From NCBI RefSeq assembly GCF_030123065.1, contig NZ_CP126093.1, forward strand, positions 1,492,001 to 1,556,000: DNA of 64,000 bases. The letters run 5' to 3'. The notes under the pieces were generated by a model. That model was given only the letters and a program-made list of their open reading frames with translations. It was not told the DNA's origin and did no database searches. Shown here one piece after another: positions 1 to 64,000 of this stretch (position 1 is the stretch's first letter; the number at the start of each line of letters is the position of its first letter). A program made the translations under genes and the position numbers. Source of the DNA: Neobacillus sp. DY30. GTDB lineage: Bacteria; Bacillota; Bacilli; Bacillales; Cytobacillaceae.

Positions 1-14
1 AATAAAATAAAAAA

Positions 15-45
15 GAAGGAACTCGATGAGTGCCTTCTTTTTTGC
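15..45 (-). terminator. Terminator of prsA
   Basis: Ten-base arms at 15-24 and 28-37 pair with one mismatch around a 3-base loop. T runs flank the stem on both strands, so it can end prsA on the minus strand and also a rightward transcript. Confidence 0.75.
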
Positions 46-49
46 CTTA

Positions 50-910
50 TTATTTTGCTGCAGCAGCTGGATCAAGTGCACCTTTTAAATCTTTGTCACT
101 GATTTTAACTTTTGCGTCTTTAATTTCCTTTTGCATCACTTCGTTAATTTTTTCATTTGTTAATTTTGAAGATTTTAATTCTTTTTCCATTTGATCTTTC
201 ATTTCTTCATAGGACTTCTTTTCTTTTTTGTCCGTTAATTGGATAATATGATAACCGAATGAACTCTTTACTGGTCCACTGATTTCATCTTTTTTGAGAG
301 CATATGCTGCCGCTTCAAAATCTGGATCCATTGCTCCAGCACCAAACCAGCCTAAATCCCCGCCAGCTTGTTTTGCTGCTTCATCAGTAGAATACGTATT
401 GCTTACATCTTCAAATTTTTCACCAGCATCAAGTTTTTGCTTAACTTCTAATGCCGTTTTTTCATCCGCAACGAGAATATGACGAGCCTTGATTTCAGGC
501 TTATAGTTATCGTAGTATTCCTTTACTTCCTTATCAGTTACTTTTATAGATTTCATGGCAGCCTTTTCCTGCATCATACCAAGTTTCATCGTTTCTTTAA
601 AATCTTCTTCATTTGCGTAGCCGTATTGTGCTAGTGCCGCTTCGAAATTGTCCCCAAGCTGCTCCTTTAATTCATCTACTTTTGCATCTAATTCTTTGTC
701 TGTTACTTCGTACTTCTCAGATAGGACCTTTTCATAAACAAGCTGTTGTAATGCTTGTGCACCCACCTTTTCCTTCATAGCTTCATACAGTTCATCCTGA
801 GTAATATCTCCAGCAGAGCTTTCTGCAACAGTATTACCACCGCTTTGATTACATGCGCTTAAGGCAATAACCCCGCCAGCTAGTGTAAGGGCTAACATCC
901 ATTTTTTCAT
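50..910 (-). CDS. prsA: Foldase lipoprotein PrsA (peptidyl-prolyl isomerase)
   Basis: PrsA is the essential membrane-anchored foldase that helps secreted proteins fold outside the membrane. The 286-residue product starts with a lipoprotein signal ending in the lipobox LSAC at about residue 20, so Cys20 should carry the lipid. A parvulin (PpiC) domain with KARHILV and GGDLGWFG motifs occupies about residues 138-230, flanked by a helical chaperone region rich in Lys and Glu. Length matches the B. subtilis protein. Its neighbour scoC and the ecs genes also bear on exoprotein production. The start is set by GAGAGG just upstream of the ATG. Confidence 0.97.
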   Translation of the reverse strand: MKKWMLALTLAGGVIALSACNQSGGNTVAESSAGDITQDELYEAMKEKVGAQALQQLVYEKVLSEKYEVTDKELDAKVDELKEQLGDNFEAALAQYGYANEEDFKETMKLGMMQEKAAMKSIKVTDKEVKEYYDNYKPEIKARHILVADEKTALEVKQKLDAGEKFEDVSNTYSTDEAAKQAGGDLGWFGAGAMDPDFEAAAYALKKDEISGPVKSSFGYHIIQLTDKKEKKSYEEMKDQMEKELKSSKLTNEKINEVMQKEIKDAKVKISDKDLKGALDPAAAAK

Positions 911-1238
911 GAGGAACCTCTCCTAAACAGTAAATTCTTGTGGGTTTGTCCACAAATTATACTATAACATAAATGGTAACCACTGCAAAAATATTTCCTG
1001 TAATTGTTTTCTGAATTTTGGGCATTTACCCATTGCGAATTAAAAATTCGTACATACGATAACATGTAACAAAAATGAGAACTATTCAGCTGCCTAGCGG
1101 CTAAGACGTATTTTTTCTATAGGTTAACACCCAATTAGAAACAGGTGGACTTTTTCCTAAGAAAATAAGGTAAGCGCCTAGTCGAAATGAATACAGCTTG
1201 AATAGTATATCGTAGTAAACAAAAAAGGAGGTATTACG

Positions 1239-1328
1239 ATGAGTGGTGGACACGGATACGGAGCAGGATTTGCATTGATTGTAGTCCTATTCATTCTATT
1301 GATTATTGTTGGAGCATCTTGGTTTTAA
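1239..1328 (+). CDS. YjcZ-family tiny sporulation peptide, copy 1
   Basis: A 29-residue peptide with a Gly/His/Tyr-rich head followed by a single hydrophobic segment (ALIVVLFILLIIVGASW). This is the layout of the YjcZ family, made during sporulation with function unknown. The start follows AAAGGAGG at 1225-1232 with a spacing of 6. A near-copy lies 61 bases downstream, so the two look like a tandem duplication. Confidence 0.85.
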   Translation: MSGGHGYGAGFALIVVLFILLIIVGASWF

Positions 1329-1389
1329 TTTAACGCTTACCGCATGATGCAGACAACAGCTTTTACCATCCATGAAAGGGGAGAATCGT

Positions 1390-1482
1390 GTGTCTGGTTC
1401 ACATGGTGTCTACGGTGGAGGATTTGCGTTAATCGTAGTCCTATTCATCCTATTAATAATTATTGGAGCATCTTGGTGTTAA
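1390..1482 (+). CDS. YjcZ-family tiny sporulation peptide, copy 2
   Basis: A 30-residue paralogue of the peptide at 1239-1328. The hydrophobic half is nearly identical but it ends in WC, and the head differs (SGSHGVYGGG). The start is GTG at 1390, chosen because AAAGGGGAG lies 6-7 bases upstream and homology begins there. A strong terminator follows directly, so both copies are probably one transcript. Confidence 0.83.
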   Translation: MSGSHGVYGGGFALIVVLFILLIIIGASWC

Positions 1483-1495
1483 TTAAAAACATTGT

Positions 1496-1532
1496 AAAAG
1501 CGATGAGAATTTTTTCTCATCGCTTTTATTTT
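1496..1532 (+). terminator. Terminator of the yjcZ pair
   Basis: Perfect arms of about 14 bases (AAAAGCGATGAGAA and its complement) around a T-rich loop, followed by a T-rich tail. Confidence 0.85.
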
Positions 1533-1562
1533 TTCTAACTTAAAACATTACATAAAGTAAAC

Positions 1563-1745
1563 CTATGTATACAAAATTTCCACATAGGATGAAATCAATA
1601 AAATTGTGACAAGTACATTTATGGTACGAAATACTTTATGCTGACGCTCTTCCGGAATATCCTTTTGGATACAAAGGGAATTGGTCATTTTGTTAACGAA
1701 ATATAAAATAAAAATGGCCAAAACAATAAAAATGGAGATCATCAT
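1563..1745 (-). CDS. Small two-helix membrane protein, unknown function
   Basis: A 60-residue product with hydrophobic segments at about residues 3-17 and 42-56, separated by a charged stretch (KDIPEERQHKVFR). AAGGAGGGA lies 5-6 bases before the tandem ATG codons, so translation is likely. I do not recognise the family. It stands alone between the yjcZ pair and the yhaI/scoC convergent pair. Confidence 0.6.
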   Translation of the reverse strand: MMISIFIVLAIFILYFVNKMTNSLCIQKDIPEERQHKVFRTINVLVTILLISSYVEILYT

Positions 1746-1958
1746 CGATTCCCTCCTTGATGTTCATGATATGTTAATACATTATCAAAAATTTACAAAA
1801 AAAGATAGTTAAAAGGAATGGTAGAAAAGTAGGAAATAAATTGAAATAAATATTGAATACACTTAATTATGAGATTTAACTGGAATAGGTTTATATCGAC
1901 TTAAAAAAGGTTAATAATGAACGTAGGAATGTAAAGCAATGCCCGGAGGTCGAAGTCA

Positions 1959-2297
1959 ATGGACAATTACATTGAATTACAAGCCCGTGTAAGTATTCTC
2001 GAATACCATCAAAAGTTACTTTTAAAATTGCTGACAGACCCAAATCTTGAATTCTATAGATTGGTAATTGAGAATGGGATATCAGAACATGAGGTAGAGG
2101 CATTCAAACTGCTATGTGAGAATTTGAACATAAAAATGGCAAAACAAAAAGCGGAAGGGTTTATAAATTTTCATCCGCTTTTTAATGAGTTTCTATATCT
2201 TATACCTGAAAAACTTAACGCTAAGGAAGTTGTTTATGCTTGTTTAAAACAGCAACTATTTGAACCTCTGTTTAAGGAGTTTACTAAATGTATTTAA
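1959..2297 (+). CDS. yhaI: YhaI-type DUF1878 protein
   Basis: A 112-residue cytoplasmic protein, mostly helical, starting with a heptad-like pattern ([17 protein letters not shown]). Content and position next to scoC match YhaI of B. subtilis (DUF1878), whose function is not established. CGGAGGTCG lies upstream of the ATG. Its last four bases overlap the 3' end of scoC on the other strand, a tail-to-tail overlap with no room for a terminator between them. Confidence 0.8.
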
Positions 2298-2869
2298 GAG
2301 AGTTCCTTTTCTGTTTTTTCTGACTTCTTAAGCTTTCCTTCATCCTCGTTAAATTCTGTTTCAATATTATGGAATGAACGTTCAAAGATTTCCATAAAAT
2401 CTTCACCATAAATATTACGAACAATGGCCATCATTTCAATAATATCGGGAAACTTTCCATACAAATCTCTTAATGGAAGAGCACCAACGAATGCAGCATT
2501 GCCACTAGGGTGATAGGATTCCATTAAACGAAGAAAGATGTCTTCGCCTTCAGGTGTGAGCTGAATATACGTATTTCGTTTATCATTTTCTTTCTTTGAA
2601 AATGTAAGCAATCCTCTTTCTTCTAACTTTTTTGAAAAATTGAATGCTGTTGAGACATGCATAACACCAAACTTTGCCACATCTGAAATAGACGCCCCAT
2701 TTAAGTGGTATGCAATCCAAAGGATATGATGTTCATTAATATTTAGATCAAATGGTTTTAACCATTGCTGCCAATCCTTCTCAATTGATTTCCACAGGGC
2801 TTTACTTAATTGTGCAATCCTTTGGCTAAATAGCATCGCTTCTTTCATTGAATACTGTTTCTCCGACAT
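2294..2869 (-). CDS. scoC: Transition-state regulator ScoC (Hpr), MarR family
   Basis: ScoC is a DNA-binding repressor that limits extracellular protease, peptide transport and sporulation genes during the transition phase. The 191-residue product has a winged helix at about residues 50-120; the stretch [16 protein letters not shown] and [16 protein letters not shown] are the family's recognisable blocks. The Lys/Glu-rich C-terminal tail is typical. The ATG at 2869 is preferred over a GTG four codons upstream because AGGTG lies 9 bases before it. It overlaps yhaI by four bases at the 3' ends. Confidence 0.95.
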
Positions 2870-3147
2870 CCCCAATTTCACCTACTTTTTTATTTCTCTA
2901 TTAACATTATGCCAATAAAATAAAAATTAATAAAGATGTAAATTCACAAAATTTTTAGAAATTACCTATTTTTCTGCTTGAAATTTATTATTTTTTTATT
3001 TTTAGTACAAATCTGAAAAATTAGTTCTTCTATATTTTACGTTTTTTCTTTTAATAATGCCAACCTTTTGAATATTCTACATAGGGAAGGACAGTAAATC
3101 ATATTAATGATAGTACAACTATTTGTGTTATCAATAGGGGGTAGTAC

Positions 3148-3336
3148 ATGAAAAGCCTGATTTCAGTTCTTTTTTTACTAAGTATATCGTTATTTGTCGG
3201 TGCGATTTGGAATGCTCTGGCTTTAAAAAGACCAGGTTTTTATCCACCTAAACAAATTCTAAAAAAACGGGCGGCAGCTTTGGCAGGCGGTGGAATTATA
3301 ATTTTGTTAGTCACGATTGTTTTATCAAGCTTTTGA
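3148..3336 (+). CDS. Small membrane protein, unknown function
   Basis: A 62-residue product with membrane segments at about residues 5-24 and 44-61 and a basic linker (KRPGFYPPKQILKKR). A strong GGGGGT site lies 5-6 bases before the ATG. I do not recognise a family. It sits between scoC and trpP where B. subtilis also carries small genes. The 265 bases upstream are AT-rich and show nothing else I can name. Confidence 0.6.
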   Translation: MKSLISVLFLLSISLFVGAIWNALALKRPGFYPPKQILKKRAAALAGGGIIILLVTIVLSSF

Positions 3337-3356
3337 TCTTTATTTGATGTTTATAG

Positions 3357-3392
3357 AAAGAAAAGAACCTTTCTAGGGTTCTTTTCTTTTGT
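3357..3392. terminator. Bidirectional terminator between the small membrane gene and trpP
   Basis: Thirteen-base arms (AAAGAAAAGAACC and its complement) at 3357-3369 and 3377-3389, with T runs on both sides; it serves the converging genes. Confidence 0.8.
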
Positions 3393-3393
3393 G

Positions 3394-3918
3394 TTATTTT
3401 GAAATGACCATTGAGGATGTCTTTGTTCTTTTTACAACTGAAAGAGCAACTGGATACAAAATAACCATAATAATTGTGTTCAGTGCAATTGCAGGTAAAA
3501 CACCAGCAGCAAATAAAGCTGTGAAAGAACTTGGTAAGCCTACAATGTAATATGCGGCTCCCAAAAAGACAGATCCCGAAACTAATGTCCCAATTGCAGT
3601 TAAGACGGCAACACTGATAATGGAGTTTTGGTATTGCTTTAACGCCAAAAACAAACCAAAAAAGACTAAGGCAGTTATGGGCTTATCAATGATATTTGGG
3701 AGTTGACCTCCAGGAAAACCTGTTGTGAGTGCAGACAGTCCTCCAGTCACAATGGATAATAACATAACACTTTTAATTTCTGGAATAAGAATAATTCCCA
3801 AAAACATCATTGCCAGCATCATATCTGGTTTAATGGTAAGGAAGGCAGGCATTACCGTATGCAAAACTACCCCTATTCCCGCCAAAAGTGATAGGACTAC
3901 TAGATTCTTTGTATTCAT
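3394..3918 (-). CDS. trpP: Tryptophan transporter TrpP
   Basis: A 174-residue membrane protein with about five to six hydrophobic segments; it matches TrpP (YhaG), the tryptophan uptake protein, in length, in the conserved start (LVVLSLLAGIGVVLHTVMPA) and in position between scoC and hit. Upstream of and across its ribosome-binding site is a run of NAG triplets at exact 5-base spacing, the target of the tryptophan-activated protein TRAP, so translation is probably blocked when tryptophan is plentiful. The ATG at 3918 directly follows the last repeat. Confidence 0.93.
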   Translation of the reverse strand: MNTKNLVVLSLLAGIGVVLHTVMPAFLTIKPDMMLAMMFLGIILIPEIKSVMLLSIVTGGLSALTTGFPGGQLPNIIDKPITALVFFGLFLALKQYQNSIISVAVLTAIGTLVSGSVFLGAAYYIVGLPSSFTALFAAGVLPAIALNTIIMVILYPVALSVVKRTKTSSMVISK

Positions 3919-3920
3919 TT

Positions 3921-3961
3921 CTCATCTCTCCTCTGCTTATCTAAGCTATTTGTTCCTCCTG
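3921..3961 (-). promoter_or_regulatory. Likely TRAP (MtrB) binding site over the trpP ribosome-binding site
   Basis: Read on the minus strand, six triplets TAG, TAG, AAG, GAG, GAG, GAG begin at 3948, 3943, 3938, 3933, 3928 and 3923, each separated by two bases; CAG and GAG at 3961-3956 add two more upstream. The last triplets are the Shine-Dalgarno region of trpP. TRAP is known to bind about nine to eleven (G/U)AG triplets with 2-3 base spacers and to repress trpP translation in B. subtilis. Binding here is inferred; mtrB is not in the window. Confidence 0.75.
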
Positions 3962-4058
3962 CAGTGCCCTAATTGCCTGCAGCGAAAAACTTGTAATCAT
4001 TATATCACAGGAATATAAGAATAATAAAGATATAATTTTCAGACAATTTTATAATTCG

Positions 4059-4478
4059 TTAGAAACGCTTAGCGATATTCGCTGCCATCTCCTGTAGTGT
4101 CTGTTGGGTATAATCGCTAGTATTGGATTTCCAAACAGCTCCAAATCCGTCACCTTTACCATAGCGCGGAATTAAATGGATATGAAAATGGAAAACTGTT
4201 TGCCCTGCATGTTCTCCGTTATTATTAACAAGGTTTAATCCAAGCGGGTTAAATTCCGTTTTTAGCGCATTTGCAATTTCAGGTACAGATTCAAATAGGT
4301 TTTTAGCGATTTCAGGAGTCAGTTCAAATAAATTTTCTTTATGTACTTTAGGGATTACTAATGTATGTCCTTTTGTTACCTGACTGATATCAAGAAAGGC
4401 TAAAACATGTTCATTTTCATATACTTTTGCTGCTGGGATGTCACCATTAATAATTTTACAAAAGATACAATCACTCAT
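4059..4478 (-). CDS. hit: HIT-family nucleotide-binding protein Hit
   Basis: A 139-residue cytoplasmic histidine-triad protein. The triad HFHIHLIPR is at about residues 97-105 and binds the phosphate of a nucleotide; the two N-terminal cysteines (CIFC, 4-7) with histidines form the usual zinc site. Family members hydrolyse purine nucleoside phosphoramidates or dinucleotides; the physiological substrate in Bacillus is not known. It lies divergent from ecsA, as in B. subtilis. Confidence 0.95.
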   Translation of the reverse strand: MSDCIFCKIINGDIPAAKVYENEHVLAFLDISQVTKGHTLVIPKVHKENLFELTPEIAKNLFESVPEIANALKTEFNPLGLNLVNNNGEHAGQTVFHFHIHLIPRYGKGDGFGAVWKSNTSDYTQQTLQEMAANIAKRF

Positions 4479-4530
4479 TTAATACACAGCCCCTTTTAGG
4501 TTTATATCCGTATTTTACCATACGTTTTAG

Positions 4531-4990
4531 CAATAAAAAAAGAAAGAGGCAGGATCCGCATGGAATCCTGCCCTCTCGAAGGGGAATTGCTTCATCTTAT
4601 ACGTTCATTCAGGAATTACGTTTGATAAACACCTCATTTGGCAATTTAGTGTTTTTTATAAACAGTAATTATTGTTCAAGCTGACCATCCCCTATGTTTT
4701 ATAGTTTTATCAACTTATAAAAACGGATGATAATCTGCCGTAAACACCTCATTTATTTTTTGATAAATAGCTGGTGTTAATTGAACTCTAAATGGTTACT
4801 AGGCATTGTGTGCAAAACAACCATCCCCTTATTTGAAACGTTTAGAAGCTGCGTGTTTGAAAAGTTAAATGTCTTTGACAGACACCTCATTTCAAATTTT
4901 GATGAATCACTTCATCGAGTAGGTGTTTCCCCTTCAAATATTATGATGTCCGTTTTGATTTGAAATATACAAATGAAAATCAAAAATTTG
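4531..4990 (-). ncRNA. Candidate structured RNA with three repeated stem-loops
   Basis: This 580-base gap between hit and ecsA has no convincing gene. It contains a strong terminator that works only leftward (4534-4575), so some minus-strand transcript should end there. Upstream are three similar stem-loops at 4625-4659, 4743-4778 and 4882-4926: each has ACAC(C) paired with (G)GTGT and carries TCATTT just inside the plus-strand left arm. On the minus strand each reads AAATGAGGTGT. Purine-rich GGGGA follows or precedes each unit. No promoter was confidently found. Confidence 0.33.
4534..4575 (-). terminator. Leftward terminator in the hit-ecsA gap
   Basis: Arms 4546-4557 and 4562-4575 pair with two small bulges (GAGGGCAGGATTCC on the minus strand), followed leftward by an almost unbroken T run; on the plus strand there is no T run. 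Confidence 0.7.
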
Positions 4991-5059
4991 AATTTCTATT
5001 TTTATCAATAATGATTTGGTAAAATGTAAGGTAATCATGCAATAGGAAGGACGGAGCAT

Positions 5060-5800
5060 ATGTCTTTATTATCAATTGAAAACCTTACGGGAGGATATAC
5101 AAGGAATCCAGTCCTAAAAGATGTTACTTTTGAAGTAAAAGAAAAAGAATTGGTTGGATTAATCGGTCTAAATGGTGCCGGGAAGAGTACAACGATTAAA
5201 CACATTATCGGCTTAATGGAGCCTCATAGCGGGGCAGTCAAAATTAATGGACGTTCCATTACAGAAGATAAGGATACTTATCGGAAGATGTTCACTTTTG
5301 TTCCGGAAACCCCCGTACTATACGAAGAACTTACCCTGGAAGAACATTTACGATTAACGGCTATGGCATACGGATTAGATGAGTCTACATATAAACAAAG
5401 AATTGGGAAGTTATTAACTGAATTTCGAATGGAAAAAAGACTGAAATGGTTTCCAGCTCATTTTTCTAAAGGAATGAAACAAAAGGTAATGATTATGTGC
5501 GCTTTTTTGGTGCAGCCTTCCCTCTATATTGTTGATGAGCCATTCGTCGGTCTTGACCCACTTGGTATTCAATCACTTCTTGATTTAATGAAGAAGATGA
5601 AAGAAAACGGGGCGGGCATATTAATGTCGACCCATATTCTTGCCACTGCCGAGAAGTACTGTGACAGATTCGTCATACTCCATGAAGGAAAGGTTCGAGC
5701 AAAAGGTACTCTTTCCGAATTGAGAGAACAGTTCTCGATGCCTGTGGCTTCCTTAGATGATTTATATATTCAATTAACAAAGGAAGAAAATTATGTTTGA
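5060..5800 (+). CDS. ecsA: ABC transporter ATP-binding protein EcsA
   Basis: A 246-residue ABC ATPase. Walker A is GLNGAGKST at about residues 36-44, a signature-like FSKGMKQKV at about 140 and Walker B LYIVDEP at about 155. With EcsB it forms the Ecs transporter, which in B. subtilis affects protein secretion, regulated intramembrane proteolysis (RasP), competence and sporulation. The transported substrate is not firmly known. AGGAAGGA precedes the ATG, and the stop overlaps the start of ecsB by 8 bases, indicating coupled translation. Confidence 0.96.
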   Translation: MSLLSIENLTGGYTRNPVLKDVTFEVKEKELVGLIGLNGAGKSTTIKHIIGLMEPHSGAVKINGRSITEDKDTYRKMFTFVPETPVLYEELTLEEHLRLTAMAYGLDESTYKQRIGKLLTEFRMEKRLKWFPAHFSKGMKQKVMIMCAFLVQPSLYIVDEPFVGLDPLGIQSLLDLMKKMKENGAGILMSTHILATAEKYCDRFVILHEGKVRAKGTLSELREQFSMPVASLDDLYIQLTKEENYV

Positions 5801-7004
5801 TGAGAAAAAGCTATGGAAAGATAGATCTGTCCATCGTTTAAAAGAATTTGGTGTGTATCTTCGATATATCCTTAATGGTCACCTAGTAGTTGTCCTTCTA
5901 TTCTTAATAGGAACGGCAGCCTTTTATTATCAAAATTGGATAAGCTCATTGTCACCGGAGTTTCCAGCGGCGTTAATTATTGCGGTTATTTTAGGTGTAT
6001 TTTTAACGCGCAGCCCTGTATATACTTTTTTACTTGAGGCTGATCAAGTGTTTTTAATTCCGCTTGAAACGCGTTTAAAAGGTTACTTTTTGCGTTCTGG
6101 GTTACTCAGCTTAGTTTTTCAGGGATATATATTACTAATGGTTTTAGCTGTAGTTATGCCAATGTATGCACATGTCAGCGCAAACGGGTTTCAATCATTT
6201 TTTATTTTCTTACTAATACTGCTGGTCATTAAAAGCTGGAATATTGCTGTAAACTGGAAAATTCACTATTATGTACAGCCATCCGTATATACTTGGGACA
6301 TGTTTGTCCGTTATTTCATTAATGTCTTATTTACCTTTTTGCTATTTAGCAACGCACATATCCTTTTTTTATTGATATTTGCTTTGATTATGGCATCTTA
6401 TTACCGTTCTTTTTATGTCAGGACGAAAAAAATGGGCTTGAAATGGGATTTACTTATTGCTCAAGAAGAAAAGCGTATGGCGTCTTTTTACCGGCTAGCC
6501 AATTTATTCACAGATGTACCGAAATTAAAAGATACTGTAAAAAGAAGAAAATGGCTGGATTGGCTTATTAATCGGATTTCCTATTCGCAAGATAAAACCT
6601 TTGATTATTTATTCGCAAGAACATTCCTGAGATCATCCGATTATTTAGGTCTTTTTATACGATTAACTGTAATAGGTGCATTAGCATTGTATTTTATTTC
6701 ATTTGGGGCCGGGCAAATCGTGCTTTCACTCTTATTTATCTATTTAACAGGATTCCAGCTGCTGCCATTATGGAATCATCACCAAAACAAGCTTTGGATT
6801 GATTTGTATCCAGTGTCCCATAACTATAAAACAACTGCTTTTCAATCCCTTCTAATGAGGATTCTGATTATTCAATCCTCTATATTTACAGTCGTTATTT
6901 TGTTTAAAGGAGATTGGGTGTTTTCATTATTCATCCTCTTGTCAGGACTGCTATTTAGTTACTTATTTGTAAATGTTTATAGTAAGAAAAGACTAAAAGC
7001 ATGA
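5793..7004 (+). CDS. ecsB: ABC transporter membrane protein EcsB
   Basis: A 403-residue integral membrane protein with about eight to ten hydrophobic segments, grouped at residues 20-195 and 285-400 around a charged cytoplasmic region (about 205-270). It is the permease partner of EcsA. It begins inside the last codons of ecsA. Length agrees with the B. subtilis protein. Confidence 0.95.
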   Translation: MFDEKKLWKDRSVHRLKEFGVYLRYILNGHLVVVLLFLIGTAAFYYQNWISSLSPEFPAALIIAVILGVFLTRSPVYTFLLEADQVFLIPLETRLKGYFLRSGLLSLVFQGYILLMVLAVVMPMYAHVSANGFQSFFIFLLILLVIKSWNIAVNWKIHYYVQPSVYTWDMFVRYFINVLFTFLLFSNAHILFLLIFALIMASYYRSFYVRTKKMGLKWDLLIAQEEKRMASFYRLANLFTDVPKLKDTVKRRKWLDWLINRISYSQDKTFDYLFARTFLRSSDYLGLFIRLTVIGALALYFISFGAGQIVLSLLFIYLTGFQLLPLWNHHQNKLWIDLYPVSHNYKTTAFQSLLMRILIIQSSIFTVVILFKGDWVFSLFILLSGLLFSYLFVNVYSKKRLKA

Positions 7005-7052
7005 ATGGATTGGAAACAAACCTAATATCTTTTTGCTGAGGGGAGTGGAAGC

Positions 7053-7775
7053 ATGAATGAATATGAGTTGAAAGTATATAGTGATGTGGTTGAATGGAAA
7101 AGAAAATTAACCAGACGATCAGGGATGATGAATCGAATTTCAAGAAAAGCACAAGGAAAAATTAATGAAATGATTCCTGAAAAGGTGCATGAGGTGATGA
7201 CAGAAAGCATAAAGGGAATGGTTAAAACCACCTTATTTGGTTCGCAGCTTACGACCAACAAAAACCAAGCATCTGGCCTGACGCTGGAAGAACGTGATGA
7301 ATTAATGAGGAAAAAGACTGCAATTTTCCAAAAAACAGCGTTGGTCGAAGGAGCAGGGACAGGTGCTGGGGGCATTCTTCTCGGGCTGGCCGATTTTCCT
7401 TTGCTCTTGTCGATAAAAATGAAATTTCTTTTTGAAGCCGCAGCTATTTATGGGTTTAATACGAAAGAGTTCGAAGAGCGGTTGTTTATTCTTCACATCT
7501 TTCAGCTTGCGTTTTCAAGTGACGATATCCGCCGTGAAACATTATCTGAAATTGAAAACTGGGAATCTAGAAAGCAAGAGCTCGTTGAGATGGATTGGCG
7601 TAAATTTCAACAAGAATATAGAGATTATATTGATCTTGTTAAGATGTTCCAGTTAGTACCAGGAATTGGTGCGTTTGTAGGTGCGTATGCAAATAATAGT
7701 CTGCTCAAACACTTGGGAGAAACGGCGATGAACGCATATAGATTAAGGATCCTAACAAAAGCCCCTGAATTTTAA
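7053..7775 (+). CDS. ecsC: EcsC family protein
   Basis: A 240-residue protein of the EcsC family, the third gene of the ecs operon. A Gly/Ala-rich hydrophobic stretch at about residues 100-130 (ALVEGAGTGAGGILLGLADF) and another at about 200-225 are the family's conserved parts. Function is unknown; it is not needed for the known EcsAB phenotypes in B. subtilis. The start follows GAGGGGAGTGG with a normal spacing. Confidence 0.92.
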   Translation: MNEYELKVYSDVVEWKRKLTRRSGMMNRISRKAQGKINEMIPEKVHEVMTESIKGMVKTTLFGSQLTTNKNQASGLTLEERDELMRKKTAIFQKTALVEGAGTGAGGILLGLADFPLLLSIKMKFLFEAAAIYGFNTKEFEERLFILHIFQLAFSSDDIRRETLSEIENWESRKQELVEMDWRKFQQEYRDYIDLVKMFQLVPGIGAFVGAYANNSLLKHLGETAMNAYRLRILTKAPEF

Positions 7776-7790
7776 ACAATTCAGGGGCTT
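7761..7790. terminator. Terminator between ecsC and the converging amidohydrolase
   Basis: Eleven-base perfect arms at 7761-7771 and 7778-7788 around a 6-base loop; short T runs on both sides. Confidence 0.7.
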
Positions 7791-7793
7791 AGC

Positions 7794-8972
7794 TTATTTT
7801 AAATTGTGTATTTTTATTGCTGCTGTCCCGAGCGTCTTCGCAGCTATTAACATGGCTTTCTCATCAATATCAAACTTTGGATGGTGGTGTGGATAACCTG
7901 GATTTGCACCAGGGGGCTTTGCGCCTGTGAAAAAGAAGGTACCTGGTACTTCCTTCAAGTAATAAGAAAAGTCTTCTCCACCCATTTGCAACTCAGATTC
8001 TTCAATCATTGTTACCTCGGGAACATCCTTAGCCGCAGCAACCAAAAACTCTGTTTCTTTTGAATGGTTGACGACTGCTGGATAACCTCTCTCATATAAA
8101 AATTTATAGGTGCTGCCAGACATTAGGCAGGTGCCTTGAATAATTCTCTCCATTTCGTCTTCGATGTATTGGCGAACATCATCATTAAAGGTGCGGACAG
8201 TCCCGATAAGCTTTGCTTTATCTGCAATTACGTTAAATGCATTTTCAGCGGTAAATGAACTAACTGTGACAACTGCAGACTCAACTGGATTTACTTTCCT
8301 GCTGACAATTTGCTGCAGATTTAAAACTAACTGTGAAGCAGTGACAATGGCATCCTTTGTCTTATGCGGCTGTGCACCATGACCGCCTTTCCCCTGAATA
8401 TCAATCTCAAAACGATCAGCTGCCGCCATAATCGGGCCGATTCGATATTGGATGGTCCCGGTCGGTTCGCTGGCCCATAAATGAGTTCCAAATATGACAT
8501 CAACACCATCTAAGCAGCCGTCCTCAATCATGCTGATGGCTCCACCTGGTGCATATTCCTCAGCATGCTGATGGATAAAGACATAGTTTCCTTCAAGGTC
8601 AGCCTTCAATTCATTAAGTACTTTTGCAAGGATAAGAAGAGTGGCAGTATGTCCATCATGTCCGCAGGCATGCATGACACCGGGAACTAAGGATCTATAG
8701 GGTACATCCTTTTCATCCTGAATAGGCAAAGCATCAAAATCAGCTCTTAATGCAACAGTTTTCCCTGGTTTGCTGCCATATACTTTTGCTACAACTCCAT
8801 TTCCTCCAATATTTCCTGTTACTTCTATTCCCAACTTTTCATAGAATTCCTTTATAAATAGAGCTGTATTATATTCTTGAAAGGATAATTCTGGATGTTG
8901 GTGCATAAACCTGCGTATCTTGACCATATCTTCATAGTAAGCTTCTAATTTTGAAAACAATTCCTTTAACAT
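7794..8972 (-). CDS. yhaA: M20 family metallopeptidase/amidohydrolase (YhaA type)
   Basis: A 392-residue amidohydrolase of the IAA-amino acid/N-acyl amino acid type. Metal ligands and catalytic residues are visible in HACGHDGHTA (about 102-111), HQHAEE (about 135-140, with the Glu pair) and the C-terminal HHHPKFD. A dimerisation domain fills about 185-300. Members remove acyl groups from amino acids or related amides; the substrate is unknown. Position beside ecsC matches yhaA of B. subtilis. GGAGG precedes the ATG. Confidence 0.9.
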   Translation of the reverse strand: MLKELFSKLEAYYEDMVKIRRFMHQHPELSFQEYNTALFIKEFYEKLGIEVTGNIGGNGVVAKVYGSKPGKTVALRADFDALPIQDEKDVPYRSLVPGVMHACGHDGHTATLLILAKVLNELKADLEGNYVFIHQHAEEYAPGGAISMIEDGCLDGVDVIFGTHLWASEPTGTIQYRIGPIMAAADRFEIDIQGKGGHGAQPHKTKDAIVTASQLVLNLQQIVSRKVNPVESAVVTVSSFTAENAFNVIADKAKLIGTVRTFNDDVRQYIEDEMERIIQGTCLMSGSTYKFLYERGYPAVVNHSKETEFLVAAAKDVPEVTMIEESELQMGGEDFSYYLKEVPGTFFFTGAKPPGANPGYPHHHPKFDIDEKAMLIAAKTLGTAAIKIHNLK

Positions 8973-9095
8973 AAGAAACCTCCGAACACCAAGTTTTTAA
9001 TCTCATTTTCAAACTATTTTAACACTTTTACACTATTATGTAGATTTAAAAGTAAGTTTTCTTTATAATTTTATAGAATTTAGATAGAAAGGATA

Positions 9096-9737
9096 ATGAA
9101 ACAAATGCTAAAAAGGGATTTTTCTACATACTTAGTTTTAGGCTTTGCAATCGTAATAGCACTCTATACTTCTATTAAAGTAGCTGCTAAACATACTTTT
9201 TGGTTAGATGATAAACTAGCGGACTTATTTGCTTATGTACCGGATACGCTTAACCCGTTTTTCCTTATTATAACTGAATTAGGGGATAAGAAGGGGATTG
9301 GCATTGTTGCCTTGATTGTTTTAGGCTGGTTATTGCTAATAAAACGAAATCTATTAGGTGCTGCTGCGATTGCTTTGAGTGTTGCTCTAGGAAATGAAGT
9401 CAATAAACTTCTCAAGGACCTGATTTCACGCCCAAGACCAGAGCTTGACCATCTGGCACATGTGGATAGCTTAAGTTTTCCAAGCGGACACGCAATGGTG
9501 GGATTGATTTTCTATTATTTTATTGCCTATCTTGCGCTGGAGGGGATGAAATCCGCAACTGCGAGAAGAATGGTTATTATCCTAGCCGTACTATTGCTAT
9601 TATTAATTGGAGCAAGTCGAATCATTCTTCAAGTCCATTACCCAACAGATGTCATTGGAGGGTTTGCTTTTGGCTATATTTGGGTGACCGCTTCCATATT
9701 TATTTATAATTTCTTTAAGAGGAGATTGAAAAAATAA
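9096..9737 (+). CDS. PAP2-family membrane phosphatase
   Basis: A 213-residue protein with six predicted membrane segments and the full acid phosphatase signature: KDLISRPRP at about 107-115, PSGH at about 129-132 and SRIILQVHYPTD at about 169-180. Such enzymes dephosphorylate lipid phosphates such as undecaprenyl diphosphate or phosphatidylglycerol phosphate on the outer face of the membrane. AAAGGATA sits close to the chosen ATG; a second in-frame ATG three codons on is possible. Confidence 0.88.
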   Translation: MKQMLKRDFSTYLVLGFAIVIALYTSIKVAAKHTFWLDDKLADLFAYVPDTLNPFFLIITELGDKKGIGIVALIVLGWLLLIKRNLLGAAAIALSVALGNEVNKLLKDLISRPRPELDHLAHVDSLSFPSGHAMVGLIFYYFIAYLALEGMKSATARRMVIILAVLLLLLIGASRIILQVHYPTDVIGGFAFGYIWVTASIFIYNFFKRRLKK

Positions 9738-9744
9738 CCACAAA

Positions 9745-9768
9745 AAAGAGGCTGCTGCCTCTTTCTTA
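9745..9768. terminator. Bidirectional terminator
   Basis: Eight-base arms AAAGAGGC and GCCTCTTT with a 4-base loop, flanked by A and T runs; it lies between the converging PAP2 and permease genes. Confidence 0.7.
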
Positions 9769-11163
9769 TATTATAAACATTGCGACAATCGTAGTAACTG
9801 CGAGACCGATTACTACTGGAAGTAAATTTCGCCTTGCTAACTCAAATGGGTCAACGTTACAAATAGCGGCTGCAGGGATTAACGCCCAAGGTACTAATGT
9901 TCCGCCCCCTACCCAAATAGCTGCAATTTGACCAAGTGCAGTTAGAGTAGCTACACCTTTACCAATGGCAGCTGCAAACAAGCCCGCGACTGAACCTGCA
10001 AGTGATATTCCTGAAAACCCAGATCCATCCAGCCCCGTAATTGCTCCTACAGTAGTAAGTGTTACTGCTCCAACCACTTTACTCAAAGGAACGATATTTG
10101 CTAACGCAATTCCAAGGTCGTTTACAATACCTTGAGAAGCATCTGGTAAAAAGTCACCGATTATTTTACCAAAACCCGCGTCACCTAAATAGAAGAATGC
10201 CGCAATTGGGATGACTGGACCAAAAACCTTGAAACCAAATGTGAACCCTTCAATCAAATAGCTTGTAGTTTTTTCAAGACCTTTATTTTTATGGCTGACC
10301 ATGGTGATTAGGAGGAGGATAAAAATAGATGTACCGCCGATTAATGCAGTAGCATCACCGCCAGTCAGATCAAGGATAAACATACCGGCTACGTCAATGG
10401 CGAATAATATCGGAATCAGAATGGCAAAGAATCGCTTTTGAAAAATGGTGAGGAGATTTTTCTCGTAAGTGGTTTCATTTGATGAATCTACAGGTACATA
10501 AGGGGTTGGCTGCAGGACACCATTTTTCATATCTCTTCTTAGGAAATAGAAGGCAGCGACAGTGGTCACAATCCCCATTACAAACACTAGAGGGATACTC
10601 GCATGGATGATATCACTGATTGGAATTCCGGCTGCATCAGAGGTTAATTTGGGCGCAGCCTGGATGACAAAGTCTCCTGATAAGGCTATACCGTGACCAA
10701 ACAAGTTCATCGCCATGGCAACACCCAAAGCTGGCAATCCTGCACGCAAGGCGACAGGAAGCAGAACGGCTCCTAATAGTGCCACAGCTGGGGACGGCCA
10801 AAAGAACCAGGAAATGACCATCATTAATATACCAATGGTCCAATATGCAAGCGCAGGGTTACGAATTAATTTTGTAAATGGTGAAATCATCACATCGTTT
10901 ATTCCGGTAGAAGTTAGGGTTTTGCTCATTGCCACAATAATGGAAATAACTAAGATGGTTGATAACAATTCAGTAATCGCATAAATAAAACTGTTGAAGA
11001 TGCTGCTAACTGAACTGCTTAAGGAGCCCGTTGCAGTAATAGCAATAAGGAATATACCGAGGATGCAAATTAGGGTGGTATCTCTTCGTTTGACCATAAA
11101 TCCGATAATAAGAGCAATAAAGACAACATATATCCAATGAAGAGCGGAAAGCTCGACAAGCAT
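9766..11163 (-). CDS. yhfA: Integral membrane permease, YhfA type
   Basis: A 465-residue protein with roughly twelve membrane segments and the two-fold layout of ion/organic anion permeases. Position two genes from yhaA and next to hmoB matches yhfA of B. subtilis, a transporter of unknown substrate. The start at 11163 is chosen over upstream ATGs because AAAGGAGG lies 7 bases before it; the first residues then are MLVELSALHW. No soluble domain is present. Confidence 0.78.
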   Translation of the reverse strand: MLVELSALHWIYVVFIALIIGFMVKRRDTTLICILGIFLIAITATGSLSSSVSSIFNSFIYAITELLSTILVISIIVAMSKTLTSTGINDVMISPFTKLIRNPALAYWTIGILMMVISWFFWPSPAVALLGAVLLPVALRAGLPALGVAMAMNLFGHGIALSGDFVIQAAPKLTSDAAGIPISDIIHASIPLVFVMGIVTTVAAFYFLRRDMKNGVLQPTPYVPVDSSNETTYEKNLLTIFQKRFFAILIPILFAIDVAGMFILDLTGGDATALIGGTSIFILLLITMVSHKNKGLEKTTSYLIEGFTFGFKVFGPVIPIAAFFYLGDAGFGKIIGDFLPDASQGIVNDLGIALANIVPLSKVVGAVTLTTVGAITGLDGSGFSGISLAGSVAGLFAAAIGKGVATLTALGQIAAIWVGGGTLVPWALIPAAAICNVDPFELARRNLLPVVIGLAVTTIVAMFII

Positions 11164-11352
11164 AAAATGACCTCCTTTCATCATCATCTAAGGACGAAAA
11201 TAGGTATTCGCCCTTGGATGTAATACAGAATATGAAAAAAGTTTTAGGTGGTGAGTGGTATTTATAATAATTCATTCATCAAGTGTGACCAAGAGAGAGT
11301 GATTACAAGGCGTTGTTTATGAGGCGAAACAGGCGGGGATTTTCATAAAAAT

Positions 11353-11376
11353 GGTCACAAGAGGATACTTGTGACC
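11353..11376 (-). terminator. Terminator of hmoB
   Basis: Nine-base perfect arms GGTCACAAG/CTTGTGACC at 11353-11361 and 11368-11376; on the minus strand they are followed by ATTTTTAT. Confidence 0.65.
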
Positions 11377-11384
11377 AACCATTA

Positions 11385-11876
11385 CTATTCAGCAGATATA
11401 GTATATTTACTGACATATGGTGCGCTTGTAAATATGTTTGAGTAATTAACATTTTCATAACTTTTTTTTATGCTAGAATCTAAAAGAGTTTTACTGTTTT
11501 CAAAGGTGAGTGCACTTTCCCAAGCCGTTAAGATTATATAAGTATTAGAGGATAACGGGCGAAAAATTCGGATTGCGTTTAGTCCCATCTCTTTCTCAAT
11601 CAGGTTCGGGAGATCCTTAAGCCGGTATTCAAATAGGGGCCTGCTTTCTTCTGGTACTGGAATGTTGTAAATGACAACATAGCCCTTCTTCTCAATTAAC
11701 CCAGATGACGCTAGTACCTCATATTTACTTGGTTCCTTAAAATGAGACGGTTTAGTGGTTTCATGTATCAGGAGGGCACTATCTTCGTTAACCATTGTCA
11801 CCATTGATTCAGCAGGATAACTCATTTCAATCCCCTTCAAGTATTCAAATGTTCCTGTGGTTATATATGCATTCAT
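11385..11876 (-). CDS. hmoB: Heme-degrading monooxygenase HmoB
   Basis: A 163-residue protein matching HmoB (YhgC) of B. subtilis in length, in the blocks SALLIHET, RPLFEYR and IRIFRPLSSNTYIILTAWES, and in position divergent from hemE. The C-terminal half is the antibiotic-biosynthesis-monooxygenase fold that opens the heme ring and frees iron. Sharing a divergent intergenic region with hemE places heme breakdown next to heme synthesis. GAGG lies before the ATG. Confidence 0.9.
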   Translation of the reverse strand: MNAYITTGTFEYLKGIEMSYPAESMVTMVNEDSALLIHETTKPSHFKEPSKYEVLASSGLIEKKGYVVIYNIPVPEESRPLFEYRLKDLPNLIEKEMGLNAIRIFRPLSSNTYIILTAWESALTFENSKTLLDSSIKKSYENVNYSNIFTSAPYVSKYTISAE

Positions 11877-11983
11877 TTTTATTACCTCATTCGTTTCATT
11901 TTCCTTACAAGGGTATGTTCCCTAACTTAAATAAATTCATTCCTCATTTTCCAACATTCCTTTTACATAAAAACGACTTTTTT

Positions 11984-12012
11984 TTGACACTTTCCATCGT
12001 AACCTGTACACA
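11984..12012 (+). promoter_or_regulatory. Possible promoter of hemEHY
   Basis: A perfect -35 TTGACA at 11984-11989 is followed after 17 bases by TACACA at 12007-12012, a weak -10 match. It is the best sigma-A candidate in the gap upstream of hemE. Confidence 0.35.
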
Positions 12013-12128
12013 AATAGGAATAATCGATATAGTGAAATCAATGCTATGGACTCTATAAAGTTTTTAATTTTATGCCACATATATTAAAATATAACGAGAC
12101 ATGTCTTTTGAAAGGTGGATTTATTTAC

Positions 12129-13175
12129 ATGACGAAGCAAATCAACGATACATTTTTAAAAGCAGCAAGAGGAGAAAAGACTGATCACGTGCCAGTTTGG
12201 TACATGCGTCAAGCAGGACGCTCACAGCCGGAGTATAGAGAAATTAAAGAAAAGTACTCATTGTTTGAAATTACTCACCAGCCTGAGCTATGTGCGTATG
12301 TAACCCGCCTTCCAGTAGAGCAGTACAATGTTGATGCAGCTATTCTTTATAAAGATATCATGACACCGCTGCCAGCAATTGGTATGCAGGTGGAAATAAA
12401 ATCTGGGATTGGTCCTGTCATTGACAATCCAATCACATCTTTAGCAGATGTTGAAAAACTAGGTGAGCTTCATCCCGAAGATGACGTTCCTTACGTATTA
12501 GATACCATTAAATTATTAACCCAAGAACAATTGTCAGTTCCTTTAATTGGGTTTTCTGGGGCGCCTTTCACACTCGCTAGTTATATGATTGAAGGGGGGC
12601 CTTCGAAAAACTATAATAAGACAAAAGCATTTATGTACTCGGAACCAAAGGCGTGGTTCGCTCTAATGGAAAAACTTGCGGACATGATTATTACATATGT
12701 AAAATCACAGATTAAGGCAGGAGCTAAAGCTATTCAAATCTTTGATTCCTGGGTTGGAGCGTTAAATGTTGAGGACTACCGTTACTTTATAAAGCCTGTC
12801 ATGAATAGAATTTTTACAGAGCTGAGAGAAGAGAATGTGCCGCTAATTATGTTTGGAGTAGGTGCGAGTCATCTTGCTTTAGAGTGGAATGACCTCCCGC
12901 TTGATGTAGTTGGTTTGGACTGGCGTTTGCCTATCCAGCAAGCAAGAGGAATGGGTATTCATAAAACTGTTCAGGGTAATCTTGATCCAGCCATCCTGTT
13001 ATCACCTTGGGAAGTAATTGAAGAAAGAGCTAAGGCGATTCTAGACCAAGGGATGGCTCAGGGCGGCTATATCTTTAACCTTGGACATGGTGTATTCCCA
13101 TCGGTCAACCCGGCCACACTGAAAAAATTAACCTCATTTGTCCATGAGTATTCTGCATCAAAACTAAGCAGATAA
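12129..13175 (+). CDS. hemE: Uroporphyrinogen decarboxylase
   Basis: HemE removes four carboxyl groups from uroporphyrinogen III to make coproporphyrinogen III. The 348-residue product has the N-terminal signature [14 protein letters not shown] at about 22-35, the [19 protein letters not shown] block and the C-terminal NLGHGVFP. The start is placed at 12129, 19 codons inside the longest frame, because AAAGGTGG lies 10 bases upstream and homology begins here. First gene of hemE-hemH-hemY. Confidence 0.97.
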
Positions 13176-13245
13176 ATACTTCTTCGAGTGTTTATATTGG
13201 TAAGATAAGTGTCTTTTTGGCACAATATAATATGCATGAAAAGAG

Positions 13246-13270
13246 AGGGCCCTAAACAATTAGCGGCCCT
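13246..13270 (+). other. Stem-loop between hemE and hemH
   Basis: AGGGCC at 13246-13251 pairs with GGCCCT at 13265-13270, followed by TTTAAAT; a second short pairing (AGCCT with AGGCT) follows in the 177-base gap. It could be a weak attenuator or an mRNA processing site; no ligand-binding motif is recognised. Confidence 0.3.
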
Positions 13271-13352
13271 TTAAATCCTGATATAAGCCTGTGATAGACA
13301 AAATCCCTATCAAAGGCTGAAAGCGGCCAGATATTAAAATGAGGTGCGGAAA

Positions 13353-14303
13353 ATGACGAAAAAGAAAATGGGATTACTCGTAATGGCATACGGAACCCCC
13401 TATCATTTAGATGACTTGGAACGTTACTATACACATATACGGCATGGCAGAAAGCCTACCCCAGAAATGATTGAAGAATTAAGGAATCGGTATGAGGCCA
13501 TAGGAGGTATTTCACCATTAGCTAAAATTACTATGGAGCAGGCGAAAAAACTCGAAGAGCATATTAATCAGGTTCAAGATGAAATACAGTTCAAAATGTA
13601 TCTTGGCTTAAAGCATATTGAACCTTTTATCGAGGATGCGGTTAAGGAAATGCATTCAGATGGAATTAAAGAGGCTGTTAGTATTGTTTTGGCGCCTCAT
13701 TATTCAACTTTCAGTATTAAGTCCTATAATAACCGGGCAAATGAAGAAGCTGAAAAGCTCGGAGGCATTACGATTATATCCGTTGACAGCTGGTATAATG
13801 AACCAAAATTTATTCACTACTGGGCAGGTAAGATTAAGGAAATATATGACCAAATGCCTCAAGAAGAAAAAGATGAGGCTATGATGATTGTTTCTGCCCA
13901 TAGTCTGCCGGAGAAAATCTTACAGTTTGGTGATCCTTATCCAAGCCAGCTTCAGGAAACCGCTGATCTGATTGCAAAACAAGCTGGTATCACTAAATAT
14001 ACGATTGGCTGGCAAAGTGCAGGGAACACACCTGATCCATGGTTAGGGCCAGATGTGCAAGATTTAACGAGGAACTTAGCAAAAGAACATCCATACAAAG
14101 CATTTGTTTACGCGCCAGTTGGATTTGTGTCTGAACACTTGGAAGTCCTTTATGATAACGATTACGAGTGTAGAATAGCAGCCGAGGAAGTAGGAGCGAA
14201 ATACTATCGTCCTGAAATGCCGAACGCACATGCCGATTTAATAGATGCCATGACAACAGTTATTTTAGAAAAATTAGCAAACCGAAGCAATCAGACTAAA
14301 TGA
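13353..14303 (+). CDS. hemH: Coproporphyrin III ferrochelatase
   Basis: A monofunctional ferrochelatase of 316 residues that inserts iron into coproporphyrin III in the Gram-positive heme route. The catalytic His is in [10 protein letters not shown] at about 180-190 and the acidic metal-binding residue in [13 protein letters not shown] near 260. The ATG at 13353 is preferred to an upstream GTG because GAGGTG lies 6 bases before it. The 16-base gap to hemY indicates one transcript. Confidence 0.96.
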
Positions 14304-14319
14304 AAGAAGGTTGACATCC

Positions 14320-15741
14320 GTGACGGAAGAAAAAAAGAAGGTAGCCATTATTGGGGGCGGAATAGCGGGCCTAACTGCAGCATTCTACCTTCAAAAAATC
14401 GTTAATGATAAAAAGCTGCCTCTTGAAATCAAACTGATCGAAGCTTCACAACGTCTCGGAGGTAAAATGCAGACCGTTAAAAGAGACGGTTTCATCATTG
14501 AAAGAGGTCCGGATTCCTTCTTAGCTAGAAAAACCAGCATGATTAAACTTGCTAAGGAAGTAGGGATGGAGGAGCAGCTAGTATCTAATTCGACAGGGAA
14601 ATCTTATGTGCTGGTAAATGACAAACTCTATTCGATGCCCGGTGGCTCGATTATGGGAATCCCGACTGAAATAGGGCCATTTATCACGACCGGTTTGTTT
14701 TCAGTACCAGGTAAACTAAGAGCAGCTGCCGATTTTATTTTACCAAGATCGGCAAGAAATAGTGATCAGTCTTTAGGTGAATTTTTTCGAAGAAGGCTGG
14801 GCGATGAGGTAGTTGAAAATTTGATAGAACCATTATTGTCGGGGATTTATGCCGGTGATATTGATCAAATGAGTTTAATGTCAACTTTTCCACAATTCTA
14901 TGAGGTTGAACAAAAATATCGCAGTCTCATTCTGGGAATGAAAAAAAACACACCAGCAAAACCGAAGACGCAACAACCTGCCGAAAGGAATAAAGGTGCT
15001 TTTTTAACGTTTAAATCGGGTCTTCAGTCCTTTGCAGAAGGTATTGAAGCGAAACTTGATCCGAATTCCTTATTAAAAGGGCACCGAGTCGATAGTATTA
15101 CTAAGTCAGATAATCAATATGAGATTTATTTAAATAACGGTGAAACATTAAATGCTGATTGTATTATTGCTGCAACACCTCATAAAATAACACAATCCAT
15201 GTTCTCGGCCTATCGATTTTTTGACCCTTTCAAGTCAGTACCATCTACATCTGTTGCAACGGTGGCACTGGCATTTCCTGAGGAGGCCATAACAAATGAG
15301 ATTGATGGAACGGGTTTTGTTGTCTCTAGAAATGGTGATTATTCTATAACAGCTTGTACATGGACCCATAAAAAATGGGCACATTCAACTCCAAAAGGCA
15401 AGGTGCTGCTGCGCTGCTATGTAGGGAGAGCCGGGGATGAAACGATTGTTGACCTTTCTGATGATAGAATTATTCAAATCGTTCTAGATGATTTAAGCAA
15501 GACAATGAATATTGGTATGCAGCCTGATTTTGCTGTTGTTTCACGCTGGAAGGATTCTATGCCGCAGTATACAGTGGGACACAAACAGCGGCTAGAGACC
15601 ATTAGACAGCATATAAAATCGGAGCTGCCAGGTGTCTTTTTAGCCAGTGCCTCTTTCGGCGGAGTAGGACTTCCTGATTGTATTGACCAAGGTGAAGAAG
15701 CTGTAAAAGGGGTATTAGAGTATCTCAATGTCAAAGAATAA
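14320..15741 (+). CDS. hemY: Coproporphyrinogen III oxidase HemY/CgoX
   Basis: An FAD-dependent oxidase of 473 residues that turns coproporphyrinogen III into coproporphyrin III before iron insertion. The FAD-binding GGGIAGLTAAFYL is near the N-terminus, and the C-terminal SFGGVGLPDCIDQG completes the FAD site. Start GTG at 14320 is chosen over a TTG three codons earlier because AGAAGG lies 9 bases upstream. HemQ, which would finish the pathway, is not in the window. Confidence 0.96.
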   Translation: MTEEKKKVAIIGGGIAGLTAAFYLQKIVNDKKLPLEIKLIEASQRLGGKMQTVKRDGFIIERGPDSFLARKTSMIKLAKEVGMEEQLVSNSTGKSYVLVNDKLYSMPGGSIMGIPTEIGPFITTGLFSVPGKLRAAADFILPRSARNSDQSLGEFFRRRLGDEVVENLIEPLLSGIYAGDIDQMSLMSTFPQFYEVEQKYRSLILGMKKNTPAKPKTQQPAERNKGAFLTFKSGLQSFAEGIEAKLDPNSLLKGHRVDSITKSDNQYEIYLNNGETLNADCIIAATPHKITQSMFSAYRFFDPFKSVPSTSVATVALAFPEEAITNEIDGTGFVVSRNGDYSITACTWTHKKWAHSTPKGKVLLRCYVGRAGDETIVDLSDDRIIQIVLDDLSKTMNIGMQPDFAVVSRWKDSMPQYTVGHKQRLETIRQHIKSELPGVFLASASFGGVGLPDCIDQGEEAVKGVLEYLNVKE

Positions 15742-15745
15742 AAGT

Positions 15746-15775
15746 GAAGCTGTTTTCTAAATAGCTTCTTTTTTG
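15746..15775 (+). terminator. Terminator of the hemEHY operon
   Basis: GAAGCT and AGCTTC at 15746-15751 and 15763-15768, followed by TTTTTT. Confidence 0.75.
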
Positions 15776-15840
15776 TCTAGTACTAGCAGCCTAAACTATG
15801 CGGTTCCGCTTTTCTATTTAATAAAGAGGGGGAATTTTAG

Positions 15841-16575
15841 TTGAAGTTAACAACAATTGGTTTTTGGGGTGGATATCCAAAACAAAATGGTGCAAGCTCT
15901 GGATATATACTTGAGCATGATGAATTTAAACTGTTGATTGACTGTGGCAGTGGTGTCCTCGCGAAAATGCAAAATATCATTCAGCCGGAAGAGCTGGATG
16001 CTGTTTTAATTTCTCACTACCACCCAGACCATATTGCGGATATAGGGGTTCTGCAGCATGCACGGTTGATTCAGGGCTTTTTAGGAAAGAGTTTTCCTAC
16101 ATTACCTATCTATGGACATTCATTGGACCAAGTGGAATTTGCAAAATTAACCTATAAAGAAATTACGAAGGGAATTGCATATTCACCTAATGATGTACTT
16201 ACTGTTGGACCCTTCCAGGTAACATTCTTAAAAACTGATCATCCAGTGTCTTGCTATGCAATGAGGATTGACGTGAACGGAAAGTCAATCGTTTACACAG
16301 CAGATAGTTCCTTTAAAGAAGAATTTATTGATTTTACTAAAGGCGCTGACCTATTATTATGTGAATGTAATTTCTATCAACATCAAAATGGGAAGTCTGC
16401 AGGTCATATGAATAGCACTGATGCAGGAAGATTTGCTTCCAGAGCAGGTGTTAAACAATTAATCTTAACTCATCTCCCGCATTACGGAGATTTATCAAAG
16501 CTTATTAGTGAAGCGGGTGAAGAATATACTGGTATAATAAGACTAGCAGGAGAATTTCAAACCATCTCACTATAA
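15841..16575 (+). CDS. yhfI: Metallo-beta-lactamase fold hydrolase YhfI
   Basis: A 244-residue metal-dependent hydrolase close to ribonuclease Z and phosphodiesterase-type enzymes. The metal motif SHYHPDHIAD is at about residues 60-69; further ligands are the Asp of YTADSS and the His of LTHLPHYG. Start codon is TTG, supported by GAGGGGG 8 bases upstream. Followed by lplJ after 15 bases, as in B. subtilis (yhfI-lplJ). The substrate is unknown. Confidence 0.88.
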   Translation: MKLTTIGFWGGYPKQNGASSGYILEHDEFKLLIDCGSGVLAKMQNIIQPEELDAVLISHYHPDHIADIGVLQHARLIQGFLGKSFPTLPIYGHSLDQVEFAKLTYKEITKGIAYSPNDVLTVGPFQVTFLKTDHPVSCYAMRIDVNGKSIVYTADSSFKEEFIDFTKGADLLLCECNFYQHQNGKSAGHMNSTDAGRFASRAGVKQLILTHLPHYGDLSKLISEAGEEYTGIIRLAGEFQTISL

Positions 16576-16590
16576 GAAGGGGAAAATAAT

Positions 16591-17577
16591 ATGTTATTTA
16601 TTGATAATAAAGGGATTACCGATCCAAGAGTAAATCTTGCAATTGAAGAGTACGCCTTAAAAAATCTCGATATCAATGAAACCTATTTATTATTCTACAT
16701 AAATGAGCCATCGATTATTATTGGAAAAAACCAAAATTCGGTAGAAGAAATTAATACGGAATATGTTGAGCGAAATGGTATCCATGTGGTCCGCAGATTG
16801 TCTGGCGGAGGAGCCGTCTATCACGATCTGGGCAATCTTAATTATAGCTTCATCACAAAAGATGATGGTGATAGCTTTCATAATTTCCGTAAATTTACAG
16901 AACCGGTCATTGCAGCACTGAAACAGATGGGAGTTAATGCAGAATTGAGTGGAAGAAATGATATTTTAGCTGAAGGCAGGAAAATATCAGGCAATGCTCA
17001 ATTCTCAACAAAGGGGCGTATGTTCACCCATGGAACGCTTCTTTTTAAATCGGAAATGGATCACATTGTCTCGGCATTAAGAGTGAAAAAGGATAAAATT
17101 GAATCCAAGGGAATTAAGTCCGTTCGGAGTCGAGTGGCTAATATTTCAGAATTTTTGACTGAAGAATGGACAATAGAAGAGTTTCGTGCAGCGTTGCTGA
17201 AGTCTATTTTTCAAGGGGAAGAAGTAACAGAATACGTGCTAACCGAAGATGATTGGGAGAAAATCCATCAACTTTCCAAGGAGCGCTACCAAAATTGGGA
17301 TTGGAATTATGGTAAATCACCGAAATTTAATCTCCAACATTCCCATCGTTTCCCAGTGGGACAAATTGATGTCCGCTTAGATGTTGAAAAAGGAATTATT
17401 GAAAACTGTAAAATCTATGGTGACTTTTTTGGTGTTGGCGATGTTAGTGATGTTGAAAATAAACTAAAGCATGTTCGCTACGGAAAGAACGATATAGAAG
17501 CAGCACTTAAAGATGTCGACACAACTTATTATTTTGGAAATGTATTAAAAGAAGATTTTATCAACTTAATTTATTAA
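16591..17577 (+). CDS. lplJ: Lipoate-protein ligase LplJ
   Basis: LplJ attaches scavenged lipoate to the GcvH and E2 proteins of oxidative dehydrogenases using ATP. The 328-residue product carries RRLSGGGAVYHDLGNLNYSF at about 71-90 and the lysine-containing GRKISGNAQ at about 129-137. A C-terminal accessory domain fills about 250-328. AGAAGGGG lies upstream of the ATG. Confidence 0.96.
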   Translation: MLFIDNKGITDPRVNLAIEEYALKNLDINETYLLFYINEPSIIIGKNQNSVEEINTEYVERNGIHVVRRLSGGGAVYHDLGNLNYSFITKDDGDSFHNFRKFTEPVIAALKQMGVNAELSGRNDILAEGRKISGNAQFSTKGRMFTHGTLLFKSEMDHIVSALRVKKDKIESKGIKSVRSRVANISEFLTEEWTIEEFRAALLKSIFQGEEVTEYVLTEDDWEKIHQLSKERYQNWDWNYGKSPKFNLQHSHRFPVGQIDVRLDVEKGIIENCKIYGDFFGVGDVSDVENKLKHVRYGKNDIEAALKDVDTTYYFGNVLKEDFINLIY

Positions 17578-17584
17578 AGTTTAG

Positions 17585-17615
17585 CACGGTGAAACAGTCA
17601 CCGTGTTTTTCTTTT
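17585..17615 (+). terminator. Terminator of lplJ
   Basis: CACGGTGA and TCACCGTG at 17585-17592 and 17598-17605, followed by TTTTTCTTTTT. Confidence 0.85.
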
Positions 17616-17761
17616 TGGTAGGTATACAGAGACAAGGTATAAATCCTTTTCGCAAAAGACGACTAATTTCGTGATATGTGTAAAAATGTCATACAAAACT
17701 CAAATTCCTTCATAACATATAGGGCGTTCATCTTTGTCAGGGGAAAATAGGAGTGAGGATA

Positions 17762-18982
17762 ATGAGGACGATCATATTTATTGGTTTAAATAAATCCGGT
17801 TCAAGCAGAGAAGCAGTAAAAGCGGCAAATGAATTAGGATATTATACAGTTGTTTTTACCAATCAGGAAAAGCAAATTCAGCAAAGAAGTGAATATAAGG
17901 ATGTTCATCAACTGACTTTAGTGGACCTTTACAATATCGAAGAGATAAAAGAACAAATTGATATTTTACTGGATCGTGGAAATGAAATAAAAATTATTAC
18001 CAGTTTTGTTGCAAAATACGTTCAGACAGCATCAATGTTGGCTGACGAATACTGCGAAAACTATTTATCAACGGAAGCTCTTGCTATTATGGAAAATAAG
18101 GAAAAAACTAGAACCTTTTTCGCTAATCAATCATTTACTCCCGGATTTAAGTTAATAACAAATGATATACCAATGCCTTTTGTTCTCAATTACCAGAATT
18201 TAAAGTTCCCGTTGGTAGTGAAGTGTGCTTCTTCAACTGGCTCAAAGGACGTCATCTTTGCAGAAGATATGAAGAAACTAGAAAAAAACGTAAATAAGCT
18301 GCGTTCCAAAGATCCAAGTGAAACCATCATCATTGAAGAATATGTGGATGGAGACCAATATTTAGTGGAGGTTCTGGTCAGCAACTGGAAGGTTCTTATT
18401 GGTGCTGTTATTAAGCAAGAAATTACAAAGGGGAAACGTTTTATTGTAACGGGATACGGGGTGTTAGTAGAAGTACCGCGACATCTAGAAGACAGTTTAC
18501 TGGATGTTATTGAAACAATTGTGTCCTCTTTAGAATTTCAAAATGGTGCCTTTCATTTGGAACTAAGATTGACAGAGGATGGCTGGAAACTAATCGAAAT
18601 AAATCCTAGAATCTCCGGCGGGGCAATGAACAAGATGATTCAAGCTGCTTTTGGTTATTGCTTAGTGGAAGAAACACTAAAGTTGTTAATAGGAGAGACT
18701 CCTTCTTTAGTAAAGTCTACAAACCATTATGTCTTTACACAGTATATCATCCTTGAAAATAAAGGCATTTTAAATAAGGTAACAGGCAAGGAAAGGGCAG
18801 CGGCTACACCAGGTGTGGTGGAAGTATACGTCAAGCCGAGGAGGGGAACATATGTAACACCTCCGTTATCAATGGGTCATCGCTATGCGTATGTAATTGC
18901 CAAAGGAGATACGCTCGAAGAAGCAGAATATATTGCAAAGCAAGCTGCGAATGAGATTGCCTTTCACCTCAGAAGAGAGTAA
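17762..18982 (+). CDS. ATP-grasp ligase of unknown substrate
   Basis: A 406-residue single ATP-grasp enzyme. An N-terminal Rossmann-like part (IIFIGLNKSGSSREAV) is followed by the ATP-grasp core at about 115-310; FPLVVKCASSTGSKDV holds the ATP-binding lysine, IIEEYVDGDQYLVEV the adenine-side strand, and IEINPRISGGAMN the metal-binding Glu and Asn. The fold resembles carboxylate-amine ligases such as BacD-like enzymes, so ATP-driven amide bond formation is a reasonable guess. The ATG at 17762 has GGAG 9 bases upstream. It stands just before four YheC/D-type ATP-grasp genes but has its own terminator. Confidence 0.8.
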   Translation: MRTIIFIGLNKSGSSREAVKAANELGYYTVVFTNQEKQIQQRSEYKDVHQLTLVDLYNIEEIKEQIDILLDRGNEIKIITSFVAKYVQTASMLADEYCENYLSTEALAIMENKEKTRTFFANQSFTPGFKLITNDIPMPFVLNYQNLKFPLVVKCASSTGSKDVIFAEDMKKLEKNVNKLRSKDPSETIIIEEYVDGDQYLVEVLVSNWKVLIGAVIKQEITKGKRFIVTGYGVLVEVPRHLEDSLLDVIETIVSSLEFQNGAFHLELRLTEDGWKLIEINPRISGGAMNKMIQAAFGYCLVEETLKLLIGETPSLVKSTNHYVFTQYIILENKGILNKVTGKERAAATPGVVEVYVKPRRGTYVTPPLSMGHRYAYVIAKGDTLEEAEYIAKQAANEIAFHLRRE

Positions 18983-19050
18983 AACGATCCCCATTCTGTG
19001 TTTAACTGCCTTTCGTATTGATTAATTGAAGCTATATTTAATTAATACAA

Positions 19051-19080
19051 AAAGGTTGTCTCTTATGAGGCAATCTTTTT
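19051..19080 (+). terminator. Terminator after the first ATP-grasp gene
   Basis: Twelve-base arms AAAGGTTGTCTC and GAGGCAATCTTT pair with two G-T wobbles around a 4-base loop, then a T run. Confidence 0.7.
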
Positions 19081-19272
19081 ATGTATAGATTTTTACATAG
19101 TAACAATTCATTTAGTGGACTAGTTTTTTGCCTTATTTTATTTTAAATATGCTATTAATGGAAATGGTAGTTAAACATCCAATTTAGAAATTGATACAGG
19201 CATTTATATTTTTTCAAAATAGACTATAAATGAGGCTAAAGGTAGTACAAAAAATATAAAAGGGGAAGTAAA

Positions 19273-20007
19273 ATGGGTGTTTCGTTTGGGAAATGGACAA
19301 AACATAAATTGATGTCAAAGGATGAAAGGCTTTCTTCCTATTTGCCTGATACTCAATACTTAACTAAAAGTTCATTAAATATAATGTTAGAGAAATATAA
19401 TCAAATAATGGTAAAGCCGTGCTTTGGTTTTCAGGGGAGAGGAATTATCCAACTCTCTTCATTATCAGATGAAGTATTTGTACTTCATATTGAACGCAGT
19501 AAAACATTCATAAACGTCAAGGAGAACATATACGACTACTTAAAAGAGAATCACTTTCCAAGAAAACGACAGCGGTATATTGTTCAGCAATTCATTCCAC
19601 TTGCAACCATAAATAATAATCCATTTGATGTTCGGGTAATGGTACAAAGAAAAAAAGATTCATTGGAGTGGGTAGTAACTGGAAAACTTGCAAAAGTGGC
19701 GGCAAATAACTTTGTGGTGACTAATGTAGCAAAAGCTTTATTACCTGTGGAGGTTGCAATTGAAAAATCACTGGTAAACAACGAAAAAATTAAAGATATT
19801 GTAGCAGAATTAGAGGAAGTTTCCTTGTTAATTGCTCAACAGCTAACAAAATCCTATACCAATAAACGTGTATATGGAATAGATCTTGGTATTGATACTG
19901 AAGGGAAGGTCTGGATTATAGAAGCAAACCTAAGACCTGCTGTTTCAATGTTCAAATTATTAAATGATGGCTCTTATGAAACAATTAAATCTTATAAAAA
20001 AGGATAA
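19273..20007 (+). CDS. Short YheC/YheD-type ATP-grasp protein (spore coat associated)
   Basis: A 244-residue protein that contains only the ATP-grasp part of the YheC/YheD family; the usual N-terminal domain of about 100-120 residues is missing, and the start begins at the FGKWTKH element that lies well inside longer relatives. ATP-grasp motifs are intact: VKPCFGFQGRGI (ATP lysine and glycines), NPFDVRVMVQ, and VWIIEANLRP with the metal-binding Glu and Asn. AAAAGGGGAAG lies before the ATG, so it looks translated. Relatives YheC and YheD associate with the forespore surface; the product of the reaction is unknown. Either a truncated paralogue or a minimal form. Confidence 0.75.
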   Translation: MGVSFGKWTKHKLMSKDERLSSYLPDTQYLTKSSLNIMLEKYNQIMVKPCFGFQGRGIIQLSSLSDEVFVLHIERSKTFINVKENIYDYLKENHFPRKRQRYIVQQFIPLATINNNPFDVRVMVQRKKDSLEWVVTGKLAKVAANNFVVTNVAKALLPVEVAIEKSLVNNEKIKDIVAELEEVSLLIAQQLTKSYTNKRVYGIDLGIDTEGKVWIIEANLRPAVSMFKLLNDGSYETIKSYKKG

Positions 20008-20106
20008 AAGTGGATAAGTCTAACATCTGCCTATACTTTTTAGTGAGCAATGAATATAAATTATTGTAAAGGTACTAATTACCTGTTTATGTTAGGAGGT
20101 GGAGGC

Positions 20107-22425
20107 ATGAGTATGGAAAACGTTGGGGTACTACTTTCTAAAAGGGAATGGAGTAGGCTATTTAGTAAAAAATACAAAAAAGACGAAATATGGCATATGT
20201 ATGCTAGGAAAGGAAAAGAGTTAAACCTAAAAATTCAATTCTTTAGACTTAATGATATTTCGCTTGAAAGTTTAAAAACTCGTGCAATTGAAATTCAGAA
20301 TAATTCAATCATAATAAAGGATACAATTGACATCCCTTCAATTATTTATAACACAACAATGTTTTATAAAAAAAAGAATATTCAAAAATTGAAGGAACTT
20401 TCTAACCACCCCGAATTTCAAGTCCTGAATGAGCACCATATAATAAAGAAAAAAGAATTATGTGCACTAGTAGATTCATATTCTGATATAAGTATAGATT
20501 TTGACGAAGAAATAGACGATAACAATACTTTATATACTTTATACGTATTAGGTCAAAAAAACTTAAATAATAAATGGCAATCCACGCTTATGTACGCAAA
20601 AGATTCTAACCAAAAAATATACTATTTAGAAGATGCTGCAATGGATGAATTATGGGAGTGTAGCCAAAAGGTTTTAAATATCATCCACTTTTATTACCCT
20701 GGAATTTTCGAAATTGGGATTGTATTTTCATTAAATAGGAATGGTTTCTATTCTTTAAGTTCAACCTGTCCGATCAGTACCATTATTAAAGACATTTTTG
20801 GATGGAACACTAAGATTTGTGGGAAAATATGTAAATTTCCGTTAAAGGTTGCTAAGGAAATACTACAACAAAAGAATTCTCACGATGAAATCAGAAATGA
20901 ATATAGCCTTGCGTATCCAACACAATCAACAGAGCTGTTACCAAGTCCGGAATCTAAAGATAAACTGATCATGCTTTCAAATGAGGAAAGTATTAATCTC
21001 TGGATCAAATTAAAGGAGTTTCAGGATGAGGAAATGTGCCTGAAATTACCAATGCTTCAGTCAAAATTAATCACCAGTGACCAAATCTCCATCCAGTTTG
21101 GAATTAAGGAACAAACATGTAAAATTGACATCCTTGAAAGGGATTTTCGTTTAAACGAAAATTCATTTACCAATCCCGCAGAAGTAATTATCTCTAGTTC
21201 TCTTTTAAAGAAGCTGCATATACCTTTGGACTTGATATATCAGTTAAAAATATCAAACAATAAAGTAATAATTGGTCCATCCATTGGATTGTTGTTAGGG
21301 GAAAACAATCATCTGTACAATCCAACCTATATGGAAAAGTACTCTGACCGTTTAATGGAATATGAGAAATTTGGAGGAGTAGTTTTTGCCTTTTCCACGC
21401 GTTCCATCGATTGGAATGAAGAGATTGCCTATGGGATGCTGTATGATCCAACTCTTAAAAAGTGGAGATATGATTCTGTACCAATTCCAGCTGCCTTGTA
21501 CCGTAGAAATTTTCATCAAAATCATGATAGGATTAACCAACTAATAGAAATGACAAATAAGAATTTATTCAATTCCCATTACTTTAAGAAATCCGATCTA
21601 ATTTTATTAAAAGATGAAAAGGAAATTCGTAACCATGTTCCAGCCACACATCTGTTGAAAAATAGCGATGATTTAATTCAATTTATTCAGGATACGGAAA
21701 AAGTTATATTGAAGCCTATCAGCCTTTCAAGAGGGAGAGGTATTCTTATACTGGAAAAAAATCAAGACCATGATGATGGCTATATCTTATACGACCATCA
21801 AAATGAGTTAATACTCCGGCATCTGATTCCTGATAACAAGGGATTAGAAGAAATGATAAAGAAGTTAAATATTTTAAATAAGCAATATTTGTATCAAACT
21901 TACATTCCGCTTCTGAAAATAAACAACCGCCCTTTGGATGTGCGAGTAGTGATGCAAAAATATGATAAAAAAAGCTGGAAATGCACTGGTATTGAATGCA
22001 GGGTTGCCGGTGAAAATGAGGTGTTAACCAATATTGCAAGAGGCGGAGAAGCAATGACCTTGGAGGAAGTAGTAATTGGATCAGGAATAAATCAATCATA
22101 CGATAATATTTATGAGAGTATTATAAATCTTTGTCAGAAGTTCTGTTCTTTAATAGATAGAAAAGACCAACACTATGCAGAATTTGGTTTAGATATCGGT
22201 CTTGACCAAGAGGGGTTTCCATGGATTATTGAGGCAAATATTTTTCCGAGTTTTAAAGGCTTTAAAGAAATGGACTATGAATTGTACTTAAAAATACGCA
22301 CTCAGCCTATCTTTTATGCTGTTCATTTACAAGGATTTAACATAAGTGAAAATGAGGTGGGGAGTTCCAATGAAACAGGTAATATAAAAATTGTCACTCC
22401 TACCCAACAAAATTACTTCCTTTAA
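20107..22425 (+). CDS. Double YheC/YheD-type protein with a degenerate first ATP-grasp domain
   Basis: A 772-residue protein with two family units. Residues 1 to about 235 resemble a YheC N-terminal domain joined to a shortened ATP-grasp whose closing motif reads NGFYSLSSTCP where active copies have GFPWIIEAN; the metal-binding Glu and Asn are lost. Residues from about 290 on form a complete YheD-like unit: IGPSIGLLLG near 398-407, VILKPISLSRGRGI near 533-546, RPLDVRVVMQ near 610, and GFPWIIEANIFP near 703-714, all catalytic positions kept. Start at 20107 rests on AGGAGGT 6 bases upstream. Probably one dead and one live domain. Confidence 0.78.
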   Translation: MSMENVGVLLSKREWSRLFSKKYKKDEIWHMYARKGKELNLKIQFFRLNDISLESLKTRAIEIQNNSIIIKDTIDIPSIIYNTTMFYKKKNIQKLKELSNHPEFQVLNEHHIIKKKELCALVDSYSDISIDFDEEIDDNNTLYTLYVLGQKNLNNKWQSTLMYAKDSNQKIYYLEDAAMDELWECSQKVLNIIHFYYPGIFEIGIVFSLNRNGFYSLSSTCPISTIIKDIFGWNTKICGKICKFPLKVAKEILQQKNSHDEIRNEYSLAYPTQSTELLPSPESKDKLIMLSNEESINLWIKLKEFQDEEMCLKLPMLQSKLITSDQISIQFGIKEQTCKIDILERDFRLNENSFTNPAEVIISSSLLKKLHIPLDLIYQLKISNNKVIIGPSIGLLLGENNHLYNPTYMEKYSDRLMEYEKFGGVVFAFSTRSIDWNEEIAYGMLYDPTLKKWRYDSVPIPAALYRRNFHQNHDRINQLIEMTNKNLFNSHYFKKSDLILLKDEKEIRNHVPATHLLKNSDDLIQFIQDTEKVILKPISLSRGRGILILEKNQDHDDGYILYDHQNELILRHLIPDNKGLEEMIKKLNILNKQYLYQTYIPLLKINNRPLDVRVVMQKYDKKSWKCTGIECRVAGENEVLTNIARGGEAMTLEEVVIGSGINQSYDNIYESIINLCQKFCSLIDRKDQHYAEFGLDIGLDQEGFPWIIEANIFPSFKGFKEMDYELYLKIRTQPIFYAVHLQGFNISENEVGSSNETGNIKIVTPTQQNYFL

Positions 22426-22493
22426 GCATTTTAGAATTTGGCTAAGACGAGCTAAAAGCGTTTAAATAATATCAAGAATTATAAAAGGCCTCC

Positions 22494-22760
22494 GTGTGTG
22501 AACTGCCCCGTAAATATTAGGCACTCTAATTTTGCATTTATGGGGTGTTTTTATGGCTAACTTTAGCAGAAAAGCAATTAGAAGTTGTCCTAAAATACGA
22601 AATAATGAGGTTGCGAAGCGGAAACCGATACAGAAGGATAGGTACGTTTAATCCGCTAAAAAGAAACCTAATAAGTTTTACTTATTATTACATGCAATTA
22701 GAAATCCATTGTCACGGCAGTTTTCCTAAAATCATTTTGAGTAATGGTTAAAAGCATTTT
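22494..22760 (+). mobile_element. Relic of the left end of an IS3-family insertion sequence
   Basis: The 504-base gap between two YheC/D genes begins with TGAACTGCCCC, then a two-part hairpin (CCCCGTAAAT at 22506-22515 with ATTTATGGGG at 22536-22545; ATTAG with CTAAT inside) and a start codon at 22553. This arrangement is typical of IS3/IS150-type left ends. The following frames give MANF, then AEKQLEVVLKYE in another frame, then NNEVAKRKPIQKD, an OrfA-like start broken by frameshifts. The rest of the element is gone. A 32-residue open frame from 22553 to 22651 is probably just this fragment. Confidence 0.42.
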
Positions 22761-22929
22761 CAGGGTAAATGCTAATTCACCAAAAAATATCTTCTGGTTC
22801 GAATAAATGTACGGCTATGATTGCCTTAGCAAAAGTGAAGAAGTATAACTTAAGGAGACTTTTATTTGTTACACCTCTTCGTTATTCGAAAGCTTTAGCA
22901 TGATTTTAGATAAAAAGGAGATTAGGAAT

Positions 22930-24006
22930 ATGAAAACTCCAACCGTTGGAATATTAGTAGGTGGGTTGACATATAGTCGGATTAAGAAAAAAAGGTCTTC
23001 TTTTGAGCCTATTCGTTTTTATGAAGAAGCCTGTATACAATATGGACTGTTTCCTTGCTTTTTTCGATTAAAAGATATAATGCCTGAGACAAATGAAATT
23101 AATGCGTTAGTAAAAGGTGATAAGGGAAAATATGAATTGAAAGTTATCACCATACCTAAAATTATTCATAATCGAGGACTTTTTTTTGGCAATCAATCAA
23201 AGTTAAAGATAAAGAATATTCAAAAAACCGGGGTCATTATTTTTAATGATAGGAATCGTTTTGGAAAATGGACTGTTCATGAAATGTTAATGAAAAATGA
23301 AGAATTGCAGCCCCATTTGCCTGAAACGAAACGAGCAAGTTCAGTGAATTTAATTGAAATGATGGAGAAGTATAAAGAACTAATCATTAAGCCTAGTAAT
23401 GGAAGTTTAGGCAGCGGGGTCGTTATGGTAGAAAAAAAAGCTAGTAATCTTTGGGAAGTTAGATACCGCGAGAAGAGAGAGGCTTTTGCTAACGAATGGC
23501 CAGAAATCATTCGTAAAAAGGTCTTAAATAAAAACTACATCATTCAGGAACGAATTCCTCTTGCAGAGTATCAAGGCAGCCCTTTCGATTTACGTGTTTC
23601 CGTCCAAAAAAATGGAATAGGGGAATGGCAGGTAACAGGTATGGTTGGGAAGGTTGCTAAAATAGGAAATTATGTAACCAATGTTGCAAAAGGTGGTACC
23701 TGTAAAACGCTTAAGCAATTATTAAACGATTTTTCTGACTTGGACGTTAACGAAGTCTACCAATCTATTGAGGACTTTTCAATTAAAGCTGTAACTGAAT
23801 TAAATAAGTATTTTCCTAGCCTAGCAGATGTTGGGCTGGATATTGGTTTAACTGCTGAAGGTTTTCCCATGTTTATTGAATGTAATGGCCGCGATCTAAG
23901 ATACTCATTTAAAAATGCCCAAATGGAAGCAGTATGGAAAGCAACATATACAACACCAATCAGTTATGCACGGTATCTTTTTGATTCCAAGATTGAAAAG
24001 GAGTAA
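22930..24006 (+). CDS. YheC/YheD-type ATP-grasp protein (spore coat associated)
   Basis: A full-length member of 358 residues, close to YheC of B. subtilis in size. It starts TPTVGILVGG, the family's first strand; FNDRNRFGKWTVHEML marks the entry to the ATP-grasp part, with LIIKPSNGSLGSGVV, SPFDLRVSVQ and FPMFIECNGRD as ATP and metal motifs. The start at 22930 is used because AAAAAGGAG lies upstream and homology starts here; ten further codons are open upstream. Followed after 4 bases by the next paralogue. Confidence 0.82.
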   Translation: MKTPTVGILVGGLTYSRIKKKRSSFEPIRFYEEACIQYGLFPCFFRLKDIMPETNEINALVKGDKGKYELKVITIPKIIHNRGLFFGNQSKLKIKNIQKTGVIIFNDRNRFGKWTVHEMLMKNEELQPHLPETKRASSVNLIEMMEKYKELIIKPSNGSLGSGVVMVEKKASNLWEVRYREKREAFANEWPEIIRKKVLNKNYIIQERIPLAEYQGSPFDLRVSVQKNGIGEWQVTGMVGKVAKIGNYVTNVAKGGTCKTLKQLLNDFSDLDVNEVYQSIEDFSIKAVTELNKYFPSLADVGLDIGLTAEGFPMFIECNGRDLRYSFKNAQMEAVWKATYTTPISYARYLFDSKIEKE

Positions 24007-24010
24007 TTTT

Positions 24011-25045
24011 ATTGAGACTCGGGATGTGATTTATTTGCAAGGTATCGGTATGCTCCACTTCCGGCAAAATCCTGCAGATGTAAAAAAGGCCTATCCCTAT
24101 GCAGCCGTTGCAAAAATGGAGGGAATTCACTTTTTTTACTTTTCATTTAATAATGTGGATTTTGACAACATGAAGATTGATGGCTGGATGTATGAGGATG
24201 GGAAGTGGATTCAAAAACAGGTAGATTTTCCTGCTGTTGTAATAAACAGCTGTAACCCAAAAACGGAGAACCAGTCTAATATACTTAGGAAGTTAAAACA
24301 ATATGCCAACTTAACAAGCTTTCCTGTAGGGAACAAAATGAAAGTATACAAAAAAGTGAAAAAAGCAAAAGAGTTCGCCTCTTATCTAATTCCTTCCACA
24401 ACTCTAAACATGCCTGAAGAACTTATTTCATTTCTAAAAAATCAACCGAGAGCTGTAATAAAACCTTTATCTGGAAATCATGGGAAAAAGGTGTTTTTTA
24501 TTGAAAAAACGCAGCAACAGTATAAAGTAACAGAAGAATTCAACACAATCTATATGAATGAAAAAGAACTTAACAAATACTTTCAGCCAATTATTACCGG
24601 AAAAAAGTTTCTGATGCAGCCATTCATTGAGTGTAAAACAAAAAATGGTCTTACGTATGATTTTAGATTACATGTCCAAAAAAATGGTGATGGGAAGTGG
24701 GAAATCAACTTGATTTATCCCAGGATAAGTGGGAATGCAAAAATGATTAGTAATATAAGCAGTGGCGGCTACCGCGGAGAATTAGCCTCGTTTTTAAAAG
24801 ATGAATTTGGTGACGATTCGAAAAAGGTAAAGGAAAGCCTTGAGGTTTTTGCTTTAACCTTTTCTGCTCATTTTGATACTTTATATGAACATTCCTTTGA
24901 TGAGCTTGGTATAGATGTTGGTATCGATGTAAACCAAAGACTATGGATGTTTGAAGTGAATTGGAGACCAGGGTCCAAGAACAGGGAATTTGAAGTTGCC
25001 AGACGTCTTATTCCTTACTGTAAATATCTAATAAATAAAAATTGA
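24011..25045 (+). CDS. YheC/YheD-type ATP-grasp protein, possible ATT start
   Basis: About 344 residues, family of the preceding gene. AVIKPLSGNHGKKVFFI, TYDFRLHVQ and WMFEVNWRPGSKN carry the ATP and metal motifs. The start is uncertain: AAAAGGAG at 23996-24003 points to an ATT codon at 24011, while the first standard in-frame codons are GTG at 24026, TTG at 24038 and ATG at 24053, none with a good site. Conserved-looking sequence (VIYLQGIGMLHFRQNP) begins at 24026. It shares an operon with the gene ending at 24006. Confidence 0.78.
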   Translation: METRDVIYLQGIGMLHFRQNPADVKKAYPYAAVAKMEGIHFFYFSFNNVDFDNMKIDGWMYEDGKWIQKQVDFPAVVINSCNPKTENQSNILRKLKQYANLTSFPVGNKMKVYKKVKKAKEFASYLIPSTTLNMPEELISFLKNQPRAVIKPLSGNHGKKVFFIEKTQQQYKVTEEFNTIYMNEKELNKYFQPIITGKKFLMQPFIECKTKNGLTYDFRLHVQKNGDGKWEINLIYPRISGNAKMISNISSGGYRGELASFLKDEFGDDSKKVKESLEVFALTFSAHFDTLYEHSFDELGIDVGIDVNQRLWMFEVNWRPGSKNREFEVARRLIPYCKYLINKN

Positions 25046-25094
25046 ATACTTCAAAATCAAGCAAAAGTATGCAGTATCCTTTTTAAGGTCATAC

Positions 25095-25147
25095 AAATCC
25101 CCATTCTTATTACAGACTGATAAATGGTGGTAGGAAGGGGATTTTGT
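25095..25147 (+). terminator. Terminator of the YheC/D cluster
   Basis: AAATCCCC at 25095-25102 pairs with GGGGATTT at 25137-25144, with a long loop, followed by TTTTGTT. Confidence 0.6.
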
Positions 25148-25197
25148 TATGGATAGTTGTAGCGGTGGTAATTTGATAAATCTCTTAAAAGTTTTAC

Positions 25198-25226
25198 TTG
25201 AATACTTAAATTTCTTTAAATATAAT
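25198..25226 (+). promoter_or_regulatory. Sigma-A promoter of lcfB
   Basis: TTGAAT at 25198-25203, a 17-base spacer and a perfect TATAAT at 25221-25226. Transcription should begin near 25233. Confidence 0.75.
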
Positions 25227-25252
25227 ATATTTAGAAAATTTTTACGATTTAG

Positions 25253-25270
25253 TGAATGAGTATTCATTCA
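25253..25270 (+). promoter_or_regulatory. FadR (YsiA) operator upstream of lcfB
   Basis: TGAATGAGTATTCATTCA is a perfect 18-base palindrome around a GTAT core and fits the published FadR operator TGAATGAMTANTCATTCA at nearly every position. It lies about 20 bases after the predicted transcription start. In B. subtilis FadR represses fatty acid degradation genes including lcfB until long-chain acyl-CoA is present. Confidence 0.82.
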
Positions 25271-25287
25271 CAAAAGGGAGGGAAATT

Positions 25288-26844
25288 ATGAATATATCAT
25301 CTAGACTTCAGGAAACTGCTAAAAACGCAGCAAGCAAAACTGCCTTTTATTTTATGGGACAAGGTACTAGCTATGCTGAATTGGATAGTGCCATTACAAG
25401 ATTCGCTTCTGGGCTTGAAAAGTTAGGAGTTAAACGAGGAGATCATGTTGCTTTGTTACTTGGGAACTCACCTCATTTCGTCATTAGTTTATACGGGGCA
25501 TTGAGGCTGGGAGCAACTGTTATTCCGGTTAATCCAATTTATACAGCAGATGAAATTGGTTACATATTGAATAACGGTGATGTAAAAGTTGTCGTTGCGC
25601 TGGATATGGCCATTCCATTAGCTGAAAAAGTCCATGCTGTCCTGCCTAAGGTAGAGAAATTTGTATTCTGTGAAACTAGTGAAAATGGTATCTCTCGGCA
25701 TAATAGTGAATCACTCACACTTTACCCTAAAATGAAATCGTTTACAGATGTTGTTGCCTCTGGAGATCTTTCCTTTAAAGGACCGGAACTGAAGGATGAT
25801 GACACAGCAATTATTCTTTATACTTCTGGTACCACCGGGAAACCCAAAGGGGCGATGTTAACCCACAAAAATTTATATAGCAATGCTAGTGATGTTGGAT
25901 CTTATTTAAGGATGAATGATCAAGACCGTGTCATCACTACCTTGCCTATGTTTCATGTTTTCTGCTTAACAGTTGCTTTGAATGCACCATTATTAAGTGG
26001 AGCGACCTTGTTGATTGCCCCAAAATTTAGTCCAAAAGAAATTTTTGAATTAGCAAAAGAGTATCAAGCAACTGTTTTTGCTGGGGTACCAACTATGTAT
26101 AATTTCTTATTTCAATACCCAGAAGGCAACCCAGAAGATTTTAAATCTCTAAGATTATGTATATCTGGCGGTGCTTCATTACCAGTTGCCCTGCTGAATA
26201 ATTTTGAAAAGAAATTTACTGTCCGTGTCTCTGAAGGCTACGGTTTGTCTGAGGCTTCACCGGTTACCTGCTTCAATCCTCTGGACCGCCCGCGTAAAGC
26301 TGGTTCAATCGGAACCTCTATCCTCCATGTTCAGAACAAAATTGTCAATGAACTTGGAGAGGAACTTCCCGCTGGAGCAGTGGGAGAATTAATTGTTTCC
26401 GGTCCGAATGTCATGAAAGGCTATTACAAAATGCCTGAAGAAACAGCTGCAGCGATACGTGACGGCTGGTTATATACAGGTGATCTAGCAAAAATGGATG
26501 CAGAGGGCTATTTTTACATAGTCGATAGAAAGAAAGATTTGATTATTGTCGGCGGGTTTAATGTTTATCCTCGTGAGGTGGAAGAAGTTCTATATAATCA
26601 TCCAGATGTTGTAGAAGCAGCAGTACTTGGGGTACCAGATTCAAATCTTGGAGAAGCAGTAAAATGCTATGTTGTGTGCAAAGATCCGAATACTACGGAA
26701 GAGCAATTACTTGAGTATTGCAGAGAACATTTAGCTAAGTATAAAGTTCCTTCTTCAATAGATTTTTTAGAAGAACTCCCTAAAAATACAACTGGAAAAA
26801 TCTTAAGAAGGGCTTTAAAAGCCCAAATTACCCAGACCGTTTAA
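25288..26844 (+). CDS. lcfB: Long-chain fatty acid-CoA ligase LcfB
   Basis: An AMP-forming acyl-CoA synthetase of 518 residues that activates long-chain fatty acids for beta-oxidation. Motifs in order: [13 protein letters not shown] (about 178-190, phosphate loop), [12 protein letters not shown] (about 317-328), YTGDLAKMD (about 404) and the catalytic lysine in [11 protein letters not shown] (about 498-508). The ATG at 25288 is chosen because AGGGAGGG lies 7 bases upstream; a GTG 12 codons earlier is inside the operator. Position upstream of yhfN matches yhfL of B. subtilis. Confidence 0.95.
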
Positions 26845-26850
26845 AAAAGG

Positions 26851-26882
26851 AAAACATGGCGGATTCCCTGCCATGTTTTTTT
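26851..26882 (+). terminator. Terminator of lcfB
   Basis: AAAACATGGC and GCCATGTTTT at 26851-26860 and 26870-26879, then T residues. Confidence 0.85.
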
Positions 26883-26947
26883 ATTTCATTATTTTCGAAA
26901 GTTTGATAAAATTTACCTTTGATTCAAGGATGAAAGAGGGGATAAGG

Positions 26948-27679
26948 TTGTCTGATTTTGCAATAGGAAAAGAATCTACTGAATTTAAAAAGGGATTACA
27001 GGCAGGGATCAGCATTGGTATAGGGTATTTTCCAATTGCATTGACATTTGGTCTTCTAGCAAAAACATCAGGACTTTCTATTTATGAATCCGTATTAATG
27101 AGCATGATTGTATTTGCTGGAGCCTCACAGTATATTTCCTTAAGCTTAATTGCCTATGGGACAGGAATAGTTGAAATTATATTAACGACTTTCATTGTAA
27201 ACATTCGTCATTTTTTAATGTCGACTTCTTTAACAGAAAAGTGTGAAGATGACCGTCTTGGCAATAAAATGCTTTATTCATTTGGAATTACAGATGAGAC
27301 CTTTTCAGTGGCGGCAACGAGAGAAGAGACCTTGACTACTGGTTTTATGTTTGGAGTTAATTTGTTGGCATATTCAAGTTGGGTAATATTCACTGGGATT
27401 GGTCATTTGATAGGGGCAAGTCTTCCACAAACACTACAAGAAAGTATGGGCGTGGCGCTTTATGCAATGTTTATAGGTCTCCTAGTTCCGTCTCTGAAAA
27501 AGAGTGTAAAGGTGTTATTTCTAGCCTCCCTTGCGGCGATATTCAATACGATATTTACTATGGGCGGCATTATGGCTCAAGGATGGGCAATTGTTATCTC
27601 TACCATATTATCGGCTGTTATGATTGAACTGATTGAAGTTATAAAAGCAAGGCATTGGGGTGTAAAGCATGAAAAGTGA
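26948..27679 (+). CDS. AzlC family branched-chain amino acid exporter subunit
   Basis: A 243-residue AzlC-type membrane protein with about six to seven membrane segments. FKKGLQAGISIGIGYFPIALTFGLLA and NIRHFLMS are typical family blocks. With the small AzlD partner it forms a branched-chain amino acid exporter. The start is taken as TTG at 26948, preceded by GAGGGGATAAGG; the in-frame ATG at 26930 has no well-placed site. It overlaps the next gene by 11 bases. Confidence 0.85.
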   Translation: MSDFAIGKESTEFKKGLQAGISIGIGYFPIALTFGLLAKTSGLSIYESVLMSMIVFAGASQYISLSLIAYGTGIVEIILTTFIVNIRHFLMSTSLTEKCEDDRLGNKMLYSFGITDETFSVAATREETLTTGFMFGVNLLAYSSWVIFTGIGHLIGASLPQTLQESMGVALYAMFIGLLVPSLKKSVKVLFLASLAAIFNTIFTMGGIMAQGWAIVISTILSAVMIELIEVIKARHWGVKHEK

Positions 27680-27977
27680 AATTGTATGGATGATTATTGG
27701 AATGGGTATAGTTACATACATACCAAGGATGCTTCCGTTTGTATTGTTTAAAGGTAAGGAGCTGCCGTCATTTATCCAAGGTGTACTCAAAAATGTTCCA
27801 TATGCAACCCTTGGTGCATTAATATTCCCAGCGATTTTATTTCTTCAAAAAGATGATATTTGGTATGGAATTGCAGGTGCTGCCGCTGCTTTTGGTGCTG
27901 CTTTTTTAGGGGCCAATGTTATCATTGTAGTTCTAGGCTCAATTACAGTCCTCGCTCTATATTCTTATTTTCTCTAA
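27669..27977 (+). CDS. AzlD family branched-chain amino acid exporter subunit
   Basis: A 102-residue AzlD domain protein with four hydrophobic segments; TYIPRMLPFVLFKGKELP and LKNVPYATLGALIFPAIL are characteristic. It pairs with the AzlC protein; the 11-base overlap indicates translational coupling. GGGGTG precedes the ATG. Confidence 0.87.
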   Translation: MKSEIVWMIIGMGIVTYIPRMLPFVLFKGKELPSFIQGVLKNVPYATLGALIFPAILFLQKDDIWYGIAGAAAAFGAAFLGANVIIVVLGSITVLALYSYFL

Positions 27978-28000
27978 GCCGGTATTGCCCGGCTTTTTTT
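27977..28000 (+). terminator. Terminator of the azlCD pair
   Basis: AGCCGG and CCGGCT with a 6-base loop and seven T residues. The stem begins at the last base of the stop codon. Confidence 0.85.
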
Positions 28001-28065
28001 AGTTCTAAATATGAAGTTTATAACTAAACTAAGTATAGAGGTTTGTACAAAAAGGGGGACAAAAC

Positions 28066-29337
28066 ATGGTTAGAAAAATGGGAGTCTATGCAGTTTTGGC
28101 CTATGTGATATATGGGTTGTTTTTTTATTGGTACTTGTTTTATTTTGCAGACTCGAATTTACCCTTTGAATATCAAGGAACGAAAGCTGATCCAGCTACT
28201 TTTTTAAATGGCAGGGAATTAATGCTGAGTGAAGAGTATTCAAAAATAAGAAATTTGTTATTTTTCCTATCTACACCGTTTGAATGGCTTTTTTATTTTC
28301 TGATTTTATTATTTGGCCTATCAAAAGCGTTCAAATCATGGGCTGAAAATTCGTCCAAGTATAAGCTGCTCCAAACTGCTATATACCTTATTTGGCTTTC
28401 ATTTTTTGCTTTTTTGGCTACATTGCCTCTAAGCTATATCAGTTACACCTTGTCAAAAACCTATAACATTTCTACACAAACCTTTGCCTCTTGGATGAAG
28501 GAAGAATTAATCGATTTTTGGATTAATTACGGGACTTTACTGATTATTGTTCCAGTTCTATATTGGCTCATGACAAAAAGTGTTAAACGCTGGTGGCTCT
28601 ATGCTTGGTTATTGTCTATACCGTTTACCTTGTTTTTGATGTTTTTACAGCCTGTAGTCATTGCCCCGTTATATAACGATTTTTATCCTTTGAAAAATAA
28701 AGAGTTGGAAACGAAGATTTTAGCATTAGCAGATAAGGCCCAAATTCCCACTGAACATGTTTTTGAAGTGAATATGTCAAAGGAGACAAATTCCTTAAAT
28801 GCTTATGTTTCAGGGATTGGCTCCAACGCAAGGATTGTACTATGGGACACTACTCTAAACAAATTATCAGATGATCAAATTTTATTTATCATGGCTCATG
28901 AAATTTGCCATTATGTAGAAAAACATATTTATATCGGAATTGCTATATATTTATTGTTCTCGTTGTTTGGTTTGTATTTGACGTATCGAATAATGAATTG
29001 GGCGGTTGCGCGATATGGGAAAGAACTTAAAATACCTGACGTCAAAGATATTCGTTCCTTACCGCTTTTTTTCATGATCTTATCAATGCTGCTATTTGCA
29101 TCTAGTCCGTTCTCTAATCTAATTTCTCGATATCAGGAAACAAGGGCTGACAGATATGCGATTAATATGACTGAGAATCCTGAAGCTGCTATAACGTCTT
29201 TCCAGGAATTAACCCGCTCAGGTTTAAGTCAAGTTAATCCGCCTTTATTAGTAAAGATATTCCGGTACAGTCACCCCTCTATGCTCGAACGTATTTCAAT
29301 GCTAGAAGAATTTGAAATAAAACAACGTAAACAATAA
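28066..29337 (+). CDS. yhfN: M48 family membrane metalloprotease, YhfN type
   Basis: A 423-residue integral membrane zinc protease related to CAAX protease Ste24. The zinc site is HEICH in LFIMAHEICHYVEKH at about 278-292, and the third ligand Glu lies in QETRADRYAI at about 360. About six to seven membrane segments surround it. It probably degrades or processes membrane-associated peptides; no substrate is known. The position downstream of lcfB fits yhfN. Confidence 0.9.
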   Translation: MVRKMGVYAVLAYVIYGLFFYWYLFYFADSNLPFEYQGTKADPATFLNGRELMLSEEYSKIRNLLFFLSTPFEWLFYFLILLFGLSKAFKSWAENSSKYKLLQTAIYLIWLSFFAFLATLPLSYISYTLSKTYNISTQTFASWMKEELIDFWINYGTLLIIVPVLYWLMTKSVKRWWLYAWLLSIPFTLFLMFLQPVVIAPLYNDFYPLKNKELETKILALADKAQIPTEHVFEVNMSKETNSLNAYVSGIGSNARIVLWDTTLNKLSDDQILFIMAHEICHYVEKHIYIGIAIYLLFSLFGLYLTYRIMNWAVARYGKELKIPDVKDIRSLPLFFMILSMLLFASSPFSNLISRYQETRADRYAINMTENPEAAITSFQELTRSGLSQVNPPLLVKIFRYSHPSMLERISMLEEFEIKQRKQ

Positions 29338-29375
29338 AAACGGGAAAGGAGAGATTCTCCTTTCCCGTTTTTATT
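29337..29375. terminator. Bidirectional terminator yhfN/yhzC
   Basis: Perfect arms of about 14-16 bases (AAAACGGGAAAGGAG and its complement) with T runs on both strands. Confidence 0.85.
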
Positions 29376-29388
29376 ATAAAAAAGTAAC

Positions 29389-29622
29389 TTACGTTCCGAA
29401 CCGTTTGTTTATTTCAACTAATTGTTTTGATAAATGGTAAAAGTTCTGCTTATCGCGATGATCAATCGCACTGTCAATTTTCTTAAGCAGTTTTTCTCTT
29501 TCGACACTTAACTGAATTTCAGATAAAAGCATATCAATGTATAAATCTTGGACAAAATTCTCTTTCCGTTGTCGTTTCATGGCACCAATTTTCATTAATT
29601 CCGTGTATGATTTCTCATTCAT
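29389..29622 (-). CDS. yhzC: IDEAL-domain protein YhzC
   Basis: A 77-residue protein whose C-terminal half is an IDEAL domain (LLLxx-type helix followed by KIDSAIDHRDKQNFYHLS). The adjacent divergent gene is comK, as for yhzC in B. subtilis. IDEAL domains in ComK- and sporulation-linked proteins mediate protein contacts; no enzymatic motif is present. The ATG at 29622 has AGAGGTG 6 bases upstream. Confidence 0.85.
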   Translation of the reverse strand: MNEKSYTELMKIGAMKRQRKENFVQDLYIDMLLSEIQLSVEREKLLKKIDSAIDHRDKQNFYHLSKQLVEINKRFGT

Positions 29623-29772
29623 CAAAATCACCTCTGATGCTTTTTAATATTATATGGTTTTTTTTTGATAATATCAACGAATATTTATAATTTTCAGTTT
29701 TAATTTTTCGCCATAACTTTGTGAATAAATTCGCAACAATTCAGATAAATGAAAAATATATAAATTAAACAT

Positions 29773-29780
29773 GATATGAT
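29773..29780 (+). promoter_or_regulatory. Extended -10 promoter of comK
   Basis: ATGATATGAT contains TATGAT at 29775-29780 with a TG one base before it; the -35 region is poor. About 130 AT-rich bases lie upstream, as expected for a promoter bound by ComK and AT-binding repressors, but no clear AAAA-N5-TTTT box pair was found. Confidence 0.45.
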
Positions 29781-29809
29781 GGATAAAATTGTTAATGGAG
29801 TTGAAAATA

Positions 29810-30382
29810 TTGAAGCTAAAACAAATTGAAGAATATGAGGTTAATCCATTTACGATGTTCATTAAACCCATCGCGTATGGCAGTAAAATTTATTCGGAGA
29901 TTTTTGAAGTTGAGGACGAATTTTTATCCCCCTTTAAGCCGCTCGATATTATAAGAAATAGCTGCGAATACTATGGCAGTGATTATAATGGCCGCAGGCA
30001 TGGCACCAAACAGCTAGTTGGTTATGCACATAAGATTCCCATTGCAATTGATCCTACAAACCGTATTTTTTTCTTTCCTACCACATCACCAAACAGTCAA
30101 GAATGTATTTGGATTTCCCATGAACATGTTAAAGATTATAATCGGGTTAGTCCCCAAGAAACACAAATCCTTTTTAATAATAATCAGACTTATAAATTCC
30201 CTATTTCTTGCAGTTCAATCATTTCTCAACTAGAGAGAACAGCTTACCTGAGAACGAAGTTAATGCAAAGAATTGAATATAATGAAAAAAAATCTTTTTA
30301 TTTATTACAACGGCCGAAGGCGATGGAGGCATCTGAAGATTCTTATCAGTATGGAAAACAGAGAGTTAAGAATAAACTTTAA
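29810..30382 (+). CDS. comK: Competence transcription factor ComK
   Basis: ComK activates the DNA uptake and recombination genes in competent cells. The 190-residue product keeps the family blocks RRHGTKQLVGYAHKIP, FFPTTSPN and ECIWISHEHV. The start is taken at TTG 29810 because GGAG lies 9 bases upstream and relatives begin close to here; an ATG at 29795 is the alternative. The C-terminal tail (EASEDSYQYGKQRVKNKL) is shorter than or different from that of B. subtilis. Confidence 0.93.
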   Translation: MKLKQIEEYEVNPFTMFIKPIAYGSKIYSEIFEVEDEFLSPFKPLDIIRNSCEYYGSDYNGRRHGTKQLVGYAHKIPIAIDPTNRIFFFPTTSPNSQECIWISHEHVKDYNRVSPQETQILFNNNQTYKFPISCSSIISQLERTAYLRTKLMQRIEYNEKKSFYLLQRPKAMEASEDSYQYGKQRVKNKL

Positions 30383-30386
30383 CATC

Positions 30387-30752
30387 TTAACGGGACAGGT
30401 ACTGTTTTAGAAAATAGAACTCCATTAATTCTTGTACTTTATTTCGTATTCTTGGGTTAAAGTAATTATGAGCTTCTTCATACCCTTTATATAAGAACAG
30501 ATACATGGTAAAGGCATCGTCCCGTTTTGTTTCCATTACTTTCAGGTTATTCTTTTTCATATATCGTTTCACTTCAGCTAATTCCTTTTGAATACTTTTC
30601 ATGGTTTCTTCAATTAGTTCTAAATAAGGTTTTTTTAATTTAAAAGGACTGTTTTCTACAACAGTTAAATCACGATTTAAGACAATTAATACCATCGGTA
30701 AATAGATGGCTTTTTCCATTATATTTCGATCCTCTTCTGGAATTCTTGTCAT
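30387..30752 (-). CDS. yhjD: YhjD-type protein, unknown function
   Basis: A 121-residue charged, helical cytoplasmic protein. The start (MTRIPEEDRNIMEKAIYLPM) and the position in the yhjD-yhjE-sip neighbourhood match YhjD of B. subtilis, which has no known function. Its stop is 4 bases from that of comK on the other strand, so the two genes meet tail to tail without a terminator. Confidence 0.7.
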   Translation of the reverse strand: MTRIPEEDRNIMEKAIYLPMVLIVLNRDLTVVENSPFKLKKPYLELIEETMKSIQKELAEVKRYMKKNNLKVMETKRDDAFTMYLFLYKGYEEAHNYFNPRIRNKVQELMEFYFLKQYLSR

Positions 30753-30825
30753 CCCATCATCGTCCCCTTTTATAGAATGTTTTTTCAGAACACACGTTCC
30801 TATTTATCATACAAAAGTCTATTGG

Positions 30826-30858
30826 AAAACGCAATGCTTTAAAAATTGCGTTTTTTTG
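30826..30858 (+). terminator. Orphan terminator-like hairpin
   Basis: AAAACGCAAT and ATTGCGTTTT at 30826-30835 and 30845-30854 followed by TTT. No rightward gene ends nearby, since comK ends at 30382 and yhjD is leftward. Confidence 0.6.
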
Positions 30859-30985
30859 TTTGCAAAATTTGGTACTAGTATGAGAAAGTTTTTGATAGAA
30901 GGATATTTTCTCGGGGAAAATGAATTATATATAGACACAATAAAAACTTGTCCTAAAAAATATGTCATAGATGGGTGAATTCAGT

Positions 30986-31933
30986 ATGAGATACGAAAAA
31001 CACAAAAAAAGAAAAAAAAGAAAATCGGCCTCAATCGTAATGGTGCTGCTCGTACTATTTGGGGCAACTGCAGGTTATGCATATTATCAGTATAAACAAG
31101 GAGTTAATCAATCATTAGAGAAAATTAATAATCAGGAAAATAATGTTAACGAAGAAGTGTACACTTTCGAAGGTAAAAAGGACCAATATGGGGCCACCAA
31201 TATCCTCCTGTTGGGGAGTGATGCCAGAGCAGGTGAGAAAGCATCTCGAGCTGATACGATAATGATTGCGCATTATAATGAAGACCAAGGTACTTATAAG
31301 CTAACTTCTATCATGAGAGATATTTATGTAAATATCCCTGGTGAGGGTAAGCACAAAATTAATTCGGCCTTTATGCGCGGCGGTCCTGAATTAATAAGGA
31401 AAACAATCAAGGAAAACTTTGATATTGATTTACAGTATTATGCAATTGTCGACTTTGAAGGTTTTGTACAATTGATTGATGAGGCTTTTCCGAATGGCGT
31501 AGAAATTAACGTTGAGAAGAAAATGTCAGCATATGTGGAAGTTCCACTAGAACCGGGATTGCAAAGACTTAATGGGGAACAAATGCTTAGCTTTGTACGT
31601 TTTCGACATGATGCGATAGGTGACTTTGGCCGGGTTCAACGTCAGCAGCAGGCACTTCAGGCTATAAGTGATCAGCTGTCAGGTATTCAAACGATTCCCA
31701 AACTCCCTAAACTAATTGGTGTGGTCACACCCTATATCAACTCAAACATGGATACCGGAGATATATTGTTTATGGCAAAGGATTTCTTTGCAAAAGATAG
31801 AGGTGATATTCAAACCTTTAGAATACCTATTGAGAATGGATATGAAGATGCAAGAATCAAAGGGGAAGGTTCTGTTTTGGATTTAGATTTAGAGATGAAT
31901 AAGGAGGCTTTTCACCAATTTTTAACTCAATAA
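30986..31933 (+). CDS. LytR-CpsA-Psr (LCP) family cell wall ligase
   Basis: A 315-residue type II membrane protein: a very basic start (KHKKRKKRK), one membrane segment at about 14-33, then an extracellular LCP domain at about 75-250. Conserved residues are in LLGSDARAGEKASRADTIM, SIMRDIYVNIPG and the arginines of FVRFRHDAIGDFGRVQRQQ. LCP proteins move wall polymers such as teichoic acid from a lipid carrier to peptidoglycan. The ATG at 30986 is preferred because GGGTGA lies 6 bases upstream. Confidence 0.92.
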   Translation: MRYEKHKKRKKRKSASIVMVLLVLFGATAGYAYYQYKQGVNQSLEKINNQENNVNEEVYTFEGKKDQYGATNILLLGSDARAGEKASRADTIMIAHYNEDQGTYKLTSIMRDIYVNIPGEGKHKINSAFMRGGPELIRKTIKENFDIDLQYYAIVDFEGFVQLIDEAFPNGVEINVEKKMSAYVEVPLEPGLQRLNGEQMLSFVRFRHDAIGDFGRVQRQQQALQAISDQLSGIQTIPKLPKLIGVVTPYINSNMDTGDILFMAKDFFAKDRGDIQTFRIPIENGYEDARIKGEGSVLDLDLEMNKEAFHQFLTQ

Positions 31934-31977
31934 TCTAACCAATCTGCTTTCAATGCAATAAGGTAAGGAGCAATCAT

Positions 31978-32631
31978 ATGGATTTTGAAGCAATCAAGGC
32001 TTGGTTCACACTAGAAAATATAATGGACATAATTCAAGAGTATCGGTCCTTTGGACCATTACCCGGTGTAGTGCTGCCCATAATCGAAGCATTTTTACCG
32101 TTTCTGCCATTGTTTATATTTGTTATGGCTAATGCTAGTGCGTTTGGGTTGTGGATGGGATTTTTATATTCATGGATAGGCTCTTGCTTGGGGGCGCTGC
32201 TGCTTTTTTTGCTCATTAGGAAGTACGGACAAAAGCGGGTTTTTTCTTTTCTATCAAAACGCCCAAAGGTTCAAAAGCTGATGGACTGGGTAGATCGACA
32301 TGGTTTTGGCCCGCTCTTTTTGCTCTTATGTTTCCCATTTACACCATCTGTTGTGGTGAATGTTGTAGCTGCTCTTTCAAAAATTAGTACTTATCAATAC
32401 ATGCTTGCGGTAGCAATCGGTAAAATGGTGATGATTTTTACCATCAGTTTTGTTGGTTATGATCTTCATTCACTGATTACTCGTCCTTACCGAACTGCCA
32501 TCGTTTTTCTAGTTATTTTTATTCTTTGGTATGTTGGAAAAAGAATTGAAGTAAGATTGAATAAGAGCGTGGAAAATGACCATAATGAGGAGATAAATAG
32601 AGGTAAAGAGTTGAAGAAAAGGAGGAGTTAA
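31978..32631 (+). CDS. yhjE: TVP38/TMEM64 family membrane protein, YhjE type
   Basis: A 217-residue DedA-like (SNARE-associated) membrane protein with about five to six segments; GSCLGALLLFLLIRKYGQKR and FPFTPSVVVNVVAALSKI are family blocks. The wider superfamily moves or flips phospholipids or lipid carriers; the role here is unknown. It is followed by the signal peptidase gene after two bases, as yhjE-sipV in B. subtilis. Confidence 0.87.
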   Translation: MDFEAIKAWFTLENIMDIIQEYRSFGPLPGVVLPIIEAFLPFLPLFIFVMANASAFGLWMGFLYSWIGSCLGALLLFLLIRKYGQKRVFSFLSKRPKVQKLMDWVDRHGFGPLFLLLCFPFTPSVVVNVVAALSKISTYQYMLAVAIGKMVMIFTISFVGYDLHSLITRPYRTAIVFLVIFILWYVGKRIEVRLNKSVENDHNEEINRGKELKKRRS

Positions 32632-32633
32632 AA

Positions 32634-33188
32634 GTGAATATTGAATGGAAAAAAGAGGGGATTGAATGGATTAAAGCTTTTGCAATAGGTATTATCATTT
32701 TTGCTTTCATACGAACTTTTTTCTTTTCTAATTATGTGGTGGAGGGAGAGTCGATGATGCCTACCCTCCAGGATGGAAACAAATTAGTAGTCAATAAACT
32801 GGGCTACCAAATTAGTGATTTGAGCCGTTTTGATGTCATAGTGTTCCATGCAAACGAGAAAGAGGATTTTGTCAAACGAGTAATCGGGCTTCCAGGCGAT
32901 AAAATTGAGTTTAAAGATGATGAATTATATATCAATGGACAAAAGTACAGAGAACCTTTTTTATCTGTGTATAAGCAAGAAACTCCCGGTGTCAAACTGA
33001 CCGGTGATTTTAGTTTGAAGGAAATTACCGGAGAAAGTACTGTGCCTGAAGGAAAACTATTTGTACTAGGAGATAATCGCTTAGGCAGCTGGGACAGCAG
33101 ACATTTTGGATTCATCTCTGTCAGTCAGGTTGTAGGAAAAGTCGACCTCCGTTACTGGCCGCTAAATGAAGTGGATGTTCAATTCTAA
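32634..33188 (+). CDS. Type I signal peptidase (SipV/SipS type)
   Basis: A 184-residue signal peptidase I that cleaves signal peptides of secreted proteins on the outer membrane face. One N-terminal membrane segment (about 15-31) precedes the catalytic Ser in VEGESMMPT and the general base Lys in FVKRVIGLPGD; LGDNRLGSWDSRHFG is the last conserved box. Start codon is GTG with AAGGAGGAG 7-8 bases upstream. The position points to sipV, though the length is nearer SipS. Confidence 0.93.
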   Translation: MNIEWKKEGIEWIKAFAIGIIIFAFIRTFFFSNYVVEGESMMPTLQDGNKLVVNKLGYQISDLSRFDVIVFHANEKEDFVKRVIGLPGDKIEFKDDELYINGQKYREPFLSVYKQETPGVKLTGDFSLKEITGESTVPEGKLFVLGDNRLGSWDSRHFGFISVSQVVGKVDLRYWPLNEVDVQF

Positions 33189-33209
33189 TAACAATATCTT
33201 AAAAACTAG

Positions 33210-33238
33210 GAGTCCGATATTAATATCGGCTCTTTTTT
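33210..33238 (+). terminator. Terminator of the yhjE-sip operon
   Basis: CCGATATTAATATCGG inside GAG/CTC closing pairs, followed by TTTTTT. Confidence 0.85.
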
Positions 33239-33359
33239 GTTTAAAAATTACCATTACTGGTTTAAATCTGTAGCATGTGTTCCAAACGTTTGTACTCTTT
33301 TTGTGATAAAATGAGAGTATTACGTTTATAAAATGGTAATCGGAAAGCGAGGAAGAAAC

Positions 33360-36300
33360 ATGTCTTTAAGAATGGTTACCGGAAGGTCGGGAAGCGGTAA
33401 AACACAGATGTGTATGAATGAAATCGAAGACCGGCTGCTGGAAAATCCAGAGGGAGCACCGATTATTTATATTGTTCCAGAACAGATGACCTTTTCAACA
33501 GAATACCGCTTGGCGACCAATCCAAAACTCGGTGGAATGATTCGTGCCCAAGTGTACAGTTTCTCACGGTTAGCTTGGAGAATATTGCAGGAGACTGGAG
33601 GCATTAGCAGGTATCATCTAAGCAGTGTTGGAATAAGCATGCTCATTCGAAAAATTATAGATGATAAAAAGGAAGAGTTAAAATTGTTTCAGCGTGCTGC
33701 TGATAAAAATGGCTTTGTTCAGCAAGTTGAACAGATGATTACTGAATTTAAGCGGTATTGCATTACACCAGAAGAGCTAATACAAAAGTCGGAAATGAGC
33801 AGTGAAAATAGTGAAAATACTTCTAGAGTCTTGCAGGATAAAATAAATGATTTAGAGATTATATATAGACAATTTGAAGATGAGGTCTTTGGGAAGTATA
33901 TTGATTCCGAAGACTATTTTCGTTTGCTTTCTGAAAAGATTTCCCAATCAATCTACTTAAAAGAGGCAGAAATCTTCATAGATGGGTTTTCTAGTTTTAC
34001 ACCACAAGAATACTTGGTCATAAAAGAGTTAATGAGGCACTGTCAGCGAGTTACGATTACCATGACGACTGACACAACTTCCTTTGAAACTCTTCCGGAT
34101 GAATTGGACTTATTTCGATTGTCTACTGATGCCTGCTGTACTTTATATGATTTGGCAAAAGCGGAAGGCATCGAAATGGAGCCTCCAATTTTTCTGTCTG
34201 AGCAGCAGAAATGGAATCAGACTGACTTAGAACATTTAGAAAGTCATTTTGAGAGCAGACCAGCAGCCACCTATTTTGGAAAAACAGACATCCATATAGG
34301 TCAAGCGGTTAATCGCAGAGCGGAGATAGAGGGAATCGCACGAGAAATTCTTCGGTTGGTTCGGACAAAGAATTATCGTTATAAAGACATAGCACTGTTG
34401 ATAAGAAATGGCAGTGATTATCATGAAATTGTAGAGCCTGTTTTCTCGGATTATCAAATTCCATATTTCATTGACCAAAAAAGGACGATGCTCAATCACC
34501 CATTGATTGAATTGATCCGTTCAACCTTGGAAGTAATACAGTCGTTTTGGCGTTATGAACCTGTATTTAGAGTAATTAAAACTGAATTGATATACCCGCT
34601 TCAGGAAAATCCAGACCGTATGCGGGAAAAAATGGATAGACTAGAAAACTATATACTTGCTTATGGAATTAAAGGAAGTAAATGGACTGGTAAAGATAGA
34701 TGGACGTACCGCCGTTTCAAGGGCCTTGAAATCGAAGCAAATGTACAGACAGATGCTGAAAAAGAAATAGAACAGCAGCTGAATGAATTAAAGCTTATGG
34801 TAACAGCTCCTATACTACGATTATCTAGAAGGCTTAAAAAGGCAGATACGGGACGGAAACTTTGTGAAGCAATCTATTTATATTTAGAAGAATTAGATAT
34901 TCCATCAAAACTAGAAAATTGGAAAATGGATGCCGAACAAAAAGGTAATCTTGTAAAAATGCGTGAACATGATCAGGTTTGGAATGCTTGTATAGATCTC
35001 CTTGACCAATATGTGGAGATACTAGGAGATGAAGCCGTTCCATTGAAGTCGTTCTCCTCTATCTTGGAGGCAGGCTTTGAGTCGCTTTATTTTTCACTAA
35101 TACCCCCAGCACTGGATCAGGTGATTATCGGGGATTTAGAAAAATCTCGGCTGTCAGACATAAAAGTAGCCTTTATTGTTGGTGTTAATGAGGGGGTATT
35201 ACCAGCTAAAATTGCGGATGATGGGATATTATCGGATGAAGAGCGTGAAGTGTTAATAGCTGCTCATTTAGCAGTTGCCCCCAGCAGCAGAACTCGTTTA
35301 TTAGACGAAAATTTCATTGCCTATAAAGCTCTAACTACGCCTTCAGAGTCTCTTTATGTCAGCTATCCGCTTGCTAATGATGAGGGAAAAGCATTAATAG
35401 CTTCTTCATACATTAAGAGATTGAAAGATATGTTTCCAAATGTAATAGAACATTTTTATGGGACAGATCCTGCTGAGCTAACAGAAGAAGAACAGTTAAA
35501 CTTTGTTACTAATCACCAAACAACTCTTTCTTATTTGACCTCACAGCTTCAGCTAAAAAAGCGGAATTATCCTATTTCTGAGTTATGGTGGGATGTATAT
35601 AACTTTTATATCAGCGGGGAGTGGAAGCAAGCAGCAGAAAAAGTATTTTCCAGTCTCTTCTATACCAACAAGACGGTACAGATTTCAAAGGAAACAGCAG
35701 ACGAGTTGTATGGGGATACGATACAGGCAAGTGTTTCACGAATGGAATTGTATAATGGCTGTGCCTTTTCGCATTTTGCACAGCATGGGTTAAAGCTTCG
35801 TGAACGGCAAGTCTTTCGTTTGGAAGCTCCTGACATTGGTGAATTATTTCATGCTGCCTTAAAGCATATCTCTGATTTTGTAAATGAGCAAAAACTCAGC
35901 TGGGCAACTCTTACAAAAAAACAGTGTGAAGAATTATCCAAGGAGGCAGTGAATGCTTTAGCCCCTAAGCTCCAAAATGAAATTCTTTTAAGCTCAGAAC
36001 GTCACCACTATATTAAACGAAAATTAGAACAAATTATTACCCGGGCCTCTCAAGTATTAAGCGAACATGCAAAAGTAAGTGGCTTCTCACCAATTGGATT
36101 AGAATTGAGCTTCGGACGGAATGGCAAACTCCCGCCATTATCGTTTTCATTAAAAAATGGAAAACGAATGGAATTAGCTGGCCGTATCGATAGAGTTGAT
36201 CAAGCGAAGGGTGAAAATGATAGTACTTACTTACGCGTCATTGATTATAAATCGAGTGAAAAGGATGTTAATCTTAACGAGGTATACTATGGACTAGCCT

Positions 36301-36854
36301 TGCAAATGTTAACCTACTTAGACATCGTCATTACACATTCTGACGAATTGGTAGAAATGAAAGCAAGCCCCGCAGGAGTACTATATTTCCATGTCCATAA
36401 CCCGTTAATAAGCACAACTAAATTAATGACGATTGATGAAATCGAAAAGGAAATCATGAAAAAATTCAAGATGAACGGTCTAATGGTTGGTGACCAAAAT
36501 GTTCTTAAACTGATGGACCAAACACTTGAATCAGGGGATTCGCAAATTATTTCGGCGGGAATAAAGAAAGATGGTAATCTGACGAAGAAATCAAAAGTCG
36601 CAAGTCTAAATGAATTTGATGATTTAAGGAAATATGTTCGAAAGCTCTATCAAACTACCGGAGAGGCTATAGTGGATGGCCAAGTTGATATTGCCCCTTA
36701 TAAAATGAAGGACAAAACACCATGTACATTTTGTGCCTATAAATCTGTTTGTCAATTTGACGAGTCAATAGAAAACCATTACCGAGTTCTTACTCCTCAA
36801 CCCAAGGAAACAATTTTTGAGCTGATTCGAAAGGAGGCTGCGGCAAATGAGTAG
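33360..36854 (+). CDS. addB: AddB subunit of the AddAB helicase-nuclease
   Basis: AddB (1164 residues) and AddA resect double-strand breaks to a Chi-type site for RecA loading. The Walker A-like TGRSGSGKT is near the N-terminus, the nuclease motif is VIDYKSS at about 961, and the C-terminal PCTFCAYKSVC together with an upstream Cys (NGCAFSH) makes the iron-sulfur cluster. The ATG at 33360 is chosen because GCGAGGAAG lies before it. The addA start overlaps its end by 8 bases. Confidence 0.97.
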   Translation: MSLRMVTGRSGSGKTQMCMNEIEDRLLENPEGAPIIYIVPEQMTFSTEYRLATNPKLGGMIRAQVYSFSRLAWRILQETGGISRYHLSSVGISMLIRKIIDDKKEELKLFQRAADKNGFVQQVEQMITEFKRYCITPEELIQKSEMSSENSENTSRVLQDKINDLEIIYRQFEDEVFGKYIDSEDYFRLLSEKISQSIYLKEAEIFIDGFSSFTPQEYLVIKELMRHCQRVTITMTTDTTSFETLPDELDLFRLSTDACCTLYDLAKAEGIEMEPPIFLSEQQKWNQTDLEHLESHFESRPAATYFGKTDIHIGQAVNRRAEIEGIAREILRLVRTKNYRYKDIALLIRNGSDYHEIVEPVFSDYQIPYFIDQKRTMLNHPLIELIRSTLEVIQSFWRYEPVFRVIKTELIYPLQENPDRMREKMDRLENYILAYGIKGSKWTGKDRWTYRRFKGLEIEANVQTDAEKEIEQQLNELKLMVTAPILRLSRRLKKADTGRKLCEAIYLYLEELDIPSKLENWKMDAEQKGNLVKMREHDQVWNACIDLLDQYVEILGDEAVPLKSFSSILEAGFESLYFSLIPPALDQVIIGDLEKSRLSDIKVAFIVGVNEGVLPAKIADDGILSDEEREVLIAAHLAVAPSSRTRLLDENFIAYKALTTPSESLYVSYPLANDEGKALIASSYIKRLKDMFPNVIEHFYGTDPAELTEEEQLNFVTNHQTTLSYLTSQLQLKKRNYPISELWWDVYNFYISGEWKQAAEKVFSSLFYTNKTVQISKETADELYGDTIQASVSRMELYNGCAFSHFAQHGLKLRERQVFRLEAPDIGELFHAALKHISDFVNEQKLSWATLTKKQCEELSKEAVNALAPKLQNEILLSSERHHYIKRKLEQIITRASQVLSEHAKVSGFSPIGLELSFGRNGKLPPLSFSLKNGKRMELAGRIDRVDQAKGENDSTYLRVIDYKSSEKDVNLNEVYYGLALQMLTYLDIVITHSDELVEMKASPAGVLYFHVHNPLISTTKLMTIDEIEKEIMKKFKMNGLMVGDQNVLKLMDQTLESGDSQIISAGIKKDGNLTKKSKVASLNEFDDLRKYVRKLYQTTGEAIVDGQVDIAPYKMKDKTPCTFCAYKSVCQFDESIENHYRVLTPQPKETIFELIRKEAAANE

Positions 36855-39800
36855 TTTTGAAATACCTCCTAAACCTGAGGGGGCAACCTGGACGGAAGAC
36901 CAATGGAAAGCGATTATGGGGAAAAATAAAGATATTCTTGTTGCAGCAGCAGCCGGTTCTGGTAAAACCGCTGTGTTGGTTGAACGCATTATTCAAAAGC
37001 TTCTATCAGCAGAAGACCCTATAGATGTTGATGAGTTATTGGTCGTAACTTTTACGAATGCTTCGGCAGCGGAAATGCGTCACCGTATCGGGGAAGCATT
37101 GGAAAAAGCAATCAATAAAGACCCAGGCTCCAGACATTTACGAAAGCAGCTGAGCTTATTAAATAAAGCATCAATTTCAACATTGCATTCCTTTTGCATG
37201 GAGGTTATCCGGAAATACTATTACCTTATTGATGTTGACCCTGGGTTTAGGATTGTAGATGAAACAGAGGCACAAATAATTCGAGATGAAGTCATGGACG
37301 AGTTATTTGAAGAGGAGTATGGAAAAAAGGATAACGAGCCATTTTTTCGGTTAGTAGACTCCTTTACGAGTGACCGGAGTGATAATGCCTTAATGGATAT
37401 CGTCAGGGATATTTATGATTTTGCACGCTCTAACCCTTTACCTAGTCATTATTTACAGTCAATGATGGATATGTATGATGTTTCTGGTATATCAAAGCTA
37501 GAAGAATTACCATTCATTCAAGCACTTGTTTTTGACATTGAACTTCAATTAGAAGGTGCAAAGGAATTGTTAGAGCGAGGCTTAGAAGTGACTAAGCTTC
37601 CAGGCGGTCCGGCACCAAGGGCAGAAAATTTTCTTGATGATATAAATGTAATCAATACTCTAATCCAGGCGAACCGTGACTCATGGTCAGTCCTTTATCA
37701 GGCCATGCAGACATGGTCATTTACAAGAGCAAAACAGGTAAAAGGGGATCATTTCGATAAAGAACTGACGGAAAGAGCTCAAAAGCTTCGAGATAAGGCT
37801 AAAAAGAAGGTTCAAGATATCAAAGAAGAGTTGTTTTTACGAAAACCAGAAGGCTTCTTACGAGATATGGAAGAAATGCGCCCGCTAATTGAAACTCTTG
37901 TCCATTTAGTCACTGTTTTCTCAGAGCGCTTTGAGAAAGCGAAGCGTGAAAAAGGTCTGGTAGATTATGCCGATCTAGAACATTATTGCCTAGCAATATT
38001 AACAGGAGAAATCAGTGTTCAAGGAGAGTTTCTTCCATCAGAAGCTGCATTAGCCTACCGCCATCATTTTCATGAGGTATTCGTGGATGAATACCAGGAT
38101 GTGAATTTGGTTCAGGAAACCATTTTAAAGCTGGTCGCAAAAGAAGACGAGCCAAATGGTAATCTGTTCATGGTCGGGGACGTCAAACAATCTATATATC
38201 GGTTTCGATTAGCAGAGCCGAATTTATTTTTAGGAAAATATAATCGTTTCAGACAGGACGGTAATGGTACAGGCTTACGAATTGATCTTGCGCGTAATTT
38301 TAGAAGCAGGAAAGAAGTGCTTGAAGGGACAAACTATTTATTTAAACAGATTATGGGTGTAAAGGTTGGAGAAATTGAATATGATGAAGCTGCGGAACTA
38401 AGGCCTGGTGCATCGTATCCTGAAGATAAACCATTTCCAATTGAGTTATTACTAATCAATCAAAATAATGATAGTAAAGAAGTACCTTCAGACGCGGCCG
38501 AAACCGAACCAGAAGTGATAGCTTCTGAATTTGACGAAGTTGATTTAGAAAAATCTCAGCTTGAAGCAAGAGTGATGGCTTCTAAAATTAAGCAATTAAT
38601 TGCAGGTGAAACGCAGGTTTATAATCCCAAAACAAGTTCTTACCGTCCAATTATGTATCGAGATATAGTAATCCTGCTACGCTCCATGACCTGGGCGCCA
38701 CAAATCATTGAGGAATTTAAGCAACAAGGGATTCCCATTTATGCAAACCTTTCCTCTGGTTATTTTGAAGCAACAGAAGTAGCCATTATGATGTCGTTGT
38801 TAAGGGTGATTGATAATCCATTTCAAGATATACCATTGGCTTCTGTCTTACGGTCGCCTATTGTTGGATTGAACGAAGAGGAGCTTGCACAAATCCGGCT
38901 TTACCACAAAGGTACTTTCTGGGAGTCTGTTAAAAAGTTCTGTAATAGCAGCCCGACAGAAAAGACGGAATTTTTATACGAAAAGGTCCGCCGTTTTTAT
39001 GACAATTTGGAACAATGGCGTTCCATGGCCCGCCAGGGGTCACTATCAGAATTAATCTGGCAGCTCTACCGGGATACACAATTTTATGACTTTGCAGGCG
39101 GTTTGCCTGGAGGTAAACAGCGGCAGGCAAATTTACGAGCTTTGTATGATCGGGCAAGGCAATATGAGCAAACTTCATTTCGAGGATTATTCCGCTTTCT
39201 TCGTTTTGTAGAAAGAATGATTGAAAGAGGAGACGACCTTGGAGCAGCTCGTGCACTTGGAGAGCAGGAAGACGTTATACGGATTATGACCATTCACAGC
39301 AGTAAAGGTCTTGAATTTCCAGTCGTTTTTATTGCAGGATTGTCGCGAAACTTTAATATGTCTGATATTCGAAAACCATATATGCTTGACAAAGAGTACG
39401 GCTTTGCAGCTAAGTATGTAAATGTTGAAAAACGAATTTCGTACCCATCTCTGCCCCAAATTGCTTTTAAGCGCAGAAAGAAGATGGAAATGCTCGCGGA
39501 AGAAATGCGGGTTCTTTATGTCGCATTGACCAGAGCCAAGGAAAAACTATATTTGACAGGAACGTTAAAGGATGCAGATAAAAAAATAGAACAGTGGACT
39601 GAGGTATCTGCCAACACAAACTGGCTGCTCAAGGATTATGAAAGGGCAGGGGCAGGCTGTTATATGGATTGGGTAGGTCCAGCGCTGATTCGGCACCAGG
39701 ATAGTATAGGAATAAGGAAGAACGATATTCAAAACCCTCTTATGCCTGTTGAGATTACCAGTCATCCTTCTGCATGGAAAATTACTTTCATGAATGCTGA

Positions 39801-40635
39801 AGAAATTAAAAATCAGGAAATAATGAAGAGCATAGAAGAGGACACCTTTTTAGAAAAGGTGGAGAATAGGGAAAAGATACCGGTAACATCTCCATTTAAA
39901 GAGGAAATTGAGTCTCGAATGACATGGGGATATTCCTTTACCAGCGCCTCAACCCACCGCTCGAAGCAGTCGGTATCTGAAATGAAGCGGCAGCGTGAAA
40001 TGTCCGATGAGCATAGTGGTACTGAATTGTTAAGCAGATTTAAAAGATCCATTACAAAACGTCCTAAGTTTATGCAGGAAAAGATGCTTAGCCCTGCTGA
40101 AAGAGGAACGGCCCTTCATATGGTGATGCAGCATGTGGATTTAACAAGACCTGTTACGAAAGAATCTCTAGAGACACAAATCGAGTCGATGGTTCATAAT
40201 GAATTGCTAACCATCGAACAGGCTGAGGTCATTGATGCTCAACTTGTTGGGAAATTTTTTGAGTCAGAGTTAGGCAGGCGGATTCTAAATGCAAAGGCAG
40301 TGAGCCGCGAAATTCCTTTTACCCTTTCCTTGCCTGCATCAGAAGTCTATCCAACATGGAAAGGCCAAGATGAATCTGTTTTTGTTCAGGGTATTATCGA
40401 CTGTGTGTTTGAAGATGAAGATGGACTTGTTCTTATTGACTTTAAATCCGACGGGATAAGTGACCGGTATAAAGGTGGTTTCGAGCAGGCTAAACCAATA
40501 CTCGAACAACGATACAGGATGCAAATCAGTCTATATACGAAAGCATTGGAGAAAATTTGGAAGAGAAGAGTCAATGAAAGATATTTATTCTTCTTTGATG
40601 GTGCTCATATTTTAAAGCTAGAAGAAAATGAATGA
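36847..40635 (+). CDS. addA: AddA helicase-nuclease subunit
   Basis: A 1262-residue UvrD-type superfamily 1 helicase fused to a nuclease. Walker A is AAAGSGKT at about 35-42, Walker B VDEYQDVN at about 412-419, then GDVKQSIYRFR, a late helicase block IMTIHSSKGLEFPV at about 815, and the nuclease motif LVLIDFKSD at about 1193. Translation is coupled to addB. B. subtilis has sbcDC downstream; here the gerP operon converges immediately. Confidence 0.97.
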   Translation: MSSFEIPPKPEGATWTEDQWKAIMGKNKDILVAAAAGSGKTAVLVERIIQKLLSAEDPIDVDELLVVTFTNASAAEMRHRIGEALEKAINKDPGSRHLRKQLSLLNKASISTLHSFCMEVIRKYYYLIDVDPGFRIVDETEAQIIRDEVMDELFEEEYGKKDNEPFFRLVDSFTSDRSDNALMDIVRDIYDFARSNPLPSHYLQSMMDMYDVSGISKLEELPFIQALVFDIELQLEGAKELLERGLEVTKLPGGPAPRAENFLDDINVINTLIQANRDSWSVLYQAMQTWSFTRAKQVKGDHFDKELTERAQKLRDKAKKKVQDIKEELFLRKPEGFLRDMEEMRPLIETLVHLVTVFSERFEKAKREKGLVDYADLEHYCLAILTGEISVQGEFLPSEAALAYRHHFHEVFVDEYQDVNLVQETILKLVAKEDEPNGNLFMVGDVKQSIYRFRLAEPNLFLGKYNRFRQDGNGTGLRIDLARNFRSRKEVLEGTNYLFKQIMGVKVGEIEYDEAAELRPGASYPEDKPFPIELLLINQNNDSKEVPSDAAETEPEVIASEFDEVDLEKSQLEARVMASKIKQLIAGETQVYNPKTSSYRPIMYRDIVILLRSMTWAPQIIEEFKQQGIPIYANLSSGYFEATEVAIMMSLLRVIDNPFQDIPLASVLRSPIVGLNEEELAQIRLYHKGTFWESVKKFCNSSPTEKTEFLYEKVRRFYDNLEQWRSMARQGSLSELIWQLYRDTQFYDFAGGLPGGKQRQANLRALYDRARQYEQTSFRGLFRFLRFVERMIERGDDLGAARALGEQEDVIRIMTIHSSKGLEFPVVFIAGLSRNFNMSDIRKPYMLDKEYGFAAKYVNVEKRISYPSLPQIAFKRRKKMEMLAEEMRVLYVALTRAKEKLYLTGTLKDADKKIEQWTEVSANTNWLLKDYERAGAGCYMDWVGPALIRHQDSIGIRKNDIQNPLMPVEITSHPSAWKITFMNAEEIKNQEIMKSIEEDTFLEKVENREKIPVTSPFKEEIESRMTWGYSFTSASTHRSKQSVSEMKRQREMSDEHSGTELLSRFKRSITKRPKFMQEKMLSPAERGTALHMVMQHVDLTRPVTKESLETQIESMVHNELLTIEQAEVIDAQLVGKFFESELGRRILNAKAVSREIPFTLSLPASEVYPTWKGQDESVFVQGIIDCVFEDEDGLVLIDFKSDGISDRYKGGFEQAKPILEQRYRMQISLYTKALEKIWKRRVNERYLFFFDGAHILKLEENE

Positions 40636-40642
40636 AAAAAAT

Positions 40643-40677
40643 AAAAGACATAAGCCCATTGTGGTTTATGTCTTTTA
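40643..40677. terminator. Bidirectional terminator addA/gerP
   Basis: Arms at 40643-40656 and 40663-40676 (AAAAGACATAA and complement plus GC pairs), T-rich on both strands. Confidence 0.8.
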
Positions 40678-40896
40678 TTAATTATTCCCGCCTATTGGCT
40701 GGTCAATTAAATCTGCGTCTAGAACATTAGTACCGCTTAATCCGTTGGCTGTAAATATAATTCCTCCGGTATTAAAACCACCAGATCCTGCATTGGTCTT
40801 TGACGCACTTTTTGGAGAGATATACACTGTATCCCCGAATTGAACAATCCCGCCACTTACATTCACGATCTGTACTGGACCCATTATAGCTGGCAT
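40678..40896 (-). CDS. gerPF: Spore germination protein GerPF
   Basis: A 72-residue GerPA/GerPF family protein. The start MPAIMGPVQIVNVSGGIVQFGDT and the Gly/Asn-rich GSGGFNTGG are diagnostic. The six GerP proteins are needed for small germinant molecules to cross the spore coat. The ATG at 40896 has AGAAGGA 10 bases upstream; the ATG three codons earlier is too close to that site. Last gene of the operon. Confidence 0.95.
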   Translation of the reverse strand: MPAIMGPVQIVNVSGGIVQFGDTVYISPKSASKTNAGSGGFNTGGIIFTANGLSGTNVLDADLIDQPIGGNN

Positions 40897-40949
40897 TAAA
40901 AACATCCTTCTTATTGTATAATCCTTAATATCTTATGCCTAATATCTTG

Positions 40950-41330
40950 TTATTGTTCATCTTCAGCACGGAACAGCTGCCTGATATGTTTCACCCTAGC
41001 TTCCAGAGAGACGTTTTCACTGTTTCCAACGTGCAGGATGGCAGAAGATGACATAGCCAGAATAGAGATATTATTAACCTTAATTAAGGGGAGGCAATTA
41101 TGAGTCAATAGGGATACCCTTTCAGTAATGGGTAATAATGGTATGGGTTCTGAAAAAGTACGATAGTTCAAAAAATTTCCTTCCTTGGCAAAAAATACAT
41201 CTGCTTCCCTCTGAACGGCTAATGCTCGTGAAAATCCATTTATCACACGGGAATCTCCAAGCTGGATGATGGAGGAAAAGGAAGCCGAATTTACTTTAAC
41301 GGTTTTTACGACAGAAGATCTCTGAAACAT
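40950..41330 (-). CDS. gerPE: Spore germination protein GerPE
   Basis: A 126-residue member of the gerP operon, fifth in order. The blocks SSIIQLGDSR and SSAILHVGNSE repeat the V.S.SS(V/I)hHIGD pattern found in all short GerP proteins, suggesting two related folds within one chain. No signal peptide is present, in keeping with assembly from the mother cell. Confidence 0.92.
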   Translation of the reverse strand: MFQRSSVVKTVKVNSASFSSIIQLGDSRVINGFSRALAVQREADVFFAKEGNFLNYRTFSEPIPLLPITERVSLLTHNCLPLIKVNNISILAMSSSAILHVGNSENVSLEARVKHIRQLFRAEDEQ

Positions 41331-41343
41331 AAGTTAAGCCTGC

Positions 41344-41514
41344 CTAAAAAAGTGGCACAAATGGCCCAATGATGAGTGATTCAGCGGGTGTGTCGAAAGT
41401 AGCTGCCAATTGAATACTCTGTGTGTCGCCAACCATTACGAGTGAAGAACTTGCAACGCCTAGAATTCTAATCGTATCTACATGTAGGTCCCGATTATAT
41501 ACTTCAAAGTTCAT
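41344..41514 (-). CDS. gerPD: Spore germination protein GerPD
   Basis: A 56-residue protein that fills the gap between gerPC and gerPE. It reads MNFEVYNRDLHVDTIRILGV at the start, then SSSLVMVGDTQSIQL and a conserved end TPAESLIIGPFVPLF, which matches GerPD of B. subtilis. Its ATG lies 11 bases inside the end of gerPC, so it is translationally coupled. Confidence 0.93.
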   Translation of the reverse strand: MNFEVYNRDLHVDTIRILGVASSSLVMVGDTQSIQLAATFDTPAESLIIGPFVPLF

Positions 41515-42124
41515 TTTGTGTATTCATTCCTTTCACGTTCTCCGGCAAATGATTAATAAATATTAAAATACCTTTCTTGATTTCCTGTTTGAGTAATTCA
41601 ATAATGCTCTCCTCTGTACTTTGTCCGCCTTCACGTTTATTATCTGCCGTATTTTGTACATGGTAATCAATCCTAGCTGGAAGCTGTTTCATAATATCTT
41701 GTTTGATAAAATCTAAATAGGAATCATCTAACTGAACATTTAATTGATTTTGGGTTTCCTTAAACACGATAGGTAAGTCGGTTTCTAAATAACTGTAAAT
41801 AGATTCTTCTATCTTCATAGATCGCTGCATTTGTGCCTTTGGATGGATAGGTGTATTTATGGATTGATTCTGTACAGCAAAATCTTCAATATTGGCCAAA
41901 TCTGATGGGTTTAGCCCAATGTTTAATGTTCCATCAAGTGTTTCGACTTTCAATTGATCAAACTTATATTCAATTTTTTCAACCTGAATGCTAGGCTTAT
42001 CCTTTAATTGTTTCAATTGTTCCTGTAGATTTTGAATGGTCTTTTCCAGAGCAGCAATTCTGTTTTCTTGTGACTGTAAAGTTATTTGGACCCATTGAAG
42101 AAGTTGTGAATAATCCTGATACAT
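41504..42124 (-). CDS. gerPC: Spore germination protein GerPC
   Basis: The largest GerP protein, 206 residues. Residues 8-45 form a coiled coil (LLQWVQITLQSQENRIAALE onward) and the C-terminal half is mixed and charged. GAGGTGAGATGGT precedes the ATG. It is third in gerPABCDEF. Confidence 0.93.
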   Translation of the reverse strand: MYQDYSQLLQWVQITLQSQENRIAALEKTIQNLQEQLKQLKDKPSIQVEKIEYKFDQLKVETLDGTLNIGLNPSDLANIEDFAVQNQSINTPIHPKAQMQRSMKIEESIYSYLETDLPIVFKETQNQLNVQLDDSYLDFIKQDIMKQLPARIDYHVQNTADNKREGGQSTEESIIELLKQEIKKGILIFINHLPENVKGMNTQNEL

Positions 42125-42135
42125 ACCATCTCACC

Positions 42136-42372
42136 TCACTGTGTTTCTTCTTCTCTCCCAGCCCCTGCCAAAGGCACTGCAACACTAGATTGAACATTTG
42201 TTGTTTGAGTGCCTCCTGCCATTGGTGCCGGTTTAGTAAAACCTCCAGTATTATATAAATATGATGCGGGTTTAATAATTCCGGCACTGCCAATTTGCAG
42301 GACAGAAGAATTCGTAATACTGCTAATTTTTATAAAGTTAATTTGAATTGTTTGCTGAATATAAAAATTCAC
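42136..42372 (-). CDS. gerPB: Spore germination protein GerPB
   Basis: A 78-residue protein beginning MNFYIQQTIQINFIKISSI, then NSSVLQIGSAG and YNTGGFTKPAP, all GerPB features. Start codon is GTG, with AAAGGTTG about 9 bases upstream. Confidence 0.93.
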   Translation of the reverse strand: MNFYIQQTIQINFIKISSITNSSVLQIGSAGIIKPASYLYNTGGFTKPAPMAGGTQTTNVQSSVAVPLAGAGREEETQ

Positions 42373-42389
42373 TTAAAATCAACCTTTCC

Positions 42390-42614
42390 TTAGGCATTAA
42401 GGAAAATTCCTTGATCAACACCATCGGCATCGTATGTGTTTGTATTACTTAAATTATTATTATGAACAATTAAACTTTCACCCGTATTAAAGGACCCAGC
42501 ACCGGAGAAAGTTTTAGCGGAAGTGAACGGCATGATTTTATAGACATCTCCAATATGAAAAACAGAACTGCTGCCAAGTGATATGACTTGTGCAACGCCT
42601 ACAATCGCTGGCAT
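42390..42614 (-). CDS. gerPA: Spore germination protein GerPA
   Basis: A 74-residue GerPA/GerPF family protein, first of the operon; MPAIVGVAQVISLGSSSVFHIGD and GAGSFNTGE are diagnostic, and it is clearly paralogous to GerPF. The ATG at 42614 follows AAAGGGTG at a normal spacing; a GTG three codons earlier overlaps that site and is rejected. Confidence 0.94.
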   Translation of the reverse strand: MPAIVGVAQVISLGSSSVFHIGDVYKIMPFTSAKTFSGAGSFNTGESLIVHNNNLSNTNTYDADGVDQGIFLNA

Positions 42615-42644
42615 AAACAACACCCTTTACCTTTTTTCTCTTAA

Positions 42645-42665
42645 TATCGTATGTATGGGTTGGTG
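42645..42665 (-). promoter_or_regulatory. Sigma-K type promoter of the gerP operon
   Basis: On the minus strand CATACGATA at 42653-42645 is an exact fit to the sigma-K -10 consensus CATANNNTA; CAC lies about 16 bases upstream as expected for the short -35 (mACm). The gerP operon is known to be expressed late in the mother cell under sigma-K. Confidence 0.6.
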
Positions 42666-42711
42666 TAATGTGATTCATTCGCCCAAATAAAGTAAATCTA
42701 ATCTTAGCTAG

Positions 42712-42744
42712 TTGGGAAAATTATAAATTAAGGTAATATTACCT
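42712..42744 (+). promoter_or_regulatory. Possible promoter with overlapping palindrome upstream of the riboswitch
   Basis: TTGGGA at 42712-42717, 16 bases, then TAATAT at 42734-42739. The -10 lies inside the perfect palindrome AGGTAATATTACCT at 42731-42744, which could be an operator. A second candidate is the extended -10 TGATAAAAT at 42761-42769. Confidence 0.35.
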
Positions 42745-42831
42745 ATATATTTTTAAAAAATGATAAAATAGTAGGATATGAGAGAAAGGCAAAAGGACTT
42801 ATGATAGATTTAAGAGATCAGTCGGATAAGT

Positions 42832-42946
42832 AAAAACACTGATTCTCGATAAAGGCAAAACTGGTGAAAATCAGTGACGCAAAGCTAAAGGGGCTAAGGT
42901 GCATTTGCACTACGCCAGCCAGTTACCGAAAGAACAGGGTGTTTTT
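42832..42946 (+). promoter_or_regulatory. Cyclic-di-GMP-I (GEMM-I) riboswitch
   Basis: All hallmarks are visible: outer stem AAAAACAC (42832-42839) with GTGTTTTT; GGCAAA at 42854-42859; stem ACTG/CAGT closed by a GAAA loop; GACGCAAAGC at 42876-42885; the stem GTGCA-TT-TGCAC; and GCCAGCCAGTTACCG at 42914-42928. These are the conserved bases of the class I aptamer that binds the second messenger c-di-GMP. A terminator at 43005-43036 is the likely output, before the CpaF-like gene. Whether the switch is on or off with ligand cannot be decided by eye. Confidence 0.9.
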
Positions 42947-43004
42947 CGTAGATAACAGCAATGTTTACATAGGACTTTCTATGTGCATTGTTGTACTTCA
43001 TTTG

Positions 43005-43036
43005 TTAACCCCCCTTTCGGTAGAGGCGGGGTTATT
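43005..43036 (+). terminator. Terminator downstream of the c-di-GMP aptamer
   Basis: AACCCC at the left pairs with GGGGTT at the right, extended by CCT/AGG pairs, then TATTTTATT. It lies in the leader between aptamer and gene, so it is probably the expression platform. Confidence 0.75.
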
Positions 43037-43137
43037 TTATTCTGTTTCATCGACCCTTGCCTAACCGTTCATATCTTCTTTATGTTTTGTGAGCAAGATG
43101 GTTTTCAATAAAAACAAAAATGAGGCGGGTGGAATCT

Positions 43138-43746
43138 ATGGGGCTATTAAAACAAATCGAACAAAATAATCAGGGACAAGGTATAGACCACAAATTATAC
43201 AAGTCAGCAAGGATCTCGATTAAAAGGAATCTATGGAAACCTTTAGAGTTGCAGGATTTAATTCGTAATGGGACCATGTCAAAAGAAATGGCTCACTTCC
43301 TCTGTACCTGTGTGAAAGCTAGGTTAAATATTGTAGTGAGCGGAGGAACAGGGGCAGGCAAATCGACACTTGTCAATGCTCTTTCCACTTACATTCCACA
43401 AGAGGAAAGGAATATAATTGGAGATGTTCGTGGTAAAAATGTACGTGAAATACTTTGGAACGAAAATAAAAAAATTCAGGGTTTCCTTGCAACAGGACAT
43501 TCCAGCAGTCCAAGTAATATGATTGATCGTTTGGAAATTATATCCTATCTCGAAGGGGTGAATTTGGCTATTATGGCAATTAGGGAAAAGATTGCTGATA
43601 CCATTGACATCATAGTTCACCTCTCACGTTCAAGTAATGGATTAAGAAAAATAACAAAGATTACAGAGGTTCAGGGAATCAAAGGGGAAAATATTGTGCT
43701 TAGGGATATTTTTACTATTAATACTTTAGAAGGTTCTTATTATTAA
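43138..43746 (+). pseudogene. Shortened CpaF/TadA-type secretion ATPase
   Basis: A 202-residue open frame clearly derived from CpaF-type (Tad pilus/type IV secretion) ATPases, which usually have over 400 residues. It keeps a start (MGLLKQIEQ), then jumps to LELQDLIRNGTMSKEMAHFL, Walker A SGGTGAGKST at about 67-76 and NALSTYIPQEERN. About 55 residues normally following are missing, so the text goes directly to IIGDVRGKNVREILW, then FLATGHSSSPSNMIDRLE and SNGLRKITKITEV. About 200 N-terminal residues are also missing. The frame stays open, so it is either a decaying relic or a reduced protein. No other pilus gene is nearby. Confidence 0.8.
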
Positions 43747-43829
43747 ACTCCGACTTTTTTTAGGATTTTGGGAATGCCTATGGTATGATAGTGTTGCTAT
43801 AAGCTATTGATACATAGGAGGAATATTAA

Positions 43830-44189
43830 ATGATTCATGGTCACGTTACAGCTTGGGTTCTAGCCCTAATTTTATTTATTGTCGCTATATTTTTACTAAA
43901 GGGCGGAAAAGAAAAGGGCGCTAAAATTGTCCGTATGATTTTACGTGTGCTTTATTTACTAATTATCGCAACTGGTGTGGGACTAATCTTCATGGTGTCC
44001 AATATTGATTTGTTGTATATACTTAAAGCAGTAGTAGGAATATGGGTAATTGGTTTATTTGAAGTGATCCTTAGCAAGACTGCACAAAATAGAAAGACAT
44101 CAGTATTATGGATACAGTTTGTTATCGCGTTCTTACTTGTATTATACTTAGGATTCGATAAATTACCGATGTCCATTTTTTATGTATAA
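43830..44189 (+). CDS. yisL: YisL family membrane protein (DUF1516)
   Basis: A 119-residue protein made almost entirely of four membrane segments, starting MIHGHVTAWVLALILF. This is the YisL (UPF0344) family, function unknown. AGGAGGAATATTAA precedes the ATG. In B. subtilis yisL lies between gerP and asnO, as here. Confidence 0.9.
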   Translation: MIHGHVTAWVLALILFIVAIFLLKGGKEKGAKIVRMILRVLYLLIIATGVGLIFMVSNIDLLYILKAVVGIWVIGLFEVILSKTAQNRKTSVLWIQFVIAFLLVLYLGFDKLPMSIFYV

Positions 44190-44304
44190 GATTAGTTTGT
44201 TAGAAAGAGCTGTCGGTTTACCGGCTGCTCTTTTTTCGTTTAAAAAATGATGACAAGAAGTGCAAATAGTTTTACTATTTATGTAAGGGGAGGGGAGAGT
44301 ATAA

Positions 44305-44577
44305 ATGCTAGTTAGGGTGTTTGCTAATCTCCGGCAAATTTGCGGCGGAGTTGGAGTAGAGGTTAACCCGGAAGGACAACGGGTCATTGATGTACTTGAT
44401 AAGATGATTGAAATGTTTCCTGATTTGAAGGATGAAATATTTACTCCTGAAAAAGTTCTGCTTCCATTTGTTCATGTGTTTATAAATGGAAGAAATATCA
44501 TACATTTGGATGGTCTTGAAACCATTGTGAAAGAAACCGATCAATTTGCCCTATTTCCTCCTGTTGCCGGGGGTTAA
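44305..44577 (+). CDS. MoaD/ThiS-like sulfur carrier protein
   Basis: A 90-residue ubiquitin-like (beta-grasp) protein ending PPVAGG; the C-terminal diglycine is the site that is adenylated and loaded with sulfur. FVHVFINGRNI and DQFALFPPVAGG are typical of MoaD-type proteins in aldehyde ferredoxin oxidoreductase clusters. Its probable activating enzyme is the MoeB/ThiF gene at 46943, and the purpose is pterin cofactor assembly for the AOR between them. The next gene starts 2 bases after its stop. Confidence 0.87.
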   Translation: MLVRVFANLRQICGGVGVEVNPEGQRVIDVLDKMIEMFPDLKDEIFTPEKVLLPFVHVFINGRNIIHLDGLETIVKETDQFALFPPVAGG

Positions 44578-44578
44578 T

Positions 44579-44851
44579 ATGCTGCAGCAGGAATTGGAGT
44601 TTCGTGGAATAAAACGAGAGCACCTTGGAATGTATTTTGAAGAGTTAGGCGGTAAACAGATTACAGAACAATTCCCTTACATATATAAATCTGACTATTG
44701 GTATGGAGAAATACTAAGGGAAGAGGAGCTTTCAATCACTTCTACATTTAAAGTAAATAGTGTCCATATCAGGTTTCATGCCAAAGATGACATGACCCTG
44801 AAAGAGCTGATCAAAAACTATCGTGTGAAAACAAGAAGGATAGGCGGGTAA
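44579..44851 (+). CDS. Small partner protein of the MoaD-like carrier
   Basis: A 90-residue protein starting MLQQELEFRGIKREHLGMYFEELGG in two parts. It lies directly after the MoaD-like gene and GGGGGT in the end of that gene acts as its ribosome-binding site. It resembles the C-terminal domain found fused to MoaD-like proteins in Thermus (DUF1952 type), but I cannot confirm this by eye. It also ends in Gly-Gly (TRRIGG), which may be chance or may make it a second modifiable tail. Confidence 0.6.
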   Translation: MLQQELEFRGIKREHLGMYFEELGGKQITEQFPYIYKSDYWYGEILREEELSITSTFKVNSVHIRFHAKDDMTLKELIKNYRVKTRRIGG

Positions 44852-44853
44852 AC

Positions 44854-44887
44854 AAAAGGCTTCTGCAAAATATGCAGAAGCCTTTAA
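44854..44887. terminator. Bidirectional terminator
   Basis: Arms AAAGGCTTCTGCA and TGCAGAAGCCTTT, perfect over 13 bases, loop of about 5; it separates the MoaD operon from the converging aor gene. Confidence 0.88.
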
Positions 44888-44893
44888 TTTTTA

Positions 44894-46723
44894 TTATACT
44901 AATTGATTTTCTGAACCAATAATTCCTAACTCGCGAAGCTTTGCTTCAGTAACCTTTCCAGCCTCCCAGCCACGGACCTGGTAGTACTCTTTAAGCATGA
45001 TATCCATACGGCTGACCTCACCTGCACTATTACCAGAGGCAGGCTCTTCTGTGAATCGTTTAGGCAGATAGTCATCTTCCTCTTTATCAAATCCAGCTAG
45101 GTTATTATAATAACGCTCTAGATTATAAATTCTTTCCCCAGCCTTCATTACGTCATCCGCTGTCATCGGAATACCCGTCATTGCACTATATTGTTCTGCA
45201 TAATGCTCCGCATTTTCTGAGAAGGATGAGAACTTACAAATATTCATAGAATCAGAGAACGCAAGCATATCTTGGAATATTTTTAATAACTCACCTTTTC
45301 CTTCAGGCTTAAGGCGATCTGTTGGTTCTGGAATACCAGCAATTTCACTTGCAACCGTATACCCGCGTAAATGACAGGCTCCTCGGTTACTAGTTGCATA
45401 ACCGAGACCAATCCCTTGAATACCACGTGGATCATACGCTGGTATAGACTGACCCTTTACAGACATAGAAAGTTCAGATGCACCCCAAGAAGCAGCTGCT
45501 TTTGCAGGACCTTCAGCAAGGAGGCCTCCAAAGCCTTCACGGTATGCAATTTTCTTCGTTAAGTCTATCATAGTGTCTGCATCGCCCCAGATAAGCTCTT
45601 CTGTAATCAAACCCTTTTCATAGGCTTCCATTGTAACAGAGAAGCAGTGACCTAGTTCAATGGTATCTAAACCATACTCATTACAGCGGTCAATTAAATA
45701 TGAAATGGCCTCGGCATCACTCAATAAGCAGTTCGAGCCAAGTGACCAAGCAGATTCAAACTCAATACTTTCAACTCTAGTTTTATATTTTCCATCTTTT
45801 ACTTCAACTTCGATTTTGCAGCCTACAGGACATGCGTGGCAAGTATTATTTTTAACGAGTAAATGTTCGTTGACATATTCACCACTGTGCTTTTCCGCTT
45901 CATCCCAATGAGTGAACTGAGAGTTCTTTGTTGGAAGCGCCCCAACCTCATTGATAATGTTGGTTAATACGTTTGTACCGTAAACGGAAAGACCACCTTT
46001 ATTTGGTGCCGTTAATCCGCCGTCAAGAATAGCCTTTACAGCCTTTTTGTTTGCCTCTTTATATTCAGTTTCTAACTTAGGCTGCGGCATATTCCCTTTT
46101 TGAGGTGCTTTAATTACAACCGCTTTCAATTTTTTGTAGCCTGCAACCGCGGCAGTTCCGCCACGTCCAGCTGCGCGATCATGCTCGTTGATAAAGGATG
46201 CAAACCTAACTGTGTTTTCCCCTGCTTGACCAATGGTCATGACACTAAGATCTTGTTCGCCATATCTTGCCTGCAGCGTTTTAACTGTTTCTCTTGTTCC
46301 TTTTCCCCAAAGTTCTGAAGCATCACGCAGTTCAGCTTTTCCGTCCTCAATATAAAGATAAACTGGTTTGTCACTTTTCCCTGTTAGGATGATGTTATCG
46401 ACACCTGCCCATTTTAAGCGAGCAGCAGTCCATCCACCCATATGTGAGTCTGTAACCGTTCCTGTTAACGGAGATTTTGTTACAACACAAAGACGTCCAC
46501 TCATAGAAGAACGTGAGCCAGTTACAGGGCCTGTCATGATGCAAAGAATGTTCTCAGGAGATAATGGCTCTACTTCAGGACCGTTATCTAGTACATATTT
46601 TACGCCTAGACCGCGGCCGCCAATGTACTTTTTTGCATCCTCTTCGTTAATAGATCTGTAATTGACTGCACCTGCTGTTAAATCAACCAACACTTCTTTG
46701 TTCAAAAAACCACCTAAATTCAA
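44894..46723 (-). CDS. Aldehyde ferredoxin oxidoreductase (tungsten/molybdenum bis-pterin)
   Basis: A 609-residue AOR-family enzyme that oxidises aldehydes to acids, or runs the reverse, with ferredoxin as electron partner. The N-terminal domain with GGRGLGVKYVLDNG and MTGPVTGSRSSMSGR forms the cofactor base; CHACPVGC at about 293-300 with a distant Cys (MNICKF) holds the 4Fe-4S cluster; DPRGIQGIGLGYATSNRG is the second pterin-binding loop. Such enzymes usually use tungsten. It lies between MoaD-like and MoeB-like genes. Confidence 0.93.
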   Translation of the reverse strand: MNLGGFLNKEVLVDLTAGAVNYRSINEEDAKKYIGGRGLGVKYVLDNGPEVEPLSPENILCIMTGPVTGSRSSMSGRLCVVTKSPLTGTVTDSHMGGWTAARLKWAGVDNIILTGKSDKPVYLYIEDGKAELRDASELWGKGTRETVKTLQARYGEQDLSVMTIGQAGENTVRFASFINEHDRAAGRGGTAAVAGYKKLKAVVIKAPQKGNMPQPKLETEYKEANKKAVKAILDGGLTAPNKGGLSVYGTNVLTNIINEVGALPTKNSQFTHWDEAEKHSGEYVNEHLLVKNNTCHACPVGCKIEVEVKDGKYKTRVESIEFESAWSLGSNCLLSDAEAISYLIDRCNEYGLDTIELGHCFSVTMEAYEKGLITEELIWGDADTMIDLTKKIAYREGFGGLLAEGPAKAAASWGASELSMSVKGQSIPAYDPRGIQGIGLGYATSNRGACHLRGYTVASEIAGIPEPTDRLKPEGKGELLKIFQDMLAFSDSMNICKFSSFSENAEHYAEQYSAMTGIPMTADDVMKAGERIYNLERYYNNLAGFDKEEDDYLPKRFTEEPASGNSAGEVSRMDIMLKEYYQVRGWEAGKVTEAKLRELGIIGSENQLV

Positions 46724-46942
46724 AGTTTCTCCCTCTCTTTCATTAATAAATTAAAGATAATCTCCCATTTATATTGAAAATATTAATAGGATATTACTCT
46801 CAAAATTAGTAAATAAACCTAATTACTATTATACAATTATTTTTATATATTTAATATTTAAACTTTTCTAAAACTCATTTAAAATATATGTAGATTACCT
46901 ATCTCATGTCAATGTACTACTAATCTAGAAAAGAGGATCATT

Positions 46943-47971
46943 ATGAACGATTTAGGGCGCTATTCAAGACAAATTCTTTTTTCAGGGATAGGAGAAAATG
47001 GGCAGTTGAAATTGCTGAAAAGCAAGGTCGCTATTGTCGGCGTTGGCGCACTCGGAACGGTATGTGCCAATCATTTGGTCCGATCAGGGGTTGGATACAT
47101 TAGGTTAATTGATAGAGATGTAGTTGACCTCTCCAATCTACAGCGTCAAACACTTTTTAATGAACAAGATGTTTCCCTAAATCTTCCCAAAGCAGTTGCT
47201 GCTAAAAACAGACTGAACTCGATTAACTCAACTGTTAAAATTGATGCTGCTGTTACGGATTTAAATCTTGATAATGCTGAGGAATTATTAGCAGGCTTTG
47301 ATGTCATTATTGATGGCACTGATAATTTTATGACGAGATACTTAATCAATGATGTTAGTATTAAGTATGGAATTCCTTGGGTTCATGGGGCTGCAGTAAG
47401 CTCACGAGGCATGTTTACAGTAATAAAACCTGGAATAACACCGTGTTATCGCTGTCTATTTCCACACGTACCGGCTGGCAGGGGAGAAACCTGTGATACT
47501 ATTGGTGTATTGTCGCCGATTACAGATATTATAGGTTCCTTTCAAGCAATGGAAGCAATTAAATTACTGTTAGGACACGTAACAAGTACGAATCTTGAGC
47601 AAATAGATATTTGGGATACTTCCTTTTTTTCAATGGATACAAAGGAGGGGAAAAATCCACAATGTCCTGCATGTGTAAAATTTCAGTTTGACTTTCTCGA
47701 TCGTTTGTCTACCGTTCAGGAAACCTATAGTACTCTATGCGGACGAGATACCGTGCAGATATATTTTCGAGAGAAACGTGAACGAAATTTACAAAGGCTT
47801 AGTGAACGCCTGAAACAGAACGGAAAAGTCACCGGGAACCAATATTTGCTTCGGTTTGCACCTGATAATGAAATATCCATAGTTGTGTTCAAGGATGGCC
47901 GTGTTCTAGTCCATGGTACAGATGATATTATAAAAGCAAAATCCCTTTTTTCAAAATATATAGGCAACTAA
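46943..47971 (+). CDS. MoeB/ThiF family adenylyltransferase
   Basis: A 342-residue E1-like enzyme. The ATP-binding GVGALG is near residue 35, the Arg-containing DLSNLQRQTLF at about 65, and two CxxC zinc pairs at CYRC and CPAC. It activates the C-terminal glycine of a MoaD/ThiS-like partner, here probably the protein at 44305. A C-terminal part of about 90 residues (from about 250) is extra to the E1 core. It is divergent from aor across an AT-rich gap of about 220 bases in which I could not identify a consensus Fnr box. Confidence 0.88.
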   Translation: MNDLGRYSRQILFSGIGENGQLKLLKSKVAIVGVGALGTVCANHLVRSGVGYIRLIDRDVVDLSNLQRQTLFNEQDVSLNLPKAVAAKNRLNSINSTVKIDAAVTDLNLDNAEELLAGFDVIIDGTDNFMTRYLINDVSIKYGIPWVHGAAVSSRGMFTVIKPGITPCYRCLFPHVPAGRGETCDTIGVLSPITDIIGSFQAMEAIKLLLGHVTSTNLEQIDIWDTSFFSMDTKEGKNPQCPACVKFQFDFLDRLSTVQETYSTLCGRDTVQIYFREKRERNLQRLSERLKQNGKVTGNQYLLRFAPDNEISIVVFKDGRVLVHGTDDIIKAKSLFSKYIGN

Positions 47972-47974
47972 AAG

Positions 47975-48013
47975 AGGTGTGGTTTTCTTATATAAGAAAA
48001 TACACACCTTTTG
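47975..48013. terminator. Bidirectional terminator
   Basis: AGGTGTG and CACACCT plus an inner TTCTTATATAAGAA palindrome, with A/T runs outside; between the converging MoeB-like gene and yisN. Confidence 0.75.
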
Positions 48014-48016
48014 TTC

Positions 48017-48580
48017 TTAAGATATCATCTTTTCTATAACCAATCGTTTCCCTGTATTTAGGGTGAATTCAAAACGGTCATTGACCTTTTCAAAATAGCA
48101 AAAATGATGCTGCACATTACAAATCTGCTCCTGGTTATCGAAGACAATAAAATTCACTCCATCTTTTCGGTTATCATCGGAAAGGAATGATAAGTGATTA
48201 TAGCAATAGATACAATCATAAATAGAAAAGTCCAGCGAATTTAATGTCGTGACAAATTGAAAAAAGGCATCATCATTCATTCCTTCTAAAAGTCTTTCTA
48301 ATGAGTAAATTAAATGTTTTCTGATTCTAACCTTGTCATGATCACGAAGCATTATAACCTCATTTCCACTGCGTATCTTACCAGATTCGAGTAAGATCCC
48401 TTTTCTCCAGCGATTTACACGAAATATTTCAATCTCCTGCTGAAGGAAGTCATCGAGCATCGCCGCTTCTTCCGTTTCTTCATCAAAAAAAATCCATTGA
48501 TCACTTATTTGTTCAACTGCTCCTTCGTTATAGGCCCTCAGTTGAAAATCTAATAGTTTGATTCTTTGTTGTCGATTCAT
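48017..48580 (-). CDS. yisN: YisN-type DUF2777 protein
   Basis: A 187-residue soluble protein of unknown function; QQRIKLLDFQLRAYNEGAVEQ at the start (two parts) and the place directly upstream of asnO agree with YisN of B. subtilis (DUF2777). It is divergent from asnO. No catalytic motif or membrane segment is seen. Confidence 0.72.
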   Translation of the reverse strand: MNRQQRIKLLDFQLRAYNEGAVEQISDQWIFFDEETEEAAMLDDFLQQEIEIFRVNRWRKGILLESGKIRSGNEVIMLRDHDKVRIRKHLIYSLERLLEGMNDDAFFQFVTTLNSLDFSIYDCIYCYNHLSFLSDDNRKDGVNFIVFDNQEQICNVQHHFCYFEKVNDRFEFTLNTGKRLVIEKMIS

Positions 48581-48745
48581 GTTTAACCTCCGTGCCTAAT
48601 GCTTTCTTTTTCTTTGTAGACATCTTTGTGAGATTTTATAACTTGTTTATCTTTTAAAATGGACAATTTACCAAATAAATTGGGCTGAATAGAATAAAAG
48701 CATGTAATGATATCCAGTGTTAGTTACTGGAGAGAGGAGAGTTTT

Positions 48746-50596
48746 ATGTGCGGAGTTTCAGGATGGGTTGATTTTACTAAAGACTTAAGAAATGAAAAAG
48801 ATACAATTGAAAAGATGACAAGAACTCTTGCTAAAAGAGGACCAGATGAAACGAACCTCTGGGTTCAAACACATGCCGGATTTGGTCATAAGCGCCTGAT
48901 TGTTGTAGATCCAGAAGGCGGCAGACAGCCAATGTCAAAACAAAAGGAAGGTAAAGAGTACACCATTTGTTACAATGGTGAACTGTATAATACCGAAGAT
49001 ATCCGCAAAATTCTCCTTACTAAAGGATATTCTTTTAGAGGTCATTCTGATACAGAAGTTCTGTTAACTGCCTATATAGAATGGGCGGAAGAGTGCGTAA
49101 ATTATCTAAACGGGATATATGCCTTTGCCATTTGGGATCAAGAGAGAGAACAATTGTTTATTGGCCGCGATCGTTTGGGAGTTAAACCCTTGTTTTATAC
49201 GGAATTAGGTAACGGAATTGTATTTGCTTCGGAAATCAAGGCTATACTTGCAAACCCTGGAATGAAAACAGAACTCGAATATGAAGGACTTGCAGAAATT
49301 TTCGGTTTAGGACCTTCGAGAACTCCTGGTTCTGGTATTTTTAAGGGGATTAACGAGTTAAGGCCGGCACACGCCATGACTTTTTCAAAAAATGGCTTAA
49401 AGATTTGGCGCTATTGGAATGTTAAGAGCGATGTGCATAAGGACAGTGTGGAAGAAACAGCTGAAAAGGTACGCTATTTGGTAACAGATGCTGTTACAAG
49501 ACAGCTTGTATCAGATGTGCCGCTTTCAACCTTCTTATCAGGAGGACTTGATTCCAGTATTATTACTGCGATTGCTGCTCAAGGATTTAAAGACCAAGGT
49601 AAAGGTCAGCTTCATACCTATTCTATCGACTATGAAGGTAACGACCAATTTTTCAAAGCAAATGAATTCCAGCCGAATGCGGATGAGAAATGGATTAACA
49701 TTGTAACTAATGAGTTTAATACAAAGCACCATTTCAAAACCATTTCTCAACAGCAATTAGTGAAGGACTTAACAGAAGCGGTTCATGTACGCGATTTTCC
49801 TGGTATGGCTGACATAGATTCTTCCTTACTTTGGTTTTGTAAGGAAATAAAACAAGATTTTGTTGTGAGTCTTTCTGGAGAGTGTGCCGATGAGATTTTT
49901 GGAGGCTATCCATGGTTTCATCGTAAAGAAGATCTCGAGAGACCTAGTTTCCCATGGATGCGTTCGGTAAACGAAAGAAATAACTTGTTAAGAGCAGATT
50001 GGCAGCAAAAATTGAACTTAGGGAATTATGTGATTGAGAAGTATAATCAAGCGATTCAGGAAACACCTAGATTGGATGGAGAAAGCCCAAAAGAAGCAAA
50101 ACGCAGAGAGCTTTTCTATATTAATATGACACACTTTATGACAACACTTCTTGATCGAAAAGATCGAATGAGTATGGGAGCGAGCCTTGAGGTCCGCGTG
50201 CCATTTGCGGACCACCGTCTTGTTGAATACGTCTGGAATATCCCATGGGAAATAAAAATGGTTCATGGCAGAGAAAAGGGGATTTTAAGAAAAGCGTTTG
50301 AAGGAATTCTTCCAGAGGAAGTACTTTATCGAAAGAAAAGTCCCTATCCAAAAACCCATAATCCAGAATATACGTTAGCAGTTCAACAACAATTAAGGGA
50401 GATATTAACTGATAAGTCATCGGTCCTATACGAACTATTTAATCGAGATTTACTCAATCAACTCGTTGAATCTGGAGGTAATTCATTCAAAGAGCCTTGG
50501 TTTGGTCAGTTGATGTCTGGCCCGCAGCTATTAGCTTACTTTATTCAGTTAGATATTTGGTTTAAAGATTACAATATTAATATAGTAAATGGATAA
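48746..50596 (+). CDS. asnO: Asparagine synthetase (glutamine-hydrolysing) AsnO
   Basis: A 616-residue class II glutamine amidotransferase/asparagine synthetase. Processing exposes Cys2 (MCGVSGWVD), the glutaminase nucleophile; the synthetase domain has the PP-loop LSTFLSGGLDSSI at about 250-262 and GECADEIFGGYPWF. Of the three B. subtilis paralogues AsnO is the sporulation-linked one, and the yisL-yisN-asnO order supports that name. The ATG at 48746 is required for Cys2; GGAGAGAGGAGAG is upstream. Confidence 0.93.
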   Translation: MCGVSGWVDFTKDLRNEKDTIEKMTRTLAKRGPDETNLWVQTHAGFGHKRLIVVDPEGGRQPMSKQKEGKEYTICYNGELYNTEDIRKILLTKGYSFRGHSDTEVLLTAYIEWAEECVNYLNGIYAFAIWDQEREQLFIGRDRLGVKPLFYTELGNGIVFASEIKAILANPGMKTELEYEGLAEIFGLGPSRTPGSGIFKGINELRPAHAMTFSKNGLKIWRYWNVKSDVHKDSVEETAEKVRYLVTDAVTRQLVSDVPLSTFLSGGLDSSIITAIAAQGFKDQGKGQLHTYSIDYEGNDQFFKANEFQPNADEKWINIVTNEFNTKHHFKTISQQQLVKDLTEAVHVRDFPGMADIDSSLLWFCKEIKQDFVVSLSGECADEIFGGYPWFHRKEDLERPSFPWMRSVNERNNLLRADWQQKLNLGNYVIEKYNQAIQETPRLDGESPKEAKRRELFYINMTHFMTTLLDRKDRMSMGASLEVRVPFADHRLVEYVWNIPWEIKMVHGREKGILRKAFEGILPEEVLYRKKSPYPKTHNPEYTLAVQQQLREILTDKSSVLYELFNRDLLNQLVESGGNSFKEPWFGQLMSGPQLLAYFIQLDIWFKDYNINIVNG

Positions 50597-50658
50597 ACGT
50601 TTTTAGTTGGATTCACATCTTTATTAGATTAAAATGAGTGTATGGAAGGGGATTGAAC

Positions 50659-52167
50659 ATGAAAAAGACCTTAATTACACTTATTTTAATCTGTTTTTTT
50701 GTTATAACAACACTGCCAGTACATGCAGAAATAAAGAAAGAAGATCGGCAATGGCAGGATGAAACCATTTATTCTATCATGGTTGATCGTTTCTTTAATG
50801 CGAATACAAACAATGACAAGGACGTTAATACCCTTGATCCGTTAGCCTATAATGGCGGTGATTTTCAGGGAGTCATCGATAAATTGGATTATCTGAAAGA
50901 AATGGGCTTTACTACAATCCGACTGACATCGATATTCGACAATACTGCGGGTGGATACCATGGCTATTGGGTAAATGACTTTTATAAACCAGACGAACAT
51001 TTTGGCTCAATGAAGACGTTTAAAAAACTTGTACAGGAAGCACATAAACGAGATATGAAGGTTGTAATTGACTTTGTAACCAATAATGTCTCTGCAGAAC
51101 ACCCATGGTTGATGGATTCCACAAAGAAAAATTGGTTTCATGAGAAGCATGAAATCAGCAGCATGAAAGACCAGGATGAAATGGAAAATGGCTGGGTGAA
51201 CAATTTGCCTGATCTTAATCAGGACAACCCTGAGGTAAGAGATTACTTACTGGAGGCTGCTAAGTGGTGGATTAACAATACTGATATAGACGGTTATAGC
51301 CTCCCAGAGGTAAATCATGTACCTGTGTCTTTTTGGAGTGATTTTTCCAAAGAAGTAAAAAGCGAAAAGGAAAATTTTTTTCTGTTAGGGATAACCTCCC
51401 CAAACAGTACAGAAGACTTTAAAAAATATGAAAATGCTGGAATTGACAGTCTTACTGATTATCAGCTTAGTAAAGAATTAAGAAATGTCTTCGCAGCTAC
51501 TAATCAATCTTTTAGCCTTTTAAAGGAAAGTAAGGTTCAAACGCCAGAATTAAAGCCGCAATTTTTCGATAATGAAAGTACATCTAGGTTTACACAAGAT
51601 ATTGTTACAAATAAACATTTTCCAGGGGCACGATGGAAAACCGCACTAACTTATATTTATTCAACTCCGGGTATACCAGTTGTTTTTTATGGTAGTGAAA
51701 TTGCATTAAATGGCGGAGAGGTTCCAGATAATCACCAGCCGATGAATTTTCGAGCAGAAAAGGAGCTTATTGATTTTATTACAAAGCTTGGTGAATTAAG
51801 AAATCAGCTTCCATCATTGACCCGAGGAAGTATGGAAATGCTGTACGAAAAAAATGGGATGGCCATTTACAAACGAGTCTACCAAAATGAAACAGCGATT
51901 ATCGCCATTAATAATACAAGTGAGTCTCAATACATTACCTTGAACAATGAACATATTGAAGCTGATAAAGAATTACGAGGATTACTAAACGGTGATCTAG
52001 TTCGGAGCAATGATAATCAATATGACCTTATCATTGACCGTGATGAGTCAGAAATATATGTATTAACAGAAAAAAGCGGCATCAATCTGCCTTTAGTAGG
52101 ATCATTAGTCGTTGTGTACATCTTGTTCATGATTTTCATCTTAAAGATTAGGAAAAGAAATAAGTAA
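50659..52167 (+). CDS. Membrane-anchored alpha-amylase homologue, catalytically dead (GH13 pseudoenzyme)
   Basis: A 502-residue GH13-type protein with a signal peptide (about 1-25, cleaved near HAEIKK) and a C-terminal membrane segment (about 478-497) followed by KIRKRNK, so it should be held outside the membrane. The barrel fold is clear (ETIYSIMVDRFFN, GYHGYWVNDFY, STPGIPVVFYGSEIALNGG). The active site is not: region I reads DFVTNN (His expected at 143), region II GYSLPEVNH (Pro216 for the nucleophile Asp, Ser for Arg), region III LLGITSP (Ile245 for the acid/base Glu), region IV FFDNES (Ser307 for Asp). A binding or scaffold role is more likely than hydrolysis. GGAAGGGG precedes the ATG. 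Confidence 0.85.
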   Translation: MKKTLITLILICFFVITTLPVHAEIKKEDRQWQDETIYSIMVDRFFNANTNNDKDVNTLDPLAYNGGDFQGVIDKLDYLKEMGFTTIRLTSIFDNTAGGYHGYWVNDFYKPDEHFGSMKTFKKLVQEAHKRDMKVVIDFVTNNVSAEHPWLMDSTKKNWFHEKHEISSMKDQDEMENGWVNNLPDLNQDNPEVRDYLLEAAKWWINNTDIDGYSLPEVNHVPVSFWSDFSKEVKSEKENFFLLGITSPNSTEDFKKYENAGIDSLTDYQLSKELRNVFAATNQSFSLLKESKVQTPELKPQFFDNESTSRFTQDIVTNKHFPGARWKTALTYIYSTPGIPVVFYGSEIALNGGEVPDNHQPMNFRAEKELIDFITKLGELRNQLPSLTRGSMEMLYEKNGMAIYKRVYQNETAIIAINNTSESQYITLNNEHIEADKELRGLLNGDLVRSNDNQYDLIIDRDESEIYVLTEKSGINLPLVGSLVVVYILFMIFILKIRKRNK

Positions 52168-52175
52168 AAAGAACT

Positions 52176-52212
52176 AAGTGCGATACTGCCAAAAGAGTAT
52201 CGCACTTTCTTT
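52176..52212. terminator. Bidirectional terminator
   Basis: AAGTGCGATACT and AGTATCGCACTT, twelve perfect pairs, loop of eight, T-rich on the right and A-rich on the left. Confidence 0.85.
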
Positions 52213-52218
52213 ATAGTG

Positions 52219-53088
52219 CTATCCATTAACGATTTCTCCACCGTTGACATGGAGAATTTGACCGCTTACATAAGAAGAATCATCAGAAGCGAGGTATACG
52301 TAGCTTGGGCCAAGTTCAAATGGCTGACCCGCTCTGCCCATTGGTGTAGTGGAACCAAAGCTTGCCACTTGGTCTTCGTCGAAGGTAGACGGAATCAGAG
52401 GCGTCCAAATGGGACCTGGTGCGACGCCATTTACTCTTATACCTTGCGGTGCCAGCGATTTTGCCAGAGAACGTGTAAAGGTCACGATAGCACCTTTTGT
52501 AGCAGAGTAATCTAATAATTGCTCATTTCCTGCATAAGCAGTGACGGAAGCTGTATTGATAATGGTCGCACCTTGTTTCAGGTGAGGCAGGACCATTTTA
52601 GACATATAAAAATAGGAGAAAATATTGGTCCGAAACGTTTGTTCAAGCTGTCCTGAGGTAATATCTAACAGACTTTTCTGCGGGTGCTGCTCTGCCGCAT
52701 TGTTTACCAAAATATCAATTTTTCCAAATTGATCAATGGTTTTACTAACGGTATCCTTACAAAATTCCTCGTTGCCTGCATCACCGGAAAATAGCACACA
52801 TTTACGTCCTTCTGCTTCAACAAGTCCTTTTGTTTCTTCCGCATCTTGATGCTCATTCAAATAGATAATCGCGACATCCGCACCTTCTTTAGCAAAATAA
52901 ATGGCTACGGATTTACCAATACCGCTATCCCCGCCAGTAATAATCGCTGTTTTTCCAGCTAATTTCCCAGCACTTTTATAGTTTTGGTCAACAGAAACTG
53001 GACGGGGGTTCATTTCACTTTCAATGCCAGGCTGATGATTTTGATGCTGTGGCGGAAAAACCTTTTTTTGTTTTTGGTTATTGGACAT
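52219..53088 (-). CDS. Short-chain dehydrogenase/reductase
   Basis: A 289-residue SDR of the general stress type (YhxC/YhdF-like). After a hydrophilic N-terminal arm of about 45 residues (rich in Gln, His, Pro) come the NAD(P)-binding TGGDSGIG at about 51-58, NNAAEQ, the catalytic Ser of NTASVTAY and the YSATKGA tyrosine-lysine pair, and the C-terminal SSYVSGQILHVNGG. The substrate is unknown. GGAGGT lies before the ATG. Confidence 0.9.
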   Translation of the reverse strand: MSNNQKQKKVFPPQHQNHQPGIESEMNPRPVSVDQNYKSAGKLAGKTAIITGGDSGIGKSVAIYFAKEGADVAIIYLNEHQDAEETKGLVEAEGRKCVLFSGDAGNEEFCKDTVSKTIDQFGKIDILVNNAAEQHPQKSLLDITSGQLEQTFRTNIFSYFYMSKMVLPHLKQGATIINTASVTAYAGNEQLLDYSATKGAIVTFTRSLAKSLAPQGIRVNGVAPGPIWTPLIPSTFDEDQVASFGSTTPMGRAGQPFELGPSYVYLASDDSSYVSGQILHVNGGEIVNG

Positions 53089-53157
53089 TCATTTTACCTC
53101 CAAGTTTATTTACCATGTTAGTTTGAGGAAAATGAACAAAAATATTAGAAAATAAAA

Positions 53158-53185
53158 AAGGCGAAAGAAATTTTCCTTTCACCTA
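53158..53185 (-). terminator. Terminator of yajQ/yitK
   Basis: AGGTGAAAG and CTTTCGCCT (minus strand) pair with one mismatch, followed leftward by TTTTTTATTTTC. Confidence 0.65.
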
Positions 53186-53198
53186 GTTAATCTGCATT

Positions 53199-53690
53199 TT
53201 AGCGATAGTTAATAAATTGAACATCGACGGTAAGGTCTGCTTCACGTACCAACGCGATAATTTTTTGTAAATCATCACGGCTTTTGCCGCTGACTCTGAC
53301 CTGGTCATCCTGAACCTGGCTTTTCACCTTAAGTCCGCTATTCTTAATAATCGTGTTTATTTTCTTAGCATTATCTTTATCGATGCCTTGTACAAGCTTA
53401 GCTCGTTGGCGGACGGTTCCTCCAGAGGCTTTTTCCATTTTCCCATAATCGAGATTTTTAATAGGGACACCTCTTTTAATCAATCTACCCAGCAAAACGT
53501 CTTTTAGCTGATCCATCTTATATTCATCATCTGAAATTAAAACAAGCTCCTCTTTATCAAGTGAAACTTCACTTTTACTGCCTTTAAAATCATAACGTGT
53601 TTTTATTTCTTTCATTGTTGCTGTAATCGCATTTGTAACTTCAGTTAAATCCACCTTGGATACAATATCAAATGATTCATCTTTGGCCAT
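53199..53690 (-). CDS. yitK: YajQ family nucleotide-binding protein (YitK)
   Basis: A 163-residue protein of the YajQ family (two ferredoxin-like halves). It starts [16 protein letters not shown] after a few residues and has [12 protein letters not shown], the family hallmark. Some members, first shown in Xanthomonas, bind cyclic di-GMP; for Bacillus YitK the ligand is unproven. It is divergent from the yitL gene. TGGAGG precedes the ATG. Confidence 0.92.
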
Positions 53691-53796
53691 ATTAATAATA
53701 CCTCCAGTATATTTTAATTACGATATGTAGTATTCATTTTCTGCTAATGTTTCCCTTTATGGGTACATTATAGTAAAATATAGCAGTTCAATCAAG

Positions 53797-53838
53797 AAAA
53801 GCGGAAGCGACTGGCCCCTAGTCGCTGGAGCTGGACAA
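53797..53838. repeat. Interspersed Bacillaceae extragenic repeat
   Basis: AAAAGCGGAAGCGACT, a 7-base loop and AGTCGCTGGAGCTGGACA form a hairpin (AGCGACT/AGTCGCT). This is the reverse of the GTCCAGCTCCAGCG...CGCTTCCGCTTTT sequence scattered through many Bacillaceae genomes. One copy is seen here, just upstream of yitL. Confidence 0.6.
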
Positions 53839-53871
53839 TTATCGAAAAAAGTAAAGAAAAGGTGAGTTAGG

Positions 53872-54735
53872 ATGTCTTTACAAGAGCTTATTGGTCAAAC
53901 AGTTACCTTAACGGTGGCACGAAAAGCAGAGTTCGGCTATTTTTTAACAGATGGTAATGAAGATGTTTTGTTGCATATAAATGAAGCAGACCGAGAATAT
54001 GAAGTAGATGAAACTGTCGAAGTGTTTCTTTATGTTGATTCCGAAGGCAGAACATCTGCCTCTACCACTATACCTGAAATAGCGATTGGCAAGTATGCGT
54101 GGCTTAAGGTGGTAGATACCAACCCTAATATCGGTGTGTTTTTAGATATTGGTATTAAAAAGGACTTATTATTAGGAATTGATGATCTTCCAGTCCATAA
54201 GTCTGTTTGGCCGAAGCCTGGCGATTTGGTCTATGCAACCTTAAGAGTAAATAACAATTATCTGCTATATGCAAGGCTTGCAACAGACCCTGTCATTGAA
54301 TCAATTTCCACAAAGGCAACTAGGAAGGATTTTAACAAAAATATACAAGGGCATATTTATCGTACTGCAAAGGTAGGAAGCTGGGTCTACACAATAGAGG
54401 GCTATAAAGGATTCATTCATGAATCACAAAGACAGGTAGAGCCAAGATTAGGACAGAAGGTTGAAGGACGGATAATAGACGTTAAGGATGATGGGACAGT
54501 AAATATTTCTCTGCTTGCAAGAAAACAGGAATCTCAAGATACCGATGCTGAACGTATTTTTCAGTATTTAATGAGTCGAAATGGTGCGATGCCATTTAAT
54601 GATAAGAGTATGCCTGAAGATATCCAAGAACGTTTTCAGTTAAGTAAAGGAGCCTTTAAGCGTGCTTTAGGAAAACTTATGAAAGACGGCAGGGTTTATC
54701 AAGAAGGAAGCTGGACATATCTAAAGAAAGATTAA
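53872..54735 (+). CDS. yitL: S1-domain RNA-binding protein CvfB/YitL
   Basis: A 287-residue protein of the CvfB family: several S1-like OB folds (GQTVTLTVARKAEFGYFL at the start, KVEGRIIDVKDDGTVNISL at about 195) and a C-terminal winged helix (FQLSKGAFKRALGKLMKDG). In Staphylococcus aureus CvfB affects virulence gene expression through RNA binding. AAAGGTGAG lies upstream of the ATG. Confidence 0.9.
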   Translation: MSLQELIGQTVTLTVARKAEFGYFLTDGNEDVLLHINEADREYEVDETVEVFLYVDSEGRTSASTTIPEIAIGKYAWLKVVDTNPNIGVFLDIGIKKDLLLGIDDLPVHKSVWPKPGDLVYATLRVNNNYLLYARLATDPVIESISTKATRKDFNKNIQGHIYRTAKVGSWVYTIEGYKGFIHESQRQVEPRLGQKVEGRIIDVKDDGTVNISLLARKQESQDTDAERIFQYLMSRNGAMPFNDKSMPEDIQERFQLSKGAFKRALGKLMKDGRVYQEGSWTYLKKD

Positions 54736-54802
54736 CTTTTTCACATACTCTTTTTCAAAATGATAACACTAATGTTGAAAGCATTTTGAAGGGGGTATGA
54801 TG

Positions 54803-54934
54803 ATGCCGCATACATCAGATAATGATAAAAAAGCACAAGACAATAATGCGCTGAGACACGAAAAAAATATGATGCGTGAGAAGAATCGTCAGGCAGGAAA
54901 AAATCAATATTCAAAGAAAACAGACCATAAATAA
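54803..54934 (+). CDS. Small DUF3941-like protein
   Basis: A 43-residue, very hydrophilic protein (HTSDNDKKAQDNNALRHEK, then REKNRQAGKNQYSKKTDHK). I associate this pattern with the small DUF3941 family of Bacillaceae, function unknown. Three ATG codons are in tandem; the third, 7 bases after GAAGGGGG, is chosen. A terminator follows at once. It may be intrinsically disordered. Confidence 0.7.
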   Translation: MPHTSDNDKKAQDNNALRHEKNMMREKNRQAGKNQYSKKTDHK

Positions 54935-54936
54935 AA

Positions 54937-54965
54937 AAAGCGGGGAACCTTCCCTGCTTTTTTTA
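54937..54965. terminator. Bidirectional terminator
   Basis: AAAGCGGGGAA and TTCCCTGCTTT, eleven pairs with one wobble and a 2-base loop, T runs on both strands. Confidence 0.8.
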
Positions 54966-55823
54966 TGATGGCAGCTCATTAAGAAAGAAAATAGCGATGG
55001 CACCTGGGCCTGTGTGGGCTCCAACTGCCGATCCGATATTCGTAACATAAATATTTCTTGGTTTTAACTCTGATTCGATTAATGCTTTGACCTCTTCTAG
55101 AGTATCTGCAGTATCAGCGTGGCTGAGTCCGATAACCTGATGACTAAAATTTTCTCCACGTTCCTTCATAAGTTCTACCAAACGTCGGTATACCTTCTTT
55201 TTTCCTCGTATTTTCTCAATCGGAACAAGTTTACCATCCTCGACATTCAAAATCGGCTTGATATTTAGTAATCCACCCAAGAAGGCTGAAGCTTTTGATA
55301 CACGACCGCCCTTCGCTAAATAATCTAAGTCTTCTACTGTAAATAGCTGTTCCATATGCTGGCTTCGGAATAATACATCTGCAAGTATTTCTTCCTTTGA
55401 AACATTTTCTGCAGCTAGCCTAGCTGCTTCCTTTACGACTAATCCAAAACCAAGTGAGGCACACTTAGTATCAACAATAGTTAAATGAAAGTTTGGATAT
55501 TTTTCCTTCACTTGGTTAAGAATCATAACAGATGTCTGATATGTACCAGATAATTCGGAAGAGAATGCAATATATATTCCATCTTCATTATTTTCAGCCA
55601 TTTTAGTAAAGACTTCCTCAAATAATAAAGGAGACACTTGAGATGTTTTTGGAATATCACCACCGCGAATGGCATCATAAACAGTTTTAGGATCAATTGT
55701 TTTGACATCCTCATATTCCTGTCCGTTAACCTGAACCTTTAGTGGAAATAATGTAACATTATGCTCAGAATAAAAATCTTTTGGTAAATCGCATGCGCTG
55801 TCAGCTAGTATTTTTACCGGCAT
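54963..55823 (-). CDS. yitS: DegV family fatty acid-binding protein (YitS)
   Basis: A 286-residue DegV protein. ADSACDLP at the start, TSQVSP at about 61-66 and SSELSGTYQ at about 90-98 are the fatty-acid carboxylate-binding positions. Homologues present exogenous fatty acids to FakA-type kinases. The ATG at 55823 is chosen because AGGTGAG lies 3-6 bases upstream; the alternative is three codons earlier. Neighbouring yitT and yitU confirm the block. Confidence 0.9.
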   Translation of the reverse strand: MPVKILADSACDLPKDFYSEHNVTLFPLKVQVNGQEYEDVKTIDPKTVYDAIRGGDIPKTSQVSPLLFEEVFTKMAENNEDGIYIAFSSELSGTYQTSVMILNQVKEKYPNFHLTIVDTKCASLGFGLVVKEAARLAAENVSKEEILADVLFRSQHMEQLFTVEDLDYLAKGGRVSKASAFLGGLLNIKPILNVEDGKLVPIEKIRGKKKVYRRLVELMKERGENFSHQVIGLSHADTADTLEEVKALIESELKPRNIYVTNIGSAVGAHTGPGAIAIFFLNELPS

Positions 55824-55936
55824 GAAGCTCACCTGCTTTCAAGCTAATATAGTTAATTTCAGTTTATCGGTTTCAGTTTAAAAATACAATTATCTGGTTA
55901 GAGATGGTACTTCAAAAATTGAAGGAGATGGTGCTT

Positions 55937-56779
55937 TTGTTATGGCAGCAAACAAAAAAAACACTCATTGTTATTATTGGTGCTTTCTTAAATGCGCTGG
56001 CAATTAATTTATTTTTAATTCCAGCAAATGTGTATTCTAGCGGATTTACTGGAGTTGCACAATTATTATCAAAAGTATTAAGTGAACAAACGCCTTTAAA
56101 TATATCAATGGGATTTTTATTGCTCTTACTTAATATTCCTGTGGCAATCTTAGGATGGTTGAAGGTAGGGAGATCCTTTACCATTTATAGTTTTTTAAGT
56201 GTGGCTTTATCATCGCTTTTCTTAGAATTAATACCAATCATACAGGTTTCAAAAGATATTCTCCTTAATTCAGTATTTGGTGGCGTTATTTTAGCCGTAG
56301 GGGTCGGAATTACCTTAAAATGGGGGGCTTCTACAGGCGGCGTAGATATTATTGCAATGGTTTTATCGAGGATGAAGGATAAACCGATTGGCAGTTATAT
56401 GTTTATTATGAATGCAGTTATTATCATTACTGCCGGCTTTTTATATGGATGGGAAAAGGCCCTCTATACGATTGTTTCTTTATATGCTTCGACAAGAGTA
56501 GTGGATGCCATTCATACTAGACATGCAAAGCTTACTGCGATGATTGTTACCAAAAAAGCCGATGAGTTAAAGAAAGCGATTCACTCTCAATTAGTAAGAG
56601 GTATTACTATGATTCCAGCAAAGGGCGCTTTTTCTAATGAAGCAAGGGACATGCTGATGATTGTGATTACCCGCTATGAATTATATGATTTGGAACGGAT
56701 TATCTCTGAGGTTGACCCAAATGCATTCACAAACATTGTTCAGACAACAGGAATATATGGCTTCTTTAGGCGAGAATAA
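55937..56779 (+). CDS. yitT: YitT family membrane protein (DUF161/DUF2179)
   Basis: A membrane protein of about 280 residues: five to six hydrophobic segments up to about residue 185, with IPANVYSSGFTGVAQLL and WGASTGGVDIIAMVLS, then a soluble C-terminal domain (ITMIPAKGAFSNEARDMLMIVI). Function unknown. The start is uncertain: AAGGAG at 55922-55927 suits the TTG at 55937 (spacing 9), but the frame is open from an ATG at 55904, and an ATG at 55928 directly abuts that site. Confidence 0.87.
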   Translation: MLWQQTKKTLIVIIGAFLNALAINLFLIPANVYSSGFTGVAQLLSKVLSEQTPLNISMGFLLLLLNIPVAILGWLKVGRSFTIYSFLSVALSSLFLELIPIIQVSKDILLNSVFGGVILAVGVGITLKWGASTGGVDIIAMVLSRMKDKPIGSYMFIMNAVIIITAGFLYGWEKALYTIVSLYASTRVVDAIHTRHAKLTAMIVTKKADELKKAIHSQLVRGITMIPAKGAFSNEARDMLMIVITRYELYDLERIISEVDPNAFTNIVQTTGIYGFFRRE

Positions 56780-56790
56780 GGAGGGTAAGC

Positions 56791-57252
56791 ATGAGAATTA
56801 TTTTATGCCTCATATTGTTTTTATTTCCTTTTAATATAAAAGGGGAAGCAAGTTATGGTGAGCAAAATCAGCAATTTCAATTTTCTGTATTTCCTATTGT
56901 TGGTAATGAAAAGGTGAATTTTGAGCTCACTATCAAAAATAATCAGCAACTGCCACTGTCTTTTGAATTTCCTTCGTCACAATTTTATGAGATCACCGTT
57001 TCGGATGCATCTGGACATGAAGTATATCGATATTCAAAAGGACGATTTTTTTTACAGGCGCTTCAAACCCTTACTATTGAACCAAATCAAACCTATAGAA
57101 AAGTTGAAAATTGGGATTACAAAGTAAATGGAAAAAGAGTTCCAACAGGGAAGTATACTGTTACCGCTACTCTTTTACCAAGGAAACTAAATGACAAACC
57201 ATTAAGTAACAAACAAACACTAGTAAGCAAAACAGAAATTCATCTTCCATAA
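56791..57252 (+). CDS. Secreted BsuPI-type proteinase inhibitor domain protein
   Basis: A 153-residue protein with an N-terminal signal peptide (about 1-20) and an Ig-like BsuPI domain: NFELTIKNNQQLPLSFEF, SQFYEITVSDASGHEVYRYS and PTGKYTVTATLLP. The founding member is the intracellular proteinase inhibitor of B. subtilis; this one looks exported, so its target may be an outside or membrane protease, which is inference. It follows yitT by 11 bases and should be co-transcribed. Confidence 0.82.
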   Translation: MRIILCLILFLFPFNIKGEASYGEQNQQFQFSVFPIVGNEKVNFELTIKNNQQLPLSFEFPSSQFYEITVSDASGHEVYRYSKGRFFLQALQTLTIEPNQTYRKVENWDYKVNGKRVPTGKYTVTATLLPRKLNDKPLSNKQTLVSKTEIHLP

Positions 57253-57254
57253 TA

Positions 57255-57292
57255 GAAAAGCTGGCACGTGTTGTCACGTGCCAGCTTTTCTT
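57255..57292. terminator. Bidirectional terminator
   Basis: GAAAAGCTGGCACGTG and its exact complement, sixteen pairs with a 4-base loop, A and T runs outside. Confidence 0.88.
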
Positions 57293-57293
57293 A

Positions 57294-57479
57294 TTATTTT
57301 AATTGATCAAGCTCATTTTGCATTTCTTGGAGCTGACTTTGTTCCGCGATGGTTGAATTGGCATATGCGGAACTTAATGCATTCTTTGCCTTTGAAATCA
57401 CAGAATCGCGGTCAGCAGGGTCGGCAGATTTCGCCATCTCAACAAATCTTCTTGCTTCCTGGAACAACTGATTTCCCAT
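57294..57479 (-). CDS. DUF3813 small protein
   Basis: A 61-residue helical protein (GNQLFQEARRFVEMAKSA, NALSSAYANSTIAEQSQLQE). This is the DUF3813 family of Bacillaceae, function unknown. Its start lies 2 bases after the stop of the small gene upstream, with GGAGG inside that gene's last codons as ribosome-binding site. Confidence 0.8.
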   Translation of the reverse strand: MGNQLFQEARRFVEMAKSADPADRDSVISKAKNALSSAYANSTIAEQSQLQEMQNELDQLK

Positions 57480-57481
57480 CG

Positions 57482-57634
57482 TTATATTCCTCCAAGCGAG
57501 GATTCACGCACATTGGCCATTTTCTGGGCTTCCGCTTCAGCGTAGGTCATGTGGTAAGGAATACGTTCGTCATGTTTACTAACGGTATCCACTCCTTGCT
57601 GGACAAAGCGTTTTGATTTGTTTCGTTTACCCAT
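57482..57634 (-). CDS. Small conserved-looking protein, unknown function
   Basis: A 50-residue protein, basic at the start (MGKRNKSKRFVQQGVDTVSK) then acidic and Ala-rich (PYHMTYAEAEAQKMANVRE). A textbook site GGAGGG lies 7 bases before the ATG, and it is coupled to the DUF3813 gene by a 2-base gap. I do not recognise the family. Confidence 0.7.
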   Translation of the reverse strand: MGKRNKSKRFVQQGVDTVSKHDERIPYHMTYAEAEAQKMANVRESSLGGI

Positions 57635-57662
57635 TGTAATCCCTCCAATTTGGTGAGCTTGG

Positions 57663-57685
57663 TGTAAGGCACTTTGTGCCTTACA
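57663..57685. repeat. Perfect inverted repeat in the leader of the small-protein operon
   Basis: TGTAAGGCAC, TTT, then GTGCCTTACA: ten paired bases with a 3-base loop, about 30 bases upstream of the start at 57634 and without a T run. It could be an operator or a 5' mRNA hairpin. Confidence 0.55.
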
Positions 57686-57741
57686 AAAATAGTATGCTCC
57701 AATCGGCTTTTTTCATTTAGGTAAACAATGGTGAAACATTA

Positions 57742-58557
57742 TCAATATTTTAAGTTTAACAAATCTGATAAATAAATCCCAATTCCGTCTTCCTCATTGG
57801 TAAGGGTCACTTCGTTTGCAATGGTTTTGACTTTATCAATTGCATTACCCATCGCAATTCCACGTCCTGCATATTCAAGCATTTCTAAATCATTATCTTC
57901 ATCACCAAAAGCAATAATTCTTTCCGGCGGAATATTGAAGTATTGTGAGGCCTTTTTTAAACCAACAGCCTTACTTATACCTATCTTTATAATCTCAATA
58001 ACATGCCATGGCGCAGCCCAGCTTCGATGATCAATCACTTCTGCATGAACATCAGATAAGTGCTTGCGTATATTTTTTAATTCATCCTCCTCTGTATGTA
58101 TTAACAAACTAGTAGGAGAATCGTTTAAATAATTAAGTAAATCGCCTGTTGTTACATTTGGATTACCCATACTAAAAATATCTAACAGCTTTTCATCATG
58201 ATAGTGGAAATAAACATCATCGATTACTTCAGCAATAATATTATGAAAATGAAAAGAACGACAAGCCTCTACAATGTCTTTGGCAACTTTAACATCAAGA
58301 GGGTCATGAAAAAATCCCCAGCTGCTATCAAGCGGATGATGCATGAAGGCACCATTGAAGTTAACAATTGGTGTGTCGAGCTCAAGTTCGCGATAATAGG
58401 GTTCACTTGAACGATAGGGTCTCCCGGTTGCAATCATGACTATATGTCCTTGTTCTCTCGCTTGCCTTAACACTTTTTTTGTTTTCTCGGAAATTGTTTT
58501 ATCATCTTTTAATAAAGTTCCATCTAAGTCTAATGCTATTAAATGTTTTTCTGCCAT
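57742..58557 (-). CDS. yitU: Cof-type HAD phosphatase (YitU)
   Basis: A 271-residue HAD hydrolase. Nucleophile motif ALDLDGTLL at about 8-16, motif II IATGRP, Lys in SKAVGLK and the metal motif FGDEDNDLEML at about 215-225. The cap is of the C2B type. Family members remove phosphate from small metabolites such as FMN precursors or sugar phosphates. Order relative to yitT and yitV matches B. subtilis. Confidence 0.92.
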   Translation of the reverse strand: MAEKHLIALDLDGTLLKDDKTISEKTKKVLRQAREQGHIVMIATGRPYRSSEPYYRELELDTPIVNFNGAFMHHPLDSSWGFFHDPLDVKVAKDIVEACRSFHFHNIIAEVIDDVYFHYHDEKLLDIFSMGNPNVTTGDLLNYLNDSPTSLLIHTEEDELKNIRKHLSDVHAEVIDHRSWAAPWHVIEIIKIGISKAVGLKKASQYFNIPPERIIAFGDEDNDLEMLEYAGRGIAMGNAIDKVKTIANEVTLTNEEDGIGIYLSDLLNLKY

Positions 58558-58770
58558 ATTGACTCCTTTTGAATAGTTTCTTAAATAATAAGTCGAAGCT
58601 TTAGATTAATGGTTAATGAAATGTTACACTACAACTAGGCTTTTCTTTTTTGATGGAAAGTCATACCATTATAATTACTATGTTAACAATTTTATACCTT
58701 ACATGTAAAAAAATTCACTTCTTTAGATTTTGCTTTCAGATATAATTATTTTACCCAGGAGGATTTATAC

Positions 58771-59544
58771 GTGATTATCGTTGAAAAAAGTTGGCTGAAT
58801 AATAATCCCTTCCTACATATAGTTAAAAAAAGTGTTCAACAAGAGAAACTTCCGTTTATTATTTTTACCCATGGTTTTACTAGTGCAAAGGAGAATAATC
58901 TACATTATGCCTATTTATTAGCAGAAAAGGGTTTTCGAGTCATCCTTCCAGAAGCTGTTTACCATGGTGAAAGGGAACAAGGTTTAACCGAAAGAGATCT
59001 ATACGGTCATTTTTGGGAAATTGTTATTAAGACCATCCATGAATTAAATGATTATAAGGAATACTATGTAGAAGAAGGATTAGCAGACCCGGAACAAATA
59101 GGACTAGCTGGGACCTCGATGGGTGGGATGGTGACTTTGGGTGCTTTGACCAAGTATAAGTGGGTCAAGGCTGCAGTGAGTTTAATGGGGATGCCAGCAT
59201 ATGAGGAATATCTGCATTGGCAATTAGAACAAATGAGAAACCTGGGTATTACCCTTTCTTTTACTGATGAGCAAATTACAGAGCAATTATCAGTCTTACG
59301 TCAATATGATTTGAGCCTGCAGCCAAATAAGCTTGCAAATAGACCGTTGTTATTTTGGCATGGAAAAAAGGATCCTATTGTACCTCATGAGTTAACATAC
59401 CGTTTTTATCAAACTGTAAAGGGCAGCTATAAAACAAATCCAGAAAATATTCACTTTGTTACGGATGAAAATGCTGACCATAAGGTAAGCAGAGAAGGAT
59501 TAAACGCAATGGTTGAATGGTTTGAGAAACATCTACTACAATAA
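58771..59544 (+). CDS. yitV: Alpha/beta hydrolase YitV
   Basis: A 257-residue serine hydrolase. The nucleophile elbow is GTSMGG at about 115-120, the oxyanion region FTHGFTSAKEN at about 31-41, and the acid and His lie in HGKKDPIVPHE and ADHKVSREG. It resembles dienelactone hydrolase/prolyl oligopeptidase-like esterases; substrate unknown. Start codon GTG with AGGAGG upstream. Followed by yitW after 18 bases. Confidence 0.87.
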   Translation: MIIVEKSWLNNNPFLHIVKKSVQQEKLPFIIFTHGFTSAKENNLHYAYLLAEKGFRVILPEAVYHGEREQGLTERDLYGHFWEIVIKTIHELNDYKEYYVEEGLADPEQIGLAGTSMGGMVTLGALTKYKWVKAAVSLMGMPAYEEYLHWQLEQMRNLGITLSFTDEQITEQLSVLRQYDLSLQPNKLANRPLLFWHGKKDPIVPHELTYRFYQTVKGSYKTNPENIHFVTDENADHKVSREGLNAMVEWFEKHLLQ

Positions 59545-59562
59545 GTATAAGGAGTGTTATAG

Positions 59563-59871
59563 ATGAATGAAGAGTTAAAAGAAAATATTATGGGTGCGTT
59601 AGAGCTTGTAATAGACCCTGAATTGGGTGTAGATATTGTTAATTTAGGTTTAGTTTACGATACGGAAATGGATGATGAAGGCAATGTTACGATTACAATG
59701 ACGTTAACTTCTATGGGCTGCCCGCTTGCTGGCACAATTGTTGACCAAGTAAAGAGAGCGTTAGCAGATATCCCTGAAGTAAAAGAGGTCGAGGTTAATA
59801 TCGTGTTTAATCCGCCATGGAACAAGGACATGATGTCACGTTATGCAAAAATTGCATTAGGTATTCGGTAA
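59563..59871 (+). CDS. yitW: MIP18/DUF59 family iron-sulfur assembly protein (YitW)
   Basis: A 102-residue protein of the SufT/PaaD-like MIP18 family; VIDPELGVDIVNLGLVYD and LTSMGCPLAGTI with its conserved Cys are diagnostic. Such proteins help mature iron-sulfur clusters. AAGGAGTG lies upstream of the ATG. Confidence 0.92.
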   Translation: MNEELKENIMGALELVIDPELGVDIVNLGLVYDTEMDDEGNVTITMTLTSMGCPLAGTIVDQVKRALADIPEVKEVEVNIVFNPPWNKDMMSRYAKIALGIR

Positions 59872-59875
59872 GGAA

Positions 59876-59909
59876 AAAACAGCAGAAATTCTGCTGTTTT
59901 TTTTTCGGC
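59876..59909 (+). terminator. Terminator of yitVW
   Basis: AAAACAGCAGAA and TTCTGCTGTTTT with a 1-3 base loop and a long T run. Confidence 0.88.
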
Positions 59910-60090
59910 TTGTAACTAAATCCGCATATCCGCAACTAATGCTATCCTGCCATATTTGCACTTCACAAAGTGGACATATTATTTTACAGGTTTTGTGAGG
60001 TAGTTCACTTATCCGTAGTGGAATCCCCTATATAATAACAGGTAATAAGGCTGTTTGGTTTTGAAGCGGCCGTTTTAGGAGGCGTTTCAT

Positions 60091-61218
60091 ATGGCTTTTG
60101 GCCGAGATTTTAATAAGGATCCATTTATCGTTATATGGGAACTCACACGTGCGTGCCAGCTTGCTTGTTTACACTGCCGTGCAGAAGCTCAATTAAGAAG
60201 AGACCCGCGTGAACTATCCTTTGAAGAAGGTAAGAACCTAATTGACCAGATATATGAAATGAACAATCCAATGCTTGTCTTTACTGGCGGAGACCCGTTA
60301 ATGAGACAAGATGTTTTTGATATTGCAAAATATGCAGTAGAAAAAGGTGTTAGAGTGTCGATGACACCAAGTGCTACACCGAATGTGACAAAAGAGGCCA
60401 TTGAAAAGGCTAAGGATGTAGGCCTATCCCGTTGGGCTTTTAGTATTGATGGACCTACTGCTGCCGTACATGATCACTTTCGTGGAACTGCAGGTTCTTT
60501 TGATCTCACAATGGAGAGAATTAACTATCTTCACCAACTTGAAATTCCAATTCAGATAAATACAGTAATCTCTAGATACAACATAGAATACCTTGATGAA
60601 ATGGCGAAAATGGTAGAGGACTTAGGCTGCGTACTTTGGAGTGTATTTTTTCTAGTGCCAACGGGAAGAGGTCAAGAGTCTGACATGATTTCACCAGTGG
60701 AACACGAAAAGGTATTCAGGTGGCTTTATGACTTAAGTAAGCGTGTTTCCTTCGATATTAAAACAACGGCTGCCCAGCATTATCGACGTGTGGTAATTCA
60801 ACAAAAAATGCGTGAAGCAAAAAATCAAACAGATGAAATAAACTACTTAAGTGCTTTAACAGAACAAGGATTAACAGGTTCAATTGATGGACTTGGACGA
60901 GCACCAAAAGGTGTGAATGATGGAAATGGATTTGTTTTCATCTCACATATAGGAGACGTCTACCCAAGCGGCCTACTGCCTGTCAAAGCAGGGAATGTCA
61001 GAGAAACACCGCTGGCTGAAATTTATCGTGAGTCACCTATATTTAAATCACTGAGAAATCCTGACCTCTATAAAGGAAAATGTGGTGTTTGTGAATTTCG
61101 CCATGTCTGCGGCGGATCAAGGTCTAGAGCGTATGCAATGACTGGAGATTACCTGGAAAGTGAACCATTCTGTGTTTATATACCAAAAGCGATGAGAGAA
61201 AAACAGGTACAATCATAA
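60091..61218 (+). CDS. Radical SAM/SPASM protein
   Basis: A 375-residue radical SAM enzyme. The 4Fe-4S motif CQLACLHC is at about 19-26, FTGGDPLMRQD follows, and the C-terminal SPASM domain has CGVCEFRHVCGG and a final Cys in EPFCVY for auxiliary clusters. It resembles the heme-modifying (NirJ/AhbD-like) and TIGR04053-type proteins; the actual reaction is not known. A 219-base gap precedes it. Adjacent fnr and moaA suggest use under low oxygen. Confidence 0.82.
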   Translation: MAFGRDFNKDPFIVIWELTRACQLACLHCRAEAQLRRDPRELSFEEGKNLIDQIYEMNNPMLVFTGGDPLMRQDVFDIAKYAVEKGVRVSMTPSATPNVTKEAIEKAKDVGLSRWAFSIDGPTAAVHDHFRGTAGSFDLTMERINYLHQLEIPIQINTVISRYNIEYLDEMAKMVEDLGCVLWSVFFLVPTGRGQESDMISPVEHEKVFRWLYDLSKRVSFDIKTTAAQHYRRVVIQQKMREAKNQTDEINYLSALTEQGLTGSIDGLGRAPKGVNDGNGFVFISHIGDVYPSGLLPVKAGNVRETPLAEIYRESPIFKSLRNPDLYKGKCGVCEFRHVCGGSRSRAYAMTGDYLESEPFCVYIPKAMREKQVQS

Positions 61219-61226
61219 TAAAAAAA

Positions 61227-61255
61227 TGGAAGCAATCATTCATGATTGCTTCCAG
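61227..61255. terminator. Bidirectional terminator
   Basis: TGGAAGCAATCAT and ATGATTGCTTCCA, thirteen perfect pairs, with AAAAAA at the left giving a T run on the minus strand for fnr. Confidence 0.82.
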
Positions 61256-61259
61256 GCTA

Positions 61260-61958
61260 TTATTCAATACTACAATACACAGCTGGACAATTTTCACAGC
61301 CGATTTCGTCTTTTAAATATTGAAGATCTAAAATAGATATTTTTCCTTTTTTAATACTGATTTTTTTATCCTTTTTCAATTCACTGAGAATACGATTTGT
61401 ACTCTCTCTTGAGGTTCCGCAAAAGTTTGCAAGCTCCTGATTTGTTAACGGCAAATCAATTAATATTTCATTTTCTTTATGAATACCATAGCTATTAGAC
61501 ATCCGAATTAACGTAGAAAAAAGTGCTCCTCGTTTTCCGTTTAAAACAAGGTCCCGAAATTTTGTCTGAGTTTTACGGAAATGATCACTCATCCATTTCA
61601 TAAACTCAAAAGCAAGCTTACTATTTTGGAAAATTTCACTCTCGATTACATCTTTTTTGATAGCAACTATTTCTCCTTCCTCTAGAACTCTGGCACTTAG
61701 TAAATACCTTGGATTATCTGTGAAAAGCGTTAATTCTCCACAAATATCATTTTCTCCACATATTCTTAAGGAGAGTTCACGTCCATCGGATGTAATTTTA
61801 CTGATTTGAACTTTACCAGAGACAATTATATAAAGCTCTTCTGCGAGCATACCTTCTTGAAATAAGTAGGTACCTCTTTCACTTTTAATTTTCCGATCGG
61901 CAAATCTAAGTAATTCTTTTATCTCAATTGAATGGGTTGGTTTTATTTTAGTCAACAT
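61260..61958 (-). CDS. fnr: Anaerobic regulator Fnr
   Basis: A 232-residue Crp/Fnr protein. A cyclic-nucleotide-like beta roll (about 20-135) is followed by a helix-turn-helix (LTNQELANFCGTSRESTNR, about 170-188). The C-terminus GCENCPAVYC has the C-x2-C-x4-C spacing of the Bacillus Fnr 4Fe-4S ligands, unlike the N-terminal cysteines of E. coli FNR. It should activate nitrate respiration and fermentation genes without oxygen. The ATG at 61958 has GAGGTGG 6-7 bases upstream. It is not next to narK here. Confidence 0.93.
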   Translation of the reverse strand: MLTKIKPTHSIEIKELLRFADRKIKSERGTYLFQEGMLAEELYIIVSGKVQISKITSDGRELSLRICGENDICGELTLFTDNPRYLLSARVLEEGEIVAIKKDVIESEIFQNSKLAFEFMKWMSDHFRKTQTKFRDLVLNGKRGALFSTLIRMSNSYGIHKENEILIDLPLTNQELANFCGTSRESTNRILSELKKDKKISIKKGKISILDLQYLKDEIGCENCPAVYCSIE

Positions 61959-62096
61959 GGAATACCACCTCAAAGGTTTTGTTGGTTTTAAACTTTCCAG
62001 CTATTTTCATTATCCTTATTTTAACGCAGGTTTTTAGGTTATTTATGATTAAACAATGACAATATAGTGAAAACTCATATAATTACATGAAACACG

Positions 62097-62125
62097 TTAA
62101 AAAAATGTAAAAGAAATGTTATTAT
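62097..62125 (+). promoter_or_regulatory. Promoter of moaA
   Basis: TTAAAA at 62097-62102, a 17-base spacer and TATTAT at 62120-62125 with TG one base before (extended -10). Transcription would begin near 62132, leaving a leader of about 78 bases. Confidence 0.5.
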
Positions 62126-62209
62126 AGTGAATAAAGTAACAGTATTTTTTATCCATAGTTGGTACACTTGCCTTAGATTAATCGCTTTTAAAATAATGGA
62201 GTTGATAAA

Positions 62210-63226
62210 ATGGAAAAGACCATTATTAAAGATAAAATAGATCGTCCATTACGTGATTTAAGAATTTCAGTAATTGATCGGTGTAATTTCCGATGTCAAT
62301 ATTGCATGCCTGCAGATCAATTTGGTGACGATTTCGAATTTCTACCCAAAACAGCGCTCCTTACTTATGAGGAAATTGAAAGAGTAGCAAAAGCTTTTGT
62401 AAGTCTTGGTGTAGAGAAAATTCGTTTAACCGGAGGGGAACCACTGCTCCGCAGGGATCTTCCTATTTTGGTGAAAAATTTATCAGAGATTGATGGCTTA
62501 AAAGACATTGCTTTAACGACAAACGGAGTGCTGCTTCCTAAACTGGCGAATAAATTAAAAGATGCAGGGCTAAAAAGAGTAAATATAAGTCTCGACACTT
62601 TAAATGATGAGCTGTTTGGGATTATAAATGGACGAGGAGTCAGCACTCAGCCCGTGTTAGATGGCATTGAAGCAGCTAAAAAAGCTGGTCTAAGAGTTAA
62701 GATCAATATGGTGGTTAAGAAAGGCCTCAATGATTCAGAAATTATCCCAATGGCAGACTTTTGCTTGAATAATGGATTAGAGCTCCGCTTTATTGAATAT
62801 ATGGATGTAGGTTCATCTAATGGCTGGAAAATGGATGATGTAATAACAAAGAAACAGATTTACAACATACTTAAAGAGCATTACCAGTTAGAATCTCTTG
62901 ACCCAGCCTATTTTGGCGAAGTTGCAAAACTATATAATTATACGAACACAGACGTTAATGTTGGCTTTATCTCCTCTGTCTCAGAGTCTTTCTGCAGCAG
63001 CTGCACGCGCTCGAGGCTTTCCGCAAATGGACAAATTTTTACTTGTTTATTCAATGGGAATGGTCATGATATCCGTAACTTTATGAGAAACGGCGCAACA
63101 GATGATGAGCTTCGTAACCGAATAACGGACATTTGGAATGGTAGAAACGATAGATATTCAGATGAACGAACAGAAGAGACTGCAAAAAATCGTAAGAAAA
63201 TAGAAATGTCTTATATTGGCGGCTAG
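62210..63226 (+). CDS. moaA: GTP 3',8-cyclase MoaA
   Basis: MoaA carries out the first step of molybdopterin synthesis from GTP. The 338-residue product has the radical SAM motif CNFRCQYC at about 25-32, [12 protein letters not shown], the C-terminal cluster cysteines in [15 protein letters not shown] with a third Cys in FTCLF, and the C-terminal Gly-Gly needed for catalysis. It supplies cofactor that the AOR cluster 16 kb away could use. TGGAG precedes the ATG. Confidence 0.96.
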
Positions 63227-63227
63227 G

Positions 63228-63255
63228 CCTCTCTATTTTAATAGAGAGGTTTTTC
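63228..63255 (+). terminator. Terminator of moaA
   Basis: CCTCTCTATT and AATAGAGAGG around a 2-base loop, followed by TTTTT. The stem starts two bases after the stop codon. Confidence 0.85.
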
Positions 63256-63263
63256 ACAAAATT

Positions 63264-63290
63264 AAAGAGGCTGTGAAGCCAGCCTCTTTA
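63264..63290 (-). terminator. Terminator of the ric gene
   Basis: AAAGAGGCT and AGCCTCTTT, nine pairs with an 8-base loop; leftward it is followed by AATTTTGTG. Confidence 0.7.
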
Positions 63291-63293
63291 ATT

Positions 63294-63992
63294 TTAGAAA
63301 TATCTAGGGAATAAGATGTTATTTTCAAGATGAACATGCATAAATGTGAGTCCTTCTAGGTCTTCTAGCCGCTTATATACTAAACGGTATGTTCCACATG
63401 CGTCAGCTGGAAGCGTATAGTCAGATGTAATGGCACGAATCTGTCTAAGAATCTCACCTGCATGATCATGTTCTTTTTCTAACTCAATAATCATATTAAT
63501 CGCTTCTTCACGATTTTCAATCGTTCCGTCCTCAAGCTGCTTAATTATCGGAAAGACCACTGTTTCTTCTTTTGCCATATGCTCTATTAATTCTCTCTTA
63601 AATTCATAAAAAAGCTCGTAAACCTTTAATAACTCTGGGTGACTGTCACCATGAACACGAGAAACCTTTGTTACGTATGGACTAAGCAGTGATAATTCTT
63701 CTTCGGATGTACGGTGATAATGATTGATGACATGATCAATAATGGTATTAGAGTCGGATTTTGTCCAAACTTCTAAATCCGTTTCTGCCGAACTATTTTT
63801 TTCAAATACTAATCTAAGTTCCGCCATTATATCTTCTTCATTTATTCCATTAGCTGCGATTGCTTCAGATAATGGAATATTTCCTCCACAGCAAAAGTCG
63901 ATTCTGAATTTCTTAAACACGTCACTCGTTTTTGGCAGTTCATTAACGATATCTCTAACCAATGTATTTGTAGAAATAGGGAAAGTAATCAT
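63294..63992 (-). CDS. Iron-sulfur cluster repair di-iron protein Ric (ScdA/YtfE)
   Basis: A 232-residue protein with an N-terminal ScdA_N domain (FRIDFCCGG at about 29-37) and a hemerythrin-like four-helix domain whose His and Glu residues (HVINHYH, HMAKEE, EKEHDHAGEI, FMHVHLENN) bind two irons. Ric proteins repair clusters damaged by nitric oxide or oxidants. The start and part of its ribosome-binding site are at the window edge; the upstream region is outside. Confidence 0.93.
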   Translation of the reverse strand: MITFPISTNTLVRDIVNELPKTSDVFKKFRIDFCCGGNIPLSEAIAANGINEEDIMAELRLVFEKNSSAETDLEVWTKSDSNTIIDHVINHYHRTSEEELSLLSPYVTKVSRVHGDSHPELLKVYELFYEFKRELIEHMAKEETVVFPIIKQLEDGTIENREEAINMIIELEKEHDHAGEILRQIRAITSDYTLPADACGTYRLVYKRLEDLEGLTFMHVHLENNILFPRYF

Positions 63993-64000
63993 ATTTTCCT

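Follow-up and report, generated by a model that had tools for sequence, protein, structure and literature searches.

The 64,000-nt stretch of the Neobacillus sp. DY30 genome analyzed here (hereafter referred to as the window) contains, between the gerPA and yisL genes, a c-di-GMP-I riboswitch followed by a gene for a 202-aa remnant of the pilus motor protein CpaF, and this remnant is under purifying selection in 13 species. The reading that we favor, and regard as reasonably probable, is that a pilus was lost and that the riboswitch and a catalytically dead CpaF remnant were kept for a new, putative non-motor role. The features of the locus are the following:

42390–42623, minus strand: gerPA (spore germination), the left border; an open reading frame found in the same place in relatives.
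42832–42946, plus strand: outer P1 stem, with 42832–42839 pairing with 42939–42946 (from the sequence and a constrained fold).
42844–42930, plus strand: c-di-GMP-I riboswitch aptamer (RF01051), 85.5 bits for a gathering score of 35.
42925–43021, plus strand: predicted antiterminator, ACCGAAAG at 42925–42932 pairing with CTTTCGGT at 43014–43021.
43006–43042, plus strand: predicted intrinsic terminator, AACCCC at 43007 with GGGGTT at 43028, then T-rich; it competes with the antiterminator.
43138–43746, plus strand: coding sequence of the 202-aa CpaF-derived remnant, found in 13/61 genus genomes and open in 13/13, with an omega of 0.236.
43342–43368, plus strand: Walker A, GGTGAGKST; GK in 13/13, Ser/Thr replaced by Lys in 2/13.
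43402–43413, plus strand: junction of the central deletion, from alignment with intact CpaF; the Asp box and the Arg-finger helix are lost.
43492–43512, plus strand: His box, TGHSSSP; His in 13/13, block omega 0.109.
43830–44189, plus strand: yisL (DUF1516), the right border; PF07457, 113.6 bits.

The gerP cluster was named from a Pfam match to GerPC, and the remaining gerP names, gerPA included, are presumed from gene order. A sequence-only reading of the locus had proposed a class I aptamer with an outer stem, followed by a terminator, and each of these elements was recovered. Infernal matched the RF01051 model, the only Rfam family above threshold in the window, from end to end (model positions 1–87 of 87, E 1.9e-15), and a chance match is ruled out by the score together with the conservation of the element in relatives. 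The outer P1 strands are AAAAACAC at 42832 and GTGTTTTT at 42939, and in the inner part of the stem TTCT at 42843 pairs with AGAA at 42931. The terminator-like AACCCC/GGGGTT stem, a motif conserved in relatives that a simple terminator scan did not list, forms in the fold when P1 is forced. At the 3' end of the aptamer, ACCGAAAG is complementary to CTTTCGGT in the terminator loop, with a pairing probability of ~0.95 in the ligand-free fold. The free leader RNA prefers the antiterminated structure (-70.6 kcal/mol) over the P1-imposed structure containing the terminator (-65.9 kcal/mol), a gap of only 4.7 kcal/mol. Because the free RNA folds as antiterminated and the P1-imposed RNA as terminated, binding of c-di-GMP would turn the gene off, and the leader is a predicted c-di-GMP OFF switch, its sign being that of the fold prediction. 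The 8-base antiterminator match is perfect in all 13 short-form and all six full-operon leaders and imperfect in 8/11 other leaders with cpaF; in two of the 19 short-form or full-operon leaders (G018 and G023) the pairing is predicted to be unlikely despite the perfect match. Compensatory changes in this pairing were not seen among the leaders compared, so the OFF assignment stands as a prediction. A promoter scan returned no candidate exceeding chance.

All 61 genus genomes carry riboswitches of this class above the cut-off, with matches at E<=0.001 ranging from one (G010) to 18 (G009) per genome. The window genome has four further RF01051 riboswitches above threshold (contig positions 1133177, 5296657, 5674330 and 5744807) and a sub-threshold match at contig position 5707048.

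The longer reading frame used in the sequence-only reading (43120–43746) is open; the real start is most likely the ATG at 43138 (MGLLKQ...), because relatives are homologous only from that point on and some of them have a stop just upstream. The best solved relatives of the protein are CpaF chains (8rkd, E 1.4e-25). Among family models, PF00437 is matched above its cut-off (40.8 bits), and the NCBIfam TadA model TIGR03819 gives 90.4 bits, short of its curated cut-off of 373.15. Alignment with intact CpaF of relatives adjusts the earlier estimate of about 200 N-terminal and 55 central residues missing: most of the first ~215 residues are absent, with a short N-terminal piece staying, and 49 central residues and also the last ~35 are gone. 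The pieces kept comprise the N-terminal MGLLxxIQ, Walker A, the Walker B strand, the His box and the C-terminal part, in agreement with the earlier observation that Walker A, the TGH box and the reading frame survive. The segment leading to Walker B had likewise been described as missing; the Asp box and the Arg-finger helix are indeed gone, but the Walker B strand itself stays as IIGDVRG, with Asp in place of Glu, and at the junction the P-loop helix and PQEER run directly into NIIGDVR. An AlphaFold model, with the window protein and two N. niacini proteins as its three input sequences, has a mean pLDDT of 64, and its best fold match is the 9e24 CpaF (TM 0.63 by query length). The CpaF fold is recognizable in this model of modest quality; given the pLDDT, we draw no finer structural conclusion.

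Two studies of Caulobacter CpaF describe the nucleotide as surrounded by K287/T288 (Walker A), E312 (Asp box) and E357/R359 (Walker B), as well as by H382 (His box), the Arg finger R347 and the N-terminal R217/R223, and report that E357A abolishes function in a phage-infection assay (PMC11300603, PMC12019362). In all 13 short proteins the segment with E312 is absent and E357 is Asp, and the segment with R347 is deleted. R359, H382 and the Walker A Lys are kept in 13/13; the following Thr/Ser is present in 11/13 (GKS in the window protein), and Lys takes the place of T288 in 2/13. Four MAFFT settings put the invariant K19 and R25 on R217/R223, and the spacing of six is right, with a score no better than that of shuffles. 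Motor activity of the 202-aa protein is therefore unlikely, as judged from these alignments, and in the explanation proposed here the loss of the Asp-box Glu, of the Arg finger and of most of the N-terminal domain, which closes the active site, would keep it from working as a rotary pilus motor. Some activity could remain, given the Walker A Lys, R359 and H382 in every copy and K19/R25 as possible counterparts of R217/R223. Other lineages with reduced loci lack E312 (G032 and G058) or R359 (G025, G032 and G058), and in G025 H382 is Gln; from these losses and those in the short forms, the active-site core appears to erode in several lineages once the operon is gone. The sequence-only description of a reduced CpaF/TadA ATPase thus stands as to CpaF descent and is unsupported as to ATPase, since E312 and R347, which the Caulobacter enzyme requires, are deleted and E357 is changed. 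In terms of sequence, the gene is a conserved CpaF descendant that lies outside the CpaF motor family by several defining residues.

The site bordered by gerPA and yisL could be read in 59/61 genomes, leaving out G009, where the site is absent, and G046, where a contig break falls and a long CpaF was seen on a 5.7-kb contig; yisL itself occurs in 61/61 genomes (E<=0.001), the match in G009 being only 43%. The window interval holds none of the other tad genes, as noted earlier, and comparison with related genomes reveals six relatives in which the riboswitch at this site precedes a complete Tad operon. Its order is riboswitch-DUF192-flp-tadV-tadE-tadG-cpaB-tadZ-cpaF-tadB-tadC, with a cpaF product of 472–483 aa; the gene names other than cpaF are those that we take to apply from family features seen in the translations. 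Six loci carry the riboswitch with cpaF as the only whole tad gene (G060, G028, G029, G025, G038 and G047), three the riboswitch with a cpaF damaged in its catalytic segment (G030, G032 and G058), 13/59 the riboswitch with the short form, and two the riboswitch with only an N-terminal cpaF fragment (G033 and G050). One locus (G057) has tadC alone, open over ~296 aa, with neither riboswitch nor cpaF, and 28/59 have no tad gene at the site. The riboswitch accompanies cpaF in 30/30 loci with any part of that gene and scores above the gathering threshold in 0/29 without. In G028, scraps matching DUF192, tadZ and tadC flank the intact cpaF on either side, indicating that deletions on both sides spared it. 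The site shows some further variation. G032 and G030 carry, between gerPA and the riboswitch, a gene that by eye resembles those for truncated haemoglobins, and a similar gene follows cpaF in G025. In G050 the riboswitch is joined almost directly to the cpaF fragment, and inspection by eye found no terminator between them, which suggests translational control there.

The 13 short forms among the 61 genus genomes comprise that of the window genome, itself one of the 61, and twelve others at 72–83% identity, all of them lying between gerPA and yisL with an RF01051 match in front. A family-wide search gave matches at E<=1e-28 in 16/193 genomes and in 1/25 genera; these 16, all from Neobacillus, comprise the 13 short-form genomes and the three with a damaged solo form, and a scan of named genome contigs returned two strains of Neobacillus niacini and a distant CpaF from Hyphomicrobiales. 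A codon model fitted to all 13 short genes yields an omega of 0.236 (2dlnL of 217.6 against omega 1), and eight neighboring genes range from 0.03 to 0.17, with the flanking gene d44546 (11 copies) left out; the short gene hence evolves faster than its neighbors, though its evolution is far from neutral. Its most constrained blocks are Walker A and the His box, both with an omega near 0.11, and the first 34 residues and residues 101–116 are looser, with an omega near 0.36.

The other riboswitch-solo forms look constrained too. There are 11 further reduced loci besides the 13: six were compared in three pairs, G060 was compared only with G023, and G058 was left out. Several codon pairs are near saturation, and the strong divergence of G028/G029 and G023/G039 makes their omegas only approximate. 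The omegas are 0.030–0.051 for intact CpaF from full operons (three pairs) and, for the solo forms, 0.045 (G028/G029), 0.191 (G038/G047, with the G047 frame read from the previous stop and lacking a start codon) and 0.149 (G030/G032). The mixed pair of solo G060 and full-operon G023 gives 0.170. The value for G025 versus G030 (0.061) lies at the branch-length limit and was not used, and the codon fit for G033/G050 is meaningless.

An explanation that we consider unlikely has the remnant still serving pili, bound as a non-hydrolyzing subunit or brake to the type IVa machinery of PilB, PilC and PilT or, where one exists, to a second Tad system. In its favor, PilB-, PilT- and PilC-like genes (named from domain hits and neighborhood) occur in the window genome, the Walker A and His-box blocks are those most constrained, and a second, longer CpaF lies elsewhere in 5/13 short-form species. 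Against it, the other eight have no other CpaF match, and PilB, detected in 52/61 genus genomes at E<=1e-80, was not found at that threshold in G008 and G053, both of which keep the remnant; PilB as an obligatory partner is weakened accordingly. No second CpaF, TadB or TadC was recognized in the window genome, and no second intact tad operon was found there. Its only two T2SSF-domain proteins adjoin pilB/pilT-like and comGA-like genes, for which reason neither was taken for TadB or TadC. As a separate observation, within contig positions 4512500–4522000 (L208) the competence pilus ATPase gene comGA is interrupted, close to the part that encodes Walker A, by ~6 kb that include a 488-aa recombinase-like ORF (L208:2114-3580; named by eye), as if an integrated element sat in the gene.

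Plain decay, in which the riboswitch and the cpaF piece are functionless relics caught midway, is improbable. It would accord with different lineages keeping different pieces (C-terminal, N-terminal, only tadC), with the 28 species devoid of tad genes at the site, by loss if their ancestors had them, and with the active-site residues being lost. The omega of the short form and its likelihood difference speak against it, as do its frames, open in 13/13 at a length of 200–202 codons: neutral simulation on the same tree (200 runs) left a mean of 0.15/13 frames open and a maximum of 3. The 13-species form thus already contradicts decay, and a simple pseudogene is ruled out for it by the omega and the simulation; the 202-aa protein is under purifying selection in these species. 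Decay may still apply to the single-species fragments of G033 and G050. Equally improbable is that the RNA is the point, with the riboswitch controlling yisL by read-through and the short frame serving as a spacer: yisL follows the short gene on the same strand after a gap of only 84 bases, in which the simple scan lists no terminator (a weak argument, since that scan also missed the riboswitch's own terminator), but selection at the amino-acid level, with an omega of 0.11 in the motif blocks, would not be seen in a spacer, and yisL lacks the riboswitch in 29/59 species.

A tree of the flanking genes intermingles species that have the full operon with species that have a reduced one: the sister of G060 is G023, which has the full operon, and G038 and G047 lie near G043, which has it too. 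The clade of G025, G030, G032, G033, G058 and the 13 short forms contains no full operon, and the reductions within it may therefore trace to one. Counting that clade as one event, on one locus tree with several weak nodes, the distribution can be read as cpaF having survived at least five separate reductions and tadC one. A rough binomial estimate for cpaF surviving in at least five of six events, only indicative, is 5.5e-5 with genes taken as equal and 0.0016 by length. Pilus loss is the likely history of the window locus, since in six relatives the riboswitch at this site is followed by a complete operon. The sequence-only reading had offered two alternatives, loss of a pilus locus that left the switch in place, or continued use of a reduced ATPase under c-di-GMP control. 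Part of each holds: the pilus was likely lost, but the switch was not merely left, the reduced protein being under purifying selection; and that protein is kept by selection in 13 species, but its designation as an ATPase is unsupported.

The explanation that we prefer, loss of the pilus with retention of the riboswitch and a non-motor CpaF remnant, would run as follows. The ancestor of the window's clade would have had a c-di-GMP-controlled Tad (Flp) operon and then lost it. Without c-di-GMP, the 3' end of the aptamer would pair with the terminator loop and transcription would proceed; with c-di-GMP, P1 would be stabilized, the terminator freed and the gene turned off. The remnant, which keeps the P-loop and the His box, may bind nucleotide and would do no rotary pilus motor work. 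It was most likely exapted as a non-hydrolyzing regulatory or scaffold protein made at low c-di-GMP, selection being the one ground for the term exapted. G033 and G050, with the N-terminal domain only, and G057, with tadC only and no riboswitch, look like ordinary decay.

The locus resembles known c-di-GMP-I (GEMM) riboswitches in having a full-length RF01051 aptamer and an expression platform with a terminator, and differs from them in fronting a Tad operon (in relatives) or a cpaF remnant. Its protein resembles the CpaF/TadA motor by descent, occupying the same site as intact cpaF in relatives, and differs in being without most of the N-terminal domains, the Asp box, the Arg finger, the last ~35 residues and the partners tadB and tadC. 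Clostridioides difficile offers a parallel in a c-di-GMP riboswitch placed before pilus genes in a monoderm. The switch of the C. difficile type IV pili is of class II and turns genes on, whereas the one described here is of class I, associated with a Tad-type pilus, predicted to act as an OFF switch and mostly reduced. In Bacillus thuringiensis, the class I switch Bc1 has mcpE as its target and a dual terminator (PMC11218506). The open-access literature, searched for c-di-GMP riboswitches in combination with Tad/Flp pili, CpaF or pilus assembly and for Flp pili in Neobacillus, yielded no case of the arrangement seen at this locus and in its full-operon relatives.

The findings point to a class I c-di-GMP riboswitch before a whole Tad operon in a Bacillus relative, and to a natural reduction series at one site, leading from a full riboswitch-controlled pilus operon to a single selected, probably dead motor fragment. 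Such a series makes it possible to ask whether the motors of secretion and pilus systems also have work to do outside their machines, and how a riboswitch keeps its link to a single operon gene as the other genes are deleted. A more tentative idea, which we think somewhat less likely to be right than wrong, is that CpaF has a second, pilus-independent and hydrolysis-free job under c-di-GMP control in these bacteria. If true, this would account for the riboswitch and cpaF as the usual survivors, joined by separate deletions, and would explain why the core erodes in parallel even as selection keeps the frame; the 202-aa protein would then be the distilled form of that second job.
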